Shown here in pieces: positions 1-64,000 of a DNA stretch of 64,000 bases (its first letter is position 1; each line of letters begins with the position of its first letter). The translations under genes and the position numbers were made by a program. Source of the DNA: Acidobacteriota bacterium (lineage in GTDB: Bacteria > Acidobacteriota > Vicinamibacteria > Vicinamibacterales > JAKQTR01). The notes under the pieces are model-generated. The model did not search any database. It was given only the letters and a program-made list of their open reading frames with translations, and was not told the origin of the DNA. The DNA lies in the NCBI GenBank assembly GCA_026393675.1, contig JAPKZQ010000014.1, forward strand, positions 1-64,000, read 5' to 3'.

Positions 1-129
1 GCCCGGCATACAGGTCCCGCTTCTGCTGGAGGTCTCACGACCTCACGCAGGGGACCGCGCTACCCTACTGCTCAGCGGTTCATAGGGGTGGGCTCCTTTC
101 ATCCCACGAGGAACACGCCGCTTCACGGC

Positions 130-292
130 GCACCAAAATGCACCTTCCGGGACGTGTCGCCGAACGCGCGTGTGGGCCCTACCCCACGCCTGTCCCGGCC
201 CTCACGGTGCGTTTTGCAGACTGACGCCCTTCGACTTCGCTCAGGACTTCGCAGTCGGCTTGGTTCGAGGGGCCGCTTCGGAAACCGTCTCC
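130..292 (-). repeat. Interspersed repeat family A, copy 1
   Basis: Non-coding stretch ahead of the dehydratase gene. Read on the minus strand it matches two other intergenic copies (16799-16993 and 35732-35932): all share a block with GCGAAGTCCTGAGCGAAG, then CAGTCTGCAAAA and GAGGGCC/TAGGGCC. Similarity is strongest over about 100 bp and fades toward position 130. I see no credible gene in positions 1-347. Confidence 0.75.
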
Positions 293-333
293 CCGTCAAC
301 CTATCGCAGGGCGCGATTTGTTCGCGCCCCGGG

Positions 334-339
334 TACAAT
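334..339 (+). promoter_or_regulatory. -10 box of a probable leaderless promoter
   Basis: TACAAT lies 8 nt before the ATG at 348, so transcription would begin at or next to the start codon. There is no Shine-Dalgarno sequence in front of that ATG and no clear -35 element. Inference only. Confidence 0.45.
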
Positions 340-347
340 ACTGGCGC

Positions 348-1322
348 ATGAGGTTGACGCACGTCTTCGCGGCGCGGCAGCGCATCGCGCCGCACATCAG
401 GCGCACGCCGCTGGTCCACTCGCCGTGGCTCTCGTCGCAGGCGGGGGCGACTGTCAGGCTGAAACTCGAGTCGCTCCAGGTGACCAACTCGTTCAAGGCC
501 CGTGGCGCGGTCAACGTCGCCGCGGCACGACTCGAACGGGAGGCCGGCGACGTCGAGCGATCACGACTGCTCGTGACGGCGTCGGCCGGCAATCACGGCC
601 GGGCGATGGCGTATGCGTGCGAGCGCCTGGGCTTGCGGCTGGTTGTCTTCACGCCGAAAGACGCACCGCGCGCCAAGCTGGATCCCATCACGCGGCATGG
701 CGCCGATTTGCGTGCCGAAGCGTCGAGTTACGAAGAGGCTGAACTGCTGGCAAAGCGTTTCGCCGAAGCCTCGCGCGTCACCTACATTTCGCCCTACAGC
801 CACCCGGACGTGATTGCTGGCGCGGCCACGATCGCGCTGGAAATTCTCGAGGACTGGCCGGAGGTCGATACGATCCTGGTCCCGGTCGGCGGCGGCGGAC
901 TGGTGAGCGGCATCGCGCTCGCCATCAAGGCTGTGTCATCGCACGTTCAGGTTGTCGGGGTCGAAGCAGAGGCCTCGCCGGCCTTCTCCACCTCGCTCGC
1001 CGCTGGACGCATCACCAAAGTGACCGTGAGGCCGACCATTGCCGACGGGCTCGCGGGAAACATGGATCCCGACACGATCACGTTCGATCTGGTCCAGCGC
1101 CACGTCGACCGGGTCGTCGTCGCGTCGGAACGGGCAATCGAGGATGCGGTACGCGGGTTGATGACGCACGAACATCTCGTGGCGGAGGGAGCCGGGGCGG
1201 CCGCGGTGGCTGCGCTCGCCGAAGGCCTTCACGTCAAGGGCCGGCATATCGCGGTTGTGCTGTCGGGATCCAATATCGATTCGGCGCGGCTGGGTGCGCT
1301 GCTTACTGATCGCCGGGTCTGA
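348..1322 (+). CDS. PLP-dependent threonine/serine dehydratase
   Basis: A 324-residue fold-type II PLP enzyme that would deaminate threonine (or serine) to a 2-oxo acid in the cytoplasm. The PLP-binding lysine is K50 in the NSFKARGA motif, and the glycine-rich phosphate-binding loop GGGGLVSG is near residues 182-189. There is no C-terminal ACT regulatory domain, so it resembles the short catabolic (TdcB-like) form more than feedback-controlled biosynthetic IlvA; serine racemase is an alternative, because these families are hard to separate by motif. The ATG at 348 is preferred over an upstream in-frame TTG/TTC-rich extension because family similarity begins there and a TACAAT box sits just upstream. 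The gene stands alone, with a repeat on each side. Confidence 0.88.
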   Translation: MRLTHVFAARQRIAPHIRRTPLVHSPWLSSQAGATVRLKLESLQVTNSFKARGAVNVAAARLEREAGDVERSRLLVTASAGNHGRAMAYACERLGLRLVVFTPKDAPRAKLDPITRHGADLRAEASSYEEAELLAKRFAEASRVTYISPYSHPDVIAGAATIALEILEDWPEVDTILVPVGGGGLVSGIALAIKAVSSHVQVVGVEAEASPAFSTSLAAGRITKVTVRPTIADGLAGNMDPDTITFDLVQRHVDRVVVASERAIEDAVRGLMTHEHLVAEGAGAAAVAALAEGLHVKGRHIAVVLSGSNIDSARLGALLTDRRV

Positions 1323-1382
1323 CCGCCTCCACCAAGGTTACGGCGGTCCGCCGAAGCTTCACGCGAAGGCGGAAGACCCGGC
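1313..1382. repeat. CCGGGTCT inverted repeat at a gene end
   Basis: CCGGGTCT (1313-1320) is inverted as AGACCCGG (1374-1381) around a GC-rich core containing GCCTCCACCAAGGTTACGGCGG. The left arm includes the last codons of the dehydratase, whose TGA follows at once. The core resembles the loop of the perfect hairpin at 24300-24349. It may act as a terminator. It is followed to 1457 by short AACCCCGAATCCC-type repeats. Confidence 0.6.
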
Positions 1383-1471
1383 CTCCAGTTCTAAAGACCC
1401 GGCCCACTTCCGAACCCCGAACCCCGAATCCCGCACCCCGACTCCTGACTCCTGACTACCGTCTACAGCCC

Positions 1472-4048
1472 CTACCGGGCAGGTGATTGTTCGAGGAGTC
1501 CTTCGAGAATCCTGGTCGCCTCACCCCTGGCACGGGCGTAGCTGGCCTCGAGTGCCGCCACTGATGAGATGACACCGGGATTGGCGGTGACGTTCCGCCA
1601 TGGGAAGAGTCGCTGCTGAATTGCCGCGCGTGGGCTCATCACGCCGTTTGTGGCTCCCCACATCCGCAGCACTCGATCAGAGGCTGCGGCACGCGCGATC
1701 CATGTCGCTGCCCGTACTGCATCGCCAACGGCCGCCGCAGTCATGGCGGCGCAGCGTGCCCATGGCGCCTGATCATCAGCCTTGTCGGCCTGCGTCACGA
1801 TCTGCTGTTCGAGCCTGAGGCCTTCGGCGCGATCCGCGCCGACCATGTGGATCCCGGCCAACATCGCCCACGCGTCGCAGGCGGCCGGATACAACCGTGT
1901 AATACCAGTGAGGGCGGTCGCCGCATCGGCCGTGCGGCGATCGAGCATCAGCGAGGACGCGAGCATCAGCGCGGCCGGAGGCAGATCGGCGTCACGCCTT
2001 TCCGAGCGCGGCGCTGTTGCATCGCCGCCGAGCGGGCGCACAATCCGCACGCGGGCCCGCAGGGTGTCCCACCACGGCAGTGACGGCGCCAGCGCCTGAC
2101 CCCGCGCGGTTTCGACCATCGCCTGGTCGAACTCGCCGAGCGCGATATAGCCGGTGGCAAGTTGATAGCGCGCCAGCGGCGACACGGGATCCAGCTCGAT
2201 GACGCGCCTGGTGAACCTCATCGATTTGGCCGGATCGACATCTCTCAGGAGCTCCGCGATCGCCCAGTACGCGGCGACGTACGATCGGTCGATCTCGATC
2301 GCGCCACGCAACCTGATCAGCGCTTCGCGCAGCGTTGGTGATGACAGACCGAGCGCGAGCTGAACGGGCGCGGCATCCGGGTCGGCTGTCGCGGCTTGCT
2401 CCGCAGCCTCGCGCATCCGTCTCGACACGTCCGCGAAAGCGAGGCGACCCTCGAAGGCGGCGCCAATCGACAGCGCCTCCACCAGTCCGGTCTGCGCTTC
2501 GAGCATAGAGGAATCGGCGGCGATCGCGCTTTCGAACAACTGCACGGCGCGGCTGGCATCCTGGGCTGCCATTGCGTCACGCGCCTGCAGGTAGGCGTCG
2601 AAGGCCGCCGGATCCACGATCCGGAGGGCGGCGCGGCTGGTGGCGGCAGACTGTTTGAAGGGAATGCCTAAACGTTCCGAAACGTCCCGGGCTATACGCG
2701 TTTCAAGGGCAATGATGTCGGCGGCCTGCGCGGTGTAGTCCCGATTCCAGATCGTCTGGCCATCGGCCCGATCCACGAGGCTGAGTCTCACGTTCAGCTT
2801 CTTCCAGTCCGGATCGGCTGGCGTGACCATGCCCGCCAGCGCCACGCTGGCCTGAACGTCCTGGGCCACTGACTGGGGCGAGCGGCCGGCAAATGCCCGG
2901 ATCGACAATCGCCCGAGGGTCGTCACGCCGGTCATCTGACCGAGTCGCATCACCAGGTCTTCCGCCAGTCCAGGCCCGAAGTACGGCCGCGTGGCTTCTC
3001 CGCCGCCAATGGTGAAGGGCAGCACGACGACGAGCGGGGTCGGCCGTGGACCGATGTTGCGGTGCCAGGTCTGCCGCAGAACATCCTGCCAGTGCCAGGC
3101 GGCCAGCGCCGAGGCGGCAACCAGCAGCAGACTCAACAGTCCCGTTCGGACCCATCGTGCGCCCGCTTGTCGGGCGGGCACGGGCCGATCGATCGAGGCA
3201 TCGTGGGCGCGCACGGTGTCGGATGCAGCGCGCAACTCCGCGGCCATCGCCGCCACGCTCTGGTACCGATCAGCAGGGTTCTTCGCCAGCGCCCTGGCGA
3301 CGATGGCGTCAAGCGCGATCGGTACGGCTGGGTTGATCATGCTCGGAGTTGTCGGTGTCGACTGCACGACATTGAGACCGATGTCGCTGGCGTTTGATCC
3401 GCCAAACGGCTCACGTCCCGTGAGCATCTCGTGGATGATCGCGCCGAGCGCGAAGATGTCCGTCCGATCGTCGATCGCCTGACCCAGGACCTGCTCGGGC
3501 GACATGTAGCCGACCGCACCAATTCCCAGCGCGCTGCCCCGTTCGGCCAGGCGCGCCGATGTCTGGCGGGTGTCGCCACTGTCCCGTTCCCATGCCGTCA
3601 GGCCAAAATCCAGAACCTTCGCGTGGCCCTTCGGTGTGACAAAGACGGCAGTGGGCGTCAGTGCGCCGTGGATGAGTTGGCAGGCATGCGCCTCGGCGAG
3701 CGCGTCGGCCAACTGCAGGGCCAGGTCGAGCGCGCGCCGGATGTTGAGCGCGTGGCCGGATCCCAGGGCCGACAGCTTCTCGCCCGACACGAACTCGTAC
3801 ACCAGGTAGACATGGCCTTCATGTTCGCCGACATCGAACAGCGTGGCGATGTTGGAATGGGAAAGCGTGGTATACGGCCGGATGCTGTCAATGAAGCGCG
3901 TGCGGTGCAGCGGGTCGGGCGTGACATCGCCCAGCACGCGGACCGCCACCGTGCGGCCGATGCGCGTGTCGCGCGCGCGGTAGACGGTTCCCAGCCCGCC
4001 GGTGCCGACAACGCCGAGGATGTCGTAATGGCCGATTGCCTGGCTCAT
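1472..4048 (-). CDS. Membrane pseudokinase with TolB-like and TPR domains
   Basis: An 858-residue protein: Hanks-type kinase fold (about 8-275), one membrane segment (about 297-318), a TolB-like domain (VVVLPF.., about 335-470) and TPR-like helices to the C-terminus. The glycine loop GTGGLGTV (15-22) and DFG (about 145) are intact, but other catalytic positions are lost: the VAIK lysine is R37 (VAVRVL), the alpha-C glutamate position is not acidic, and HRDLKPxN reads HGALTPTA (about 126), losing the catalytic Asp, Lys and Asn. It is therefore probably a pseudokinase that binds ligand or partner proteins rather than phosphorylating them. It lies 115 bp downstream of an ECF sigma gene on the same strand and probably shares its transcript. 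The start at 4048 begins the conserved GHYDILG segment; 13 upstream in-frame codons look non-native. Confidence 0.85.
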   Translation of the reverse strand: MSQAIGHYDILGVVGTGGLGTVYRARDTRIGRTVAVRVLGDVTPDPLHRTRFIDSIRPYTTLSHSNIATLFDVGEHEGHVYLVYEFVSGEKLSALGSGHALNIRRALDLALQLADALAEAHACQLIHGALTPTAVFVTPKGHAKVLDFGLTAWERDSGDTRQTSARLAERGSALGIGAVGYMSPEQVLGQAIDDRTDIFALGAIIHEMLTGREPFGGSNASDIGLNVVQSTPTTPSMINPAVPIALDAIVARALAKNPADRYQSVAAMAAELRAASDTVRAHDASIDRPVPARQAGARWVRTGLLSLLLVAASALAAWHWQDVLRQTWHRNIGPRPTPLVVVLPFTIGGGEATRPYFGPGLAEDLVMRLGQMTGVTTLGRLSIRAFAGRSPQSVAQDVQASVALAGMVTPADPDWKKLNVRLSLVDRADGQTIWNRDYTAQAADIIALETRIARDVSERLGIPFKQSAATSRAALRIVDPAAFDAYLQARDAMAAQDASRAVQLFESAIAADSSMLEAQTGLVEALSIGAAFEGRLAFADVSRRMREAAEQAATADPDAAPVQLALGLSSPTLREALIRLRGAIEIDRSYVAAYWAIAELLRDVDPAKSMRFTRRVIELDPVSPLARYQLATGYIALGEFDQAMVETARGQALAPSLPWWDTLRARVRIVRPLGGDATAPRSERRDADLPPAALMLASSLMLDRRTADAATALTGITRLYPAACDAWAMLAGIHMVGADRAEGLRLEQQIVTQADKADDQAPWARCAAMTAAAVGDAVRAATWIARAAASDRVLRMWGATNGVMSPRAAIQQRLFPWRNVTANPGVISSVAALEASYARARGEATRILEGLLEQSPAR

Positions 4049-4163
4049 GGATGGTCCACGAGATTGCAAGTTCCAAAAAGTGCGCACCCGCGCGCTTCTT
4101 CGGACGTGTATCGGCCGATCCGGCCTGATTGATTAATTCCGGGAAGGGGAAAAAGACGCCGCA

Positions 4164-4814
4164 CTATGCCGCGAACATGGCCGACCGGTTCGCCCGGTGC
4201 ATCTCGAGCCCGCCCTGGAATTCCGCCAGGCGCGCCCGGAGAAACGCGCGGCCACGGTGCAGCCGCGACTTGAGGGTCTGTTCCTTGATGCCGAGCCTCG
4301 CGCTCGCCTCTTCGGTCGAGAGCCCCTGGATGTCGCGCAGAATGACCGGCACGCGATAGATGCTGGGCAGTTCGGGCAACGCGCGCGCCAGCTGTCGGCG
4401 CACCTGGCCGCGCAGCAGGGCCTCATCGGCCATGTGCGACCAATCCGGGGTTTCACGACGAATCTGGCCGCCGTTCTCTTCGACATCGGCCATCAGATCG
4501 TGTTCGGATACTTCGAAATAGGACGCACTTCGCCTGGACCTGAGCCTCGACATCGCGGTGTTGAACGTGATGCGGTAGATCCACGACGACAAGGCGGCAT
4601 CTCCGCGAAACGCGTCGATGCGGCTGTAGACCTTCATCAGCACGTCCTGCGCGATCTCTTCAGCATCCTCCGGCGTCTTGACGTAACGCATGGCCAAATG
4701 CTGGATCCGCGACCGGTAGATCGCGTCGAGTTCGGCCACTGCCGATTCGTCGCGCGCACGCATGCGCGTGACCAACTGGGCATCCTTCACGTTCTGAGCA
4801 GGGACGGCGGTCAT
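4164..4814 (-). CDS. ECF (sigma-70 family, RpoE-like) sigma factor
   Basis: A 216-residue RNA polymerase sigma factor with region 2 (YVKTPEDAEEIAQDVLMKVY, then the FRGDAALSSWIYRI helix that contacts the -10 element) and region 4 (LPSIYRVPVILRDIQGLSTEEASARLGI.. TLKSRLHRGR, a helix-turn-helix). The linker between them is acidic and somewhat long. No anti-sigma factor with a zinc motif is adjacent; the next gene downstream encodes a membrane pseudokinase, which may regulate this sigma or simply be cotranscribed. The ATG at 4814 starts the conserved domain, and a consensus-like promoter (TTGAAT-17-GATAAT) lies about 80 bp upstream. Confidence 0.92.
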   Translation of the reverse strand: MTAVPAQNVKDAQLVTRMRARDESAVAELDAIYRSRIQHLAMRYVKTPEDAEEIAQDVLMKVYSRIDAFRGDAALSSWIYRITFNTAMSRLRSRRSASYFEVSEHDLMADVEENGGQIRRETPDWSHMADEALLRGQVRRQLARALPELPSIYRVPVILRDIQGLSTEEASARLGIKEQTLKSRLHRGRAFLRARLAEFQGGLEMHRANRSAMFAA

Positions 4815-4893
4815 GGTTCTCTTCCTCGAAGTGAGGACCTGGTCAGCAATAGATTCGCCATCCTGGTCCTAGGTTCCTGATTACGCCCACCCC

Positions 4894-4922
4894 ATTATCG
4901 CCCCTTATTCCGACCAATTCAA
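4894..4922 (-). promoter_or_regulatory. Sigma-70-type promoter of the ECF sigma gene
   Basis: On the minus strand TTGAAT (4922-4917) and GATAAT (4899-4894) are separated by exactly 17 bp. The region is markedly AT-richer than its surroundings. Predicted transcription start is near 4887, 70-75 bp before the ATG. Confidence 0.65.
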
Positions 4923-4975
4923 TCGTATTTTAAGAGGGCCTGTAACACGCTGAATACACACTGTTTATTGGACAC

Positions 4976-5638
4976 TCAATTTGTCGGCGTGCGCTGAAAG
5001 ACGTCGCAGAATGCCGCGATCAAATGATCTTCCGCCTCACCAATCGGGAGGTCGCGCCCGGTGAGGCGCCGCAGCGAGGTCACACCACGGTCAGAGATTC
5101 CGCACGGGACAATCAGTTTGAAGAAGTCGAGATCGGTATTCACGTTGAAAGCAAATCCGTGGCTGGTCACCCAGCGCTGGATGCGGACGCCGATCGCCCC
5201 GATCTTCTCCGCTCCCACCCACGCTCCAGTCAGCCCCTGGATTCGCCTGGCCTCGAATCCGTAGTCGGCTGTCACCCGAATCATCACCTCTTCGAGATCT
5301 CGCACGTAGCGATGCACGTCGCACCGGTCCGGCTTGAGGCTCAGAATCGGGTAGCCGACGATCTGACCCGGGCCGTGGTAGGTCACATCGCCGCCGCGAC
5401 CCGTCTCATGGAGTTCGACGCCCAGTTCGGCAAGTCTCTCAGGCGTGGCCAACACGTGCTGCCGGCTCTCCCCTGCTTTCACGCCCAGCGTCAGAACGTG
5501 CGGATGCTGCAGCAGGAGCAGTTCGTCACCGATCTCGTCAGCGATTCGCCTGGCGACCAGCGCCCGCTGAAGCTCGAGGCCTTCGGCGTAGGAAACGAGT
5601 CCCAGGCGTCTGATGGTGAGCGGACGGACGGAAGACAT
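4976..5638 (-). CDS. lipB: Lipoyl(octanoyl) transferase
   Basis: A 220-residue LipB that moves octanoyl from acyl carrier protein to lipoyl domains. Visible signatures are RGGDVTYHGPGQIVGYPI (about 78-95), the GAEKIGAIG lysine segment (about 143) with the following SHGFAFNVN, and the catalytic cysteine in IVPCGI (about 177). Length is typical. It is the third gene of an lpd - E2 - lipB set, so the protein that attaches the lipoyl precursor is encoded beside the E2 that needs it. The 83-bp gap to the E2 gene is filled by GGGGATT-type repeats. No lipA is seen in the window. Confidence 0.95.
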   Translation of the reverse strand: MSSVRPLTIRRLGLVSYAEGLELQRALVARRIADEIGDELLLLQHPHVLTLGVKAGESRQHVLATPERLAELGVELHETGRGGDVTYHGPGQIVGYPILSLKPDRCDVHRYVRDLEEVMIRVTADYGFEARRIQGLTGAWVGAEKIGAIGVRIQRWVTSHGFAFNVNTDLDFFKLIVPCGISDRGVTSLRRLTGRDLPIGEAEDHLIAAFCDVFQRTPTN

Positions 5639-5644
5639 GGGTCA

Positions 5645-5718
5645 GGGATTGGGGATTGGGGATTGGGGATTGGAGCAGTCTGGTAGCTAACCCCTAATCC
5701 CTAACCCCTAGTCCCTGG
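5645..5718. repeat. GGGGATT tandem heptads with opposing CCCTAA repeats
   Basis: Four head-to-tail GGGGATT-like heptads (5645-5673) are followed by TAACCCCTAATCCCTAACCCC-type sequence (about 5687-5716), partly complementary to them. The whole lies between the E2 stop and the lipB start. The run has four G-tracts of 3-4, so a G-quadruplex on the plus strand is possible, as is a hairpin in the transcript. Confidence 0.7.
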
Positions 5719-5721
5719 TTT

Positions 5722-7032
5722 TCACACCGCGCTCGAATCGAAACTCTCGAGCGCCTTCTTCACGTAAGACATGTACTCATCCGCCACCGCGCCGTCGATG
5801 ATGCGGTGGTCGTACCCAAGCGACAGGTACCCTTTGGTCCGGATGGCAATCATGTCGTCGACGACGGCGACGCGTTTCTCGATGTGGCCCACGCCCATGA
5901 TGGCCACCTGCGGCTGGCTGATGATGGGCATCCCGAACTGCGCGCCAAACACACCGGGGTTGGTGATGGTGAACGTCCCGCCCTGCACCTCTTCGGGCTT
6001 GAGTTGTTTTGCTCGCGCGCGGGACGCGAGGTCCTGGATGGCGCGGCTCAGGTCCAGCACGTTTATTTCCCCGGCCCGTTTGATGACCGGCACGATCAGA
6101 CCCCGATCAAGCGCGACGGCAATGCCGAGGTTGATCTCTTTCTTGTAGACGATCGTGTCACCGTCAACCGAACTGTTGACGACGGGTACGGCCTTGAGCG
6201 CGTCGACCGCCGCCTTCATCAGAAACGACATGAAGGTGAGCTTGACGCCCTGCCGCTCGTACTCGGCTTTCTTCGCCTCCCGGATCTTCACGATGCGCGT
6301 GTAGTCGACCTCGAACACCGAGTGCACGTGCGCTGAGGTCCGCTTGCTGTACACCATGTGCTCGGCGATCTTCTTGCGCATCACCGACATCGGGACAACC
6401 TGGACGTTGTCGCCTGGCTTGAATGCCGGCAAGTGAGGCGTGGCCGGCGCCGCGCGTGGCGCGGCGGCCGGTGCGACGCCGGTCGCGTCGCCAGGCGCCT
6501 TACTGATGTGCGCGAGGATGTCCTGCTTGGTGACGCGGCCGCCAAGTCCGGTGCCGGGAATCGTCGTGATGTCAACGTTGTGCTCGCCGGCGATCTTGCG
6601 CACGAGCGGAGACGACTTTATGCGCCGCAACTCGTCGCCAGACAGCCCGGCACCAGTCGACGCGGCCGGCTCGGCCGCAACGACCGCGGGCGCCACCGTC
6701 GCAGCGGGCCCGGGTGCAGCAGCGGGTACCGGAGCCGGGGCGGGCGACGGCGGCGGAACTTGCGTCGCCTTGACCGGGGCGGTTGCGACAACCGCCCCCA
6801 CCTCGCCAATCACCGCAACGACCGCATTCACCGGGACGGTCTCGCCTTCCTTCGCCCGCACTTCCAGCAGCACGCCCGCCGACGGCGATGGGATTTCGGC
6901 ATCGACCTTGTCGGTTGAAATCTCGAACAACGGCTCGTCGCGATCGACCCTATCGCCGACCTTCTTGATCCACCTGACGATGGTGCCTTCGGCGATCGAC
7001 TCGCCCATCTGGGGCATTACGACGTCGGACAT
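5722..7032 (-). CDS. Dihydrolipoamide acyltransferase (E2) of a 2-oxo acid dehydrogenase complex
   Basis: A 436-residue E2: one N-terminal lipoyl domain (lipoyl lysine K42 in EISTDKVDAEIPSP), an Ala/Pro-rich flexible linker (about 80-130), a peripheral subunit-binding domain (SSPLVRKIAGEHNVDIT.. GRVTKQDIL, about 137-175), a second linker, and the catalytic acyltransferase domain ending in GYDHRIIDGA with the active-site HxxxDG near 407. Substrate type (pyruvate, 2-oxoglutarate or branched-chain) cannot be settled from the sequence; the HxxxDG context and 2-oxoacid architecture fit several. The lpd gene is 51 bp upstream on the same strand and lipB is downstream. No E1 gene is present here, so E1 must lie elsewhere. 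Confidence 0.92.
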   Translation of the reverse strand: MSDVVMPQMGESIAEGTIVRWIKKVGDRVDRDEPLFEISTDKVDAEIPSPSAGVLLEVRAKEGETVPVNAVVAVIGEVGAVVATAPVKATQVPPPSPAPAPVPAAAPGPAATVAPAVVAAEPAASTGAGLSGDELRRIKSSPLVRKIAGEHNVDITTIPGTGLGGRVTKQDILAHISKAPGDATGVAPAAAPRAAPATPHLPAFKPGDNVQVVPMSVMRKKIAEHMVYSKRTSAHVHSVFEVDYTRIVKIREAKKAEYERQGVKLTFMSFLMKAAVDALKAVPVVNSSVDGDTIVYKKEINLGIAVALDRGLIVPVIKRAGEINVLDLSRAIQDLASRARAKQLKPEEVQGGTFTITNPGVFGAQFGMPIISQPQVAIMGVGHIEKRVAVVDDMIAIRTKGYLSLGYDHRIIDGAVADEYMSYVKKALESFDSSAV

Positions 7033-7083
7033 GAGGGACCTCGCATGGACAGCAGCTCGGAAGAAGAAGCCAGTGAAACCCCA

Positions 7084-8499
7084 TCACGCATGAATCGCCG
7101 CCCCGTGCGTCGCGTGCGCGGCCTCGCCGACCGCCTCGGACATCGTCGGGTGCGCGTGAATCGTGCGAATCAGTTCCTCGACCGTGCTCTCGAGCCGGAG
7201 CGCCAGCGTGGCTTCGGCCACCAACTCCGTTGCCCGCGGTCCAATGATGTGCACGCCGAGCACTTCGTCGTACTTCTTGTCGGCCACGATCTTGACGAGG
7301 CCATCGGTCTCGTTGGCGATCCGGGCTCGCCCCAGCGCGCCAAACGGGAACGTCCCGACCCGCACATCATAGCCTCGTTCAACCGCCTGCTTTTCGGTGA
7401 GGCCGACGCTGCTGATCTCGGGATCGCAATACGTGCACTTGGGCACCTGGTCGTAGTTGATCGCGTGAAACGGCTGGCCTGCCAGCCGCTCGGCCAGCGC
7501 GATGCCCTCGGCCGTCGACAGGTGGGCGAGTTGCAGATGTCCGGGCGTGCCAAACGTGATCACATCACCGATGGCCGACACGTCGGCGACGCTCGTGCGG
7601 AACTGCTCGTCGACCCACACGTAGCCCTTTTCGAGCTTCACGCCGGCTTCCTCGGCGCCAAGCCCGGCGGTGACGGGACCGCGTCCGGTCGCCACCAGCA
7701 GATACTCGGCCGACAGTTTCTGCGTCGAGCCATCCGGCATCTTCATGTCGAGATCCACGCCATCGGCCTTCGCCCGGGCGGCGGTGACGGTGGTCGACGT
7801 ATGAAACGTGATGCCCTGCTTCTTGAACGCCTTCTCCAGTTCGACCGAAATGGTCTCGTCTTCGAGCGGCACCAGGTGCGGCAGCAGTTCGACGATGGTG
7901 ACGTCGCTGCCGAACCGCTTGAAGACAGTCGCGAACTCGACGCCAATCGGTCCGCTGCCCATCACGACGATGGACTTCGGCACCTCGCGCATGAAGATGG
8001 CCTCGTCGCTCGTGATGATGCGCTTCCGGTCGAGCTCGATGCCCGGCACGCTCCGTGCGCTCGACCCGGTGGCCACGACGATCTGGCGCGCAGTGAGCAC
8101 CTGGGTCTCGCCGCCGGTTACCTCGACTTTGCCGGAGCCCGCCAGCCGCCCGCTGCCCTTGATCCAGTCGATCCCGTTCTTCTTGAAGAGGTACTCGATG
8201 CCGCGCGTCAGGACCGTCACGATCTTGTCCTTCCGCGTCTGCACCTGGTTCATGTCGATGCGGGGCGGCTCGGGGCCGAGCACCAGTCCCCATTCCTTTG
8301 CGCCCTGCGCGATCTTGAGCGCATGGGCATGCTCGAGGAGCGCTTTCGTGGGGATACAGCCCCAGTTCAGGCAGGTGCCGCCGAGCGTCTTCTGCCGCTC
8401 GATGACGGCGGCCTTGAGGCCGAGCTGCGCGGCACGGATCGCGGTCGGGTATCCGCCGGTGCCGGCACCGATGATGATGACGTCGTACTGGTTGGCCAC
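7084..8499 (-). CDS. lpdA: Dihydrolipoyl dehydrogenase (E3)
   Basis: A 471-residue flavoprotein that reoxidises dihydrolipoyl groups with NAD+. The FAD-binding GAGTGGYP motif (11-18) opens the protein, the redox disulfide is C43-x4-C48 in GGTCLNWGCIPTKALL, a second Rossmann motif (GSGPIGVEFA) binds NAD, and the C-terminal HAHPTMSEA supplies the catalytic His-Glu pair of the dimer interface. First gene of an operon with E2 and lipB. A TTGACA promoter is visible about 100 bp upstream. Confidence 0.95.
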   Translation of the reverse strand: MANQYDVIIIGAGTGGYPTAIRAAQLGLKAAVIERQKTLGGTCLNWGCIPTKALLEHAHALKIAQGAKEWGLVLGPEPPRIDMNQVQTRKDKIVTVLTRGIEYLFKKNGIDWIKGSGRLAGSGKVEVTGGETQVLTARQIVVATGSSARSVPGIELDRKRIITSDEAIFMREVPKSIVVMGSGPIGVEFATVFKRFGSDVTIVELLPHLVPLEDETISVELEKAFKKQGITFHTSTTVTAARAKADGVDLDMKMPDGSTQKLSAEYLLVATGRGPVTAGLGAEEAGVKLEKGYVWVDEQFRTSVADVSAIGDVITFGTPGHLQLAHLSTAEGIALAERLAGQPFHAINYDQVPKCTYCDPEISSVGLTEKQAVERGYDVRVGTFPFGALGRARIANETDGLVKIVADKKYDEVLGVHIIGPRATELVAEATLALRLESTVEELIRTIHAHPTMSEAVGEAAHATHGAAIHA

Positions 8500-8599
8500 G
8501 GATGGCTACTCCTCAGGTAGATCGCGAGCGGCACGAACGACACGGCGTCGGGCGCGGGCGAGGCTTCATCAAATCTGTTTCCGGAGGCTTCAGAAGTTC

Positions 8600-8629
8600 A
8601 CGTTACTGGGAGGCTTGCGGCACTGTCAA
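8600..8629 (-). promoter_or_regulatory. Putative promoter of lpd-E2-lipB
   Basis: Minus strand TTGACA (8629-8624) and TAACGT (8605-8600) with 18-bp spacing; start site near 8593 would give a leader of about 94 nt. The rest of the 415-bp divergent gap (8500-8914) shows no gene; a GATAAT at 8849-8854 could serve the response regulator, without a recognisable -35. Confidence 0.5.
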
Positions 8630-8914
8630 GCAAGCCACGGTGATGATTGTGGCGACACGCAAGACGGGTTTCCCGGACATGGGGAGGGGGGCGCTGGCAC
8701 CCAGCACTCCCGGGCCCGCGTTGGACGAAGACGGGACCCCTACCGCGCGATCTAGCACACTGAGTGCGGCGGCGCGCATTTATGTGTGGCATTCACGCAC
8801 AGCCCGGCTCTTCTTGACGAACTGTGCGCCGGGTCACGACGACGGTGCGATAATGGCGCGGTCGGAATGGTCGGTTCCGTCCCGCTCTGGCCCTGGAGAT
8901 GGAGGGAGTTACGC

Positions 8915-10303
8915 GTGGCGTCCAGCATGAAAACGGTCCTCATCGTCGACGATGACGAAGGGATGCGCGACACACTGACGGCGATCCTGCACCGCGACTA
9001 CCGCGTGCTGCGGGCATCGACCGGCGAGCACGGGCTGGGCGTCCTTAATCGCGAAACCGTCGACGTGATCCTGCTGGACGTCAGGATGCCAGGCATCAAC
9101 GGGCTGGATGTGCTGCGGCAGGTAAAGGAGACGCAGCGGCTGGTCGAAGTCATCATGATCTCGGCCATCAATGAAATCGAGACCGCCGTCCAGGCGATGA
9201 AGCTGGGCGCGTACCACTACATCACCAAGGATTTCGAGTACGACGCCGTCCTGTCTCTCGTGCGGAACGCGTGTGAGCGGCTCGATCTGAGCCGCAAGGT
9301 GATGACGCTCTCCGCGCAGGTGGCCGACGAGCGCGAGCGCCAGTTCGTCCAGGGCCCGAGCGTCAAGATGCGCGAGATTGCGGAACTGGTGCGCAAGGTG
9401 GCGGGGCTGTCTGCCACGGTCCTGATCCTCGGCGAGAGCGGCACCGGCAAGGAACTGATCGCGCGGATGATTCATCGCGAATCCGACCGGTCCGACGCGC
9501 CGTTCCTGCCGGTGAACCTCGCTGCGATTCCGGGCGAGCTGGTCGAGTCGGCGCTCTTCGGCCACGAGAAGGGGTCATTTACCGGGGCGGTCAGGCAGCA
9601 ACTGGGCAAATTCGAAATCGCCTCTGGCGGAACGTTGTTTCTCGACGAAATTGGCGAACTGAAGCCCGACGTGCAGGCGAAGCTGCTGCGTGCCATCCAG
9701 GAATCCGAAATCGAACGCGTCGGCGGCACCAGATCGATCAAGGTGGATCTGCGAATCATCGCCGCGACCAACGTCGATCTCGAGAAGGCTGTACGGGAAG
9801 GCCGGTTCCGCGAGGATCTCTACTACCGGATCAACGTCATTCCGTTGAAGGTCCCGCCTCTGCGGGAGCGCATCGAGGATATCCCGGAGCTGGCGCTCTT
9901 CTTCCTCTCGCGCTACAACGCGAAATTCAGGAAATCGATCCGCGGGATCAGCGACTCGGCGCTGGCGGTGCTGCAGGCGTATCGATGGCCTGGCAACATC
10001 CGCGAACTCGAGAACCTCGTCGAGCGGCTGGTCGCGGTCTGTGATCAGGATGTGATCGAGAGCGAGAATCTGCCCTACGAGTACCACCTGGAGTCGCTCG
10101 TGAAGCCGGAGACCGCCACCGAGGCGCTGCTCGACAAGGCCTGTGAGACCTTCGAGCGCAATTTCGTCCTCCGGGCGCTGGAGCAGTCCGGCTGGAACGT
10201 GACCGCCACGGCCAGGACCCTCGGCGTGCCGCTGAGCACGCTCAAACACAAGATGGACCGCCTCGACATCCGCCAGATTGCCAGGAAACTGCGCAGCATC
10301 TAG
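8915..10303 (+). CDS. Sigma-54-dependent response regulator (NtrC family)
   Basis: A 462-residue activator: receiver domain with acidic pocket VDDDE and phosphoacceptor Asp near 55 (VILLDVRMPG), AAA+ domain with Walker A GESGTGKE (about 172-179), sigma-54 contact loop GSFTGA (about 220, one change from GAFTGA), Walker B GGTLFLDEIGE, and a Fis-type helix-turn-helix at the end (SGWNVTATARTLGVPLSTLKHK). GTG at 8915 is chosen because GGAGGGA lies 7 nt before it; the ATG at 8927 is 19 nt from that site. It should be phosphorylated by a kinase; the histidine kinase encoded at 13692 at the far end of the following gene cluster is the obvious partner, an inference from position. It presumably activates sigma-54 promoters. 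Confidence 0.92.
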   Translation: MASSMKTVLIVDDDEGMRDTLTAILHRDYRVLRASTGEHGLGVLNRETVDVILLDVRMPGINGLDVLRQVKETQRLVEVIMISAINEIETAVQAMKLGAYHYITKDFEYDAVLSLVRNACERLDLSRKVMTLSAQVADERERQFVQGPSVKMREIAELVRKVAGLSATVLILGESGTGKELIARMIHRESDRSDAPFLPVNLAAIPGELVESALFGHEKGSFTGAVRQQLGKFEIASGGTLFLDEIGELKPDVQAKLLRAIQESEIERVGGTRSIKVDLRIIAATNVDLEKAVREGRFREDLYYRINVIPLKVPPLRERIEDIPELALFFLSRYNAKFRKSIRGISDSALAVLQAYRWPGNIRELENLVERLVAVCDQDVIESENLPYEYHLESLVKPETATEALLDKACETFERNFVLRALEQSGWNVTATARTLGVPLSTLKHKMDRLDIRQIARKLRSI

Positions 10304-10323
10304 CCGCCTGGACCGCATCCTCA

Positions 10324-10377
10324 GGTTGCAAAAATTGTAATCGTCCTGACGGTTCTGGTATCGCAATTTCTGCAACC
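10324..10377. promoter_or_regulatory. 14-bp inverted repeat, candidate activator-binding sites
   Basis: GGTTGCAAAAATTG (10324-10337) is inverted at 10364-10377 with one mismatch. Each arm also reads as a looser dyad GGTTGCA-N5-TGYAAYC. The same core (GCAATTTCTG) recurs at 24456-24474. The position about 200 bp upstream of the radical SAM gene suits an enhancer-type site for the neighbouring sigma-54 activator. A weak -24/-12-like GGTTC..TCGCA at 10351-10365 lies between the arms. Confidence 0.5.
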
Positions 10378-10543
10378 GCCCGGAGCGCCGGTTGCGGCTG
10401 ACAAATCCGTCATCTGCACACAACGGCACAGCCGCTCCCCGGCATGATGCCGCGACCTTCGATAAACACGCCTAATTGTAGGGAATCGCCGGATCCTGCT
10501 GCCCGCCGTTGCAGACCGATGCGCAGGGGTGCTGATCGGCCGG

Positions 10544-10571
10544 TTGTTGGCCCAACGGTTGCATTTATAAT
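10544..10571 (+). promoter_or_regulatory. Sigma-70-type promoter of the radical SAM operon
   Basis: TTGTTG (10544-10549) and a perfect TATAAT (10566-10571) with 16-bp spacing. A further GGTTGCA half-site (10556-10562) sits in the spacer. Start site near 10578, just ahead of the ribosome-binding site and start codon. Confidence 0.6.
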
Positions 10572-10586
10572 ACGGGTGGAGATTGA

Positions 10587-12020
10587 TTGAACATGCAGCC
10601 CTCCGCGTTCAACGTTCGAGTGCCCCTGCCGACGGGCGACGTGTTCCTGATGAACACCTTGACCGACGCGCAGTTGGTCGTCTCGAGCGACGCGGCGCGA
10701 CTGGTCGAACAGCCGAGCGACGCCGACGCGAATGCGGCGAACTCTGGCGAGGACGTGCGCGATGCGCTCGCGACGTTTACCGAACACGGATTCCTCGTCC
10801 AGGATCACGCCTCCGAGCAGGCGGCCCTGGCGTTGCGCTTCAGAGAGTTCCGCGAAGACACCTCGCAGTTGCGCATCACGATTCTGACCACGCTGCAGTG
10901 CAACTTCGCCTGTGAATACTGCTACCAGGGCGACCGCGTGGATGCCGGACGTCCGGCCCCGACGATGTCGATCGAGACCTCGGCCCAGGTTGCGGCGTGG
11001 ATCGCCAGCCAGCTAGATGCGGTCGGTCCCCGCCGGCTGGTGCTCACCTTCTTCGGCGGCGAACCGCTGCTGAACACCGCCGCGATGTTCGACCTCGCCG
11101 AGCGCTGCTGGCAGGCGACTCAGGCGAGAGGCGTGCAGCAACTGGTCAACATCATCACCAACGGCCTGCTTCTGTCTCCCGAGATCGTCGACCGGATGCT
11201 GCCGTTCAGGCTGAACGGCGTCAAGGTGACACTCGACGGCGACCGCGCCACCCACGATCGGGTGCGACCGACACGCGGGGGCCACGGCACCTTCGATCGC
11301 ATCATCGCCAACATCCGGCGCGTGGCCGACAAGACGCCGATCGCGATTGGCGGCAACTTCGACGCCGCCACGGCTGAGCGCTATCCCGCGCTGCTCGACT
11401 TCCTCAAGGACCAGGAGTTCGCCGGCCGCATCTCGAAGGTCGCGTTCAAGCCGGTGATTGCGCCAAAGTCCGCGCAGACGCCGACAGGGTTGATTCCGCT
11501 GACGGCCGTGGGACCAGATCGCCAGCCGCTCAACGGCTCATGTATGAGCGTTGCGGGCAGCGGCAGCGCCGGGGTTTCGGCGTGCGACAGCTGCCACTTC
11601 GCCGACGAGCAGATGGCGATGCTGCGCGAAGAGACCAAGCGGCGCGGCTTCCCCACCGCCGACGGCGTGCACATGGGCCCGTGCGAGCTGTACCGGCGGC
11701 ACTCTCACACGATCGGACCGGACGGATCACTCTACGCGTGCCCCGGCTTTACCGGCGACAACGCGTTGGCGGTTGGCCACATCAGCGCCGGAACCGACGG
11801 CGTGCAGTCCGAGGTGGCCTCACGTTTTGAGCGGCTCGCGCCCTGGCGCCAGTGCGGCGACTGCTCGTTCATTCCGGTGTGCGGAGGCGGTTGCGCGGTC
11901 GCCTCCCACGCGGAACTTGGTGACATGGAAGCGCCGTCGTGTCACAAGCGTGCGTTTGAATCGGCGTTGGTTTCGCTGGCGGAAGATGCCGTCAGCGCTT
12001 TGGCTGGAGGGGTACAATGA
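10587..12020 (+). CDS. Radical SAM/SPASM peptide maturase
   Basis: A 477-residue radical SAM enzyme. The SAM-cluster motif is C105-N-F-A-C109-E-Y-C112. The C-terminus is a SPASM domain for two auxiliary 4Fe-4S clusters, with GPCELY.., LYACPG, CGDCSFIPVCGGGC and a final SC. The first ~90 residues (FNVRVPLPTGDVFLMNT.. FTEHGFLV) look like the small winged-helix leader-peptide-binding region of such maturases. SPASM enzymes of this shape install thioether, C-C or similar crosslinks in ribosomal peptides, or make formylglycine in sulfatases; no sulfatase is nearby, whereas a 29-residue ORF overlaps the stop codon. TTG at 10587 follows GGTGGA by 6 nt; the ATG at 10593 is an alternative. It opens an operon of four genes. 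Confidence 0.9.
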   Translation: MNMQPSAFNVRVPLPTGDVFLMNTLTDAQLVVSSDAARLVEQPSDADANAANSGEDVRDALATFTEHGFLVQDHASEQAALALRFREFREDTSQLRITILTTLQCNFACEYCYQGDRVDAGRPAPTMSIETSAQVAAWIASQLDAVGPRRLVLTFFGGEPLLNTAAMFDLAERCWQATQARGVQQLVNIITNGLLLSPEIVDRMLPFRLNGVKVTLDGDRATHDRVRPTRGGHGTFDRIIANIRRVADKTPIAIGGNFDAATAERYPALLDFLKDQEFAGRISKVAFKPVIAPKSAQTPTGLIPLTAVGPDRQPLNGSCMSVAGSGSAGVSACDSCHFADEQMAMLREETKRRGFPTADGVHMGPCELYRRHSHTIGPDGSLYACPGFTGDNALAVGHISAGTDGVQSEVASRFERLAPWRQCGDCSFIPVCGGGCAVASHAELGDMEAPSCHKRAFESALVSLAEDAVSALAGGVQ

Positions 12021-12106
12021 GGATCACTGTTGTGAAGCGCGGCGAAAAGCCCCCGATCGATTTCTGCCCTTGGATGATCAGCGTCCCACCAGAGGACAGC
12101 AAGTAG
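12017..12106 (+). CDS. Candidate RiPP precursor peptide
   Basis: A 29-codon ORF whose ATG overlaps the TGA of the radical SAM gene (ATGA), so translation is probably coupled. The N-terminal part is MRITVVKRGEKPP, basic and polar, and the C-terminal part contains IDFCPWMISVPPEDSK: a single cysteine next to Pro and Trp, then Met/Ile and a hydrophilic tail. This fits the size and position of a precursor for the preceding SPASM enzyme, with Cys, Trp and their neighbours as candidate modification sites. I do not recognise the sequence as a named family. No protease or dedicated exporter gene follows directly. Being short, it could be a chance ORF; the stop-start overlap and operon position argue for a real gene. 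Confidence 0.65.
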   Translation: MRITVVKRGEKPPIDFCPWMISVPPEDSK

Positions 12107-12143
12107 CGCGGCGACCACGCACACCCTGGGAGGGGGCAGGCAG

Positions 12144-13695
12144 TTGCTACGCCCGCGCGATTTGCATCGCCTCGGGCATCGTCTGGGCACTGTCTGCCCT
12201 CGCGTGCGTATCCGCCACGCCGCCCCCGCCGGCTGCGGGGCCGGCCACCATCGTCATCGGCATTCCGCAAAGCCGCCAGCTCGATCCCTTGCACGGCGTT
12301 CGCTCCCTCGCCAACTGGCTCGCACTCGAACGACTCACCGGCAACGATGCCAGCGGCAGAACGTCTCCGCGACTCGTCGAGAGCTGGTCGGAAGTCGACA
12401 ACGGCCTGACCTGGCGTCTCGTACTCAAGTCGCAACTGCGGTATCAGGACGGTACGCCGCTCGTGGCCGCCGACGTCAAGCGCCAGATCGATGAGGCGCG
12501 CGGTGTTCCAGCCGGTCAGACACTCAGGGTGTGCGTGCCCGATATCAGGGACATCTCGGTCGCTGGCGATCGCGAGGTCGTGATTCGGCTGAACCGCCGA
12601 TGCGCGTTCCTGCTCGACGATCTGGACATGACCATCACCCGGCCGGCCGTCGAGAACCGCCCGGATGTCGGGACGGGCCCGTTTGCGATCACCTCGTCGA
12701 CCAGGGACGAGATCGTGCTGGGGGCGAACCCGTACTACTATCTCGGCAAGCCTGCGATCAGCCGGGTTGTCGTCAAGGCGTATGACACGCTGAGAACCGC
12801 ATGGGCCGAAATGATGCGCGGCCATGTCGATTTCCTGTGGGAGGTCGGGCCGGACACGGCCGAGTTCCTGCGTGACCAGTCGAGCGTCCAGGTGCGTTCG
12901 TATCTCAGCTACTACGCCTACACGATCATCATGAACTCGGCGCGGCCAATCTTCCGCGATCCCACGGTGCGACGGGCGCTGAACATCGGCGTCAACCGCG
13001 CGGAACTGCTGCAGCAGGCGCTCAAGGGCCAGGGCCTGGCCGGCGACGATGCCGTCTGGCCTTCGTTCTGGGCGCGCGATAGCAGCGTGCCGACATGGCG
13101 GTACGACCCGGCCAAAGCGGCCGGCCTGCTTGAAACCGCCCGCCGCGGCAGTGGCATTCGGACCAGCGGGTTGAAAGCCGGAGCGCCGGCGCTCGAGTTT
13201 ACATGCCTGTTGCCGGCGAACTTCGCGATCTATGAACGCCTGGCGTTGCTGGTTCAACGCCAACTGCGGTTGGTCAACGTCGAGATGCGGATTGAGGCGC
13301 TGCCCGCAGATGTCTACAACCGGCGCATCGCGATCGGCGATTTCGACGCGGTGCTGACCAACCTGGTCGGTGGGCCATACCGGACGATTCACTACTGGTT
13401 CTGGCATTCGCCGGGGGTTTCGAAGCGCTGGAACTTCTGGGGCTATCAGGATGCAGCCGTCGACGCGGCGCTCGAGCAGATGCGCGATGCGCCAGACGAT
13501 AATGGCACACGCACCGCGATGAGGGCGTTGAGTCTCGCGCTTCGTGAGAACCCGCCGGCAATCGTGCTGGCATGGGGCGACACGGTTCAGGCCGTCAGCC
13601 GCCGGTTCGCACTACCGGACGGCGCGGCGGGCCGGGATGCGCTTCACAGCCTGAGCCGGTGGCGAATGCGGAATCCCGGGGGCGTGCTGCCATGA
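12144..13695 (+). CDS. Family 5 extracellular solute-binding lipoprotein (peptide-binding type), start region disrupted
   Basis: About 520 residues of an SBP_bac_5/OppA-like protein: IVIGIPQSRQLDPLHGVRSL.., ESWSEVDNGLTWRLVLK, RYQDGTPLVAADVKRQ, GTGPFAI, and FRDPTVRRALNIGVNR. Family members bind oligopeptides outside the membrane. The reading frame lacks a good start: GGGAGGGGG (12129-12136) leads to a TTG at 12144 that is one frame off. Removing one C from the CCC at 12152-12154 would give MLRRAICIASGIVWALSALAC, a convincing lipoprotein-type signal peptide, so a 1-nt sequence error or true frameshift is likely. A TTG at 12070 in the intact frame is the alternative. No ABC permease or ATPase genes follow; instead the stop overlaps the start of a sensor kinase, which suggests a role in sensing. 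Confidence 0.8.
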
Positions 13696-15515
13696 GGACG
13701 CTGCGCGTCAGATTTGCCGTCATGCTGGCGACGGCGGCCGTGGTGCCGCTGCTCACGTACGGCGCGGTGTCGCTTTATTCGCTCAGCAAAGGCACGCGGC
13801 TCACCGTGGAAGCGGGCAACCTCAACGTCGCGCGCCAGGTCGCCGAACAGGTGCGGCGCTACATCTCCACGAACCTCCAGATTCTCCAGGCGCTGGCCGC
13901 AGACCTGGAGAACACGAACCTCACTCCCGAGCAGACCGATCGCATCCTGAAGAACTACGTCCTGCGTTTTCCGGAGTTCCGCGAACTCACGGTGGTCGAC
14001 GGCTCCGGAAGCGCCATGGCGACCAGCCGCCTGGGTCCGCCAGATGTCCTGAAGGCCCCGGAGTTCAAGGAACTCACATCGGTTCGATCCAGGCTGGGTG
14101 CGGCGGCCGGCGGGACGATCGTGGATGGCGTCCGGATGTCGCCCGTATTCGTCGACGGCGACATGTTGCCGACCACGCTTGTGGCCGCGCCGTTAGGCCG
14201 CGGTCAGCAACAGGCCGGATGGCTTGTCGGCGAGTTCAGCATAGAAGAACTCTGGCGGATGGTCGGCCGCATCCGCATCGGCACATGGGGCTACGCGCTG
14301 GTCCTCGGTCCCGGCGGCGAATTGCTCGCGCATGGCAATCCCGAGGAGCGGTCGAGGGTCGCCACCGACGCTCTCGCACGGACACAGGGCGGCGGGCCAC
14401 GCGGCAGCGATCCAACCACCAACGCGATCGTCGATCAATTACGCACGGCTGGCCGGGATCAGGCGGTCGTGCGGGAAGACGAACGACCCACCGGCGGGCG
14501 CCTGCTCGCGGTCGGCGTCGGCATTCCCGATCTCGGCTGGACGGTCGTCGTCTCGCAGCCGACGCGGGAGGCGAACGCGGTGGCCGAACGCTATCGAGAC
14601 ACGCTGGTGGCCGCCATCAGCCTGGCGCTGGTGATCATGATTCTGGTCGGCTCGGTGTGGGGCCGATCGCTCATCACGCCGATCACCGCCCTCATCAAGG
14701 GCACGCAGGCCATCGCCGAGGGACGACTCGACGAGCGGGTCGCGATCGAGTCGAAGTCGGAACTCGGGAGTCTGGGTGCCGCGTTCAACGGGATGGCCGA
14801 TCGCCTCGTGGAACTGCAGGACAACGTCCGCAAGCAGGAGCGCCATGCGATGTTCGGACGCGTGGCTGCCGGTTTGGTGCATGACCTGTCGCACCCGTTC
14901 AAGAACGTCCAGAACAACTGTCGGCTGATGCTCAAGATGCACGACGACCCGGAGTACCGGGAGATGTTCCGCCGGACCGTCGATCGCGAGTTCGGCACGA
15001 TCAAGCGCGTGTTCGAGGATCTCCGCAACATCGCGCGGCCGATGCCGCTCGAGCACTTCCCGCTCGACGTCAACACCCTGGTGGCCGACATCGGTGAGTC
15101 GATGCGCGCCAACGCCGACACGGCGGGCGTAGCGCTCAGTGTGGAACTGGGCAGCACGCGCCTGTACATCCTGGGCGACATGTTCGCGCTCGGCCGCGTC
15201 TGCCGGAATCTGGTGTTGAATGCGATCGAAGCCACCCCGCCACAGGGCAGCATCGTGATGACAACGGCTGCCCTCGACGGAAAGGTCCAGATACGCGTGG
15301 CCGACACCGGATGTGGCATCCCGCCTGAGCGGATCGTCACCATGTTCGAGGATTTCGCGACCACCAAGCGTCAAGGCCTCGGTCTCGGCCTGGCCATCGT
15401 CAAGAAGATCGTCGAGCAGTTGGGAGGAACGGTCAGCGCGTCGAGCGAGGTCGGGCGGGGAACGACGTTCGTGCTGGAGTTCGGGCGAATCTCACCGCCG
15501 GAGGCGGCAGGATAG
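13692..15515 (+). CDS. Membrane sensor histidine kinase
   Basis: A 607-residue kinase: membrane segment (about 12-30), a ~260-residue extracytoplasmic Cache-like sensor region, second membrane segment (SLALVIMILVGSVWG), HAMP linker, histidine phosphotransfer helix with LVHDLSHPFKN (His about 396), and HATPase domain with N box NLVLNAIEAT, DTGCGIPPE and GLGLGLAIVKKI. The ATG overlaps the TGA of the solute-binding protein gene, so the two are translationally coupled. With the sigma-54 regulator at 8915 it probably forms the two-component pair that frames the radical SAM/peptide genes. The signal could be the peptide-loaded binding protein; that is inference from gene order. Confidence 0.92.
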   Translation: MRTLRVRFAVMLATAAVVPLLTYGAVSLYSLSKGTRLTVEAGNLNVARQVAEQVRRYISTNLQILQALAADLENTNLTPEQTDRILKNYVLRFPEFRELTVVDGSGSAMATSRLGPPDVLKAPEFKELTSVRSRLGAAAGGTIVDGVRMSPVFVDGDMLPTTLVAAPLGRGQQQAGWLVGEFSIEELWRMVGRIRIGTWGYALVLGPGGELLAHGNPEERSRVATDALARTQGGGPRGSDPTTNAIVDQLRTAGRDQAVVREDERPTGGRLLAVGVGIPDLGWTVVVSQPTREANAVAERYRDTLVAAISLALVIMILVGSVWGRSLITPITALIKGTQAIAEGRLDERVAIESKSELGSLGAAFNGMADRLVELQDNVRKQERHAMFGRVAAGLVHDLSHPFKNVQNNCRLMLKMHDDPEYREMFRRTVDREFGTIKRVFEDLRNIARPMPLEHFPLDVNTLVADIGESMRANADTAGVALSVELGSTRLYILGDMFALGRVCRNLVLNAIEATPPQGSIVMTTAALDGKVQIRVADTGCGIPPERIVTMFEDFATTKRQGLGLGLAIVKKIVEQLGGTVSASSEVGRGTTFVLEFGRISPPEAAG

Positions 15516-15544
15516 GATTGGCCGGATGATCGGTCGCGTGGCAC

Positions 15545-15560
15545 GGTCTGGCACCAGACC
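15545..15560. terminator. Hairpin between convergent genes
   Basis: GGTCTGG and CCAGACC form a perfect inverted repeat 30 nt after the kinase stop and ahead of the convergent HU-like gene. No T-tract follows, so a terminator role is only suggested by position. Confidence 0.35.
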
Positions 15561-15620
15561 AGACCGCAGCCACACGACGATCAATTGCGAAACGCAGGCC
15601 TGACGGCCATGCGTTCCTTG

Positions 15621-15920
15621 TTACTTGCGCGGAAGAACGGCGTCCTTCAGCTTCTTGGCAATGCGCGCCTTGACCACGGTCTTGGCCGGGATCTTGATGG
15701 GCTCACCCGTCGCCGGGTTGCGCCCCAGGCGGGCCTTGCGCTTCTGGATCACCAACTTCACCATGTCGGGGAGCACGAACTCGCCCGAGCGCTTCAGTTC
15801 CTTCTCCGAGAGCATGGTCAGCTCTTCGAAGAACTCGCGCGCCATTACCCGCTTCACTTCGAAGCGCTCGGCAAAGTGCGCAAACAGTTCCGACTTGCCC
15901 ATCCTACGGGCCTCAGCCAT
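15621..15920 (-). CDS. HU/IHF-family DNA-binding protein
   Basis: A 99-residue HU-fold protein. The C-terminal half carries the DNA-binding arm signature GRNPATGEPIKIPAKTVVKARIAKKLKDAVL; the N-terminal helices start at MGKSELFAHFAERFEV. HU proteins bend and compact DNA. ATG at 15920 is selected because AGGAGAG lies 5-12 nt upstream on the minus strand. It is monocistronic. Confidence 0.92.
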   Translation of the reverse strand: MAEARRMGKSELFAHFAERFEVKRVMAREFFEELTMLSEKELKRSGEFVLPDMVKLVIQKRKARLGRNPATGEPIKIPAKTVVKARIAKKLKDAVLPRK

Positions 15921-16091
15921 TGCTTCTCTCCTCGTCAAAGCGTGCGCGCATTGTCCTGCTGGATGGTCTGCCGTGCGCGCTGCCAGCGACCTCAGGAGTC
16001 GTCTCGAATGTCGTTGCATGCTAACGCGCACGATCGGCCAGTGTCAATCGCTCAAATCGCAGATGTGGCCCTGATTTCGGCCTCCAAGTGA

Positions 16092-16097
16092 TAAAAT
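16092..16097 (+). promoter_or_regulatory. -10 box of a probable leaderless promoter
   Basis: TAAAAT sits 8 nt before the queF ATG at 16106, with no ribosome-binding site between them. Confidence 0.4.
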
Positions 16098-16105
16098 CCG
16101 CTCCG

Positions 16106-16453
16106 ATGTCAAGTGTCACTATCGATACATTCCCGAATCCCCGGCCGGGCCGCGACTACGAAATTGCGATCAGCGCGCCGGAGTTCACGTCGGTCTGCCC
16201 GATGACCGGACTGCCCGATTTCGGGGAAATCCGGATTACCTACGTGCCCGACCAACGCTGCATCGAGTTGAAGGCATTGAAGTACTACCTGCTCGACTAT
16301 CGAAACCGGGGCATCTTCTACGAGGCGGCCACCAACCAGATTCTCGACGACCTGGTGGCGGTCTGCCAGCCGCGCCGGATGACCGTGGTGGGCGACTTCA
16401 CCGCACGGGGCGGCATCAAGACGTCGGTGTCCGCGACGTTCGTCAAGCCGTGA
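16106..16453 (+). CDS. queF: NADPH-dependent 7-cyano-7-deazaguanine (preQ0) reductase
   Basis: A 115-residue unimodular QueF that reduces the nitrile of preQ0 to preQ1 in queuosine synthesis. The catalytic cysteine is in TSVCPMTGLPDFGEI and the QueF signature is ELKALKYYLLDYRNRGIFYE, which binds NADPH. The short, single-domain length is that of the YkvM-type enzymes. ATG at 16106 is preferred; a GTG six codons earlier overlaps the probable -10 box. The next gene starts inside its stop codon. No other queuosine genes are in the window. Confidence 0.95.
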   Translation: MSSVTIDTFPNPRPGRDYEIAISAPEFTSVCPMTGLPDFGEIRITYVPDQRCIELKALKYYLLDYRNRGIFYEAATNQILDDLVAVCQPRRMTVVGDFTARGGIKTSVSATFVKP

Positions 16454-16725
16454 CCGAAGACGACCCGTTCATTCTCCCAATTGACGGTACGCTCGACTTG
16501 CACGCGTTCAAACCGGAGGATGCCCGATCGCTGGTCGACGACTACGTGCGCGCCGCCCACGAGGCCGGTGTGCTGGAGATCCGCGTCGTGCATGGGCGCG
16601 GCAAGGGCGTGTTGCGCGGGATTGTGCAGGCCACGCTCGACACGCACCCGCTGGTCGAGGCGTTCTGGGACGATACGGCCTCTCACCTGGGGGCTACGCT
16701 CGCGAGATTGGTTGAGCGAGCGTAG
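16450..16725 (+). CDS. Smr-domain protein
   Basis: A 91-residue stand-alone Smr domain with LDLHAFKPEDA and RVVHGRGKGVLRGIVQ, the two hallmark segments of the MutS2 C-terminal nuclease fold. Small Smr proteins are nicking nucleases or RNA-cleaving ribosome-rescue factors; which applies here is unknown. Its GTG start overlaps the queF TGA (GTGA), so it is coupled to queF translation. Confidence 0.85.
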   Translation: MTEDDPFILPIDGTLDLHAFKPEDARSLVDDYVRAAHEAGVLEIRVVHGRGKGVLRGIVQATLDTHPLVEAFWDDTASHLGATLARLVERA

Positions 16726-16730
16726 GGAGT

Positions 16731-16768
16731 CGGGATTAGGGGGTCGGGATTCGGGATTCGGGAAACAC
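16731..16768 (+). repeat. GGGATTCGGG-type short tandem repeat
   Basis: Degenerate heptads (GTCGGGATTAGGGGGTCGGG, then GATTCGG units) directly after the Smr gene. Matching complementary AATCCCGAATCCCGAG lies at 17013-17030, on the other side of repeat A copy 2. Similar short runs occur near 1420, 5645, 21410 and inside the gene at 24501. Confidence 0.6.
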
Positions 16769-16798
16769 GCGGCCTGAGCGCTCGTGCCCCGGGGGGAC

Positions 16799-16993
16799 GG
16801 CTTCCGCAGCGGCCCCTCGAACCAAGCCGACAGCGAAGTCCTGAGCGAAGTCGAAGGGCGCCAGTCTGCAAAAAGCGCCGTTAGGGCCAGGACCGGCTGC
16901 GCGATTAGCGCGACCGTGAGGTCGGCGACGAGACCCGGTAAGGCGCGTTTTGCCGGCTTGAGTGAGCGGGGACGCGGAGGAACCGTCGTCCCG
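16799..16993 (+). repeat. Interspersed repeat family A, copy 2
   Basis: Matches the copy at 35732-35932 along its whole ~195 bp with scattered substitutions: CGGCCCCTCGAACCAAGCC, GCGAAGTCCTGAGCGAAG, AGTCTGCAAAA, AGGTCGGCGAC, CGTTTTGCCGGCTTG and GAGCGGGGACGCGGAGGAA. It fills most of the gap 16726-17079, in which I see no gene. Confidence 0.8.
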
Positions 16994-17079
16994 CAGGCAC
17001 GAAGCTGAGAACCCAATCCCGAATCCCGAGATGATCCGCGTCATACCATCGCCTCGACGCCGGTGGTTCAATGGAGTGT

Positions 17080-17631
17080 ATGAAAGCCACCGAAGTCCTG
17101 ATGCACGAACACGAGCTCATCATGCGCGGCGTGGCCGTGCTCGATCGCATGGCCGAAAATGCCGAGTCCGGTCAACCGGTCCCGGCCGATCATGCCGAGG
17201 CCATCATCGAGTTCATCCGGAAGTTCGCCGACGGGTGTCATCATGCCAAGGAAGAAGGGGTATTGTTTCCGGCGATGGAAGCAGCTGGCATGCCCCGCGA
17301 CGGCGGCCCAATTGCCGTGATGCTCGCCGAGCATGACGAGGGCCGCGCGGCGGTCAAGGCCATGTCGGCGGCGGTTTCCGCCTTCGGCACCGCTCCGGAT
17401 GCCCCGGCGCAGTTCGCGCGCGCGGCACGCGCCTACGCCAACCTGCTCACCAATCACATCTACAAAGAGAACAACATCCTGTTCCGGATGGCCGACAACG
17501 TGATTGGGTCCCACAAGGATGCCGAGATGCTGCAGGCCTACGACGAGCACGAAGCCAGGGTGACAGGCCCTGGCGAGCACGAGCGCTTCCACAAGGTTAT
17601 CGAGGGGCTCGAAGCCGCATACTCGCGATAG
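17080..17631 (+). CDS. Hemerythrin HHE cation-binding domain protein
   Basis: A 183-residue hemerythrin-like protein with regularly spaced metal-ligand histidines and glutamates on four helices: MHEHELIMRGV, FADGCHHAKEEGVLFPAM, MLAEHDEGRA and LTNHIYKENNILFRMAD. Such proteins bind a di-iron centre and are linked to oxygen, nitric oxide or iron handling. A conserved DEHEARVTGPGEHERFHKVIE follows. ATG at 17080 or one three codons upstream (17071) could be used. It ends convergently with, and by the annotated stop overlaps by 35 bp, the next gene. Confidence 0.88.
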   Translation: MKATEVLMHEHELIMRGVAVLDRMAENAESGQPVPADHAEAIIEFIRKFADGCHHAKEEGVLFPAMEAAGMPRDGGPIAVMLAEHDEGRAAVKAMSAAVSAFGTAPDAPAQFARAARAYANLLTNHIYKENNILFRMADNVIGSHKDAEMLQAYDEHEARVTGPGEHERFHKVIEGLEAAYSR

Positions 17632-18538
17632 ATAGGGGTTCCCGCCTTCGCCGGCCCATGCCGACACCGGCTTCGGCGTGGCGAGCTGGAGTCAGGGTTC
17701 GGGGGGCGGTTCCCTCACCTTGTTTTTCGAAGTCAGCTTGACTGATGCCTTCGTTGACACGAATCGACGTGAACTGCAGGGACGCCCTAATAGCGCGGCC
17801 GTCTGCAGTCGTGATCGTATCGGTCATTCGCGTTGGGAAGCGGATTCCCGCAACCTGCCGATACTCATCGTAGACCACGCGCCTTGACGCGGTACTTTCG
17901 ATCGGCGGTTCGGCGCAGTCCCCCTCAGTGAGATTGTCGACGTAGCTGTATGCCTTGGGCAGAAAGCTGGACGAATCGACTTCCAGCAGGATTGCGAACC
18001 CGCCTTCGGTGGTGAACACGACGGGCATGCTTCCGGTCTTGTCTGGCTTCCGAAGCGTGGCACGTACTTTCAGCGCGGACGGCACACGAATGAGCGTCGT
18101 CAGAGAAATCGTGACAAACGTCTTCGTTGCGTTCTTCCGCGACATCGCCTTCGTCGCGTCGCTCGCGTCGGGTCTCTGCACATAACCGGACGGTCCGTCG
18201 ATCGTAAACGTCGGGCCATTGTTGTTCCACTGGAAGCGATCCGGCAGGAGGATGCGGTATGTGAATGAGGCATCTCCCCGAGATCCCTCAATGAGTAGGG
18301 ACTTCACCTCCAATAGCGTCTTCTGTCCACCCAACGCAGCACGAACCTTTTCGAGAACGTCATGAACAGGCTTCGTGGCTTCTATCCCCGCGACAACCTG
18401 CATCTCCTCGGTCGGCGTGATGGGAGACTGTCGGCAGGATCCCGTTGATGGCGAACCGAACAAGTCTGATGGCCCGGACCAGGCGAGGGGAAGCGCAGCG
18501 CTGAGGGCCAGGGCGATGACCACGGCGATTGATTTCAT
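17597..18538 (-). CDS. Exported protein of unknown function
   Basis: A 313-residue protein with a clear signal peptide (MKSIAVVIALALSAALPLAWSG). The mature part reads like a beta-rich outer-membrane lipoprotein-sorting-like domain (LEVKSLLIEGSRGDASFTYRILLPDRFQW.., VDSSSFLPKAYSYVD.., GIRFPTRMTD). I cannot name a function. The last ~35 residues (TAPRTLTPARHAEAG..) are translated from intergenic repeat-like DNA and run 35 bp into the convergent hemerythrin gene, so the original stop may have been lost. Confidence 0.65.
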   Translation of the reverse strand: MKSIAVVIALALSAALPLAWSGPSDLFGSPSTGSCRQSPITPTEEMQVVAGIEATKPVHDVLEKVRAALGGQKTLLEVKSLLIEGSRGDASFTYRILLPDRFQWNNNGPTFTIDGPSGYVQRPDASDATKAMSRKNATKTFVTISLTTLIRVPSALKVRATLRKPDKTGSMPVVFTTEGGFAILLEVDSSSFLPKAYSYVDNLTEGDCAEPPIESTASRRVVYDEYRQVAGIRFPTRMTDTITTADGRAIRASLQFTSIRVNEGISQADFEKQGEGTAPRTLTPARHAEAGVGMGRRRREPLSIASMRLRAPR

Positions 18539-18603
18539 GAGCCTCCTTCAGTCGGGGGACAAGATAAACCTGATGGCGACGTGATTCGTTTCTGACAGCG
18601 GCT

Positions 18604-20607
18604 TCAGGCAGTTGTGTCGCCCGGTCGAACCATTGTGTTCGTCAATGCACCCAGAACACGCTCTTGCTGGGCTCCGGCGACGAACTTGACCGTCACCTCG
18701 ATCCGGCACTCCTGCGGGATGCCGTTCAACCGCACCGGCGAGAACTGCCATTGCCGGACCGCCTCGAACGCTGATGCAGCGAATGCCGGGTCGGCCCCGT
18801 CGTTTGCCCGCATGTCTTTCAGGAATCCGTCGGTGCCCAGGCGGGCCTCCACCACCACTGTGCCGGAAGCGCCGTCGGTCGCGTGCGCCGATGGAAACAC
18901 CGGCTTCATGTCGACCAGCTTGGTTGGCGGCGTGACGCACCCGCCGGTCGTGGACTGACTGCAGGGGTCGGCGTCGGACGCGGCCGGCTTGCGAAGTTGA
19001 AGACGGACAGGCGGCATCGCGGCTCGCGTCGAGGCTGGCGTACCAGCACCGCCGCCCTGGACGACGACCGTCTCGGAGAGCGACCCGATCTGCGCAACCA
19101 CGTCTTGCGTCACTTGCTGTCCGGCTGCGAGGACGATTCGCCCCTGTTTCGTGAGGAAGCCTGGCTTCTTCACTTCCACCTGATACTCGCCTGCTGGCAG
19201 GCCGGTGATCGAAAACTGGCCTCCTTCGTCGGTCCGCACGTCAACTCTCTGCGCCGTGGCACTGTTGACCAGCGCGATCGTTACGCCGGACATCGCGCGT
19301 CCCGTCGCATCCATCAATGTCCCGGAGCAGCCCGCCGGCGGTGTCTGCCCGGCGATTGGCAGTGTCTTGGGAACGACGGCCAGGGAGACATCGCTAACAC
19401 GCAGTTGTGTCTGCACGCTCGCTACTGGCTTCAGCTGATAAGCCACCGTCGCTGGTGCATGGGAGTCGTCGCTGCCACGCAGTTGCGTCTGCATGCTCGC
19501 GACCGGCGTCAGCCGATAAGTCGCCATGGCCGGTTGATCGGCTGGCAGCAATTGATCGCCGGATATGGATCGGGTGGTGGCCGCGACGTTCGACGGCGAT
19601 AGCGCGGAGCCAGGATCATTCGAAGCCGCGACGACGCCCGCGATTGGGATCGTCACTCCGAGCAGTCCGACGGCGACCGCGATGCCGGCCATCCGGGTCA
19701 GGGGCGCGTGGTTCAACCTTGTATTCAGCATGACGCGTACTCTCCTTTCGAGGTGGGACGGCCGCGCCATGGCAGGCGCGGGAAACACTGAACGGCGCGT
19801 ATGGGTGTGCCTGAAGGCACGCGCCACGTCCAACAGGTGCGTCGCGTACTCAGCCGCGTTGGTTCCCATACCCAACACCGCATCGTCACAGGCCTTCTCG
19901 CTCTCGTGCCGAAGACGTCGGCAGGCGATCCAGATCAGCGGGTTGAACCAATAGATGCATCGGAGGAACTCGGCGGCCATCTGCACGGCCCAGTCGCGAC
20001 GCTCAACGTGCGCCAATTCGTGGCCGAGCACGGCGAGAACCCGATCCGTGGGCCATTTGCGAGCGGTTCTGGGCAGGATGACCTTCGGGTGCGCGAGTCC
20101 CCAAGTCACCAGCAGAGTGGGGTGGTCGGTTTGGAGCAGGCGCACGGGAGTTCTTGGCTTCCGCCGGTCCGACAGGGCGGTGACGATGTCGAACCAGGTG
20201 CCGTCCACGACCTGACGCGACCGCCATGTCACCCATGCCAGCCGGCCGAATCCCACGAGAAGCAAGGCAAGGCTGACCAGGACACCCGCGAGCCAGATTC
20301 GCTGTAGCGACGGCAGGGTGACGGTTCGCGGCCCGCTGGTTGAACCAAGACGGTTCTCTGTTGCCGGGCCATCGATCAGCCATTCAGAGTTCATCGGGCC
20401 GGCCGCGCCCGAGACGTCGCGCTGATGGGTCGTCAAAAACGCCGTCATCGGCATCTGCCACGCTGGCGCGATCAGTTGCACGACAGGTATCGCCGATGCG
20501 CACGCGATGGCCAAGGCGAGCACACAGTGGCGGAGCGCAGCCGATTGCCTTCGCAGGGCGGCCGCGGTCAGGAGCCCGACGAGGAGAACGGCGGACACCT
20601 TGATCAT
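18604..20607 (-). CDS. BlaR1-like M56 peptidase fused to a TonB C-terminal domain
   Basis: A 667-residue membrane protein. Residues 1-125 contain three membrane segments, then comes a zinc peptidase M56 domain with VLGHELAHVERRDW (HExxH about 190) and ESEKACDDAVL. A further membrane segment (about 300) leads to a linker with a 26-residue internal repeat (PVASMQTQLRGSD / PVASVQTQLRVSD), a carboxypeptidase-regulatory-like beta domain (GTLMDATGRAMSGVTIALV.. LPAGEYQVEVKKPG) and a TonB C-terminal domain (VFPSAHATDGASGTVVVEARLG.. AVRQWQFSPVRLNG). M56 proteins signal by cleaving a BlaI-type repressor. The gene overlaps blaI-like 20604-20996 by ATGA. Confidence 0.88.
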   Translation of the reverse strand: MIKVSAVLLVGLLTAAALRRQSAALRHCVLALAIACASAIPVVQLIAPAWQMPMTAFLTTHQRDVSGAAGPMNSEWLIDGPATENRLGSTSGPRTVTLPSLQRIWLAGVLVSLALLLVGFGRLAWVTWRSRQVVDGTWFDIVTALSDRRKPRTPVRLLQTDHPTLLVTWGLAHPKVILPRTARKWPTDRVLAVLGHELAHVERRDWAVQMAAEFLRCIYWFNPLIWIACRRLRHESEKACDDAVLGMGTNAAEYATHLLDVARAFRHTHTRRSVFPAPAMARPSHLERRVRVMLNTRLNHAPLTRMAGIAVAVGLLGVTIPIAGVVAASNDPGSALSPSNVAATTRSISGDQLLPADQPAMATYRLTPVASMQTQLRGSDDSHAPATVAYQLKPVASVQTQLRVSDVSLAVVPKTLPIAGQTPPAGCSGTLMDATGRAMSGVTIALVNSATAQRVDVRTDEGGQFSITGLPAGEYQVEVKKPGFLTKQGRIVLAAGQQVTQDVVAQIGSLSETVVVQGGGAGTPASTRAAMPPVRLQLRKPAASDADPCSQSTTGGCVTPPTKLVDMKPVFPSAHATDGASGTVVVEARLGTDGFLKDMRANDGADPAFAASAFEAVRQWQFSPVRLNGIPQECRIEVTVKFVAGAQQERVLGALTNTMVRPGDTTA

Positions 20608-20996
20608 TGCGAGTCTGCTTTCCTGGCCTTGGCGACCAGTTCGGCAATCCTCGCGAGGTCGTCCTCAGACAGCCGCGTGGCTTCGCCCCCCAACACTGCG
20701 GCAACCACCTGCTCCGACGAGCCCTCGAAGAAGGTGTGCACGAGGTGCTTGAGCGCCGACTTTCTGGCTGCGTGGCGGGACACCGCCGGCATGTAGACGT
20801 ACCGAAGGCCTTCTTCGTCGTGCCTGACGTGCCCTTTCTCCTCGAGCACGCGCAATTGGGTGCGCACCGTGGAGTAGTTGGGATCACCCGAGAGGTCCTT
20901 CATGACGTCGGCCGCGATGGCGCGTCCGCGACGGTACAGGATGTCCATGATTTGGCGTTCGCGGCGTGTCAGAACGAGGTGTGTGGCTGTGGTCAT
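20604..20996 (-). CDS. BlaI/MecI-family transcriptional repressor
   Basis: A 130-residue winged-helix repressor: LTRRERQIMDILYRRGRAIAADVMKDL, NYSTVRTQLRVLEEKGHVRHDEEGLRYVYMP, then a dimerisation/cleavage segment (ALKHLVHTFFEGSSEQVVAAVL). Partner of the M56 peptidase encoded immediately downstream with a four-base overlap. The target is unknown; no beta-lactamase is nearby, so general envelope stress or autoregulation is more likely than antibiotic resistance. Confidence 0.93.
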   Translation of the reverse strand: MTTATHLVLTRRERQIMDILYRRGRAIAADVMKDLSGDPNYSTVRTQLRVLEEKGHVRHDEEGLRYVYMPAVSRHAARKSALKHLVHTFFEGSSEQVVAAVLGGEATRLSEDDLARIAELVAKARKADSQ

Positions 20997-21026
20997 ATGC
21001 TATTTTTGTAACACTTCTGCTATACA

Positions 21027-21054
21027 TATAACACCACGTCCTGGCAGTGTCAAC
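21027..21054 (-). promoter_or_regulatory. Promoter of the BlaI-M56 operon
   Basis: Minus strand TTGACA (21054-21049) and TTATAT (21032-21027) with 16-bp spacing. GTGTTA occurs twice (overlapping the -10 region and near 21009-21014) in the AT-rich leader, a plausible operator for the autoregulating BlaI-type repressor. Confidence 0.6.
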
Positions 21055-21095
21055 CGTCACGTGGACCGCGACATTCCACGGAAGTCCGGACGTTT

Positions 21096-21113
21096 GCCGG
21101 GCTGGAGCCCGGC
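21096..21113. repeat. GCCGGGCTGGAGCCCGGC palindrome
   Basis: Perfect 8-bp-arm palindrome at the edge of the tandem duplication. The same 18-mer occurs in inverse orientation inside the SNF2 helicase gene at 24785-24802, and a degenerate form is at 37097-37114. Confidence 0.7.
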
Positions 21114-21332
21114 GATCCCAGGCGTGTCGCGCTATCAGGACCACAGGCCGGGCTGTCCGCCTCCGCGCCGAAGCGCTACGGCGAGCCCTTGACGTAGCTC
21201 AACGAGCGAAGTCGGGGAGCCCGGCAATCCCGGGCGTGTCGCGCTATCAGAACCACAGGCCGGGCTGTCCGCCTCCGCGCCGAAGCGCTACGGCGAGCCC
21301 TTGATGTAGCTCAACGAGCGAAGTCGGGGAGC
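21106..21332. repeat. 112-bp tandem duplication
   Basis: Two head-to-tail units (about 21106-21217 and 21218-21332), nearly identical: each begins GCCCGGCRATCCC, contains GTGTCGCGCTATCAG and CCTCCGCGCCGAAGCGCTACG, and ends with CTCAACGAGCGAAGTCGGG. Only a few bases differ. No gene is visible between 20997 and 21450. Confidence 0.85.
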
Positions 21333-21355
21333 GTGGCGATCTTGGGGAAATGCCA

Positions 21356-21381
21356 TAGGGGCACGGCATGCCGTGCCCCTA
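21356..21381. repeat. 26-bp perfect palindrome
   Basis: TAGGGGCACGGCA and its exact reverse complement abut. It belongs to the TAGGGG palindrome family also seen at 33915-33939, with related hairpins at 39688-39707 and 51888-51909. It lies 70 bp beyond the cyclophilin stop and may terminate its transcript. Confidence 0.7.
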
Positions 21382-21450
21382 CACAAACCAAGCGAGCGGA
21401 ATTGCGGAGTCGGGAATCGGATCCGCCCCGAATCCCGGAGAGGTGCGGGG

Positions 21451-22107
21451 TTACTGCTCGATCGTCGCCTTCTTGATGTAGTCCTGCTTCGGGAACTCTT
21501 TCGTCAGGTACGTATTGCCCTCCATCTGGATTCGGCCCTGATCGGGACCTGTGCCCCTCGGCGCGCCTTCGCCGTACTCGGCGTAGAGTTTCTCGACGAC
21601 GTCCATGCCAGACGTGATCTTGCCAAAGGGCGCGAATCCCTGCGAATCAAGGCCGGCGTTGTCGCGGTAGTTGATGAACACCTGCGTCGTCCGCGTGTCG
21701 GGAGATCCGCCCATCGCGTAGGTGAGATAGCCGCGCTTGTTGCTCTCTTTGACCGGATCGACGCCGATCGTCGCGCCGCGCCAGACAGATGACACGGCCG
21801 GATTGCCGTTGATCCCGAACTGGGCCATAAAGCCCGAGAGCACGCGGAAGAAGCGGCAGTCGTCGTAGAACCCGTTCTTGACGAGGTTGTAGAACCGGTC
21901 GGCGCCGAGCGGCGCCCAGTCACGGTGCACCTCGACGACAAATGAGCCGGCGCTGGTCTCGAACTTCGCCTTATAGACCGTTGGCGCTGTTTCCTTGAGG
22001 GCGCCCGGCGTCTTCAGGCCACCCGTTGCGGGCTGCGCACACGCCACGGCAGCCACGGCCAGCATCATCATCACAGACATGAACACGGCAAACGGTCGAA
22101 CTCTCAT
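21451..22107 (-). CDS. Secreted cyclophilin-type peptidyl-prolyl isomerase
   Basis: A 218-residue PPIase with an N-terminal signal (MRVRPFAVFMSVMMMLAVAAVACAQ; the cysteine may be a lipidation site, but the residues before it are not a canonical lipobox). The cyclophilin fold is visible in FVVEVHRDWAPLGADRFYNLVKNGFYDDCRFFRVLSGFMAQFGI, GYLTYAMGGSPDTRTTQVFINYRDNAGLDSQGFAPFGKI and MDVVEKLY. It would assist folding outside the cytoplasm. ATG at 22107 is chosen because the signal peptide starts there and GGAGTC precedes it. Confidence 0.92.
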   Translation of the reverse strand: MRVRPFAVFMSVMMMLAVAAVACAQPATGGLKTPGALKETAPTVYKAKFETSAGSFVVEVHRDWAPLGADRFYNLVKNGFYDDCRFFRVLSGFMAQFGINGNPAVSSVWRGATIGVDPVKESNKRGYLTYAMGGSPDTRTTQVFINYRDNAGLDSQGFAPFGKITSGMDVVEKLYAEYGEGAPRGTGPDQGRIQMEGNTYLTKEFPKQDYIKKATIEQ

Positions 22108-22118
22108 GATTGACTCCT

Positions 22119-22233
22119 CCAGAACCCAATTCCATAACCCGTTCTTGCCGCCTTCGCCCCAAGATTCGCGCTTTGGGCTACGGCGAGCCAAGGCTTCGAG
22201 GTGAGACGCTCACGCAGGTTATGGAATCGTCTC
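22119..22233 (-). repeat. Interspersed stem-loop repeat family B, copy 1
   Basis: ATTCCATAACC (22129-22139) is exactly inverted at 22217-22227. Read on the minus strand it shares with copies at 30698-30800 and 61234-61306 the order GAGAYG, outer stem, CTGCGTRAG, spacer, AGAACGGGTT, outer stem, GGTTCT. The stem sequence differs from the others but stays complementary. It fills the gap between the cyclophilin and S9 peptidase genes. Confidence 0.7.
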
Positions 22234-24269
22234 TATTTAGTCCAGCGTCCCATCCAGTCCAGAAACGTGTGATACCACAAGGCGCTGTTCTGCGGCTTGT
22301 TGATCCAGTGCCCTTCGTCGGGGAAGTACAGCAGACGCGACGGCACGCCCTGGCGCTGCAGCGTCGTGAACAACTGAAGACCTTCGCCGATGGGCACGCG
22401 GAAATCAAGCTCGCCGTGCGAGACGAGCGTCGGGGTCTTGAAGTTCTTCGCGTAAGTATGGGGCGACCACTTCGCGTAACTCTCCGGGTTGGTCCACGGC
22501 ATCCCTCCCAGGTCCCACTCGGGGAACCAGAGTTCCTCGGTGACGCCGTACATGCTCGTCAGGTTGAACACGCCGGCGTGTGAGACGATCGCTTTGAAGC
22601 GATCGGTGTGGCCGAGAAACCAGTTCATCATGTAGCCGCCGTAGGAGGCGCCCGCCGCGACCTTCCGCGTGGCATCCACGTAGGGCAGCTTCTCGGCGGC
22701 GTCGACGCCCTTCATCAGGTCGTCGAACGGCTTGCCGCCCCAGTCGTTGCTGATCTCGTCGGTGAACTTCTGGCCGAAGCCCGTCGACCCGCGCGGATTC
22801 GGCATGAAGACGACGTAGCCCGCCGAAGCGAACACCTGCGCATTCCACCGGTAGGTCCAACCGTCGTTCCATGCGCTCTGCGGGCCGCCGTGCACGAGAT
22901 AGAGCAGCGGGTACTTCTGTCCCTCCTTGAAGGTGTTCGGCTTGACGATCCAGGCCTGCACTTTCGCGCCGCCCGCGCCCTCGAACGTCACGGCTTCTCC
23001 GGCCTTCAGGCTGAACTTCGCGAGAAACTCCTTATTGATTGCGGTGACCGCCGTCACGGCTGTGCCATCGACAGCGGCCCTGTAGATCTCGGCCGGCGCG
23101 GTCAGCGATTGACGTGTGAAGACCAGCGTCTTTCCGTCGGCCGACACCTGCACGTCGCCGTTCGAGCCGTCCTTGAGGATGAGCCTGGGCGCGCCGCCAG
23201 TCAGTTCGGCCCGATAGACTTGCACGCCGCCATCGTTCTCAACCGTCAGGTAGACGGCCTTTGAGTCGGGCGTCCAGGCCCAGCCGTCGACCGGCCGATC
23301 GAAGTCCCCGGCCACAATCTTCCGCTCGCCGGTCGTGCGATCGACGAGGGTCAGCGTCCACTTGTCGGCCTCGAATCCGGCTCGCTGTTGCGATCGCCAC
23401 GACAGGTACTTCCCGTCTGGCGAGTATTGCGGCCCGGAATCGGCACCTTTGCCGGTTGTGATCTGTTTCGGTTGCGCGCCCGGCGTCTGAAAATCAAGCG
23501 TGAAGATATCGCTGTTGGTGCTGACGGCCTCGACGGGATCGGTCTTGGTCGCGTACGCGATCTCCCTGGAGTCGGGCGAGAAGGCGTAGTCGTCGGGTCC
23601 GCCGAGCGAGAAGGGCGGCACGTCTGATCGACCGGGCGTCAGATCGCGCGGCGGCGCCGAACCGTCGGCTGGCATAACAAGCAGGTGGCTGTAGCGTCCA
23701 TCTTTCCAACTGGTCCAGTGGCGGAACAGCAGGTTGTCGACGACGCGCGCCTTCGTCTTGGCGGCCTGCTGCTTCTTCAACAGCGAATCGTTGCACGTGG
23801 CTTCGCCGACGACATTACCGTTGCATTCCGGAAAGACGTCCGACACAAACGCGATCCACTTGCCATCGGGCGACCACGTCACGCCGGATGCGCCGGTCGA
23901 CAACGTGCCGAGTGCACGCACAGTGCCCGTGCCGAGCGTGTAGATGACGATTCTGGAATCGGTCGTGTCGTAGGCCAGTTGCTTGCCGTCCGGCGACCAG
24001 CGAGGCCGGCTTCCCTGGATGGTCAGCGCTTGTGCCGAGACGGGCGGCACGAATGAGATCTGAGTACGTCGGCTGTTGCCATCCAGGTTGACCTCGATGG
24101 CGACGTACGCGATCCGCGTGCCATCAGGCGAGAGCTGCGGGTCGGAGATACGCTTCAACTTCAGCATCTCCTCTACCGTGAATGGTGGAGGGGCCTGCGC
24201 CCACACGACTGGCACTGAGGCCAGGACGATGGCAGCGAGAACGAGAAGAAACAACGCGCGGCGATTCAT
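22233..24269 (-). CDS. Secreted S9-family prolyl oligopeptidase (dipeptidyl/acylaminoacyl peptidase type)
   Basis: A 678-residue serine peptidase with signal peptide (MNRRALFLLVLAAIVLASVPVVWAQ). The N-terminal ~390 residues form WD40-like beta-propeller repeats (ISDPQLSPDGTRIAYV, RPRWSPDGKQLAYD, GVTWSPDGKWIAFV, GPQYSPDGKYLSW). The C-terminal alpha/beta-hydrolase has the nucleophile in GASYGGYMMNW (about 541), Asp in GELDFRVP (about 621) and His in DEGHW (about 652). It would cleave short peptides in the periplasm. The ATG at 24269 follows AGGAGG by five bases; the open frame continues far upstream but without family similarity. Confidence 0.93.
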   Translation of the reverse strand: MNRRALFLLVLAAIVLASVPVVWAQAPPPFTVEEMLKLKRISDPQLSPDGTRIAYVAIEVNLDGNSRRTQISFVPPVSAQALTIQGSRPRWSPDGKQLAYDTTDSRIVIYTLGTGTVRALGTLSTGASGVTWSPDGKWIAFVSDVFPECNGNVVGEATCNDSLLKKQQAAKTKARVVDNLLFRHWTSWKDGRYSHLLVMPADGSAPPRDLTPGRSDVPPFSLGGPDDYAFSPDSREIAYATKTDPVEAVSTNSDIFTLDFQTPGAQPKQITTGKGADSGPQYSPDGKYLSWRSQQRAGFEADKWTLTLVDRTTGERKIVAGDFDRPVDGWAWTPDSKAVYLTVENDGGVQVYRAELTGGAPRLILKDGSNGDVQVSADGKTLVFTRQSLTAPAEIYRAAVDGTAVTAVTAINKEFLAKFSLKAGEAVTFEGAGGAKVQAWIVKPNTFKEGQKYPLLYLVHGGPQSAWNDGWTYRWNAQVFASAGYVVFMPNPRGSTGFGQKFTDEISNDWGGKPFDDLMKGVDAAEKLPYVDATRKVAAGASYGGYMMNWFLGHTDRFKAIVSHAGVFNLTSMYGVTEELWFPEWDLGGMPWTNPESYAKWSPHTYAKNFKTPTLVSHGELDFRVPIGEGLQLFTTLQRQGVPSRLLYFPDEGHWINKPQNSALWYHTFLDWMGRWTK

Positions 24270-24299
24270 GAGTGCCTCCTGCGTCGATCGAGAACCTGA

Positions 24300-24349
24300 G
24301 TGCCGGGTCTGACAGCCTCCGCCAAGGCTACGGCGGTCAGACCCGGCAC
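24300..24349. repeat. Perfect 14-bp hairpin, CCGGGTCTGAC family
   Basis: GTGCCGGGTCTGAC (24300-24313) and GTCAGACCCGGCAC (24336-24349) pair perfectly around a 22-nt loop, AGCCTCCGCCAAGGCTACGGCG. Relatives are at 1313-1382 and, degenerate, near 55451-55470. The rest of 24270-24500 shows no gene. Confidence 0.75.
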
Positions 24350-24455
24350 CTGGCGAGAGCGTTCTGCCCCGTCCGGCCGAGGATAGCACGGGGATTGCGT
24401 AGGCAAACCACGCCACGCCGCGAATGCCCGCAGATCGGGCACATATGGCCAGGGA

Positions 24456-24474
24456 CGTTGCAATTTCTGTAACG
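24456..24474. promoter_or_regulatory. Dyad CGTTGCA-N5-TGTAACG
   Basis: A near-perfect 7-bp-arm dyad 27-45 bp before the SNF2 helicase start. Its core GCAATTTCTG is identical to the right arm of the inverted repeat upstream of the radical SAM operon (10364-10373 region), so the same regulator may act at both. Confidence 0.45.
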
Positions 24475-24500
24475 CGGATGGCGCGCGGTGATGGCAGAAA

Positions 24501-27236
24501 ATGCCACGTCACATTCCGGGCGAACTCCTTGCGGTGCGGGGCGCCATCTGGCGGCTTCGCAGCCAGACCCTCCACGCCGATTGCACCGAGCTGGAACTCG
24601 AGCCTATCGAGCCGGACAGTCGCGCCGACATGACAGCCGACCTGCCGTTCGAACCCGCCGACCCGGGTCGCGCCCCGGCCACGCTGGAGCGTGGCGATCC
24701 CAGGGAAGCCCATGTGGGCATCTCGGCACAGCAGCCGGGAGTGGGGATTCGGGCGAACCGTGTCGGGAATGAACTCCTGGGAACGCCGGGCTCCAGCCCG
24801 GCCCGCGCCCACCAGGCAGCGCCTGGGTCCGGCCTGCCGGTCAGGCCGGCCGGCTGCCCGGACACACGAACACGTGTGCTGCTCGAACCGTTCGACCGGC
24901 CCGAGTCGATCGCCCGGGTGCCTGCCCCGGTCGTCGTCACGCGGCGCGCCTGGATGGTGGCGCTGCTCGACGCGCTCTCTGGTGAGCGCCGGTGCGACCA
25001 GCTCTCGGCACCAGTCGCGGCCGCCATCGACATCCTCCCCTACCAGCTCGAGCCCGCGCTCGCGATGACGGTGCGCGGTGTGCCGCGCGTGCTCCTGGCT
25101 GATGCGGTCGGCCTCGGCAAGACGATCCAGGCGGCGCTGGTCATAGCCGAACTGCTCGCGCGCCGCGCGTTGCAGCGCGCGCTCGTGCTCACGCCGTCCG
25201 GGCTGCGCGACCAGTGGGCCGGGGAACTCCGCGACCGGTTCGGCCTCGAACCGACCGTCGCCGACGCGGCCTGGTTGCGCGCCGCGCGCGCGGATCTGCC
25301 GGCGTCGGTCAATCCATGGTCCGTCGGCAACCTGATCATCGCGTCGATTGACTTCGTGAAACGCCCAGACGTTCTCCGAGGTCTCGATCATCTTAACTGG
25401 GACATCGTCGTCATAGACGAGGCGCATGCCGCATCAAGCGACAGCCTGAGGCGCGCAGCCGCGCATGCGCTTGCACGCCGGGCTCGCCGGGTACTGCTGT
25501 TGACCGCCACGCCCCACTCCGGCGACCAGTCGGCCTTCGATGCGTTGTGCCGGATTGGCGCGGCCGCGGATGACGAGCCCATTGTTCTGTTCAGGCGATC
25601 GAGAACAGACGTCGGCTTCAAGATCCCGCGGCGTGTGCATTTACTGCCCGTGCGGCGGACCGACGCGGAGCGCGAGTTGCACAGACGGCTGCTGGCGTAC
25701 GTGAGGAGAATCTGGCGCGAGCGCAGAGGCGAGGCCGGATCAGACGCGAGGCTGGCCACAATCGTCCTCCTCAAACGCGCGTTCTCGAGTATGGCGTCTT
25801 TGGCCGAGTCGCTCGAATTCCGGCTGGCACATCTGGCCGACCCCGTCTCGGCGCTCGTCGCGCAACTCGACCTGCCACTCGACGCAGACGCTTCGTCGCT
25901 CGACGACACGCCGATGGTGTCGCTGGTCTCGCCAGGGTTTGACGACGAGCCTGAAGAACGGCGTGTGCTGGCGTCGCTTGTCGAGTTGGCGCGTGCAGCT
26001 GTCGAGACCGACAGCAAGATGCGTGTCCTTGCCCGACTGTTTCACCGGGTGTCGGAGCCCTGCATCGTGTTCACGGAGTACCGCGACACGCTGACGGCGA
26101 TCGAACGCGCACTGCCGGCTGGCGTCTCGCGCGCGATCCTGCACGGCGGGCTGGATCGATTGTCGCGGGCCGAGGCGGTTCGGCAGTTCGTCAGTGGTGC
26201 CGCGCGTGTGCTGCTCGCGACCGACGCCGGCGGCGAAGGCCTCAACCTCCAGGCCACGTGCCGCCTGGTCATCAATCTCGAACTGCCCTGGAATCCCATC
26301 CGGCTCGAACAGCGCATCGGTCGCGTCGACCGGATTGGCCAGCGGCGCACGGTGCACGCCATCAATCTGGTCGCAGCCGGCACCCACGAAGCGAGCCTGC
26401 TCGCCCGCCTGGTCCATCGACTCGAGTGCATTCGCGACACACTGGGTTCGGTAGACGAGGTGCTCGGACCGGGCGGCGACATGACCATCGCATGCGTCCT
26501 GGCTGACGACCCAGGCGCTACGGCACCCTGGTCGCAGCAGCCAGCCCTGACGCCGGCGCCGCCGTTTTCGCAGGTTGAGCGCATGTCGCTTGACGAGGAG
26601 GCCCGGCATCAACGCATCAACCTGATCGAGCATCGCGCGGTCCGGGCAGCCCTCGCACGCCGCACGCGTCCCCGGACTCGTGGTCGCGGCATGGCGTCCG
26701 GGCGATGCGCGTTGCCGAAGGTCGCGGCCGTTTCCGTGCGCCGCCTGCGCGGTCGGTTTGCGCAACCTGGCGCACTCGCCGTGTACCGCGCCACGACGGT
26801 TGACGGGGCGGGCCGGCTGGTGGACGAAGCACTTCTGCCTCTCTTTACGCCGTTCATGCTTCCGCACCTGCGCCGCCGGAGCGACATCGTGGCGATGGCG
26901 CGGGAGTGGCTGTCGGCGTTTCGCCCGGGATCCGATGCGCTGGCCCTGCGGTGCGCTACTGAACGCCTCGACAGGACGCGCGACATGCACGCGCAGGAGA
27001 TGGCCGCCGGTCTCTCGCGGTCACGCGCGCAAGGACTTGTCTCGATCGGCGAGGGGCTGATGATCCAGGGCGGTCTCTTCGATCGCCGGACCGAGCGCGA
27101 AGCCGGCGAACGACAGCGCGAAACAGAAAAGGAAGACACATCGACATCAGTTCCGGCGATGACGCCCGGAGCACGAAACGACATCGCCCTGGCGCAGCGC
27201 CCCGAACTTCAGTTCATCCTGATGGTGACGCCGTGA
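24501..27236 (+). CDS. SNF2/RapA-type helicase of a defence-like module
   Basis: A 911-residue superfamily 2 ATPase: Walker A DAVGLGKTIQA (about 200), DEAH box VVIDEAHAAS (about 305), LLTATPHSGD, and the C-terminal lobe with ILHGGLDRLSRAEAVRQF, LLATDAGGEGLNLQ and QRIGRVDRIGQ (about 605). The N-terminal 30-40 residues (PGELLAVRGAIWRLRSQ..) and the segment from about residue 128 look native, while about 45-125 are low-complexity and translated from repeat-like DNA, including the GCCGGGCTCCAGCCCGGC palindrome. The stop overlaps the GTG of the methyltransferase gene. The pair resembles the DrmD-DrmMI core of class 1 DISARM phage defence, without drmA, drmB or drmC. Confidence 0.85.
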   Translation: MPRHIPGELLAVRGAIWRLRSQTLHADCTELELEPIEPDSRADMTADLPFEPADPGRAPATLERGDPREAHVGISAQQPGVGIRANRVGNELLGTPGSSPARAHQAAPGSGLPVRPAGCPDTRTRVLLEPFDRPESIARVPAPVVVTRRAWMVALLDALSGERRCDQLSAPVAAAIDILPYQLEPALAMTVRGVPRVLLADAVGLGKTIQAALVIAELLARRALQRALVLTPSGLRDQWAGELRDRFGLEPTVADAAWLRAARADLPASVNPWSVGNLIIASIDFVKRPDVLRGLDHLNWDIVVIDEAHAASSDSLRRAAAHALARRARRVLLLTATPHSGDQSAFDALCRIGAAADDEPIVLFRRSRTDVGFKIPRRVHLLPVRRTDAERELHRRLLAYVRRIWRERRGEAGSDARLATIVLLKRAFSSMASLAESLEFRLAHLADPVSALVAQLDLPLDADASSLDDTPMVSLVSPGFDDEPEERRVLASLVELARAAVETDSKMRVLARLFHRVSEPCIVFTEYRDTLTAIERALPAGVSRAILHGGLDRLSRAEAVRQFVSGAARVLLATDAGGEGLNLQATCRLVINLELPWNPIRLEQRIGRVDRIGQRRTVHAINLVAAGTHEASLLARLVHRLECIRDTLGSVDEVLGPGGDMTIACVLADDPGATAPWSQQPALTPAPPFSQVERMSLDEEARHQRINLIEHRAVRAALARRTRPRTRGRGMASGRCALPKVAAVSVRRLRGRFAQPGALAVYRATTVDGAGRLVDEALLPLFTPFMLPHLRRRSDIVAMAREWLSAFRPGSDALALRCATERLDRTRDMHAQEMAAGLSRSRAQGLVSIGEGLMIQGGLFDRRTEREAGERQRETEKEDTSTSVPAMTPGARNDIALAQRPELQFILMVTP

Positions 27237-30200
27237 CGCCGCGCAGCCACCTCGGCCTGCCCGGTGTCACCGGCACGCTCGTATCGGGGGTCTTCGCGGA
27301 ACGCCGGCTCACCGACATGTTCGCCGGACAACTCGGCGAGTCGACTCGCCAACGCGCATGTCACGCCATCGGCTCGTGGTTCAGACGACACGGAAGCCGG
27401 CTCGGCCCAGCGTCGAGCCTGCGCACGCTGGCCGGTTCGGGAGCCGGTCCGCTCGTCCAGGCGCTGGGATTTCACCTGTGCGAAAGCCGGGACCAGACAC
27501 GCGGGAGGATGCTGCCCGCCGTGGCACATGCGACTGGTGCAACGCTGCCGGTGGCGATCTTCCAGTGGGGCGAGCCGATGGATCGAAGCTGGACTGACAT
27601 CGCGAGGCTTGCTGTGCACGCCGGCACGGAATGGGTCGCTTGCTTCAACGGCCGCAGCCTCCGACTCTGCGACGCCCGTCGCACCTACGCCCGGGACTTC
27701 ATCGACTTCGACCTCGAAGTGGTCGCGGCCGCTCCGGCGTCGTTCGCGCTGTTCTGGGGACTGCTGCGACCAGAGGCGCTCGGCGAACTCACGCGGCGCA
27801 TCACTGTGGAATCAGCCCGCCACGGCGTGGCGGTCTGCGCGTCGCTGCGCGACGGCGTGCGCGAGGCGCTGGCGCTGTTGCTGCAGGCATTACTCAATGC
27901 CAGCCGCGAAGACCCTTACCGTTCCGCCAGTTCGGCGCATCGGGACGCAGTCCTCGAACAGGCGCTCACGATCATCTACCGCATGTTGTTCCTGTTGTTT
28001 GCCGAATCGCGGGGCCTGGTGCCCGTGTGGCATCCGGTGTATCGCGCCAGCTACACCATCGAAGCGCTGCGCACGCAAGCCGAGCGCCCCGGGGGCCGGC
28101 GGGGTCTGTGGGAAGCGTTCCAGGCGCTCTCGCGTCTCGCACATTCCGGCTGCCATGCAGGCACGCTGCGCGTCACGCCCTTCAACGGCCGTCTGTTCGC
28201 ACCGGCTCGGACGCCGCTCGCCGAACGACGCCGGCTCGACGACGACCTGGTCGGGAACGCCCTTGTCGCGTTGACGACGAATCCGGGTGCCAATGGCCGC
28301 GAACGGATCTCGTTCCGCGATCTGGGAGTCGAGCAACTGGGCGCCGTCTACGAAAGCGTGCTCGACTACGAGCCCGTCATCGCACGCGCACCGCACGGGT
28401 CATCGACCGGCGGGCGTGGTCCAACGACTGCGGTCGGCGTGACGCTGGTCGCCCAGCGCGATCGACGAAAGGCGAGCGGGACGTTCTATACACCGCAGAG
28501 CATGACGGACTACCTGGTCCGGCAGACGCTTCATCCGTTGGTGTCGAGCGCCACCGCGGAGCAGATTCTCTCGCTGCGCGTGCTCGATCCCGCCATGGGC
28601 AGCGGAGCGTTCCTCGTCTCCGCGTGTCGGTACATGGCCTCGGCATACGAGCAGGCCCTCGTACGCGAACGGGGTTGGCTACCGGCCGACGTCACCGAAG
28701 CCGATCGCGCCGGATTCCGCAGGCTCGTCGCACGGCGCTGTCTCTACGGCATTGATCTGAATCCGATGGCCGTGCAGGTCGCTCGCCTGTCGTTGTGGCT
28801 GGCCACGCTCGCATCCGATCGGCCGCTGACCTTTCTTGATCATCATCTGGCGGTCGGAGACAGCCTGCTGGGCGCATCGCTCGACGATCTGGCGCGGCAA
28901 CCGCCCGGCGCGGGGCGATCGCTGCGAGGTTCATCCACGCTGCCGCTGTTTGATGAAAGTGACGTCGGCTCGACACTCGAACGGGTGCTGCCCGTGAGGA
29001 ACCAACTCGAAAGCGTCGAAGACGATACGGCCGAGGCTGTCCACGACAAGGAACGGCTGCTGGCCGGGTTGTGGTCGGCGTCGAGTCCGCTCGTCCCGCT
29101 CAAGCGAGCGGCCGACCTCTGGTGTGCGTGCTGGTTCTGGGACGCGGGCGAACCCACGGCACCCGACGGGCGCGAGTACGCGGACCTGCTGGCAGCCGCG
29201 CTGCACGGCCAGTCGGCGCTGCCGAAACGGCTTGTCGAATCACGCCTCGCGCGGGCGAGGCGCATCGCCGAGGGGCGGCGCTTCTTTCACTGGACCCTCG
29301 AATTCCCCGAGGTCTTCTTCGACGGCGACGGCCGGCCCGCCCGCAACGGAGGGTTCGACGCAATCGTGGGGAACCCTCCGTGGGAAATGCTCAGGGGTGA
29401 TAGCGGTCCCGACGACCAGCGCGAGAATCGGCGCGTCTTCGCCGCACAGGTCACGCGATTCGCCCGCGCGGCCGGCGTCTACGGGTCTGTCAATCACGGC
29501 CACGCGAATCAGTACCAGTTGTTCATCGAACGCAGCCTGCGCCTGGTCCGTCGGGGCGGACGGGTGGGCCTTGTCGTGCCATGGGGACTGGCATCGGACC
29601 ACGGATGCGCCGATCTTCGGCGCCTGCTATTCGAACAGTGCAACACGGATCGACTCGTCGGCCTGGAGAACGCTGCCGGGATCTTTCCTATCCATCGGGG
29701 TGTGCGCTTCCTGCTGTTGTCCACAACGGCCGGCACACCAACGCGGCGAACGCGTTGCCGATTCGGCGCACGTGATCCGTCCGAACTGGACACGATTGTG
29801 TCTGGCGCCGCGCGGCGCCTCAGTCGCGACTCCGCCGTCACCATTACGCCGGAGTTCTTGAAGCGCGTGTCCGGACCCGGCATGGCCATCCCCCATCTGC
29901 GTACCCGGCAGGACATGCGCCTCGTCGAACAACTGGTCGAACGCTTCCCGCCGCTTGCGGACCGTCGCGGATGGGGTGCAACGTTCGGGCGGGAACTGAA
30001 CGCCACCGACGATCGCGGCCTCTTCACGACCAGCCCCGGCGACATCCCCATCGTCGAAGGCAAGCACGTGGATCCGTTCGTCGTGCACGTCTCGGAGTGC
30101 GACCAGTGGATCGCCAGCCCGGAAGCGCTCATGCCCCGAACTGTCTGGCGCGCCGCCAGGCGTCCGCGACTCGCGTATCGTGATGTCGCTTCGTCTTCAA

Positions 30201-30625
30201 ACCGCCTGACGCTTATCGCCGCGATTCTGCCGCGCCATACGATGGCCGTCCACACGGTGTTCTGCCTGAAAACGCGGATGTCGCTTCGGGATCAGACCTT
30301 TCTGTGCGGCATGCTCAACAGCCTCGTCGCCAATTACCTGGCGCGGCTGTGGGTGACGACCCATCTGGGCACAACGACAGTGGAGCGATTACCGATGCCT
30401 CGACCCGACGCGCTTTCGGATGAGTACGCGCGCATGGCCGCACTCGCACAACAGCTTGGGCGACCCAACCGCGACTGGAACGCGGTCTACGCCAGGCTCC
30501 AGGCCGTGGCGGCACGGCTGTATGGCCTGTCGCCAGAGGATTTGCAGCTGGTGCTTGGTTCCTTTCCGTTGGTGGATGACGCTATTCGGCGGGCCGTCGT
30601 TTCGGCTTTCGTGGAGTTGGGATGA
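27233..30625 (+). CDS. N6-adenine DNA methyltransferase, type II/DISARM-like
   Basis: An 1130-residue protein. The gamma-class amino-methyltransferase order is visible: SAM-binding motif I VLDPAMGSGAFLV (about 450), YGIDLNPMAVQVARLSLWL, and catalytic NPPWEML (about 713). A ~260-residue insertion separates motifs I and IV. The N-terminal 400 residues include WVACFNGRSLRLCDARRTYARDF, similar in style to the N-terminal regions of Eco57I-type and PglX/DrmMI enzymes, and the C-terminus (FLCGMLNSLVANYLARLWVTTHLGTTTVERLPMP) resembles a target-recognition region. I see no clear PD-(D/E)xK nuclease motif, so it may only modify DNA. Translationally coupled (GTGA) to the helicase. Confidence 0.87.
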   Translation: MTPRSHLGLPGVTGTLVSGVFAERRLTDMFAGQLGESTRQRACHAIGSWFRRHGSRLGPASSLRTLAGSGAGPLVQALGFHLCESRDQTRGRMLPAVAHATGATLPVAIFQWGEPMDRSWTDIARLAVHAGTEWVACFNGRSLRLCDARRTYARDFIDFDLEVVAAAPASFALFWGLLRPEALGELTRRITVESARHGVAVCASLRDGVREALALLLQALLNASREDPYRSASSAHRDAVLEQALTIIYRMLFLLFAESRGLVPVWHPVYRASYTIEALRTQAERPGGRRGLWEAFQALSRLAHSGCHAGTLRVTPFNGRLFAPARTPLAERRRLDDDLVGNALVALTTNPGANGRERISFRDLGVEQLGAVYESVLDYEPVIARAPHGSSTGGRGPTTAVGVTLVAQRDRRKASGTFYTPQSMTDYLVRQTLHPLVSSATAEQILSLRVLDPAMGSGAFLVSACRYMASAYEQALVRERGWLPADVTEADRAGFRRLVARRCLYGIDLNPMAVQVARLSLWLATLASDRPLTFLDHHLAVGDSLLGASLDDLARQPPGAGRSLRGSSTLPLFDESDVGSTLERVLPVRNQLESVEDDTAEAVHDKERLLAGLWSASSPLVPLKRAADLWCACWFWDAGEPTAPDGREYADLLAAALHGQSALPKRLVESRLARARRIAEGRRFFHWTLEFPEVFFDGDGRPARNGGFDAIVGNPPWEMLRGDSGPDDQRENRRVFAAQVTRFARAAGVYGSVNHGHANQYQLFIERSLRLVRRGGRVGLVVPWGLASDHGCADLRRLLFEQCNTDRLVGLENAAGIFPIHRGVRFLLLSTTAGTPTRRTRCRFGARDPSELDTIVSGAARRLSRDSAVTITPEFLKRVSGPGMAIPHLRTRQDMRLVEQLVERFPPLADRRGWGATFGRELNATDDRGLFTTSPGDIPIVEGKHVDPFVVHVSECDQWIASPEALMPRTVWRAARRPRLAYRDVASSSNRLTLIAAILPRHTMAVHTVFCLKTRMSLRDQTFLCGMLNSLVANYLARLWVTTHLGTTTVERLPMPRPDALSDEYARMAALAQQLGRPNRDWNAVYARLQAVAARLYGLSPEDLQLVLGSFPLVDDAIRRAVVSAFVELG

Positions 30626-30697
30626 TGCCGTTCGGCGGGCCGTTATGGCAGCCGTCCCGGAGTTGGATGGGACCTCCATAGAGAGGTAAACTTACGG

Positions 30698-30800
30698 GAG
30701 ACGGTTTCAATAGCTGCGTAAGCGGCCCGTACTGCGGCCGCCTTCGCTGGCGGCTTCGGCGAGCCAAGGCCGCGAGAACGGGTTTTGAAACCGGTTCTTA
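30698..30800 (+). repeat. Interspersed stem-loop repeat family B, copy 2
   Basis: Outer stem CGGTTTCAA (30702-30710) with TTGAAACCG (30785-30793); inner stem CCCGTACT (30726-30733) with AGAACGGG (30775-30782), one mismatch. It carries an extra internal segment (CCTTCGCTGGCGGCTTCGGC..) absent from copy 3. It lies between the methyltransferase and bacterioferritin genes. Confidence 0.75.
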
Positions 30801-30857
30801 GCAGTTGTCGTCCTATTTCCCACCGGATGCCGGTGGTTCATACCGCAGGAGACCGCC

Positions 30858-31322
30858 ATGAAAGGGAACCCGCAGATTCTCAAGGTGTTGAACGAGCGAC
30901 TCGCCGAAGAGTTGACGGCCATCAGCATGTACATGGTGCACTCCGAGATGTGCGCCAACTGGGGCTTCGAGAAGTTGCACCAGGCCTTCGAGAAGCAGGC
31001 CATCGACGAAATGAAGCATGCCGAGATGCTGATCGGGCGCATCCTCTTCCTCGAGGGCACGCCCACCGTGTCGAAGCTCAATCACATGAAGATCGGCGCG
31101 AACGTCACCGACATGATCGTCGCCGACGAGGACGCCGAGTCTGGCGCCATCAAGAACTACAACGACACGATTGCCGCGGCCGTCAAGGCCGACGACAACG
31201 GCACGCGTGAACTCATCGCCAAGATCCTGCTCGACGAAGAGCGGCACATCGACTGGGCCGAAACCCAGCGCGAACTGATTGCCCAGATGGGGCTGCAGAA
31301 CTACCTGGCGAATCAGGCGTAA
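30858..31322 (+). CDS. bfr: Bacterioferritin
   Basis: A 154-residue ferritin-like iron-storage protein. Ferroxidase ligands are seen in LNERLAEELTAISMYMVHSEM, FEKQAIDEMKHAEMLIGRILFLEG and LLDEERHIDWAETQ. The methionine in DEMKHAEML corresponds to the haem-ligand position of bacterioferritins. A GGAGACC precedes the ATG by 5 nt. Monocistronic between a family B repeat and the convergent DUF1634 gene. Confidence 0.94.
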   Translation: MKGNPQILKVLNERLAEELTAISMYMVHSEMCANWGFEKLHQAFEKQAIDEMKHAEMLIGRILFLEGTPTVSKLNHMKIGANVTDMIVADEDAESGAIKNYNDTIAAAVKADDNGTRELIAKILLDEERHIDWAETQRELIAQMGLQNYLANQA

Positions 31323-31350
31323 CGGCGCCGATCGCCGAACGCACCCTCGG

Positions 31351-31656
31351 CTAGCGCCACGCGACCAGGAGGCTGCCGGCGAGTACCAGCAAGACCGTCG
31401 CTGTCAGGCCGGCAAACAGCCAGTCGCGGCGCCCGGTGTACTCGATGACGGATACGAGTACGCGCAGCGCGGGCGTGGCCATCAGAATGACAAGGCCGGC
31501 GCGCAACAGCCAGTCACCGGCTGAGTGCGCCGGCCACAGCACCGCGAGCGTCAGTCCCAGCGCGAGCACGATCGTGCTCAACCCGCTTCCGATCAGGAGC
31601 ACGCGGCCGAGAATCCGTTCCAGTTCCTGTGTCGACGCTGCCGGCGAGTGGGTCAT
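31351..31656 (-). CDS. DUF1634 membrane protein
   Basis: A 101-residue protein with three membrane segments (VLLIGSGLSTIVLALGLTLAV, LLRAGLVILMATPALRVLVSV, WLFAGLTATVLLVLAGSLLVA), of the DUF1634 type that commonly accompanies TauE/SafE exporters. Its ATG overlaps the stop of the TauE/SafE gene. It is probably an accessory subunit; the biochemical role is unknown. Confidence 0.85.
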   Translation of the reverse strand: MTHSPAASTQELERILGRVLLIGSGLSTIVLALGLTLAVLWPAHSAGDWLLRAGLVILMATPALRVLVSVIEYTGRRDWLFAGLTATVLLVLAGSLLVAWR

Positions 31657-32477
31657 TTCGCCGCCCTCACAATCATCAACACCGCTACGACCAACAGGAT
31701 GCCGCTCATGATGAGCTTGAGCCTTCGAGCGCGCAGCCGCATGGCGAGCCGCAGACCCAGTCGCGATCCCGCGAGCACACCGAGGACGGTCGCGGCCGCC
31801 AGCGTCGGAAGGATGTAGCCTTGCCCGTAGTAGATCACCGCCCCGGCCGTGGCGGTGACGCCAATCATGAAAGCGCTTGTCGCCGCCGCAGCCCGAAGCG
31901 GCACCCCGCACCACGCGTTGAGCACCGGCACCTTGATGATGCCCCCGCCCAGGCCGAGCAGCGTCGAGACATTCCCCGCCACGAGCGATGCCAGTAGCGC
32001 CAGCCGCAACCGCTTCACGCGGTAGATCACCGTGCGGCCAGCCTCGGCGTCGTAGAACCTGCCGCCAAGCATGCCCGGATCCGCATCGGGCTCGGTAATC
32101 ACGTTGCGGCGATCGAGCCTCGTCAGCATGACGCCCGCGACGGCGCAGGCCACGACCGCGAACAACCACTCGATCGTCCGTTCTGAGAGATACCGTGCCG
32201 TCAGGCCGCCCATCAGACCTCCAACGGCGGTCGCGATTTCCAGCACCAGTCCGAGGCGGAGGTTGATGAGCTGTCGTCCAGCCGAGTGCGCCGACACCGT
32301 GCTCGATGTGGCAATCACCGTGATGAGGCTGATGCCGACGGCGGTCTTGATGGGCAACCCCGCCGCCAGCACGAGGAACGGCACCAAAAACACGCCGCCC
32401 CCAAGGCCGAGCAGCGCGCCCATCGTGCCTGCAACGGCACCCATCACGATCATCAATCCCAGGAACAATGGCGACAT
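31653..32477 (-). CDS. TauE/SafE-family anion exporter
   Basis: A 274-residue polytopic membrane protein with the internal duplication of this family: GALLGLGGGVFLVPFLVL near the N-terminus and STLLGLGGGIIKVPVLNAW in the second half. Family members export sulfite, sulfoacetate or other organosulfonates. A ~30-residue hydrophilic loop (DADPGMLGGRFYDAEAGRT) separates the halves. ATG at 32477 begins the first membrane helix; upstream codons are not membrane-like. Translationally coupled to the DUF1634 gene. Substrate unknown. Confidence 0.88.
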   Translation of the reverse strand: MSPLFLGLMIVMGAVAGTMGALLGLGGGVFLVPFLVLAAGLPIKTAVGISLITVIATSSTVSAHSAGRQLINLRLGLVLEIATAVGGLMGGLTARYLSERTIEWLFAVVACAVAGVMLTRLDRRNVITEPDADPGMLGGRFYDAEAGRTVIYRVKRLRLALLASLVAGNVSTLLGLGGGIIKVPVLNAWCGVPLRAAAATSAFMIGVTATAGAVIYYGQGYILPTLAAATVLGVLAGSRLGLRLAMRLRARRLKLIMSGILLVVAVLMIVRAAK

Positions 32478-32522
32478 CGCTTGACTCGCATCACCCCAGA
32501 TACTACCCTCGCCCCGGTTTAC

Positions 32523-33917
32523 GTGAAACAGACACGTCACATCGTGGCTCGGCGATTCTCCCTTGCGCGAGGCGCGCTGTTGATGGTCGCGTCAGTTGCG
32601 CTGTTCCATCTTACCCACATGTCCGCACAAGCACTTCCTAGCGCCGATCTCGTGGTTCGCAACGCCCGTGTCGTCGTCGGTGATGGCCGCATCATCGTCG
32701 CGGCTGACGTTGGGATGCGAGCCGGGATCATCACCTTCATCGAACCAGCCGGTGCGAGGGATTCTGGCGCAGGATCCGCCAGGGTCGACATCTCTGGCGC
32801 ACGGGTGGTCGACGCCGCGGGCCGCACGGTGATCCCGGGACTGATCGACGCGCACGTACACGCCGAAGGATGGACGCTGCCGGTCTTCCTCAAGTACGGC
32901 GTCACCAGCGTCCGCGACCTGCATAGTGACGGCCCCTTCATCTTCCCGCTCGCTAAGGACGACAGTCCTGCGCACCCGCGCATCGTGACGTCGGGACCGT
33001 TGATTGATGGCGTGGGCAGCTTCCGGAAGAACGCCGTCCAGGTGGCGAGTCTCGGCGAGGCGCGAGCCGCCGTGCGCCGGCTCGTCGACCAGGGCGCGGC
33101 CGTCATCAAGGTCTACACGCGGCTCGACCCGGTCCTGATTGCGGCGGTCGCATCCGAGGCACGAGCCCGCGGGGTGCCAGTAGCCGCGCACCTCGGCTTT
33201 GCCACCGCGACGCAGGCGGCCGACGCCGGCGTCACCAGCATCGAGCACCTGAGCGGCATTGCCGATGCCGCTTTCGATGACCCGCAGCGACTGCTGGCCG
33301 CGCATCAGGACTTTCTCGGCGGCTGGACGGCCTTCGAACTCGAGTGGCAGCGCATTCCGTTCGCGCGCCTCGAATCGGTCGCAAAGCAACTGGTCGCTCA
33401 CGGCATCGTCATCGTCCCCACGCTGGCGCTCCACGAAGCATTTGCCCGCATGGCCGATGCCGACTTGATGAAGGATCCCGCGCTCTCGGAGGTGCCAGAG
33501 AGCGTCCTCAAGGTCGGATGGAATCCGGCCGACATCATGGGACGCGCGAAGTGGACGGCGGCCACGCTCGCGGCGTTCAAGCAGACGCTGCCCATCCTCC
33601 AGCGCTTCGTAGGTGTGTACGCGCACCTCGGTGGCCGGATCGCAGCTGGTACCGACACGCCGCAGCAGTTCGTCGTCCCAGGCGTGAGCCTGCACCGCGA
33701 GCTGGAACTCTACGTGGCATCAGGACTGACGCCGGCGCAGGCACTCAGGACCGCGACGGTCGAGGCGGCCACACTGCTCGGTATTCAGGATCGGGTCGGG
33801 CTGGTCGCGGTTGGCAAAGCGGCGGATCTCGTCATCCTCGACGCCGACCCGCTCGCCGACATCCGAAATACGCGCAGGATCTGGATGGTCGTCAAAGGGG
33901 GGCACGTCATTCCGTAG
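32523..33917 (+). CDS. Secreted amidohydrolase (imidazolonepropionase-like)
   Basis: A 464-residue metal-dependent hydrolase with an N-terminal export signal (VKQTRHIVARRFSLARGALL.. ALFHLTHMSAQA). Metal-binding DAHVHAEG (after VIPGLI), VIKVYTRLD carrying the usual bridging lysine, VAAHLGFATA, SIEHLSG and the catalytic Asp in AAGTDTP are visible; the closing KAADLVILDADPLADI is typical. Such enzymes hydrolyse cyclic amides, prolidyl peptides or related small molecules. GTG at 32523 gives the best signal peptide. Both this gene and the convergent panE end in the arms of one palindrome. Confidence 0.85.
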   Translation: MKQTRHIVARRFSLARGALLMVASVALFHLTHMSAQALPSADLVVRNARVVVGDGRIIVAADVGMRAGIITFIEPAGARDSGAGSARVDISGARVVDAAGRTVIPGLIDAHVHAEGWTLPVFLKYGVTSVRDLHSDGPFIFPLAKDDSPAHPRIVTSGPLIDGVGSFRKNAVQVASLGEARAAVRRLVDQGAAVIKVYTRLDPVLIAAVASEARARGVPVAAHLGFATATQAADAGVTSIEHLSGIADAAFDDPQRLLAAHQDFLGGWTAFELEWQRIPFARLESVAKQLVAHGIVIVPTLALHEAFARMADADLMKDPALSEVPESVLKVGWNPADIMGRAKWTAATLAAFKQTLPILQRFVGVYAHLGGRIAAGTDTPQQFVVPGVSLHRELELYVASGLTPAQALRTATVEAATLLGIQDRVGLVAVGKAADLVILDADPLADIRNTRRIWMVVKGGHVIP

Positions 33918-33939
33918 GGGCGACGCATGCGTCGCCCTA
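33915..33939. repeat. TAGGGG palindrome that supplies two stop codons
   Basis: GCGACGCA and its complement abut, flanked by TAGGG and CCTA. The left TAG (33915-33917) is the amidohydrolase stop and the right CTA (33937-33939) is the panE stop on the minus strand. It can also act as a bidirectional terminator. Confidence 0.75.
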
Positions 33940-34878
33940 TGGTCTGCTTCCCCCGGCCCAAGGCTTCAGAACCGAGTAGAGCGCGCTCATGATTGGCGTG
34001 GGAACACCTGCCGCGCGGCTGCGGCGAACGACCGATCCGGCCAGCGCCTCGAGTTCGATGCGCTTCCCCATCTGTAAGTCAATCAGCAACGACGAACGCG
34101 TGGCCGCCGGTAGCGCGGTGACGTAGTTGGCGACGTACTCCATCAGGCTGGCGTGATCGCGAATGCCGACACCCTCGGCCCGCGCGACGCCCTCGACCTC
34201 GCATACCGCCGCCATGATCTGCTCGTAGATGAACGGATCGTCTCTGAGCGGACCGATGGGCAGACGCGCCGCGCCGGTAAACGCGGCAAACGGCGACAGG
34301 TAGATAAACTTCTCCCACATCGCGACGCGCGCATCGGCCACGGCTTCGGCCTGAATGTCGGCCGCAGTCATCACGGTGGCTATCCGCTTCACGCGCTCGG
34401 TCACGGTCGCGCGCTCACCGAACGCCTCACCAAACACGATGCGCCTGTGTACGCCGGTCTGTTCAATGAGCCCAGGCAGCGAAAGGGCCGTGGCAATGTA
34501 GGTCGGGCCGCCGAGGACGCGCTCCTCGCCGACCACGGTGGCCACCTCGTCTATGGAGTCCACCCCGTTCTGCAGCGAAAGGACCACGGTAGCCGGGCCG
34601 AGCAGGGGCTTGAGCCGCGGAAGCACCGTCTCGTTGTCGTACGTTTTGACGGCCAGCAGGACGACGTCGACCGGCCCGACCTTCGCCGGGTCGTCTTCGG
34701 CCTGCGCCCGCACCGTAAAGTCGCCCAGCGGACTCCAGACCATCAGGCCCCGCTCCCGGATGGCCCTGAGATGCGCACCTCGCGCAAGAAAGCTCACTTT
34801 TTGACCTGAAACAGCGAGTTTCGCCCCGTAATACCCGCCAACGGCTCCGGCCCCAACGACCGCAAAATGTATCGACAT
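33937..34878 (-). CDS. panE: 2-dehydropantoate 2-reductase
   Basis: A 313-residue ApbA/PanE enzyme that reduces ketopantoate to pantoate for coenzyme A synthesis. The N-terminal NADP-binding motif is VVGAGAVGGYYGAKLA; VLLAVKTYDNE, SLQNGVDSID, a lysine in MWEKFIYLSPFAAFTGAARLPIG and SLLIDLQMGKRIELEAL follow the family pattern. The converged stop lies in a palindrome shared with the amidohydrolase gene. Some ApbA-family members have other oxo-acid substrates, so the substrate is assigned by family. Confidence 0.9.
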   Translation of the reverse strand: MSIHFAVVGAGAVGGYYGAKLAVSGQKVSFLARGAHLRAIRERGLMVWSPLGDFTVRAQAEDDPAKVGPVDVVLLAVKTYDNETVLPRLKPLLGPATVVLSLQNGVDSIDEVATVVGEERVLGGPTYIATALSLPGLIEQTGVHRRIVFGEAFGERATVTERVKRIATVMTAADIQAEAVADARVAMWEKFIYLSPFAAFTGAARLPIGPLRDDPFIYEQIMAAVCEVEGVARAEGVGIRDHASLMEYVANYVTALPAATRSSLLIDLQMGKRIELEALAGSVVRRSRAAGVPTPIMSALYSVLKPWAGGSRP

Positions 34879-34910
34879 ATCGGCAACTTACCATACGTCC
34901 GATCACAGGT

Positions 34911-34979
34911 CGTCATTCCGGCGAACGCCGGAATCCAGTCAGCGTACCTCTCTGGATGCCGGCTTCCGCCGACATGACG
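34911..34979. repeat. CGTCATTCCGGCG palindromic repeat
   Basis: Arm CGTCATTCCGGCGAACGCC.. (34911-34938) and imperfect complementary arm CTGGATGCCGGC.. to ATGACG (34953-34979) flank a short spacer. Each arm contains a smaller palindrome, so it could form a cruciform. Repeats of this sequence type are widespread in bacterial intergenic DNA. Confidence 0.7.
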
Positions 34980-34991
34980 AAGAACCGGTCG

Positions 34992-35651
34992 TCAGTCGAG
35001 CGAGATGATGGGCCAGCCGCGCGCTTCGGCCTGCGCGCGGAGCTGCTCATCCGGATCCACGGCGACCGGGTTGGTCACCTTCTGCAGAAGCGGCAGGTCG
35101 TTAATGGAGTCGGTGTAGAACCAGCTCTCGCTGTAGTCAGACAATCTCTCGCCTCGGGAAGCGAGCCACTCCTCGAGCCTCATCACCTTGCCCTCGCGGA
35201 AGCACGGCGTTCCCCGCTCCCGTCCGGTGAAGCGCCCATCAACTTCCTCAAGTTCGGTCGCCAGCAGATTCTTTACGCCGAGCATCTCCGCGATCGGTCC
35301 CGTGATGAACCGGTTGGTCGCCGTGATGATCACCTCGACGTCTTCGCGGTAGCGTTCGATGAGCGCCCTGGCGCCAGGGCGGATCATCGGCAGCACCTTT
35401 GACGTCATGAACTGCGCGTGCCACGCGTCGAGCTGGCTGCGCGAGTGGTCCGCCAGCGGCTTCAACTGGAACGCGAGAAACTCGGAAAGGTTGAGCACGC
35501 CCGCCTTGTACCGCTCATAGAACTCGAGGTTGCGCGCCTCGTAGGTGGTGCGATCGAGCACGCCCACGTCGATGAGCATCTGGCCCCACTCATAGTCGCT
35601 GTCGCCGGCGAGCAGCGTGTCGTCGAGATCGAACAGCACGAGGCGTTTCAT
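34992..35651 (-). CDS. HAD-IB family hydrolase (phosphoserine phosphatase-like)
   Basis: A 219-residue haloacid dehalogenase-type phosphatase. Nucleophile motif I FDLDDTLLAGDS at the N-terminus, motif II VIITATNRF, a conserved lysine in REGKVMRLEEWL and motif III YTDSINDLPLL are all present. A helical cap (residues 20-90) follows motif I. HAD-IB members hydrolyse phosphoserine or other phosphomonoesters; the substrate is not clear. It lies downstream of repeat A copy 3. Confidence 0.88.
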   Translation of the reverse strand: MKRLVLFDLDDTLLAGDSDYEWGQMLIDVGVLDRTTYEARNLEFYERYKAGVLNLSEFLAFQLKPLADHSRSQLDAWHAQFMTSKVLPMIRPGARALIERYREDVEVIITATNRFITGPIAEMLGVKNLLATELEEVDGRFTGRERGTPCFREGKVMRLEEWLASRGERLSDYSESWFYTDSINDLPLLQKVTNPVAVDPDEQLRAQAEARGWPIISLD

Positions 35652-35731
35652 CCGGGCTTCCGTCTCCTGCCGGGACGCGGGACTTGAGGTTCCCGCCTTC
35701 GCCGGCCCCAGTGGCGAAATGCGGGAGGACG

Positions 35732-35932
35732 GTTTCCGGAACGGCCCCTCGAACCAAGCCGACAGCGAAGTCCTGAGCGAAGTCGAAGGGCGTCAGTCTG
35801 CAAAACGTGCCGTGAGGGCCAGGACAGGCTCGGGGCTAGGGGCCCCGATCGTAAGGTCGGCGACACGTCCCGGTAAGGCTCGTTTTGCCGGCTTGTGTGA
35901 GCGGGGCCGCGGAGGAAACCGCCGTCCCGCTC
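35732..35932 (+). repeat. Interspersed repeat family A, copy 3
   Basis: Near full-length match to 16799-16993, and in its first ~110 bp to the reverse strand of 130-292. Fills most of the 315-bp gap 35652-35966, where no gene is seen. The short GGTTCCCGCCTTCGCCGGCC upstream (35688-35707) also occurs at 17637-17656. Confidence 0.8.
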
Positions 35933-35966
35933 ACGCCGGCGCGATTCGTCGCGCCCTGTCTGAGGG

Positions 35967-37031
35967 TCAGCGTTTGACGACGCCGATGTTGGCGATGGTC
36001 TCGCCTTTCGTCATCGACGGCACGGCGCGGATGAAGAGCACCTCGCCTGCAACCGGCGCGCGTGCCTCGAGAATCACCTTGCCAACGTAGTCGGTCACGT
36101 AACCGATCTTCATCCCGGCTTCGACCGTCATGCCACGTTTCACGAGCGGGTAGAAGATGCCCGTCTGATCGCTGGTCACCGCCGCGATCTTCTCGACCCA
36201 CACAGGATTCTCGACGACGGCGGCCACCCCCGAGAGCATCTTCAGGTGCCGCATGACGTTGACCGAACCGTTGACGAGCGCGGCGATGTCGTCGGTGTCG
36301 GTCGTGCCGGCGTGCCCGGCCTCGGCAGTGATGGAGGGTTTGCCGCGCGTTGATGCGGTGTTCTCCAGGTAGCGCGAGGCTGCGGGGTCTTTCGGTCTGT
36401 CGGCGGAGATGATGATGTGATCGAGGCCAAAGGCGAGCACCATCTCCTTTGAGATGGCGTCCTGGCGCGCGTTGCCCGTGACAGTCCAGTAGGAATATGG
36501 CCGCAGGCTCTCGTCGATGTCGCCGCCGTGCAGATCGATCAGGTGGTCGCACTGCTCGACCACTTCCTTCGTCATCAGGAACGACGCTCGCTCGGTTTGC
36601 GTCCCGTCCATCTTCCCGGGATAGAACCGGTTCATGCTCTTGCCGTCAACCGGGTTGACATGCGCGACCTTCTGCTCGAACGACGCGACATTGACCAGTG
36701 GGACAAGGATGACGGTCCCGGTGATCTCGGCCGGATTGAGCGTCTGGATGAGGCGCTCGACGGCAATGATCGAGCTGTACTCGGTACCGTGGGCGCCGGC
36801 AACAATGGCGAGAACAGGGCCAGGCTTCGCGCCGTGCACGATGGCGACAGCAATGTTGGTGGCGGCATCGACGCCGGCCGGCACCACGATGGCGCCGGTT
36901 GCCTTCTGCCCGCGCGTGGCGGTGGCCGTGCCGACCTTCATGGTCGGGTGAGGATCCACGGCTGGAGCGGGTGCCTTCTGCCCCGGCGCCAGCGTGATCG
37001 TGAGTGCCAAGAGTGTGGTTGTCAGCATCAT
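35967..37031 (-). CDS. Succinylglutamate desuccinylase/aspartoacylase-family metallohydrolase
   Basis: A 354-residue AstE/AspA-type zinc hydrolase. After a hydrophobic N-terminal stretch (MMLTTTLLALTITLAPGQ, probably a signal peptide), zinc ligands appear in VAGAHGTEYSS (HxxE) and LIDLHGGDIDE, with the glutamate in SITAEAGHAG. The C-terminal ~90 residues (IFYPLVKRGMTVEAGMKIGYVTDYVGKVI.. ARAPVAGEVLF) form a lipoyl-like beta barrel usual in this family. Substrate is unknown; these enzymes deacylate N-acyl amino acids or trim peptides. Confidence 0.87.
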   Translation of the reverse strand: MMLTTTLLALTITLAPGQKAPAPAVDPHPTMKVGTATATRGQKATGAIVVPAGVDAATNIAVAIVHGAKPGPVLAIVAGAHGTEYSSIIAVERLIQTLNPAEITGTVILVPLVNVASFEQKVAHVNPVDGKSMNRFYPGKMDGTQTERASFLMTKEVVEQCDHLIDLHGGDIDESLRPYSYWTVTGNARQDAISKEMVLAFGLDHIIISADRPKDPAASRYLENTASTRGKPSITAEAGHAGTTDTDDIAALVNGSVNVMRHLKMLSGVAAVVENPVWVEKIAAVTSDQTGIFYPLVKRGMTVEAGMKIGYVTDYVGKVILEARAPVAGEVLFIRAVPSMTKGETIANIGVVKR

Positions 37032-37131
37032 GCGCCCCCTGATCCCGGAATTTTCTTGAGCCGTTGGCCGTGACCGGCATGAGCATACCAGTTCCAGCCT
37101 GGGCTGGAGCCCCGGAGGGGCTGCGCCCTTG

Positions 37132-37137
37132 TATACT
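37132..37137 (+). promoter_or_regulatory. -10 box of a probable leaderless phoB-like promoter
   Basis: TATACT ends 6 nt before the ATG at 37144, which puts the predicted transcription start on the start codon. No ribosome-binding site is visible. Confidence 0.5.
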
Positions 37138-37143
37138 CTTCGC

Positions 37144-37878
37144 ATGAGTCGCATCCTCATCGTCGAAGATGATGACGATATCGCCCAGCTCGTGCACCGG
37201 TATCTGACCAGGGCCGGCCATATCGCGGACGTGGTCCGGGCTGGAGACGAGGCCCTGTCGCGTGTGCGGGAACGCACTCCAGATCTCATCATCCTGGATC
37301 TGATGCTGCCGGGTCTCGACGGACTCGAGGTCTGCCGCGCGCTCCGCGCGTCGCCCGGCACCCGGGCCCTGCCCATCATTATGTTGACGGCTCGGTCGGA
37401 GGAATCGGATCGCGTCGTCGGCCTCGAACTGGGCGCTGATGATTACGTCACCAAGCCGTTCAGCCCCAACGAGCTTGTTGCGCGGGTTGGTGCGCTGCTC
37501 AGGCGCGCCCAGCGATGGGCCGAGTCGGGCGAGCCCACGCTCAGCTTCGGCTCGATCGTCCTTGACCGCGATCGCCATCGGGTCACCGACGAGAACCGCG
37601 ACGTACGGCTGACGGCCAAGGAATTCCTGCTGCTTGAGTACCTGCTGCAGCACCGGGGCCGCGTCCTCTCGCGCGACCTGCTCCTGACCGATGTCTGGGG
37701 GTACAGGTACACGGGCGGCACCCGCACCGTCGATGTTCACGTCCGACGCCTCCGCGAAAAGCTCCCGTTGCTTTCCGATGCCATCGAGACGGTCAAGCAG
37801 TTCGGTTATCGCCTGATCGAGCCAATCGGTCTTCACGACGAAGACGCCGTGCCCGGCACGGGGGGATCAGGGCGGTGA
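37144..37878 (+). CDS. phoB: PhoB-like OmpR-family response regulator
   Basis: A 244-residue regulator: receiver domain with VEDDDD, phosphoacceptor in LIILDLMLPGLDG, LTARSE and DDYVTKPF, followed by a winged-helix DNA-binding domain (RLTAKEFLLLEYLLQHRGRVLSRDLLL.., RTVDVHVRRLREKL.., VKQFGYRL). The symbol is given from context: it is coupled by GTGA to a PAS-containing kinase of the PhoR type and converges on pstSCAB-phoU. Direct-repeat sites near pstS and the porin genes are its likely targets. Confidence 0.88.
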   Translation: MSRILIVEDDDDIAQLVHRYLTRAGHIADVVRAGDEALSRVRERTPDLIILDLMLPGLDGLEVCRALRASPGTRALPIIMLTARSEESDRVVGLELGADDYVTKPFSPNELVARVGALLRRAQRWAESGEPTLSFGSIVLDRDRHRVTDENRDVRLTAKEFLLLEYLLQHRGRVLSRDLLLTDVWGYRYTGGTRTVDVHVRRLREKLPLLSDAIETVKQFGYRLIEPIGLHDEDAVPGTGGSGR

Positions 37879-39650
37879 CATTCAGGGGCCTGCGCGGACG
37901 CACGTTCCTGGCGGTGTTCGGGGTCGCCGCCATCGCACTCGTTGTTGCGACGGCCCTCATCCTGTCGTCGCTTCGCACGCAATTGCTTCGCGCCATCGAG
38001 CGCAGCCTTGTCGCCGAGGCCCGGATGGCCGCCACACTGCTCAGCGAGCATCAGACCGACGGGTCGGTCGCTGCGCTCGATGGCGAGGCTGATCGCGTCG
38101 GGGCGATGACCTCCGCACGGGTCACCTTCGTGGCGCCCGACGGCCGGGTGGTCGGCGATTCCGCCGAAGATCTCGCCGGCCTGGCCAAGCTGGACAACCA
38201 CAACGCACGTCCCGAGATCGTGACGGCGCGACATGTCGGGTTGGGAATCGAGCGGCGGCACAGCGCCACGCTCGGGATTGACCTCCTCTATGTGGCGGTC
38301 GCCGTCAGGCACCCGGTCGTGTCGATCGTGCGGCTTGCACTGCCATTGACCGATGTAGATGAACAGGTCAATGCGATTCGCCGCGGACTGCTGCTGGCGC
38401 TTGGCGTCGCGCTCGCCTGTGCCCTGGGACTGGCGTGGCTGTCGTCGTTGCTGGTCGCCCGCCGGGTCGACGCGATTGCGGTGGTGGCCCGTCGCTACGC
38501 CGGGGGCGATTTCTCTCATCCGTCGCGCGACTACGGCAGTGACGAACTCGGCACCGTGGCCCGCGTGCTGGATGCCACCGCCCGTGAACTGGGAGGCCGG
38601 ATTTCGGAACTGGCCCAGGACCACGCCCGCATGGAGACCATGCTGGCCGGCATGCTCGAAGGCGTCGTGGTCGTGAACGAGCAGGGCCACGTGCATCTGG
38701 TGAACAACGCCGCGAAGCGACTGCTGCGCATCGAGGGGCAGGTGACAGGTCAGCCCTATCTGGACGTTGTTCGGCTGCCCAGTCTCGGCGACCTCATCGC
38801 GAGCGGCCTCGAAGGCCGCACGCCGGATGGGCTCGAGTTTTCGCCTCCGCGTGACGTCAATCGCACGGTCGTCGCGCGCGTGGCTCCCATCGGGACGTCG
38901 GGTTCGAACGGCGCCGTGCTCGTCCTCCACGACATTACCGATCTGCGCCAGGCTGATCGGATTCGACGCGATTTCGTCGCCAACGTCTCTCACGAACTGC
39001 GCACGCCGCTCACGGCTATCCAGGGCTATGTTGAGGCGTTGCAGGACGAAGACGCGCCGGAACCAGACGAGGCCCGCCGCTTCCTGGAGATCATCGCGCG
39101 CCACGCCAGGAGAATGGAGCGGCTCGTGCACGACCTCCTGCGGCTGGCGCGGCTCGAGGCCGGTCAGGAGCCGGTTGAACGGGCGCCGGTCTGGATGACG
39201 TCGATATTCAACGAAGTCGTCACGGAGCTGGAGCCCGCCATCGCCGCCAAGCGGCAGCGGGTCATCACCCATGTCGATGCGGCGGCAGCCACGCTGCTGA
39301 CCGACACCGCCAAACTCCACGACGCTATTCGGAATCTCGTTGAGAACGCGGTGGCCTACGCGCCGTTCGACACGACGATCGAACTGACGGCGGCCCCCGA
39401 TTCCGGCGGGACACCGGAGGCGCCCCGCACGGTCGTCACGGTGGCCGACGATGGCCCCGGAATCCCGGAGGTCGATCTAGTCCGTATCTTCGAGAGGTTC
39501 TACCGCGTGGACAAGGCCCGCTCGCGCGAATCAGGCGGCACGGGCCTCGGCCTGTCCATCGTCAAGCACCTCGTGGAGGTGCTGGATGGGGATGTGCGCG
39601 CGGCGAATCGCCCGGATGGCGGCGCCATCTTTACGATTACCCTGCCATAA
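37875..39650 (+). CDS. phoR: PhoR-like sensor histidine kinase
   Basis: A 591-residue kinase: membrane segment (about 12-32), ~140-residue extracytoplasmic region, second membrane segment (GLLLALGVALACALGLAWLSS), HAMP, a PAS domain (METMLAGMLEGVVVVNEQGHVHLVN), the phosphoacceptor in FVANVSHELRTPLTAIQGY, and HATPase motifs (LVENAVAYAP, DDGPGIPEVD, RFYRVDKARSRESGGTGLGLSIVKH). Short PAS-type cytoplasmic sensing is standard for PhoR, which reads the state of the Pst transporter through PhoU. GTG start overlaps the phoB-like stop. Confidence 0.88.
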   Translation: MTFRGLRGRTFLAVFGVAAIALVVATALILSSLRTQLLRAIERSLVAEARMAATLLSEHQTDGSVAALDGEADRVGAMTSARVTFVAPDGRVVGDSAEDLAGLAKLDNHNARPEIVTARHVGLGIERRHSATLGIDLLYVAVAVRHPVVSIVRLALPLTDVDEQVNAIRRGLLLALGVALACALGLAWLSSLLVARRVDAIAVVARRYAGGDFSHPSRDYGSDELGTVARVLDATARELGGRISELAQDHARMETMLAGMLEGVVVVNEQGHVHLVNNAAKRLLRIEGQVTGQPYLDVVRLPSLGDLIASGLEGRTPDGLEFSPPRDVNRTVVARVAPIGTSGSNGAVLVLHDITDLRQADRIRRDFVANVSHELRTPLTAIQGYVEALQDEDAPEPDEARRFLEIIARHARRMERLVHDLLRLARLEAGQEPVERAPVWMTSIFNEVVTELEPAIAAKRQRVITHVDAAAATLLTDTAKLHDAIRNLVENAVAYAPFDTTIELTAAPDSGGTPEAPRTVVTVADDGPGIPEVDLVRIFERFYRVDKARSRESGGTGLGLSIVKHLVEVLDGDVRAANRPDGGAIFTITLP

Positions 39651-39687
39651 CGGGATCGAAGTGCTTCGCGCAACATCGACTACCGAC

Positions 39688-39707
39688 GGCGGGCCCCTGT
39701 GGCCGCC
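39688..39707. terminator. GC-rich hairpin between phoR and phoU
   Basis: GGCGGGCC..GGCCGCC inverted repeat in the 63-bp convergent gap. Its reverse complement (GGGCGGCCACAGGGG..) is nearly the same as the hairpin at 51888-51909, so this is a dispersed element that can serve as a bidirectional terminator. Confidence 0.5.
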
Positions 39708-39713
39708 CGGCCC

Positions 39714-40415
39714 TCAAGATTCCTGGCCGGCCGCTCCCGTCCCGGGTTCTCCGGCATCCCCCCGGCGGTGACGGACGTCCAGGGCCTCGACAAGGAAGAT
39801 CGCGTCTTCGGCCATGTTGGTCGCGTGGTCGGCAATCCGCTCGAGGCTGCGGCTCACAATCACCAGTTCCATGCCGCGCTCAATCGTGCCGGGATCCCAG
39901 GTCATGTGATCGAGCACGATGCGCAGCACGCGGCTCTTCATGGCATCCACCTCATCGTCCTGCCGCAGCACCTCGCGCGCGATGGCGGCGTCCCGGTCGA
40001 GAAACGCCGTGAGGCCGTCGCGGACCATGGCCAGTGCCCGCTGGGCCATCGTCCCAACCTGGATCATCTGCGGAAGCGCTGGTTTGTTTATCAGACGCAG
40101 CGCGGCCTCGGCGATGTTGACGGCTTGGTCCCCCAGTCGCTCGAGATCTCCGTTTGCCTTGATGGTGGCTACGACAAATCGCAGGTCGCCGGCCTCCGGG
40201 TTCTGGAGGGCCAGCAGGAGCAGCGCGCGCTCGTCGACCTGGATCTGCAGCTCGTCGATGTCACGATCGCGATCGATCACGAAACGCGCCGAGTCCGCAT
40301 CACGATCCACGAGCGATCGGACGGCCAATGCCAGCCGTTCCAGCACGAGATCGCCCATCCACGAGACCGTGCGGCGCAGTACGGCCAGATCTACGTCGCG
40401 TTGAAGGCGTAGCAT
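39714..40415 (-). CDS. phoU: Phosphate transport regulator PhoU
   Basis: A 233-residue all-helical protein with the two PhoU repeats, each carrying metal-binding E/DxxxD-type motifs: VVATIKANGDLERLGDQAVNIAE and ELVIVSRSLERIADHATNMAEDAIF. PhoU links the Pst transporter to PhoR and represses the Pho regulon when phosphate is sufficient. Last gene of the pst operon; its ATG overlaps the TAA of pstB by one base. Confidence 0.95.
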   Translation of the reverse strand: MLRLQRDVDLAVLRRTVSWMGDLVLERLALAVRSLVDRDADSARFVIDRDRDIDELQIQVDERALLLLALQNPEAGDLRFVVATIKANGDLERLGDQAVNIAEAALRLINKPALPQMIQVGTMAQRALAMVRDGLTAFLDRDAAIAREVLRQDDEVDAMKSRVLRIVLDHMTWDPGTIERGMELVIVSRSLERIADHATNMAEDAIFLVEALDVRHRRGDAGEPGTGAAGQES

Positions 40416-41332
40416 TAACCGAACCTCCCGGTGATGTAGTCTTCGGTGTGTTTTTCGCGCGGGTTGGTAAACAGGTCCGCGGTCCTGCTGTACTCGACGA
40501 GCCTGCCCAGCCAGAAAAATGCCGTAGAATCCGACACGCGAGCGGCCTGCTGCAGGTTGTGGGTCACGATCACGATCGTATAGTCCCGCTTCAGCTCGAA
40601 GATCAACTCCTCAATCTTGAGCGTCGCGATCGGATCGAGCGCCGAACAGGGTTCATCCATCAGAATGATCTCGGGCTCGATGGCAATCGCGCGGGCAATG
40701 CACAAGCGCTGCTGCTGACCGCCCGACAGTGAGAGGCCACTGGTATGCAACCGGTCCTTGACTTCGTCCCAGAGCGCTGCGCCCTGGAGTGAGCGCTCGC
40801 AGGCCTCGTCGAGCGTCGCTCTGTCTTTGATCCCTGCAATGCGCAGCCCATAGACGACGTTCTCGAATATGGACTTCGGCAACGGGTTGGACTTCTGAAA
40901 GACCATACCGACGCGCCGCCTGACCTCGATGACATCCGTCGTCGCCGCATTGATGTCCTGCCCGCGCACCAGGATGCGTCCCGTCACGTGGACGTTGTCG
41001 ATAAGGTCGTTCATCCGGTTGAAGCAACGCAGCAGCGTGGATTTGCCGCACCCGGATGGCCCGATCAAGGCGGTCGCCTGCTTCTCCGGCAGGTTCATGG
41101 TGACATCGAAGAGCGCCTGGTTGGTTCCGTACCAGAGGTTCGCGTGATCGACCACGATGGCCGGCGTGCCGGCCGCCTTCGCGCCCGGGTGCTGCCGGTT
41201 CGCCTCGGCTTGCACGACGGCCTCGGCGCCGACCGTGACGCGCATCCGGAAGCCGGGGCTTTCAGTTGGTGTCTGCACGTCAGTCATGCCGTGTCCTGAG
41301 TCCTCAGTGAATGAAGTCGTTGTCATGTTCAT
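40415..41332 (-). CDS. pstB: Phosphate ABC transporter ATP-binding protein
   Basis: A 305-residue ATPase that energises phosphate uptake. Walker [11 protein letters not shown]-loop [21 protein letters not shown], signature [18 protein letters not shown], Walker [15 protein letters not shown] and switch [13 protein letters not shown] are all present. The C-terminal [14 protein letters not shown] is typical of PstB. About 55 residues before LWYGTNQAL are extra and poorly ordered; a later ATG at 41287 ([12 protein letters not shown]) could be the true start. Confidence 0.95.
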
Positions 41333-41344
41333 GAATCGAAGGAC

Positions 41345-42952
41345 TTAGAACGCCGACGTCTGGTACTTCCGCCGCAGCTTCGTTCGGACGATGATGGCTG
41401 TCAGGTTCAGCAGCACGACAATCACCAGGAGGAGCACGGCGGTGGCATAGACCATCGGTTTGGCCGCTTCGACGTTGGGACTCTGGAAACCGACGTCGTA
41501 GATGTGAAAGCCAAGGTGCATGAACTTGCGCTCGAGGTGCAGGAACGGGAACGTCCCATCGAGCGGCAGGTCTGGCGCCAGTTTGACGACGCCGGTGATC
41601 ATCAGCGGCGCAACCTCGCCCGCGCCGCGCGCCATGGCGAGGATGAGACCAGTGAGGATGCCTGGCGCCGCGGCAGGCAGAACCACACGCAGGATTGTCT
41701 GAAACTTCGTGGCGCCAGTCGCAAGTGATGCCTCGCGCATCGATCGCGGCACGGCTGCCAGCGCTTCCTCGGCTGCGACAATCACGACGGGCACGGTGAG
41801 CAGCCCGAGGGTAAGCGAGGCCCAGAGGATCCCGCCGGTGCCGAACGTCGGAGTCGGCAGGCGTTCGGCGTAGAACATCTGGTCGATCGTGCCACCGACG
41901 AAATAGATGAAGAACCCGAGACCGAATACGCCGAAGACGATTGAGGGCACACCGGCGAGATTGTTGACGGCGATGCGGACGATTCGGACGAGCAGTCCCT
42001 GCTTCGCGTATTCGCGCAGGTAGAGCGCGGCCACCACGCCAAACGGCACGGCGACGCCGCTCATCAGGAGCACCATCATCAGGGTGCCGAAGATGGCCGG
42101 GAAGATGCCACCCTCGGTGTTCGATTCGCGCGGGTCGCCGCTCAGGAACTCCCACAATCGGCTGGCGTACAGGCGGGCCCGATCGATCCTGGTCAACTGG
42201 TTGGCCCGGTAGGCGCGGAACACGTCGAGGGTGGCGAGGTCCTTCTCGCGGCCATCGGCGACCTTGACGGTGACGCGTGTGCGCGCAGCTTCCTCGGTCT
42301 GCTGCCCGAGACGCTGCTCGAGCAGCGTGTACTGACCTGTCAGCGCGGCGGTCTCGCGCTCGAGGCGCTCGCGGGCGGCTGGGTCCTTCTTGAGCGCCAG
42401 CCTGGCCTGCTCGATGCCGGCATCGACGGCGCCAATCTCGTCTCGCTCGAGGCGACGGATGGCGGCCCGGTCCCGTTCGGCCTTGTCGATGAGCGGTACC
42501 AGCGCGTCCCATCCGGGACCGGCCCCCTGCCCGATCGTGCGATCGCCATCGGTGACCTTGACGACTCGCCCAAGGAGCGGCCCGTATTCGCGCCGCTCGA
42601 GATAGACCGCATCGGCCGGCCACGCGCGCGCCTCGATCTCGGCCTCGTCCACCCACCGGTAATCGGCACCGAAGAGATCGCGATTCCCCAGCTTCAACTG
42701 GATCCTGAAGCGCGGCAACGGCTCTGGCGCTCCGGGCGTGGGGATGATCTCACGCCCCGACATCTCGCCAAGGAGCACGGTGCCGTTCTTGAGCGTGAGC
42801 TCGATCAGCCGGCCCGGCCAGAAGTAGCCGAGGCCGCTTGTCAGGATGAGCGCGATCATCCCGCTGATCATCAGCAGGCAGACGCCCAGGCCCGTGCCGG
42901 CCAGCCAGATGGCGGGGTCGCCGCGCCGGATGAGGTCGCGCAGGGCGCTCAT
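41345..42952 (-). CDS. pstA: Phosphate ABC transporter permease PstA, extended form
   Basis: A 535-residue PstA. The last ~280 residues are the canonical permease (IFGTLMMVLLMSGVAVPFGVVAALYLREYA, NNLAGVPSIVFGVFGLGFF, EEALAAVPRSMREASLATGATKFQTILRVVLPAAAPGILTG). Between the first membrane helix (about 17-40) and the permease lies a ~230-residue hydrophilic region with a long charged helix (RAAIRRLERDEIGAVDAGIEQARLALKK..), so it is nearly twice the usual length. Start overlaps the pstC stop (ATGA). Confidence 0.93.
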   Translation of the reverse strand: MSALRDLIRRGDPAIWLAGTGLGVCLLMISGMIALILTSGLGYFWPGRLIELTLKNGTVLLGEMSGREIIPTPGAPEPLPRFRIQLKLGNRDLFGADYRWVDEAEIEARAWPADAVYLERREYGPLLGRVVKVTDGDRTIGQGAGPGWDALVPLIDKAERDRAAIRRLERDEIGAVDAGIEQARLALKKDPAARERLERETAALTGQYTLLEQRLGQQTEEAARTRVTVKVADGREKDLATLDVFRAYRANQLTRIDRARLYASRLWEFLSGDPRESNTEGGIFPAIFGTLMMVLLMSGVAVPFGVVAALYLREYAKQGLLVRIVRIAVNNLAGVPSIVFGVFGLGFFIYFVGGTIDQMFYAERLPTPTFGTGGILWASLTLGLLTVPVVIVAAEEALAAVPRSMREASLATGATKFQTILRVVLPAAAPGILTGLILAMARGAGEVAPLMITGVVKLAPDLPLDGTFPFLHLERKFMHLGFHIYDVGFQSPNVEAAKPMVYATAVLLLVIVVLLNLTAIIVRTKLRRKYQTSAF

Positions 42953-45183
42953 CACACCGCCTTGTACCGCTCGCGCAACCGCTGCCGGATCACCTCTGCC
43001 ACGGTGTTGACGAGGAACGTCAACACAAACAGGAGCGACGCGGTGAGAAACAGCGTGCGATAGAGCGTGCCAGCCTGCGGCGACTCGGGAATCTCGACGG
43101 CAATGTTGGCGACGAGCGTGCGCATGCCGTTGAAGATCGACCAGTCCATCAGCGGCGTGTTGCCTGTGGCCATGAGCACGATCATCGTTTCGCCCACCGC
43201 GCGGCCGAAGCCCACCATGATGGCCGAGAAGATCCCAGGGCTTGCCGTCGGCATCACGACCCGGACCGCCGTCTGCCACCGGCTCGCGCCGAGGGCCAGC
43301 GACGCGGCCGTCAGGTTCGACGGCACGCTCGAGAAGGCGTCCTCCGAGATCGTGAAGATGATCGGGATCACCGCGAACCCCATTGCGAGGCCAACGACGA
43401 TGCAGTTGCGCTGGTCGTAGGTGAGGCCCAAGGTTTCCTTCAGCCAGAAACGGGCGTCGCCGGTGAACAGCCACCGCTCGAGCGACGGCCCCATCTCATG
43501 CGTCAGCCATACGGCGGCCAACAGCATGGGCACAATGACGGCCAACTCGGTGCCGGGGCGGAGGCGCGCCAGGATCCTGCGCGGAAGCACGCGCCACACC
43601 AGGACGCCCACCGTACCGAACAGGGGCGCGACAACAAACAGCGCGGCCATGGCCACGAGGTTCTTTTCAACAATCGAGGCGAGGTAGAGGCCGGCCAGAA
43701 AACCGATCACGACACTGGGCAGAGCGGCCATGATCTCGACGGTTGGCTTGATCTTCGCGCGGATGGACGGGTGCACGAACTGTGACGTGTAGAGCGCGCT
43801 GAGCACCGAGAGCGGCACGGCGAAGAGCATCGCGTACAGCGTGCCCTTGATGGTGCCGAAGATGAGCGGCACCAGGCTCAACTTCGCTTCCACGTCGTCG
43901 GTGGCGCCGGTGGACTGCCAGACGTACTCGGGCTTCGCGTAGCCCTCGTACCACACCTTGCCGAACAGGACCGTCCAGCTGGTTTCCGGGTGCGGATTCA
44001 CAATGGCGAAGCGGTCGACAAGGCCACCTCGTGCGGCAAGCAACCCATCGGCCTTCGGCGTGATCAGGAGCGCGCGAACCACCTCACCAACAGAGACGTC
44101 GGCCAGCACGCGCTCTGACGTGAAATGGCGCAGGATAATCGTGCCGTCGCGCCCGGCCGTGGCGAAACTGCGCTCGCGCCCCGACATCGCGATGGCGACA
44201 ACCGCGCTCGACTGCCGCTCGTAGGTATGAGCCCGGACCATGACCGACGCATTTTCCGCGCCCAGCGGAGCACGGAACCAAGCGGACACACTGCCGTCCT
44301 CAGTGCCTGCCACCCACGACTTGCCGCCGAGCACCCATTCGAGGGCCGTGATGCCCCCGCCGCCAACTGGCGACACGTCGGTCAGCCGCATGTCTGGTTG
44401 AGGGATCCAGTGGTAGACATTGCCGCGATCGGTGCCCGCAATGAGTGCGCCGTTGCGGCCGAGGCGAATCGCCGTCACGCGCTGGGGTGCGGGAACGGTG
44501 AGGATGGCACGCCACTCTTTAGCGTCGGTGTCGGTCCACCAGTAAGCGATCTCGCGGTCGGTCAGCAGGGCCGCCACGAACTTCTGCCCCTCCTGCTCGA
44601 GGTACGACACATCTCGGACGGGACGCTTCCCCGGATCAATCTCGACCAGCCCGCGTTCCCGAAGATCGATGGCGAGATCGACCATCTTCTGCCCTTGGTA
44701 CTGCGGGGTGAAGCGGATCTGCATCAACGACACGCAACCGTCGCTGGTGCCGGCAGCCACGAAGTTGCCGAGCAGTGTTTTCGATGAGGCGGTGATCGTC
44801 GCCGCACCGAGCCCTGGAACCGGCAGTTCGCGGGCAGCCGCTCCAGAGTCGTAGCGGTAAAACACCAACCGACCGTCCGGCTCCACCGTGTAGATGTACT
44901 TCCGGTATTCGTCCGTACCGAAAACGGGAAGGCTGGCCGCTCCGACGGCGTACGGCCGGCTGTCGAGACGTACCTGTCCGGAAGTGGAAAGCGTCGCCGG
45001 CTTGAAGAGCGGCACAGCCTGCGCGGCAATGAAGACGAGAATGCCGAGCACCGCGATGATGACACTGACGCCACCGAGCGTAATCACGCCCACGGCCGCG
45101 CGGTCGATGCGCTTGAGGCGGCCGATCCGCCTGGCGGCACCGGCCATTCTCGCGCGCACGCTCGGAATCGAAGCGTCCATCAT
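42952..45183 (-). CDS. pstC: Phosphate ABC transporter permease PstC, with large extracytoplasmic domain
   Basis: A 743-residue PstC. After the first membrane helix (GVITLGGVSVIIAVLGILVFIAAQAV) comes a ~370-residue domain with repeated beta-strand motifs like a propeller (GTDRGNVYHWIPQPD, GTEDGSVSAWFRA, TAGRDGTIILRHF). The permease proper occupies the last ~320 residues (FAVPLSVLSALYTSQF, IMAALPSVVIGFLAGLYLA, EDAFSSVPSNLTAASLALGASRWQTAVRVVMPTASPGIFSAIMVGFGRAVGETM). Elongated PstC proteins with a similar plan occur in some gamma-proteobacteria. Only 10 bp separate it from pstS. Confidence 0.93.
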   Translation of the reverse strand: MMDASIPSVRARMAGAARRIGRLKRIDRAAVGVITLGGVSVIIAVLGILVFIAAQAVPLFKPATLSTSGQVRLDSRPYAVGAASLPVFGTDEYRKYIYTVEPDGRLVFYRYDSGAAARELPVPGLGAATITASSKTLLGNFVAAGTSDGCVSLMQIRFTPQYQGQKMVDLAIDLRERGLVEIDPGKRPVRDVSYLEQEGQKFVAALLTDREIAYWWTDTDAKEWRAILTVPAPQRVTAIRLGRNGALIAGTDRGNVYHWIPQPDMRLTDVSPVGGGGITALEWVLGGKSWVAGTEDGSVSAWFRAPLGAENASVMVRAHTYERQSSAVVAIAMSGRERSFATAGRDGTIILRHFTSERVLADVSVGEVVRALLITPKADGLLAARGGLVDRFAIVNPHPETSWTVLFGKVWYEGYAKPEYVWQSTGATDDVEAKLSLVPLIFGTIKGTLYAMLFAVPLSVLSALYTSQFVHPSIRAKIKPTVEIMAALPSVVIGFLAGLYLASIVEKNLVAMAALFVVAPLFGTVGVLVWRVLPRRILARLRPGTELAVIVPMLLAAVWLTHEMGPSLERWLFTGDARFWLKETLGLTYDQRNCIVVGLAMGFAVIPIIFTISEDAFSSVPSNLTAASLALGASRWQTAVRVVMPTASPGIFSAIMVGFGRAVGETMIVLMATGNTPLMDWSIFNGMRTLVANIAVEIPESPQAGTLYRTLFLTASLLFVLTFLVNTVAEVIRQRLRERYKAV

Positions 45184-45193
45184 GAGATGGAAA

Positions 45194-46168
45194 TTACTTA
45201 CTGATCTTGGCGATTTCCTGCTGGCACTGGGGGGCAGAGAGCGGCATATAACCGTCCTTGACCACCACCTCCTGGCCTTCCCTGCTGAAGATGAGCTTCA
45301 CGAATTCGCCGACGATCGGGTCGAGGGCCCTGCCCGGGGCCTTGTTGACGTAAATGTACAGCAAGCGCCAGAGCGGGTACTTTCCGCTCTTCACATCCTC
45401 GTAGCTCCCATCCGAGGTCGCCGACGTCGCGGTTTCCGACAGCGGGACCGCGCGCACGCCAGACGTCTTGTAGCCGATGCCGCTATAGCCCATGCCGAAG
45501 CGATCCTCGGTGACGCCCTGGACAACCGACGCGGAGCCAGGTTGCTCTTTCACCGTGTCCTTGTAGTCGCCGTTCTTGAGCACGTGCTCCTTGAAGAAGC
45601 CATAGGTGCCGCTGGCCGAATTGCGCCCATACAGGCTGATCGGCCGATTGGCCCAGTCGCCGGTCAGGCCCAACTGGCCCCAGGTGGTGATGTTCTCCTT
45701 GTAGCCGCGGGTGCGGTTCTTCCCGAAAATGGCTTCCACCTGCGCGAGGGTGAGCGACTTGATGGGATTGTCCTTGTTCACATAGACGGCGAGGGCGTCG
45801 TAGCTGGTCTTGAGTTCGGTCGGCTTGTAACCGTACTTCGCCTCGAACGAGTCGATCTCGGCGGTCTTCATCTGGCGCGACATCGGGCCGAACTGCGACG
45901 TGCCAGCGATCAGCGCGGGTGGCGCCGTGCCGGACCCCTTGCCTTCGACCTGGATCTTGACGCTCGGGTAGAACTTCCGGTACGTCTCGGCCCACAGCGT
46001 CATCATGTTGTTCATCGTGTCGGAGCCAACGCTGGTCAGGCTGCCCGAGACGCCGCTGACTTTCTGGTAGGACGGCAGCATCGACGTCAGCATCCCCGAG
46101 CCGGCCTGGGCGCCGAGCAGCGTCATGCTGGCAGCGGCAAGTACGAGAGCCATCAGTGCACGTTTCAT
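45194..46168 (-). CDS. pstS: Periplasmic phosphate-binding protein
   Basis: A 324-residue binding protein with a signal peptide (MKRALMALVLAAASMTLLGAQA). Phosphate-contact motifs seen are SLTSVGSDTMNNMMTLW, EGKGSGTAPPALIAGTSQFGPMSR and RNSASGTYGFFKEHVL; IGYKTSGVRAVPLS and LYIYVNKAPG follow family pattern. First gene of pstSCAB-phoU. ATG at 46168 is preferred because the signal peptide starts there and AGGAACG precedes it. A candidate Pho box lies about 91-108 bp upstream. Confidence 0.95.
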   Translation of the reverse strand: MKRALMALVLAAASMTLLGAQAGSGMLTSMLPSYQKVSGVSGSLTSVGSDTMNNMMTLWAETYRKFYPSVKIQVEGKGSGTAPPALIAGTSQFGPMSRQMKTAEIDSFEAKYGYKPTELKTSYDALAVYVNKDNPIKSLTLAQVEAIFGKNRTRGYKENITTWGQLGLTGDWANRPISLYGRNSASGTYGFFKEHVLKNGDYKDTVKEQPGSASVVQGVTEDRFGMGYSGIGYKTSGVRAVPLSETATSATSDGSYEDVKSGKYPLWRLLYIYVNKAPGRALDPIVGEFVKLIFSREGQEVVVKDGYMPLSAPQCQQEIAKISK

Positions 46169-46258
46169 CAATCGTTCCTCCACAAACCTCCGGCCCGATC
46201 TCCGTCGATGTCCACCTCCGATGCTATCGGGCGGCCTGGACGGGGAGATTGCGCCGTT

Positions 46259-46276
46259 GTTAAATCCGGGTAAATT
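46259..46276 (-). promoter_or_regulatory. Candidate Pho box of pstS
   Basis: GTTAAAT-CCGG-GTAAATT on the plus strand: two 7-bp direct repeats with an 11-bp period, the geometry of a PhoB site. The same form occurs 84 bp before each porin start codon (47715-47732, 48957-48974). Confidence 0.65.
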
Positions 46277-46284
46277 CGTGCGGT

Positions 46285-46309
46285 GGGGCGGGCCTCACCG
46301 ACCCGCCCC
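46285..46309. terminator. Strong hairpin between porin 1 and pstS
   Basis: GGGGCGGG (46285-46292) and CCCGCCCC (46302-46309) with a 9-nt loop lie just after the porin 1 stop. No T-tract follows on the minus strand, so termination would be imperfect or factor-dependent. Confidence 0.5.
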
Positions 46310-46326
46310 GTCCGCATCGCATGCCT

Positions 46327-47631
46327 CTACCAAGTCCAGAACCACGTCACGCGGAACACCATGTCGTTCCTGGCAGGAGCGGTCGCGCCCGCCAGCGGGG
46401 TCCCGTAGTTGACCCACTCGATGTTGGGGCTGAAGCGGACCGACGGGTGGATGTAGTACTCGATGCCCGCGATGCCAAGGTTGAACGGCGCACTCTTGTA
46501 GATGGGCAGATAGTCGATGCCGGCGGCATCGGGGTTCGCGTTCGAGTGGTCGAACCTGCCGAACACGCTGAACTTGCTAGGCTTGACGATCCACACGCCG
46601 AAACCCGATACCACGTTGATTGTAACGACGGGGTTTGTCGTGCCTTCATTGGGCTGGCGGGTGTGGTGGAGATACTGGATGCCCACCCGGCCCTGGGGCG
46701 TCTGGTACCCCGCGATCGCCTGCAGCGTCAGGCGGTTCGCCGAGAGCGGCTTGTAGTAGTAGCCGTAGAACCCTTCGGCGACAAAGCCGGGGTTGGTGAC
46801 GTACCGCACGGCGAAGCGGACGGCCTTGTACTTGTCGATCTCGGAGTTGTTGCCCGAGTCGTTCGCGAATTGGGCCGTGTACTGCAGGGTGTTGTCCTGA
46901 TTGAGCGGGCCGGAGAGGCTGACGCCGAAATCGCGCGACGAATCGATGCGGTAAAGGTCCTCCGGCGTCTTCTCGATGTGGCGCAGGCCGAACAACGTCT
47001 CGTTGAAATCAACGTTCGGTGTCGGCTGGATGCCCACGGTCACCTGGTGCTTGCCGTGGTAGGCCCACTTCACCCACGCGTCCTTGATGTACGGGTTGAT
47101 GCCGGCTGTCGGCGATGTCAGCTTCCCGTTGCTGTCGGCTTCGAGCCGGAACCGCATTGAGACGGCCGGGCTGAACGTCCGGTCGTAGGTGAAGTACATC
47201 CGGCGGAACCAGAAGCCCTGCTGCGTGTTGAACGCTGCCACATTGTCATTCTTGAAGTAGTAGTAGTCGCCGAACATCAGGCCGCTGAACTTATCCGGCG
47301 ACGGCGCGGGCGGCGGTGGGGGCGGTGGCTCGGGCACGGCCTCCGACATTCCATGCTTGAAGAAGAAGAGCTGCAGCGCACGCTCGCTGTCGCCGATGAC
47401 CGTCTCGCCGTTTGGACCGGCGTTGAGCTTCGTGATGCCGACGCCCATCTCGCCGCTCGTCTCAAAAGCGTCGGCGCGGGCCGCCGAATTGAAGACGTAG
47501 ATGCGGCCGTCCTTGGCGATTTCCTTGTAGTACAGACCTTGCGCAAGCAGGGGGCTGGCGGCCAGGACGACAACTGCCACGACGAGCAGTGCCAGGATGG
47601 CGACGCGGCCGGGACGAAGAAGACGACTCAT
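46327..47631 (-). CDS. Phosphate-selective porin-like outer membrane protein 1
   Basis: A 434-residue OprP/OprO-type beta-barrel protein with signal peptide (..VAILALLVVAVVVLAASPLLAQ). Residues ~33-95 form an extra N-terminal region (YYKEIAKDGRIYVFNSAARADAFETSGEMGVG..), followed by a proline-rich linker (PEPPPPPPPAPSPDK). The barrel (SGLMFGDYYYFKNDN.. WFRRMYFTYDRTFSPAVSMRFRLEADSNGK.. WVKWAYHGKHQVTVG.. RDFGVSLSGPLNQDNTLQYTAQFAND) ends in VTWFWTW, with a terminal aromatic residue needed for barrel insertion. Upstream of pstS and probably PhoB-controlled. Transport of phosphate is inferred from location; the anion specificity is not proven. Confidence 0.87.
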   Translation of the reverse strand: MSRLLRPGRVAILALLVVAVVVLAASPLLAQGLYYKEIAKDGRIYVFNSAARADAFETSGEMGVGITKLNAGPNGETVIGDSERALQLFFFKHGMSEAVPEPPPPPPPAPSPDKFSGLMFGDYYYFKNDNVAAFNTQQGFWFRRMYFTYDRTFSPAVSMRFRLEADSNGKLTSPTAGINPYIKDAWVKWAYHGKHQVTVGIQPTPNVDFNETLFGLRHIEKTPEDLYRIDSSRDFGVSLSGPLNQDNTLQYTAQFANDSGNNSEIDKYKAVRFAVRYVTNPGFVAEGFYGYYYKPLSANRLTLQAIAGYQTPQGRVGIQYLHHTRQPNEGTTNPVVTINVVSGFGVWIVKPSKFSVFGRFDHSNANPDAAGIDYLPIYKSAPFNLGIAGIEYYIHPSVRFSPNIEWVNYGTPLAGATAPARNDMVFRVTWFWTW

Positions 47632-47714
47632 GCGTTCATGCCTCCATGCAGGTGACGTGTCCTGCGTTCGGACACCAGCATATGCATGACGTGTTGCTGC
47701 CACGTCGCACCGGT

Positions 47715-47732
47715 GTTACGACGGGGTTAATT
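47715..47732 (-). promoter_or_regulatory. Candidate Pho box of porin 1
   Basis: GTTACGA-CGGG-GTTAATT, two heptamers with an 11-bp period, 84 bp before the porin 1 ATG. Confidence 0.65.
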
Positions 47733-47751
47733 CAACGGAGGGAGCGGAGAG

Positions 47752-48873
47752 CTACCAGGTCCAGAACCACGTCAGGCGGAGCACCAAGTCGTTGCTGGCA
47801 GGGGCCGCCGCGCCCGCCGTCGGCGTCCCGTACTTCACCCACTCGACGTTCGGGCTGAAGCGCACCGACGGGTGGATGTAATACTCGATGCCCGCCACGC
47901 CCAGGTTGAACGGCGCGCTCTTGTAGATGGGCAGGTAGTCGATGCCGGCGGCGTCTGGGTTCGCGTCCGAATGGTCGAACCGGCCGAACACCGTGAACTT
48001 GCTCGGCTTGACGATCCACACGCCGAAACCCGACGTCACGTTGATCGTTGTCACCGGGTTCGTCGTTCCCGCATTGGGCTGGCGGGTGTGGTGGACATAC
48101 TGGATGCCCACGCGGCCCTGCGGGTTCTGGTACCCCGCGAGCGCCTGCAGCGTGAGGCGGTTCGCAGCGAGCGGCTTGTAGTAGTAGCCGTAGAAGCCCT
48201 CGGCCACAAACCCGGGGTTGGTGACGTAGCGCAGCGCGAACCGGACGGCCTTGTACTTGTCGAGCTCCGAGTTGTTGCCGGAATCGTTGGCCACTTGAGC
48301 CGTGTACTGGACGGTGTTGTCCTGGTTGAGCGGGCCTGAGAAGCTGACGCCGAAGTCGCGCGTCGAGTCGATCCGGTAGAGGTCACCCGCTGTTTTCTCG
48401 ATGTGGCGCAGGCCAAAGAACGCGTCGACGAAGTCAAGCGTCGCGGTCGGCTGGATGCCAATCGTCACGTGGTGCTTGCCGCGGTAGGCCCATTTCACCC
48501 AGGCGTCCTTGATGTTCGGATTGATCGCGACTGTCGGCGATGTCATCTTCCCGTTGCTGCTCGCCTCGAGCCGAAACCGGGTGGAGATGGCCGGGCTAAA
48601 CGCGTGGTCGTAGGTGAAGTAGATGCGGCGGAACCAGAAGCCCTGCTGCGTGTTGAACGCCGCCACGTTGTCATTCTTGAAGTAGTAGTAATCGCCGAAC
48701 ATGACCCCGCTGAACTTGTCGGGCGACGGCGCGGGTGGAGGCGGTGGGGGCGGCGGCTCGGGCACCGCTTGGGGAATTCCCTGCGCGACAAGCGAGCTGG
48801 CCGCCAGGACGACAACTGCCACGACGAGCAGTGCCAGGATGGCGACGCGGCCGAAACGAAGAAGACCACTCAT
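47752..48873 (-). CDS. Phosphate-selective porin-like outer membrane protein 2
   Basis: A 373-residue close paralogue of the preceding porin. Signal peptide and leader are almost the same, and the barrel is collinear (SGVMFGDYYYFKNDN.. RIYFTYDHAFSPAISTRFRLEASSNGKMTSP.. KHHVTIGIQPTATLDF.. LRLTWFWTW). It lacks the ~60-residue region between signal peptide and proline-rich linker, so the signal joins straight to PQAVPEPPPPPPPPAPSPDK. The two genes and their upstream sequences probably arose by tandem duplication. Also probably PhoB-controlled. Confidence 0.87.
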   Translation of the reverse strand: MSGLLRFGRVAILALLVVAVVVLAASSLVAQGIPQAVPEPPPPPPPPAPSPDKFSGVMFGDYYYFKNDNVAAFNTQQGFWFRRIYFTYDHAFSPAISTRFRLEASSNGKMTSPTVAINPNIKDAWVKWAYRGKHHVTIGIQPTATLDFVDAFFGLRHIEKTAGDLYRIDSTRDFGVSFSGPLNQDNTVQYTAQVANDSGNNSELDKYKAVRFALRYVTNPGFVAEGFYGYYYKPLAANRLTLQALAGYQNPQGRVGIQYVHHTRQPNAGTTNPVTTINVTSGFGVWIVKPSKFTVFGRFDHSDANPDAAGIDYLPIYKSAPFNLGVAGIEYYIHPSVRFSPNVEWVKYGTPTAGAAAPASNDLVLRLTWFWTW

Positions 48874-48956
48874 GCGTTCATGCCTCCATGCAGGTGAGAT
48901 GTCCCGCGAACGAAAACCAGCACATGCAGGGCATGTTGCCGTCACGTCGCACGGAT

Positions 48957-48974
48957 GTTACGGCAGAGTTAATT
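48957..48974 (-). promoter_or_regulatory. Candidate Pho box of porin 2
   Basis: GTTACGG-CAGA-GTTAATT, two heptamers with an 11-bp period, 84 bp before the porin 2 ATG, the same distance as at porin 1. Confidence 0.65.
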
Positions 48975-49007
48975 CCTGGGGGCGGCGGGCCGGGCGGCCC
49001 GCCAGGG

Positions 49008-50378
49008 TCAGTATCGGATCACCTTCTCCACCTTGTACCGATCCTCCTCCGGCCTCAGCAGGACCAGTTCGGCCGGCTCTCCCTGCGCGACGACGCGCGG
49101 GGCGCGCTTCGCCTTCCAGTCGGGCAACGACACGACATCGCCCGTCTTGAGGGCAGGGTCCCACAAGGGTGCCACCACAAGACCCGTCGCATCGATCGAC
49201 TCGAGGGCGCCCATCGTGTGCAGGTCACCCAGATCCTCGATGCGCGCGGAGAGCCTCGTCACACGCTGGCCGTCCGCCATCCGGACGCCGCGCGTGGCGA
49301 CAATGCCGACATCCGCCACAAACGGCGCGACGCCCGTTCCGGGTGCCACCGTTGCGTTGCGAATCAACACATAGAAGAGATTCGTCTCGTTGATGGGCAG
49401 GGTCTCATAGCGCCGCTTGTCGGCCTGCTCGACACGTTTGGTCGCGAGCGCATCGAGCGCCGTCATGATAGCCACGAAGTTGAGCCGAACCAGGTGCGGA
49501 TCGGGCTCGGCCGCCGGCCACGCGCCGGTCTCGATCAACACGACGCTCGTCCCCCACTTCGTCAGGTTGTCGCCAAACGCTCTCACCTCAAACTCATCGT
49601 CATATCGGGCGACGCGGCCCGGAGCGAGCGGTTCAAGCGCGTCGCGAATCACCGCGCAGATCTTCTTGGTGAGCAGGCGCCCGACTGATTCGGTCCGCGC
49701 CTCGTCAAACGCCACCGAGAGCAGTGAAATCGACGCCGGCTGGCCGGTCTTGCCGGCCTCGGTGCGCCAGTTCTGGTTGTGCAGGTTGAAGCCGATTGGG
49801 GCCTTCACCCGATCCCGGAGCGCCTTCAGCGCCTGGCCTTCGGGAGTCTGGAGTCGCAGCCCGTCGCGGTTGATGTCGATGCCTTGTGCGTTGCGGCGCT
49901 GGAACCGCTCGGCGCCGTCCGGGTTAAGCATCGGCACGACGTGGAGCGTCAGGGCGCTCAGTATTCGGGCGATCGCGGGATCGTCCCGGTGGCGCCGCGT
50001 GTATTCGAAGATGTCGAACAGGGCCGCCGTGGCCGTTGGCTCATCGCCGTGCATCTGCGACCAGAGCATCACGTGGAGCGGCCCGGTGCCGAACCAGATG
50101 TGATTGATGGAACGTCCCTCAACCGAGCGGCCGATTTCCTCGAGTTGAAACAGGTCCGATCCGATGCGTTGCACGTCGCGGAGCTGGACCTCGACGTCGG
50201 CATGACGGATCAGTGGCGGCACCGACCACGAGACGTGTTCCTTGTCCCAGGCATCGACCAACTGCTGTGGCGTGAACGACGGCGGGATGGGTCGTGGCGT
50301 TACCTGTGCGTTGGCGTGAGACCAGGCTCCCGCCACCACGATGATCAGGGCACCGGCAGCAAGTTTGACGCGATTCAT
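49008..50378 (-). CDS. Secreted M14-family zinc carboxypeptidase
   Basis: A 456-residue metallopeptidase with signal peptide (MNRVKLAAGALIIVVAGAWSHANAQ). Zinc ligands are HxxE in LWSQMHGDEPTATAAL and the later His in FNLHNQNW; the catalytic Glu is in VVLIETGAW. VPMLNPDGAERFQRRNAQGIDINRDG is the substrate-binding region. The final ~110 residues are an unrecognised beta-rich extension. It would trim C-terminal residues or peptidoglycan peptides outside the cell. Confidence 0.9.
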   Translation of the reverse strand: MNRVKLAAGALIIVVAGAWSHANAQVTPRPIPPSFTPQQLVDAWDKEHVSWSVPPLIRHADVEVQLRDVQRIGSDLFQLEEIGRSVEGRSINHIWFGTGPLHVMLWSQMHGDEPTATAALFDIFEYTRRHRDDPAIARILSALTLHVVPMLNPDGAERFQRRNAQGIDINRDGLRLQTPEGQALKALRDRVKAPIGFNLHNQNWRTEAGKTGQPASISLLSVAFDEARTESVGRLLTKKICAVIRDALEPLAPGRVARYDDEFEVRAFGDNLTKWGTSVVLIETGAWPAAEPDPHLVRLNFVAIMTALDALATKRVEQADKRRYETLPINETNLFYVLIRNATVAPGTGVAPFVADVGIVATRGVRMADGQRVTRLSARIEDLGDLHTMGALESIDATGLVVAPLWDPALKTGDVVSLPDWKAKRAPRVVAQGEPAELVLLRPEEDRYKVEKVIRY

Positions 50379-50478
50379 GAGTGAGCCTCGCGGATGGTGG
50401 TGGTTGACGTGGAACAGCATAGCCGATCGAGTGCGGGTCACGGGTGTCCGGGGTAAGATAGCGGCCCGGAGTGCCATC

Positions 50479-51885
50479 ATGACGCATCATCCTTCTTCCG
50501 CCGCCACGTCACCGGAGCGGTCCGATCCAACGCAGACGCTTCGCCGCCAGATCGGAAAATCCCCGGCGTCGTGGGCCGTTGACGATCTTGTCGCGTTTGT
50601 CCGCGATCGCCGTATTCGCGTGCTGTCGCTGATGCACGTGGGGGGAGACGGATGGCTGAAGACGCTCGACTTCGTCCCGCGCGATGCCGAACACCTGGCG
50701 GACGTGTTGGCCGGCGGCGAACGGGCCGACGGGTCGAGCCTCTTTGGAGATCTCGGAATCCCAATTGGCGCATCCGACATCGTGATGCGGCCGCGGTTGT
50801 CGACAGCATTCATCGATCCGTTCTCGCCGGAACCGACGCTCGCCGTCCTCTGCAGCCACTACAACCGCCAGGGCGAGCCCCTGGCCGAATCGCCGGACAC
50901 GCTGGTTCGGGCGGCCTACAAACGCCTGGTTGAGAACACTGGCGTCGAGTGGCAGGCGCTCGGCGAGATCGAGTTCTTCCTGGGCCAGCGCGGCGAAGAC
51001 GCCCAGGTCTACGGCGCGAACGAACGCGGGTACCACGCCAGTTCGCCCTTCGTGTTTGGCGAGGCACTCCGGCGGCAGGCCCTGACGCACCTGGCCGAGA
51101 TGGGTGTGCCTGTGAAGTACGGCCACTCGGAAGTGGGCTACGTCGAAGCCGATGCCACCGATTCGCGCGTGTGGGAACAGCACGAGATCGAGCTATGGCT
51201 CCAGCCGCTGCCCGAAGCCGCCGACGCCGTCGTGCTGACCGAATGGGTGCTGCGCAACCTGGCGCAGCGCAATGGGATGCTCTGCAGTTTCGCGCCGATG
51301 GCGCGCCAGGGTCACGCCGGCAGCGGCATGCACTTCCACTTCGCGCCATGCTCCAACGGCACCTTCCTGCCGCACACGGGACCGGACGGCCGCCTCACCA
51401 GTGAGGCCAAGTGGCTCATCTGCGGCCTGGTCACTCACGGCGGCGCGCTGATGGCGTTCGGCAACCGCAGCCGCGACTCGTTCATCCGGTTGAGCCAGGG
51501 CAAGGAAGCCCCAAGCGTGCTGACATGGGGACGCTACAATCGCCGGGCGCTTATCCGGATCCCGATCGTGCCCACCGATGCGCAGGGACGGCCGACCAGC
51601 GCTGAGACGATTGAATTCCGCCTCCCCGACGGATCCACCCATCCGCACCTGCTGCTGGCCGGCGTGGCGCAGGCAGTGGTCGCGGGCAAGTCGACCCCGG
51701 ATCCGGATGGATTGCTCGATCGCACGGCCGTCACGGCGCACGGGGCCGCATCGGTGGCGAACCGCGTGCCGCTGACGTTTGCCGAGATCGCCGATCATCT
51801 CGTCGGAAGCCGCGCGGTGCTCGAGGCCGGCGGCGTGTTCACGTCGAACCTGCTCGATCGGGTCATCGCGCTGCTCAGAGCGTAA
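50479..51885 (+). CDS. glnA: Glutamine synthetase family protein
   Basis: A 468-residue GS-type ligase that joins ammonia (or an amine) to glutamate using ATP. The beta-grasp (DGWLKTLDFVPRD.. GERADGSSLFGDLGI), metal-binding WQALGEIEFFL and KYGHSEVGYVEAD, the ATP-site GSGMHFHFAPC, and FGNRSRDSFIRLSQGKEAPSVLTWGRYNRRALIRIPIV, with the glutamate-binding Arg, are present; it ends EFRLPDGSTHPHLLLAGV. Some family members act as gamma-glutamyl-polyamine synthetases, so GlnA is the likely rather than proven role. The stop is followed by a hairpin. Confidence 0.85.
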   Translation: MTHHPSSAATSPERSDPTQTLRRQIGKSPASWAVDDLVAFVRDRRIRVLSLMHVGGDGWLKTLDFVPRDAEHLADVLAGGERADGSSLFGDLGIPIGASDIVMRPRLSTAFIDPFSPEPTLAVLCSHYNRQGEPLAESPDTLVRAAYKRLVENTGVEWQALGEIEFFLGQRGEDAQVYGANERGYHASSPFVFGEALRRQALTHLAEMGVPVKYGHSEVGYVEADATDSRVWEQHEIELWLQPLPEAADAVVLTEWVLRNLAQRNGMLCSFAPMARQGHAGSGMHFHFAPCSNGTFLPHTGPDGRLTSEAKWLICGLVTHGGALMAFGNRSRDSFIRLSQGKEAPSVLTWGRYNRRALIRIPIVPTDAQGRPTSAETIEFRLPDGSTHPHLLLAGVAQAVVAGKSTPDPDGLLDRTAVTAHGAASVANRVPLTFAEIADHLVGSRAVLEAGGVFTSNLLDRVIALLRA

Positions 51886-51887
51886 TA

Positions 51888-51909
51888 GGGCGGCCACAGG
51901 GGGCCGCCC
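51888..51909. terminator. GC hairpin between glnA and the methyltransferase gene
   Basis: GGGCGGCC (51888-51895) and GGCCGCCC (51902-51909) lie between the two convergent stop codons, with TAGGG and CCCCTG outer flanks like the palindromes at 21356 and 33915. Probable bidirectional terminator. Confidence 0.55.
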
Positions 51910-51925
51910 CTGCGAGATCGGGGCA

Positions 51926-52771
51926 CTAAGTCTGGGCGACGATGATGGGATGATCTTCCATCGCGTTGCGCAGCAGCCTGACGAGGTCGCGCGCCATGGC
52001 GTCCTCGGCGAGTGGCCCCGTTTTTCCAAGTCCGAAGATCTCGAGCAAAGCCCGCCACATCTTCGATAGCGCCTTCAGCGGCCGTTTCGAGTGCGCAGCC
52101 CGTCCCCACGCGGCCCAGCCATCGCCATCCAGATCGAACCAGGGAATGGCGTACGCGATGGGCTTGATGCGCACATCCGTGAACCCGGCGTCCACACACC
52201 AGCGCATGAAGTCAGTGGCGACAATCTCCTGCTCGGTGACGCCAAATTCGCCCGTCGCGCGCGTCGAATGACCGGCGTCGGCATGTCCCCGGCCTGGCTC
52301 CGAGAAGGCCACCTTGCCGCCAGGTTTCAACACCCGTCGGATTTCAGCGAGCCCCTTCACCATGTCAGGAACGTGGTGGAACGCATTGAGGCACACTGCC
52401 TTGTCGAAGCTCGCGTCCCGAAACGGCAGGTGCTCCAGATCTCCGGCGACCAGCCCTGGTTTCGCGCCCATCCGATCGCGCCCGAGCTTGAGCATGTCGA
52501 GTGCGATGTCGATGCTCACCGTGTCAATGTTCAGGCGTCGCAGCCATTCCGACACCCAGCACGAACCGGCGGCCAGATCGAGCACGCGCTCGCCCGGAAC
52601 GGGCGCCAGACACCCGATCGCGACGGCGAAATCATGGATGAGCGACAGGCTCTCGCCGACCATGTTGTGGCCGGGCGGGGCAAACGGCTTGGCACGCTCC
52701 CAGGGCTCCGAACCCGATCGGGACAGGTAGGCCTTCTCGGCGCCTTTCGTCCCGCGAGTGTCGTCTGACAT
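51926..52771 (-). CDS. Class I SAM-dependent methyltransferase
   Basis: A 281-residue methyltransferase of the UbiE/type 11 fold: motif I VLDLAAGSCWVSEWL, the acidic end of strand 2 SIDIALDML, GDLEHLPFRDASFDKAVCLNAFHHVPD and RVLKPGGKVAFSEPG. The C-terminal half (about 165-281) is extra and holds WFDLDGDGWAAWGRAAHSKRP. Substrate unknown; small-molecule or lipid head group is likely. TATAAT lies 8 nt before the ATG, and the promoter region is divergent from the AOR gene. Confidence 0.87.
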   Translation of the reverse strand: MSDDTRGTKGAEKAYLSRSGSEPWERAKPFAPPGHNMVGESLSLIHDFAVAIGCLAPVPGERVLDLAAGSCWVSEWLRRLNIDTVSIDIALDMLKLGRDRMGAKPGLVAGDLEHLPFRDASFDKAVCLNAFHHVPDMVKGLAEIRRVLKPGGKVAFSEPGRGHADAGHSTRATGEFGVTEQEIVATDFMRWCVDAGFTDVRIKPIAYAIPWFDLDGDGWAAWGRAAHSKRPLKALSKMWRALLEIFGLGKTGPLAEDAMARDLVRLLRNAMEDHPIIVAQT

Positions 52772-52779
52772 GTCTGGCC

Positions 52780-52785
52780 ATTATA
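52780..52785 (-). promoter_or_regulatory. -10 box of a probable leaderless promoter
   Basis: TATAAT on the minus strand, 8 nt before the methyltransferase ATG at 52771, without a ribosome-binding site. Confidence 0.5.
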
Positions 52786-52940
52786 GGGCCGCCGGGGTGG
52801 CTGAATCTGGGGCGATCAAGCCGGCGGGAACCCCGTGATAGACTGGCCCTTGCCTCACTGGTGAGGTTCGGTTGGCCACGCTTCGCCCCCCATCGCCGGC
52901 CGTCTCGCCGCCCGCCGACCCCACCGGAGGAGAGAACTCC

Positions 52941-55148
52941 ATGTCTGTGACCTACGACTACAAAGTCCGAACCAACTATACCGAAGACGTGCCGAGGCTT
53001 CGCGCCGCGCATCGGATCCTGGCTGAGTTTCCGTTCACGCCAAGCCTGCCCGAGAAGGGCTACACCAACCGGACGCTCTTCATCGACCTCGACACGATGA
53101 CCATCAAGGAGAAGGCGGTCACCAGGGAGATGGTGGACATCTTCACAGGGGGGCGCGGTTTCGGTCTCTACTACCTCTGGCATGCGACGACACCGACGAC
53201 GAAGTGGAATGATCCGGACAACGAAATCATCATCAGCCCTGGTCCGCTGGCTGGCAACACGCAATACGCGGGATCGGGCAAGTCGATCGTCGTGACGATT
53301 TCTCCCGAAACCGACCTGCCGATCGACTGCAACGTGGGTGGCTACTTTGGGCCGCTCGTCAAGTTCTGCGGCTTCGACGCGGTCGAGATTCGCGGCAAGG
53401 CAAGAAGCGAGACCGTCGTCGTCATCGACGGCCCGCGCGGGATCATCCGCTTCGAAGAGGCGGAGGAAGAGACGCCGGATAGTCATATTGCCGGCGAGAT
53501 CTTCACGCACATGTACGCCGACGATGTGAAGGACATGCAGAACGTGTCGGTCGTCTCGGCCGGCAAGGCGGCGGAATCCGCGTATATCGGGTGCCTCAAC
53601 TTTTCATGGTACGACCCGAAGCGCGCCGCCGTGCGCCTCAAGCAGGCGGGGCGCGGCGGCACCGGCACGGTGTTCCGCGACAAGAAGCTGAAGGCGCTCG
53701 TCGTGCGGGGCTTCAAGATGAAGGCCGACCTGAATCGCGCGGCCGACTTCCCCGTCACCGTCCAGGTCGGCAAGAAGATCAACAAGGAGATCCACGACCA
53801 CGACGACGAGCAGTGCCACATGCGGCGGCAGGGCACGGCGCATCTGATCGAGGTGATGGACGCGTACGACCTGCTCCCGGTGCACAATTTCCAGTACGGC
53901 AAGCACCCGGACACGCCGAAGATCGACTCGCAGGTGTGGGACAAGCGCTTTACGCAGGGCATTCCCGATCATTGCTGGTACGGCTGCGGCATGGGTTGTT
54001 CCAAGGGCGCCGATGGTCATCACGTCCGCACGGGCCCCTACAAGGGCCACATCGTCACGGTGGACGGCCCCGAGTACGAGAACGCTGCCGGTCTCGGATC
54101 GAACTGCGGGCTGTTCGATCCCGACTGGATGCTCGAGGTGAACTTTTACTGCGACACGTACGGGATCGATACGATTTCGTACGGCACGGCGTGCGCGTTC
54201 GTCATGGAATGCTATGAAAGAGGCATCCTGAACAAGGAGCGCACCGGCGGTGTCGAACTCACGTGGGGCAACGGCGAGGCCGAGGTGGAGCTGCTCCATC
54301 ACATGTGGCGCGGCGAGGGCTTTGGCGTCATCGTCGGCAAGGGTGTGCGCTACATGCAGAACCTGTTCATCAAGAACGGGTGGGGCGACCCGCAGCTCAT
54401 TCGCGACATCGGCATGCAAAACAAGGGCCTCGAGTTTTCACAGTACATGTCGAAGGAGTCGCTGGCGCAGCAGGGCGGGTACTGCATGACCAACAAGGGC
54501 CCGCAGCATGATGAGGCGTGGCTCATCTTCATGGACATGGTGAACAACCAGATCCCGACCTTCGAGGACAAGGCCGAGGCGCTCTACTACTTCCCGCTCT
54601 TCCGCACATGGTTCAGTTTGCAGGGCCTCTGCAAGCTGCCCTGGAACGACATCGAACCGCCGGATAATCACGAGAAATATCCGGGACCCGAGGCCGCGAA
54701 AGTCCCGGAGCACGTGGACAACTACCTGGCGCTCTACACGGGCATCACGGGCAAGCCGCTCGACAGGGCGTCGCTGATTGATCAGTCGGCGAGGGTATAC
54801 AACTTCCAGCGCGTCTTCAATATCCGCAGGGGATCAGGGCTCCGCGAGCACGACATGCCGCCGTACCGGGCGATGGGGCCAGTGACGAAGGAAGAGTACG
54901 AGTCGCGCGCCGATCGCTACGACAAGCAGCTCAAAGAGATCGTCGGCGTCGATCCCGCCGGCAAAACGACCGAGGAGAAGATGAAGCTGCACCGCGAGTG
55001 GCGGATGGATCGCTACAACAAGCTGCTCGACGCGGTATACAAGCGCCGCGGCTGGACGTCCGGCGGTGTCCCGACACTGGAGCGGCTGAAAAGCCTCGGG
55101 ATCGATTTCCCGGAAGTTGTGGAGTTGGTCAAGCCGCATTTGGGATAA
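52941..55148 (+). CDS. Tungsten/molybdenum aldehyde ferredoxin oxidoreductase (AOR) family protein
   Basis: A 735-residue AOR-family protein. RTLFIDLDTMTIKEKAV and FTGGRGFGLYYLW open the pterin-binding N-terminal domain; SPGPLAGNTQYAGSGKS and GGYFGPLVKFCGFDAVEIRGKA follow. The 4Fe-4S ligands are CWYGCGMGC (C-x3-C-x3-C rather than the C-x2-C-x3-C of the archaeal enzyme), and the fourth Cys is probably that in LQGLCKLPWND. Such enzymes oxidise aldehydes or reduce acids or aromatic acyl-CoA with a bis-pterin metal. ATG at 52941 has GGAGGAGA 8 nt upstream. A MoaD/ThiS-like gene follows at 20 bp. The true substrate is unknown. Confidence 0.9.
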   Translation: MSVTYDYKVRTNYTEDVPRLRAAHRILAEFPFTPSLPEKGYTNRTLFIDLDTMTIKEKAVTREMVDIFTGGRGFGLYYLWHATTPTTKWNDPDNEIIISPGPLAGNTQYAGSGKSIVVTISPETDLPIDCNVGGYFGPLVKFCGFDAVEIRGKARSETVVVIDGPRGIIRFEEAEEETPDSHIAGEIFTHMYADDVKDMQNVSVVSAGKAAESAYIGCLNFSWYDPKRAAVRLKQAGRGGTGTVFRDKKLKALVVRGFKMKADLNRAADFPVTVQVGKKINKEIHDHDDEQCHMRRQGTAHLIEVMDAYDLLPVHNFQYGKHPDTPKIDSQVWDKRFTQGIPDHCWYGCGMGCSKGADGHHVRTGPYKGHIVTVDGPEYENAAGLGSNCGLFDPDWMLEVNFYCDTYGIDTISYGTACAFVMECYERGILNKERTGGVELTWGNGEAEVELLHHMWRGEGFGVIVGKGVRYMQNLFIKNGWGDPQLIRDIGMQNKGLEFSQYMSKESLAQQGGYCMTNKGPQHDEAWLIFMDMVNNQIPTFEDKAEALYYFPLFRTWFSLQGLCKLPWNDIEPPDNHEKYPGPEAAKVPEHVDNYLALYTGITGKPLDRASLIDQSARVYNFQRVFNIRRGSGLREHDMPPYRAMGPVTKEEYESRADRYDKQLKEIVGVDPAGKTTEEKMKLHREWRMDRYNKLLDAVYKRRGWTSGGVPTLERLKSLGIDFPEVVELVKPHLG

Positions 55149-55167
55149 CAGTGGATTTTTGCGACCG

Positions 55168-55365
55168 ATGCTGACCGTCAATGACGAACCGCTCGAGTAC
55201 GACGCAGGGATGACCGTCGCCGACATCCTCAGGAAGCGCAACTACATCTGGCGCATGCTGGCGGTGTTCGTCAACGGCACGTTCGTCCGGCGCGGCACGT
55301 ACGACAAGACGCCGGTGCCCGACGGCGCCGAGGTCAAAGTCATCCACCAGATCGCGGGGGGCTGA
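55168..55365 (+). CDS. MoaD/ThiS-like sulfur carrier
   Basis: A 65-residue beta-grasp protein ending in the double glycine (HQIAGG) needed for thiocarboxylation, with TVNDEPLEYDAGMTVADIL and NGTFVRRGTYDKTPVPDGAEVKV. It lies 19 bp after the AOR gene; such carriers often accompany AOR genes and are thought to help make the metallopterin. It could also serve thiamine synthesis, but no thiamine genes are near. Confidence 0.88.
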   Translation: MLTVNDEPLEYDAGMTVADILRKRNYIWRMLAVFVNGTFVRRGTYDKTPVPDGAEVKVIHQIAGG

Positions 55366-55520
55366 GCCCGGACACCATTTTGATTGAGGGCGGCCGGGCG
55401 TCTCTCCTGACGGATCCCGGGGTCTCTTCGGCCGTGCATCTTGATCTGGAGGCCGGGTCTTCAGACCAGGCGCAAAGGCATATCCCCCTTTCCGGGGATG
55501 CGGGGCCTCGCCGCCGGGCG

Positions 55521-55526
55521 TAGACT
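55521..55526 (+). promoter_or_regulatory. -10 box of a probable leaderless promoter
   Basis: TAGACT is 7 nt before the ATG of the NarL-type kinase gene at 55534, with no ribosome-binding site between. Confidence 0.4.
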
Positions 55527-55533
55527 CCGCATC

Positions 55534-56862
55534 ATGATCTCCATCGTCAATCCCGTCCGCATCAACACCCGCGTCGTTCTGCGCGTCTACGCGGCGGTCG
55601 CCATCGTGCTGGGCGTCGTGCTGGTCGGCTGGGGGCCTGCCTGGTTTGGCATTGATCTCGGCACGTTCCTCTTCTACAAGGCGGCGCTGGTGCGAGTTGT
55701 CGGAGCGGTCATCGTGGCCGCGGGCTGTGTGGCGATCGCGCTCGGTCGCGTGGAGGATCCGGAATCGCGCCGGCGAGGACTTGGTTGGATGGCGCTGGGC
55801 CATGGCGTAGTCGCCGCCGTGGTTCTCAGTCAGCATGTCGCCATCTGGGGCAGTGCCTGGTCGGGTTCAGCGACAGCAATACTGACCACAGTGGCGGGGC
55901 TGCTCTTCTACGTGTGGCAGTTCGGCGAAGGAGCCGGCCCGCAGATCTGGGGGCGGATGGTCTCCCTGTTTGGCGACGACGACGTCTCCGCCACCTACCG
56001 CCTTCGTTCGGGGTACGAGCAGAGCATCCGTCAGGCCGCCGCGCAAGAGGAACGGAACCGCCTTGCCCGCGATCTTCACGACTCGATCAAACAACAACTG
56101 TTCGCCATCCACACGGCCGCTGCGACGGCTCAGGCGCGATTCGATGGCGAGCCGACTGGAGCCCGTGTGGCCATCGATCAGATTCGCGACTCCGCCCGTG
56201 CGGCCATGAGCGAGATGGATGCCATGCTCCAGGGCCTGCGTGCCGCGCCCCTCGAAAACGTCGGTCTGGTCGAGGCTCTCAAACAGGCATGCGAGGCCCT
56301 CGCCTTCAGAACTGGCGCCCATGTTGAATTCACACCAGGCGAAATGCCGTCCAGTTTGACGTTGCCGCCGGGCGCACAGAACGCCATCTTCCGAATCGCC
56401 CAGGAGGCGCTTGCCAACATCGCACGTCACGCTCGAGCCAGTCACGTCCGGGTCGCGCTGGGTGGCAGCCAGGGCGACATCGAATTGATGGTCAAAGACG
56501 ATGGGTCGGGATTCGACCAAAGCCGGCCGGCACACGGCCTGGGCATCTCCAATATGCGCGCCCGGGCAGCACAGCACGGAGGACGCATAGAAATGATCAG
56601 TCAGCCTGGCGTCGGCACCCGTGTCCGCCTCACAATGCGTGGCGCTGGACCTGACGCGGGTGATGCAAAGTACTACGGGAGACGGGCGGCGATGTTCGGC
56701 ATGATCGCGTTCATCAATCTCATGATCGGGCTGGGGCTATCACGTAGCGAGAATGATCTTCTGATCATGAACATCCCGGTGTCGATCTTCATGCTCGCCG
56801 GGTGCGCGCACGATCTGCTCGCGTACCGACGCGTGCGCAAGGCCCCCGAGACCCGCCGATGA
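55534..56862 (+). CDS. NarL-type (HisKA_3) sensor histidine kinase
   Basis: A 442-residue kinase. Four or so membrane segments (about 15-135) with little periplasmic loop, then the phosphotransfer helix AAAQEERNRLARDLHDSIKQQLFAIH (DLHDSxKQ signature), a dimer-forming ALAF region and a HATPase domain (RIAQEALANIARHARASHV, KDDGSGFDQSRPAHGLGISNMRARAAQHGG). It then has two further predicted membrane helices at the C-terminus (AAMFGMIAFINLMIGLGL and LIMNIPVSIFMLAGCAHDLLAY), unusual for this family. Stop overlaps the start of its response regulator. Confidence 0.88.
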   Translation: MISIVNPVRINTRVVLRVYAAVAIVLGVVLVGWGPAWFGIDLGTFLFYKAALVRVVGAVIVAAGCVAIALGRVEDPESRRRGLGWMALGHGVVAAVVLSQHVAIWGSAWSGSATAILTTVAGLLFYVWQFGEGAGPQIWGRMVSLFGDDDVSATYRLRSGYEQSIRQAAAQEERNRLARDLHDSIKQQLFAIHTAAATAQARFDGEPTGARVAIDQIRDSARAAMSEMDAMLQGLRAAPLENVGLVEALKQACEALAFRTGAHVEFTPGEMPSSLTLPPGAQNAIFRIAQEALANIARHARASHVRVALGGSQGDIELMVKDDGSGFDQSRPAHGLGISNMRARAAQHGGRIEMISQPGVGTRVRLTMRGAGPDAGDAKYYGRRAAMFGMIAFINLMIGLGLSRSENDLLIMNIPVSIFMLAGCAHDLLAYRRVRKAPETRR

Positions 56863-57497
56863 GCACGATCACCGTCGCCCTCGTCGACGATCACCGCGTC
56901 GTCACGCGCAGCCTCAAGAGCTACCTCGAGTCATTCCCGGACTTTCGCGTGGTGGGCATTGCGGCAAGCGGAGAGGAACTGCTGGAGCACCTGTCGGAGT
57001 GGCGGCCGCAGGTTGTCGTCCAGGACCTGCTCCTGCCTGGCGGCATCGACGGCATCGAAACAACCCGCCGCGCACTTGCCCGGGAACCCTCGGTACGGGT
57101 CGTAGCGCTCACGGCGTCGATCGACGAGGGACGCATGATGGCCGCGTTGCGGGCGGGTGCGACGGGCTATGTCCGTAAGGATGCGGAGCCGGAGACGTTG
57201 CTCGCGGCCATCCGCGCCGTCGCCCGTGGCAAGACGTTCATCGATCCATTCGTGGCTCGCCGTATTGCCGAGGATGCGACTGCCCACGAGGAGTTGACCG
57301 CCCGTGAGCGCGAAGTGCTGCGGCATGTGGCGTTGGGCCTGTCGAACAAGGACATCGCAGAAGCGCTGTCGGTCAGCGAGGAGACCATCAAGACGCACGT
57401 CGGTCACTTGCTCGGTAAGCTGGGCGTGGAGAATCGTGCACAGGCCATCGTGCAGGCGCTGAAGCGCAGCCTGATCTCGCTCGACGAACTCGATTAG
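56859..57497 (+). CDS. NarL/LuxR-type response regulator
   Basis: A 212-residue regulator with receiver domain (ALVDDHRVV, phosphoacceptor in VVVQDLLLPGGIDGIE, VALTAS, YVRKDA) and a LuxR-type helix-turn-helix (LTAREREVLRHVALGLSNKDIAEALSVSEETIKTHVGHLLGKLGVENRAQAI). The ATG overlaps the kinase TGA, giving a two-component pair. Targets unknown; the small gene downstream is one possibility. Confidence 0.93.
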   Translation: MSTITVALVDDHRVVTRSLKSYLESFPDFRVVGIAASGEELLEHLSEWRPQVVVQDLLLPGGIDGIETTRRALAREPSVRVVALTASIDEGRMMAALRAGATGYVRKDAEPETLLAAIRAVARGKTFIDPFVARRIAEDATAHEELTAREREVLRHVALGLSNKDIAEALSVSEETIKTHVGHLLGKLGVENRAQAIVQALKRSLISLDELD

Positions 57498-57587
57498 CGG
57501 ACAGGACTGTTGTTGGCGAAACTCCCCTCTCGTTCAGGGATTGGCCGTCGGTGTCTTGATTCGGATGGATCCTCCGAAGGTGGCAGA

Positions 57588-57605
57588 GCGTCTCTAATGA
57601 GACGC
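57588..57605 (+). terminator. GCGTCTC-TAAT-GAGACGC hairpin
   Basis: Perfect 7-bp stem with a 4-nt loop, 90 nt after the response regulator stop and 23 nt before the small ORF. It may end the regulator transcript or lie in the leader of the small gene. No T-tract follows. Confidence 0.45.
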
Positions 57606-57627
57606 CATTACACGGAGAGAAACCGCT

Positions 57628-57768
57628 ATGAAGAAGTTCGGGTGGGAGGGCGCCGACATGGGCACGGCAACGGCCGCGCGTGCCATTGAGCCTCTGTGTC
57701 AGCTCTGGTGCATTCCGGGATTCCGCGAGAACCGATGGACGCACGCCTTCAAATTGCTGACGCTCTGA
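57628..57768 (+). CDS. Small hypothetical protein
   Basis: A 46-residue ORF with a good ribosome-binding site: GGAGAGA 7 nt before the ATG. The product starts MKKFGWEGADMGTATA, has two cysteines in EPLCQLWCIPGF and ends HAFKLLTL. No membrane segment, no known motif. It lies alone between the NarL-type regulator and the peroxiredoxin gene (57498-57857). It is too short to prove coding by sequence alone. Confidence 0.45.
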   Translation: MKKFGWEGADMGTATAARAIEPLCQLWCIPGFRENRWTHAFKLLTL

Positions 57769-57857
57769 ATCGTGAGCCCGGCCGGCCTGGAGACACCCGC
57801 GACCACGGATGTCTTCCCCGCCCCTGCTAGCATCATCATGCACCCTTGGAGATCACC

Positions 57858-58325
57858 ATGCCGCAACTGAAACCTGGCGATAAGGCCCCCGCGTTCTCGC
57901 TCAAGGACCAGCAGGGGAAATCCGTGAAGCTCTCTGCATTCAAGGGTCAGAAGGTCCTGATCTACTTCTATCCGAAGGCCGACACACCGGGCTGCACGAA
58001 GCAGTCGTGCAATGTGCGCGACGCGAGGCCAACCTTCGGCAAACTGGGCGTCGCCGCCATCGGCATCAGCCCTGACAAACCCGAGGCCCAGCAGAAGTTC
58101 GACACCAAGTTCAGCTTGGGTTTCCCGCTGCTGGCCGACACGGATCACGCGGTGGCGGAGGCATACGGTGTGTGGGGCGAGAAGTCGATGTACGGACGGA
58201 AGTACTTCGGCATCGTCCGCTCGTCGTTCCTGATCGACGAGAAGGGGAAGATCGCGCAGGCGTGGTACACGGTCTCGCCCGACGAGACCGTGCCACTGGC
58301 CATCGCGGCGCTGAAAGGCGCCTGA
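57858..58325 (+). CDS. bcp: Peroxiredoxin (BCP/AhpC-TSA type)
   Basis: A 155-residue thiol peroxidase: PAFSLKDQQGKSVKLSAFKGQKVLIYFYPKADTPGCTKQSC holds the peroxidatic Cys (PxxxTxGC) with the resolving Cys five residues later, as in bacterioferritin comigratory proteins. GISPDKPEAQQKF and FPLLADTDHAVAEAYGVWG follow. It detoxifies peroxides with thioredoxin. ATG at 57858 has TTGGAG 6 nt upstream. Stop is 6 bp from the convergent S9 peptidase stop. Confidence 0.94.
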   Translation: MPQLKPGDKAPAFSLKDQQGKSVKLSAFKGQKVLIYFYPKADTPGCTKQSCNVRDARPTFGKLGVAAIGISPDKPEAQQKFDTKFSLGFPLLADTDHAVAEAYGVWGEKSMYGRKYFGIVRSSFLIDEKGKIAQAWYTVSPDETVPLAIAALKGA

Positions 58326-58331
58326 GTACGT

Positions 58332-61142
58332 CTACTGCCTCACTACACGTTTGTCGCCGACCTGCTCCCGTTCGCGGTTCAACTCGACGATATCCACGCT
58401 CTCCGACGCTTCGCCGAGCAACCATCGGCAGAAGTAGTCGGCGCGCACCATGTTGAAGTACGCGCCGGCCGTCGCGTAGCCGTGCCGCTGGCCGGGCAGC
58501 ACGACGAAGTCGAACCGCTTGTTCGCCTTGATCAGAGCATCGATCAGCCGGTAGGTGTTCGCCGGGTGCACGTTGTTGTCAATATCACCGGTCGACAACA
58601 TCAGGTGGCCTTTGAGGTTTTTCGCCAGCTCCGAGTTCTTCTCGATGTTGTACTCAAACGTGATGTTGCCGTCCTTGTCGACGACTTCCTTGACGCCTTG
58701 GTGCTTCTCGCTCCACGTGTTGTTGTAGATGTTGTTTTCGTGGTTGCCTGATTCCGACACCGCCACCTTGAAGAAGTCCGGGTACACCAGCATCGCAGCC
58801 GTGGACATAAACCCACCGCCCGAGTGGCCCCAGATGCCGACCTTGTTGATGTCGATGAACGTGTTCTTGCGGGCGAGTTGCTCGACCGCCGCCTTCTTGT
58901 CGGCCAGGCCGTAGTCGCGCAGGTTGCCGTAGCCGTAGTTGTGGTACCACTTCGAGCGCTGCGGGCTGCCACCCCGGTTCCCCACTTCGACGACGATGAA
59001 ACCGAACTGCGCCAGCGACATGCTGCCGCTGCGCGGGTTGAACGTCTTGGTCACGCTCTCCTGCTGCGGGCCAGGATACACGTAGAGGATGACCGGGTAC
59101 TTCTTCGCCGGATCGAAGTCGAACGGCTTGTACATCACCCCGAACAGGTCCGTGATCCCATCGTCGGCCTTCACCTTGAACGGCTCCGGGTACTTGAAGC
59201 CCGCGTCGACAAGCGCGCTCACGTCCGTGGTCTCGAGTGGCGTGACCAGCGTGCCCATCGCGTCGTAGAGCGAGGATGTCGGCGCCATGTTGATGCGCGA
59301 GGCGTTGTCGACGAAGTACCGGTTGGAGTCCGCCATGTTCGCCGCGTGCGACGCATCGCCGGGGTTGAGCAGCTTGAGGCCCGTGCCGTCGAGATTCACG
59401 CGGTAGAGATGGGGGTAGTAGGGATCCTCGCCGGCCTCCCGGCCAAGCGCGGAGAAGAAGGCGACGCGGAGTTTCTCGTCGATGCCATCGACACTGGTCG
59501 TCACGAACTCGCCAGACGTGATGGCATTCTTGAGGGCGCCTGTGGCGGCGTCGTAGAGGTAATAGTGCCCCCACCCGGTCCGCTCGGACCAGTGCACCAA
59601 CTCGATGCCCTTGTTGATGAGGCGCAGCGGCTTGGTGTCGATGTACGTGTTGAGGCGCTCCTCGATGAGGACCTTGACGTCTCCCGTCTCCGGATTGGCA
59701 ACGCAGATGTCGACTCTCTTCAGATCTCGACTCGTGCGGGTGAAATAGAGCTTGTCGGCGGTTTCGCTCAGCCACTGCGGTGGCGGAGGCGCATCCGGTC
59801 CGGCGGCGGCACCGCCGCCCTGGCCACCGCGGCCGCCGCCGCCACGCGTCGGCATGTTGGCGATCGACACGGTCTGGTCCTTGAACTTCTCGATCTTCGT
59901 CTTGACCATCGCCTTGGTGTCGCGATCGAACACATTGAGTTCGGACTGCGGCACGTTGGCTTCGCCGGGCATGGCGTAGCGGTAGGTCTCGAGCTTGGGC
60001 CTTGGTGACGCCAGCGAATCGATGACCCACAGGTCCGCGACCTTCCGTTGGTCGCGGCGAACCAGGGCGAACTTCTTTGAATCGCGCGACCACGTCACCA
60101 TCACGGCAGCCACGCGGGCGTTCTTATCGGTTGCGGCCTGGTCGCCTTCAGTCTGCTGGTCCTCTTCCTGCTGCTGCTCGATCTGGCCGCCGACCGGCGC
60201 CGTTCGCGCGTAGCTGTAGTTCTCCTCGCCGTCCTTCGTCAGTTGCACTTCGACGATCTTGGGATCGTCGGCCTTCTTCTCGGCGAGCGCGAAACTGGCG
60301 GCATCCATCATGAACAGGTTGTGGTTCCGCGCGAAGATGATGGTCTTCTCATCGGGCGACATCTGCACCCACCGGGGTCTCCTGGGCGCCCGATAGTCGT
60401 CATCAAGCAGATCCAGCGCGCCGGTGGCGAGGTCGTACTCGAAGTGCAGCGTCCTCGGGCGCGGCGGAGGCGTGGCCGCGCCAGGCCTCTGGCCGGCCTG
60501 GCCCGTCTGCCCGCGCTGCTGCTGCTGTTGCTGGGTACGTTGCTGCTGATCGTCGTCGTCATCGGTGCCAGCGTCGCTGGTTTCGACCGGGACGTACTTC
60601 TTGACGACCGCTCCGTCCTTTTTCACGGCCGCCGCGCCCTTCTTGTCAGCCGCAGGCGGCTCTGGCGGCGCCGGTTTCTTCGGTTTGACGATCTGGGCAT
60701 CACGCGGCACGGTGACGTCGAACTGGAAGGCCGAGTCCTTCTTCACAAACCTGATGGTTGTAAACGGCAGATGCTGCGCGTCGTAGGGCTGGAGCGTGAT
60801 CGCGGTCAGCGTCGCCGCCATCTTCGCGTGATCGAAGAGCGGCGCTCTGATCTTCTTGACTGCGTCAACGATAAGGAACTTGCGACCGTCGCGGGTCTGA
60901 TAGCTGTACCAGAAGCGGTCGCCGCTTTCGAGCCATCTCGGCGTCACAGAAGAATCGAAGACGAGCCGGCCGACCTTCTGTGTTGTCCACTGAGAGGCCA
61001 GGTCGTAGTTCGGCTTCGGCGTGGGCGGCGCTTTCTGGGCGCGAGGTGTAGCGGCCGGCATCACGGCAAAGGCGAAGGCGAGGCCGCACACGACGAGCAG
61101 GCGCGACAGGCTCGAACGCTGGTGAGCTACGGACAGGAACAT
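58332..61142 (-). CDS. Secreted S9-family dipeptidyl peptidase IV-like enzyme
   Basis: A 936-residue peptidase with signal peptide (..LVVCGLAFAFAVMPAATPRAQ). The propeller domain (WLESGDRFWYSYQTRDGRKF.. WVQMSPDEKTIIFARNHNLFM.. VTWSRDSKKFALVRRDQ) is interrupted by a low-complexity Lys/Pro/Asp/Gln-rich insert (about 150-230). The hydrolase has the nucleophile in WGHSGGGFMSTAAM (about 772), Asp in STGDIDNNVHP (about 850) and His in GQRHGY (about 884). AAGGAGT precedes the ATG. It cleaves proline-containing dipeptides by family; exact specificity unknown. Confidence 0.92.
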   Translation of the reverse strand: MFLSVAHQRSSLSRLLVVCGLAFAFAVMPAATPRAQKAPPTPKPNYDLASQWTTQKVGRLVFDSSVTPRWLESGDRFWYSYQTRDGRKFLIVDAVKKIRAPLFDHAKMAATLTAITLQPYDAQHLPFTTIRFVKKDSAFQFDVTVPRDAQIVKPKKPAPPEPPAADKKGAAAVKKDGAVVKKYVPVETSDAGTDDDDDQQQRTQQQQQQRGQTGQAGQRPGAATPPPRPRTLHFEYDLATGALDLLDDDYRAPRRPRWVQMSPDEKTIIFARNHNLFMMDAASFALAEKKADDPKIVEVQLTKDGEENYSYARTAPVGGQIEQQQEEDQQTEGDQAATDKNARVAAVMVTWSRDSKKFALVRRDQRKVADLWVIDSLASPRPKLETYRYAMPGEANVPQSELNVFDRDTKAMVKTKIEKFKDQTVSIANMPTRGGGGRGGQGGGAAAGPDAPPPPQWLSETADKLYFTRTSRDLKRVDICVANPETGDVKVLIEERLNTYIDTKPLRLINKGIELVHWSERTGWGHYYLYDAATGALKNAITSGEFVTTSVDGIDEKLRVAFFSALGREAGEDPYYPHLYRVNLDGTGLKLLNPGDASHAANMADSNRYFVDNASRINMAPTSSLYDAMGTLVTPLETTDVSALVDAGFKYPEPFKVKADDGITDLFGVMYKPFDFDPAKKYPVILYVYPGPQQESVTKTFNPRSGSMSLAQFGFIVVEVGNRGGSPQRSKWYHNYGYGNLRDYGLADKKAAVEQLARKNTFIDINKVGIWGHSGGGFMSTAAMLVYPDFFKVAVSESGNHENNIYNNTWSEKHQGVKEVVDKDGNITFEYNIEKNSELAKNLKGHLMLSTGDIDNNVHPANTYRLIDALIKANKRFDFVVLPGQRHGYATAGAYFNMVRADYFCRWLLGEASESVDIVELNREREQVGDKRVVRQ

Positions 61143-61233
61143 GACCGACTCCTTGTGAGATACGTGATCACTCGAGGACGGAATGGGCGCCGGGCCGGCT
61201 GGTGTCGGCCCGGACTGGACGTGCGAATGAATG

Positions 61234-61306
61234 GAGATGGTTTCAAAGCCTGCGTAAGTGGCCCGTTCTGCGGCCGCGAGAACGGGTTGTGAAACCGGTT
61301 CTCTGG
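61234..61306 (+). repeat. Interspersed stem-loop repeat family B, copy 3
   Basis: Compact copy. Outer stem GGTTTCA (61239-61245) with TGAAACC (61290-61296); inner perfect 8-bp stem CCCGTTCT (61262-61269) with AGAACGGG (61279-61286) around GCGGCCGCG. Lies between the S9 peptidase and rubrerythrin genes. Confidence 0.8.
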
Positions 61307-61316
61307 ACGCGCGAGA

Positions 61317-61814
61317 CTAGATTTCGACAAACCGGGATTTCTTCGCGCCACAGATCGGGCATTCGTCCGGCGGTGTCCCGAGTTCGATGTAGCCGCAGAT
61401 CGGACACAGATAGAAGTGCGTCTCGGCCAGATCCCGGCCCTGCAGGACCGCATCGAGCGCCGCCTGGTACAGCCTGGCGTGGACGGCTTCGGCTTCGACG
61501 GCATAGCCGAACATGCGCTTCGCCTTGTGCCCTTCGGCTTCGGCGGTCGCCAGCATCGGCGGGTACATCTCGGTGAACTCATATGTCTCGCCGCTGATGG
61601 CGGCCTTCAGGTTCTCCGCGGTGGACTGGATCGCGTCGAGCGCACGCAGGTGCCCTTCGGCGTGAATCCGTTCCGCCTCGGCCGTGGTCCGGAACAAGCG
61701 AGCGATGCTCGGAAGTCCCTCCTGCTCCGCTTTCGCGGCAAATGCCCGGTATTTCTGGTTCGCCTGACTTTCCCCGGCAAATGCGTCTTTCAGATTGTCA
61801 ATGCTTGTCGGCAT
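61317..61814 (-). CDS. Rubrerythrin
   Basis: A 165-residue peroxide-reducing di-iron protein. The ferritin-like part has ExxH/Y ligands in AFAGESQANQKYRAFAAKAEQEG, AEAERIHAEGHL, YEFTEMYPPML and AVEAEAVHARLY; the C-terminal rubredoxin domain has CPICGYIELGTPPDECPICGA. Length and order are standard. With the nearby peroxiredoxin it suggests oxidative-stress defence. The start codon is followed upstream by AATTGCC..; a purine-rich GGGAGGGC is at the expected place. Confidence 0.95.
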   Translation of the reverse strand: MPTSIDNLKDAFAGESQANQKYRAFAAKAEQEGLPSIARLFRTTAEAERIHAEGHLRALDAIQSTAENLKAAISGETYEFTEMYPPMLATAEAEGHKAKRMFGYAVEAEAVHARLYQAALDAVLQGRDLAETHFYLCPICGYIELGTPPDECPICGAKKSRFVEI

Positions 61815-62056
61815 GAATTGCCCTCCCGGTTGTCGATGGAGAATGCCACAGCGAGCGGTCGGTTGACTGCTCAGGGTCGCATCCTGTCGAGCTGCGGCCG
61901 GTGGGCGTTCTCACCAGCCTGGCCGGGGGGCCAGCACGGGCCGTATTGTAGACGTGACCGAGCCAAAAAGCATGTGCTATGGTCGTACAGTCTCCGCGAG
62001 GAGAGGTTCGCAGCCAGCGACATCTTCCGGAGCCATCCGTAGACAGGAGTGCTCTC

Positions 62057-62719
62057 ATGCGACATTGGTTGGCGCTCACCACGTTGGTGCTGGCCCTTCT
62101 TGCTGGCCCGGCCTGCAAGAGCAAGCAGACGCTGCCGCCCGTCGCTCCATCTACTCAAGCGGCGGCCATACAACTGGGATTCGCGGCGGGTAGTATGGTC
62201 GCCCAGGGGTCGCAGCCGATGGAGCTTCGCAAGGAGTCCGCGCTGGGCTTCGCCCGCAGCGAAGCCGATCTGCTCACCTTCATGGGCCGGCTGCAGCTCT
62301 CGGAGACTGATGCGGCCGCCGTCGCGTCCGGCATGCTCGATGGCTTTGCCGATCCGAATCCTGCGCGGGGGTCTCAACTCATCTCCGATGCGATGAACCA
62401 GGTGATGGCTCGGCTCGAGGTGAGTCCGTATCCGGAGTTGCTGTGGGCATTCAGAGTGGGATACACGGTCGGCCACATGGCCGAGACCGTCAACGTGCTG
62501 ACCAGGGGCACACCTCAACCAGAGCACGTCCAGGCTTTCGCGGTCCTGACAGCCAAGGACCGGGAGACACTGCAGGCGGACCTCGACCAGTCGGGCTTGC
62601 CGGCCGAGCTTTATGACCCCATCCAGGCCACCAACATTGAAATACGGTCCGTGTCAGACCTGCTTGCGATCACGCGGGCCTGCCGGAAAGTCAAAGGCAT
62701 GGTGGCCCAGTTGCAGTGA
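62057..62719 (+). CDS. Small exported protein of unknown function
   Basis: A 220-residue protein with an N-terminal signal (MRHWLALTTLVLALLAGPACKSKQ); the Cys after GPA may be lipidated, though the box is not canonical. The mature part is helical and Ala-rich (FARSEADLLTFMGRLQLSETDAAAVASGML.., LLWAFRVGYTVGHMAETVNVL). No recognised domain. CAGGAG lies 5-10 nt before the ATG. Solitary gene with a 242-bp upstream gap in which I see nothing distinct. Confidence 0.75.
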   Translation: MRHWLALTTLVLALLAGPACKSKQTLPPVAPSTQAAAIQLGFAAGSMVAQGSQPMELRKESALGFARSEADLLTFMGRLQLSETDAAAVASGMLDGFADPNPARGSQLISDAMNQVMARLEVSPYPELLWAFRVGYTVGHMAETVNVLTRGTPQPEHVQAFAVLTAKDRETLQADLDQSGLPAELYDPIQATNIEIRSVSDLLAITRACRKVKGMVAQLQ

Positions 62720-62737
62720 GAATTGGGGCCTGGCCCC

Positions 62738-63508
62738 TCATGGTTCGCCTGCGAAGACCAGGCTGCAGCAGGTCACCGCGCCCTCGGCCTTTTGCAGCTC
62801 CGACACGTCGACAGGCACGACAGTGATTCGGTGTGCTTCGAGACGGGTCCGTGTGCGAGGGAATGACGATGGGTAGATCAGGCGGCCGCCGACAAGCAGA
62901 CCGTTGGCGGCGTACGGTTCGTCTGGATCGACGTCAATCACCGTGAACTGGCCAAATAGCGACGGGTCGACCCACTGCGGATTGGCGAGCAGCGTCCGAT
63001 CCGCAACCTGCGTCACGGCCGACTTCAGGTGCAGGCACCCGGTGACCGGCACGGCCGTAACCGTATAGCCGTAAGGCCAGACGACCGCGCGTAACTGCAT
63101 GATGCCCGACTGATTGCTGCGGCCCGAAAGGCCAATAAACAGCCGGTTGTCCAGGCGCAGCACGTCGCCGCCCTCCAATGTCCCCGGGGCTTCCACAAAC
63201 CAGATTCGCCGGTAGGCGGCGAGCGCTTCGGCGACAGACATCGTCTCGGATCGTCGCGACTGGACGCCCGGCCTGGTGACAATCGCAATCTCGTCGAGCA
63301 CGATGGCGGCGTCTTCCACGAAGACCGAATCCGGCAGGGCGGCCTGCGGCGGGAGCGACACCACGTGGCAGCCCAGCGCCGCCAGCGCCTGCTCGTACGC
63401 GAGATGCTGCGTGCGTGCGCGGTCCACGTCAATGCGAACGCGCGGCAAGTGCGTGAGCTCACACTCGCCGATCGCGGCGCAGACCTGCCTGGTGATCGCG
63501 ACGGGCAT
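62738..63508 (-). CDS. Dimethylarginine dimethylaminohydrolase/arginine deiminase-like enzyme
   Basis: A 256-residue pentein-fold guanidino-hydrolase. The acidic pair DSVFVEDAAIV, TLEGGDVLRLDNRLFIGLSGRSN, the catalytic His in VTGCLHLKSAVT and a C-terminal cysteine in AVTCCSLVF match the DDAH family, which hydrolyses methylated arginines to citrulline. It could act on another guanidino compound. Convergent with neither neighbour; five bases upstream lies the acs stop. Confidence 0.88.
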   Translation of the reverse strand: MPVAITRQVCAAIGECELTHLPRVRIDVDRARTQHLAYEQALAALGCHVVSLPPQAALPDSVFVEDAAIVLDEIAIVTRPGVQSRRSETMSVAEALAAYRRIWFVEAPGTLEGGDVLRLDNRLFIGLSGRSNQSGIMQLRAVVWPYGYTVTAVPVTGCLHLKSAVTQVADRTLLANPQWVDPSLFGQFTVIDVDPDEPYAANGLLVGGRLIYPSSFPRTRTRLEAHRITVVPVDVSELQKAEGAVTCCSLVFAGEP

Positions 63509-63512
63509 GGCG

Positions 63513-64000
63513 CTACGCGTGTGCCTTCTTGTGCTCGTCGATGAGCCGCTGGACCACGTCCGGTTCGGCCAGCGTCGAGGTATCGCCCAGGCCCTCGTAC
63601 TCCGACGAGGCGATCTTCCGGAGGATGCGGCGCATGATCTTGCCGCTCCGCGTCTTGGGCAGGCCCGAGGCGATGTGGATGACGTCGGGTGCGGCAAACG
63701 CGCCGATCGCGTTGCGCACCTGCTGCTTCAGCGCGCCGACCAGTTGCTCCGGGTCGCCGTTCTGATACCCGCTGTTGAGCAGCACGTAGCAGTAGATGCC
63801 CGTGCCCTTGATGTCGTGCGGATAGCCGACGACCGCTGCTTCCGCCACCGCTTCGTGCGCCACCAGCGCGCTCTCGATTTCGGCCGTGCCAATCCGATGG
63901 CCGGAGACATTCAGCACGTCATCGATACGGCCGGTGATCCAGTAGTAGCCATCTTCGTCCCGCTTCACGCCGTCACCCGTAAAGTAGTACCCGGGGTATG
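63513..64000 (-). CDS. acsA: Acetyl-CoA synthetase, C-terminal part (5' end outside window)
   Basis: The last ~160 residues of an AMP-forming acyl-CoA synthetase, cut by the window edge. [33 protein letters not shown] (hinge and A8), and the acetylation-site lysine in [19 protein letters not shown] (A10) are clear. ACS activates acetate. The final codons overlap nothing; the DDAH-like gene follows 4 bp later and may be cotranscribed. Confidence 0.93.

Follow-up and report, generated by a model that had tools for sequence, protein, structure and literature searches.

Modified signal peptides are best known from Gram-positive bacteria, and PqqA and MftA are short cofactor precursors. Among radical SAM peptide systems, SCIFF-derived ranthipeptides have been placed in clostridial quorum sensing (Chen et al. 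2020, as cited in PMC8102284), and the maturase PapB accepts a single Cys-Xn-Asp motif with n of 0–6 (PMC9413430). Geopeptides and their maturases have NCBIfam models (TIGR04229 and TIGR04280), and no paper mentioning geopeptide or TIGR04280 was found in the open-access literature searched. Here we analyse a window of 64,000 nucleotides (the whole stretch of DNA under study, positions 1 to 64,000 of contig JAPKZQ010000014.1) from an Acidobacteriota bacterium of the order Vicinamibacterales, in which a single-Cys peptide is encoded directly after a radical SAM/SPASM maturase. The cassette comprises, in this order, an NtrC-type response regulator, the maturase, one or more peptides, a solute-binding protein of family 5 (SBP5) and a dCache-HAMP histidine kinase. 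Its features in the window are as follows.

8927–10303, + strand: NtrC-type response regulator (receiver, sigma-54 activation domain and Fis-type HTH, by Pfam), conserved upstream of the maturase.
10326–10340, + strand: candidate activator site 1, TTGCAAAAATTGTAA, an exact match to TTGCARAAATTGYRA, with paired sites in the congener.
10361–10375, − strand: candidate activator site 2, TTGCAGAAATTGCGA, also an exact match to TTGCARAAATTGYRA, with paired sites in the congener.
10547–10563, + strand: sigma-54-type −24/−12 promoter, TTGGCCCAACGGTTGCA, 46 nt before the maturase ATG (matrix p = 0.0004).
10593–12020, + strand: radical SAM/SPASM peptide maturase, by Pfam PF04055, alignment A1, NCBIfam and whole-chain fold matches.
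12017–12106, + strand: 29-residue single-Cys precursor peptide, MRITVVKRGEKPPIDFCPWMISVPPEDSK, by translation, its family in 55 loci with an invariant Cys, and a sequence control.
12070–13695, + strand: SBP_bac_5 solute-binding protein, a probable lipoprotein (WALSALAC), by Pfam PF00496, in 40/40 full loci; its start codon is uncertain within 12070–12160.
13692–15515, + strand: dCache-HAMP-HATPase sensor histidine kinase, by Pfam, in 40/40 full loci, with an ATGA overlap with the SBP gene.

The genes for regulator, maturase, SBP5 protein and kinase lie on one strand and in fixed order in all 40 of the loci long enough to be scored, and this surrounding cassette, with its sigma-54 promoter, is more informative than the peptide alone. 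Mean pairwise identity among loci is 70% for the regulator, 61% for the maturase, 53% for the kinase and 35% for the SBP. The flanks are conserved too (lpd, E2 and lipB upstream, HU downstream), so the locus looks inherited and chromosomal rather than mobile; plasmid-borne spread was considered and rejected, as a plasmid match is absent and the conserved flanking genes give the look of vertical inheritance. At the expected start of the SBP5 gene (12070–12160) there is neither ATG nor GTG. The start is likely a TTG that lies within the peptide gene, or else a rare start codon, and SBP5 translation would therefore be coupled to the peptide.

The ORF at 12017–12106 almost certainly encodes a RiPP precursor of the radical SAM/SPASM maturase, a reading that is strongly supported because members of two phyla keep the peptide next to the maturase. 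The earlier note had proposed this from the letters of the window alone, and its description of the ORF is accurate: the peptide's ATG shares bases with the TGA that ends the radical SAM gene (ATGA, 12017–12020), and the translation has a basic N-terminus and a lone Cys (Cys17) in the context FCPWMIS. The peptide is present in a single copy in the genome. The same note had named the absence of the ORF from close relatives as evidence against a precursor; a small ORF with the family pattern lies just 3′ of the maturase at 54 of 56 orthologous Vicinamibacterales loci with enough sequence. In control sequence drawn from these loci and totalling 1,426,277 bases (1.43 Mb), the pattern occurs at 3 start sites in one frame, and 0.001 matches per region are expected by chance. 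The pattern was fixed, and it was composed after the peptides had been inspected, so that the weight rests on the control and not on the pattern. The difference between the two counts indicates that the ORF is not a chance frame. Two loci are pattern-negative. In one (L053) the peptide is present with a longer tail. In the other (L038) two stop codons break the peptide gene 3′ of the maturase, MKI*VVRRASN*KPAGYCDLWVDGPAMNKK, which may be a decayed copy or the product of assembly errors.

We aligned 65 peptides from 55 loci, leaving out one spurious row (L008_542). The alignment reads M-K-I-x-V-(V/I)-K-K, followed by a variable linker often containing KP, followed by (F/Y)-C-P-(W/F)-x-(I/V)-(D/E). 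The Cys is the sole invariant column (65/65 in Vicinamibacterales, and 8/8 in the Nitrospirota peptides described below), supporting the lone Cys as the reactive residue. Pro occupies Cys+1 in 50/65 Vicinamibacterales peptides; Cys+2 is Trp in 40/65 and Phe in 11/65, and some peptides lack an aromatic residue at both Cys+2 and Cys+3. Asp or Glu is found at Cys+5 in 60/65, and the exceptions are exactly the window's own family of five genomes (L002, L004, L005, L021 and L065), with Ser, Cys, Ala, Thr and Cys at this position. Thus, of the Cys or Trp crosslink suggested in the earlier note, and of the conserved Cys and Trp that it proposed to look for near homologous maturases, the Cys half holds and the Trp half does not: with Trp at Cys+2 in 40/65 and aromatic residues missing from +2/+3 in some peptides, Trp as an essential crosslink partner was rejected and a Trp crosslink is unsupported as a general feature. 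The contrast that it drew between a single Cys and the multi-Cys ranthipeptides is upheld, in that 63 of the 66 rows listed have one Cys and 3 have two (the spurious row included). No model covering the window peptide was found in NCBIfam or PHROGs, and Pfam gave none for the one relative tried. Judged from the sequences, the peptide system is a new family within radical SAM RiPPs, in a sensory context that is unusual and strictly conserved.

A genome scan returned one distant, full-length and strong match to the maturase, on a Nitrospirota contig (34% identity), where the maturase is followed by the peptide MKIIKKGEKKVKSTPVHCTFLIG, an SBP5 protein and a dCache kinase. Seven further Nitrospirota loci are alike, with the peptides MKIVKKGDRKEKGTPTQCLFMIW, MKLQIVKKGERKIKSKPSFCGWYAR, MKIVKKGERKVKIKRAYCTWFVG, MKVIKKGIRKEDLKPVFCQFWLT, MKMKIIKKGDRKENSKPVYCMFFIM, MKIKIIKQGMKKNKPNPSMCPWFIH and MKMKIVKKGERKTRSAPPSCPVFIR. 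An SBP5 protein follows the peptide in 8/8 of these loci and a kinase in 7/8, the eighth (L222) being a short contig; no regulator adjoins the Nitrospirota cassettes. One locus (L223) has two tandem SBP5 genes between its peptide, MKIKIIKQGMKKNKPNPSMCPWFIH, and the kinase, and a single SBP5 gene is found elsewhere. The Nitrospirota peptides are 23–25 residues long, each with one Cys; all eight end exactly at Cys+5, and all eight lack the acid at that position. The shared end point suggests that the reactive unit is probably Cys to Cys+5, to which the Vicinamibacterales peptides would add a tail, and it narrows the possible crosslink partners.

The maturase is 475 residues long from its ATG and 477 from an upstream TTG at 10587, from which its residues are numbered here. 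The CxxxCxxC motif spans residues 105–112, and C105, C109 and C112 are invariant in alignment A1, as are the SPASM cysteines (366, 385, 423, 426, 432, 436 and 452). Three extra cysteines outside these sets, C319, C333 and C336 (about 11541–11594 of the window), are located in a low-confidence loop of the structural model; C319 is invariant and the CxxC pair nearly so, and they possibly form another metal site. Of 193 genomes from the class, 66 encode an orthologue (about 52–81% identity), and every one of these belongs to a single order; 18 of 396 genomes sampled across the phylum do so too, again in that order alone; the named contigs among the matches are labelled Acidobacteria and Vicinamibacterales. 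The best NCBIfam models are those of the geopeptide (TIGR04280), CefB and TIGR04463 maturases, all below cutoff. The nearest solved protein by sequence is the thioether-forming, SCIFF-type maturase CteB (5WGG, E 8e-29), which is also a top match in whole-chain fold: the AlphaFold model (mean pLDDT 77) matches TigE with Z 24.1 and CteB with Z 23.4, N-terminal region included. In the model, the N-terminal region, which resembles that of CteB and TigE, looks like a leader-binding domain on account of its strand-strand-strand-helix order.

A Cys thioether is the leading guess for the modification, because the closest solved relative and several of the closest family models make Cys thioethers. In particular, the n of 0–6 accepted by PapB (NF047865) covers the Cys-X4-Asp/Glu spacing of most members of the present family. 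A Cys-X4-Asp/Glu thioether as a universal rule was nevertheless rejected, since it fits 60/65 peptides and the acid is absent from the window's own family and from all Nitrospirota peptides; the +5 acid is thus not a universal partner, and in this the putative thioether here would differ from those of PapA and SCIFF. Assignment as a multi-Cys ranthipeptide was likewise rejected, since the SCIFF and PapA peptides carry several core Cys, whereas nearly all of the peptides here, including every Nitrospirota one, carry one. With its single Cys, so short a substrate lends itself to tests of radical SAM chemistry.

The cassette is likely under two-component sigma-54 control. Of the 56 regions upstream of orthologous maturases, 44 contain a match at p ≤ 0.01 to a matrix built from 17 sigma-54-type sites; 39 of the 56 had contributed no site to the matrix, and 27 of these 39 match. 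RpoN is encoded in the genome. In Nitrospirota, a sigma-54-type site lies 34–43 nt before the maturase at four loci. Apart from the two inverted sites at 10326 and 10361, the genome contains no exact match to TTGCARAAATTGYRA; a similar pair is present in the congener, and such sites are clear in the closest genomes only. We infer that the neighbouring NtrC-type regulator binds them. A regulon search with the site motif returned eight one-mismatch sites elsewhere in the genome, and no convincing sigma-54 promoter was seen alongside these. Near-perfect palindromes, TTGCARAAACTGCRA, also occur outside the cassette in the same genome (L247, L248, L249, L251 and L254), none with a clear sigma-54 promoter alongside; they are possibly the regulon of the neighbouring or of another regulator.

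In the Acidobacteriota the peptide is always encoded with an enzyme, a lipoprotein, a kinase and a sigma-54 activator, and in Nitrospirota with most of these, which suggests that it is probably a self-made signal. In the cassette we propose, the basic, strand-like N-terminus (MKIxVVKK) would serve as a leader bound by the N-terminal domain of the maturase, and the maturase would modify the invariant Cys, most likely forming a thioether to a residue 1–5 positions downstream. The product would leave the cytoplasm via an unlinked protease or exporter, and the SBP protein would bind it and hand it on to the dCache kinase. Once phosphorylated, the regulator would bind TTGCA-N5-TGCAA-like sites and drive sigma-54 transcription of maturase and peptide, closing a positive feedback loop. 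We give an even chance to the idea that what the SBP-kinase pair senses is the modified peptide, which would then act as an autoinducer. Peptide, enzyme, candidate receptor, kinase and regulator are co-encoded, and a sigma-54-type promoter is present; the binding of the regulator and the identity of the ligand are read from sequence and remain putative. Regulation by radical SAM RiPPs has a precedent in the clostridial SCIFF ranthipeptides, which differ in that the passage of PMC8102284 describing them makes no mention of a binding lipoprotein, a dCache kinase and a sigma-54 activator.

The sensed ligand could also be something other than the peptide, because SBP5 proteins bind many ligand types: peptides, nickel chelates, heme and sugars. 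The SBP and kinase might respond to an external nutrient or metal, for instance a nickel chelate or an oligopeptide, by inducing a maturase and peptide whose product is a metallophore, a redox cofactor or an antimicrobial and not a signal, a substantial possibility that we place somewhat below even. The nearest solved relatives of this SBP include peptide-, nickel- and heme-binding proteins, the very short one-Cys precursor is reminiscent of PqqA, MftA and other cofactor precursors, and a Cys-containing core could bind metal. No permease, exporter, peptidase, TonB receptor, or cofactor-using or other enzyme is conserved with the cassette; the missing exporter and peptidase count against the peptide as ligand, and the missing permease, TonB receptor, exporter and cofactor-using enzyme against an external one. 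Peptide-core distances, however, track SBP distances beyond those of regulator, maturase and kinase (partial r 0.19, p 0.001, by a partial Mantel test, which is prone to false positives), and they still do so when flanking housekeeping genes are also controlled for (partial r 0.19–0.24, p ≤ 0.008, by the same false-positive-prone test), a link in divergence that argues against the external ligand. It is extremely improbable that the ORF is a relic of translational coupling or a chance frame between the maturase and SBP genes, with no functional peptide. It does overlap the maturase stop and sit between two genes, but its amino-acid sequence with the invariant Cys is kept across the order and in a second phylum, tandem peptide copies occur at several loci (four are listed in L018), and at other loci the peptide lies up to about 270 nt from the maturase. 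Furthermore, 5 of the 8 codons that differ between the window peptide and that of a congeneric genome are synonymous, and all 3 nonsynonymous changes fall 3′ of FCPWMI.

The remaining alternative, which we regard as very improbable, is that peptide and maturase both belong to the geopeptide family. TIGR04280 is the best NCBIfam match of the maturase and the nearest model overall, both systems join a radical SAM/SPASM maturase to a short peptide with a basic, strand-like N-terminus, and their gene contexts are related. The match, however, scores 243.7 bits against a cutoff of 400, where a Nitrospirota relative scores 271.8 bits and a true Nitrospirota member (L228) 567. TIGR04229 does not match the window peptide or three relatives, a result that is weak by itself because even CC peptides that look genuine get a low score or none from this model. 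Membership in the geopeptide family was rejected on these two grounds. In addition, geopeptides carry CC and precede the maturase, whereas the peptide here has one Cys and follows it, and the binding protein of the geopeptide loci in Nitrospirota is of the PF04392 type, whereas here it is SBP5.

We return, then, to the peptide as a self-made signal, and tentatively, at somewhat less than an even chance, propose a new class of Gram-negative signalling in which a radical SAM-modified single-Cys RiPP would act as a pheromone, a periplasmic binding lipoprotein would read it and dock on a dCache kinase, and a sigma-54 activator would provide feedback, with the geopeptide system as a parallel branch using another binding-protein fold. 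If this is true, abundant bacteria of soil, groundwater and sediment use a simple and testable peptide language. The geopeptide-type loci that we observed in Nitrospirota (L225, L227, L228 and L234) encode a PF04392-type binding protein, a histidine kinase and an NtrC-type or related response regulator, and where peptides were found (L225 and L228) they contain CC and precede the maturase. These geopeptide loci keep the RiPP, the maturase, a binding protein and the two-component system, so that the pairing is kept and the binding-protein fold exchanged; the swapped fold amid otherwise unchanged logic argues against an external ligand for the present cassette. The comparison suggests that geopeptides are sensory RiPPs as well, and the sensed-peptide reading, if true, would suggest a function for this orphan family.
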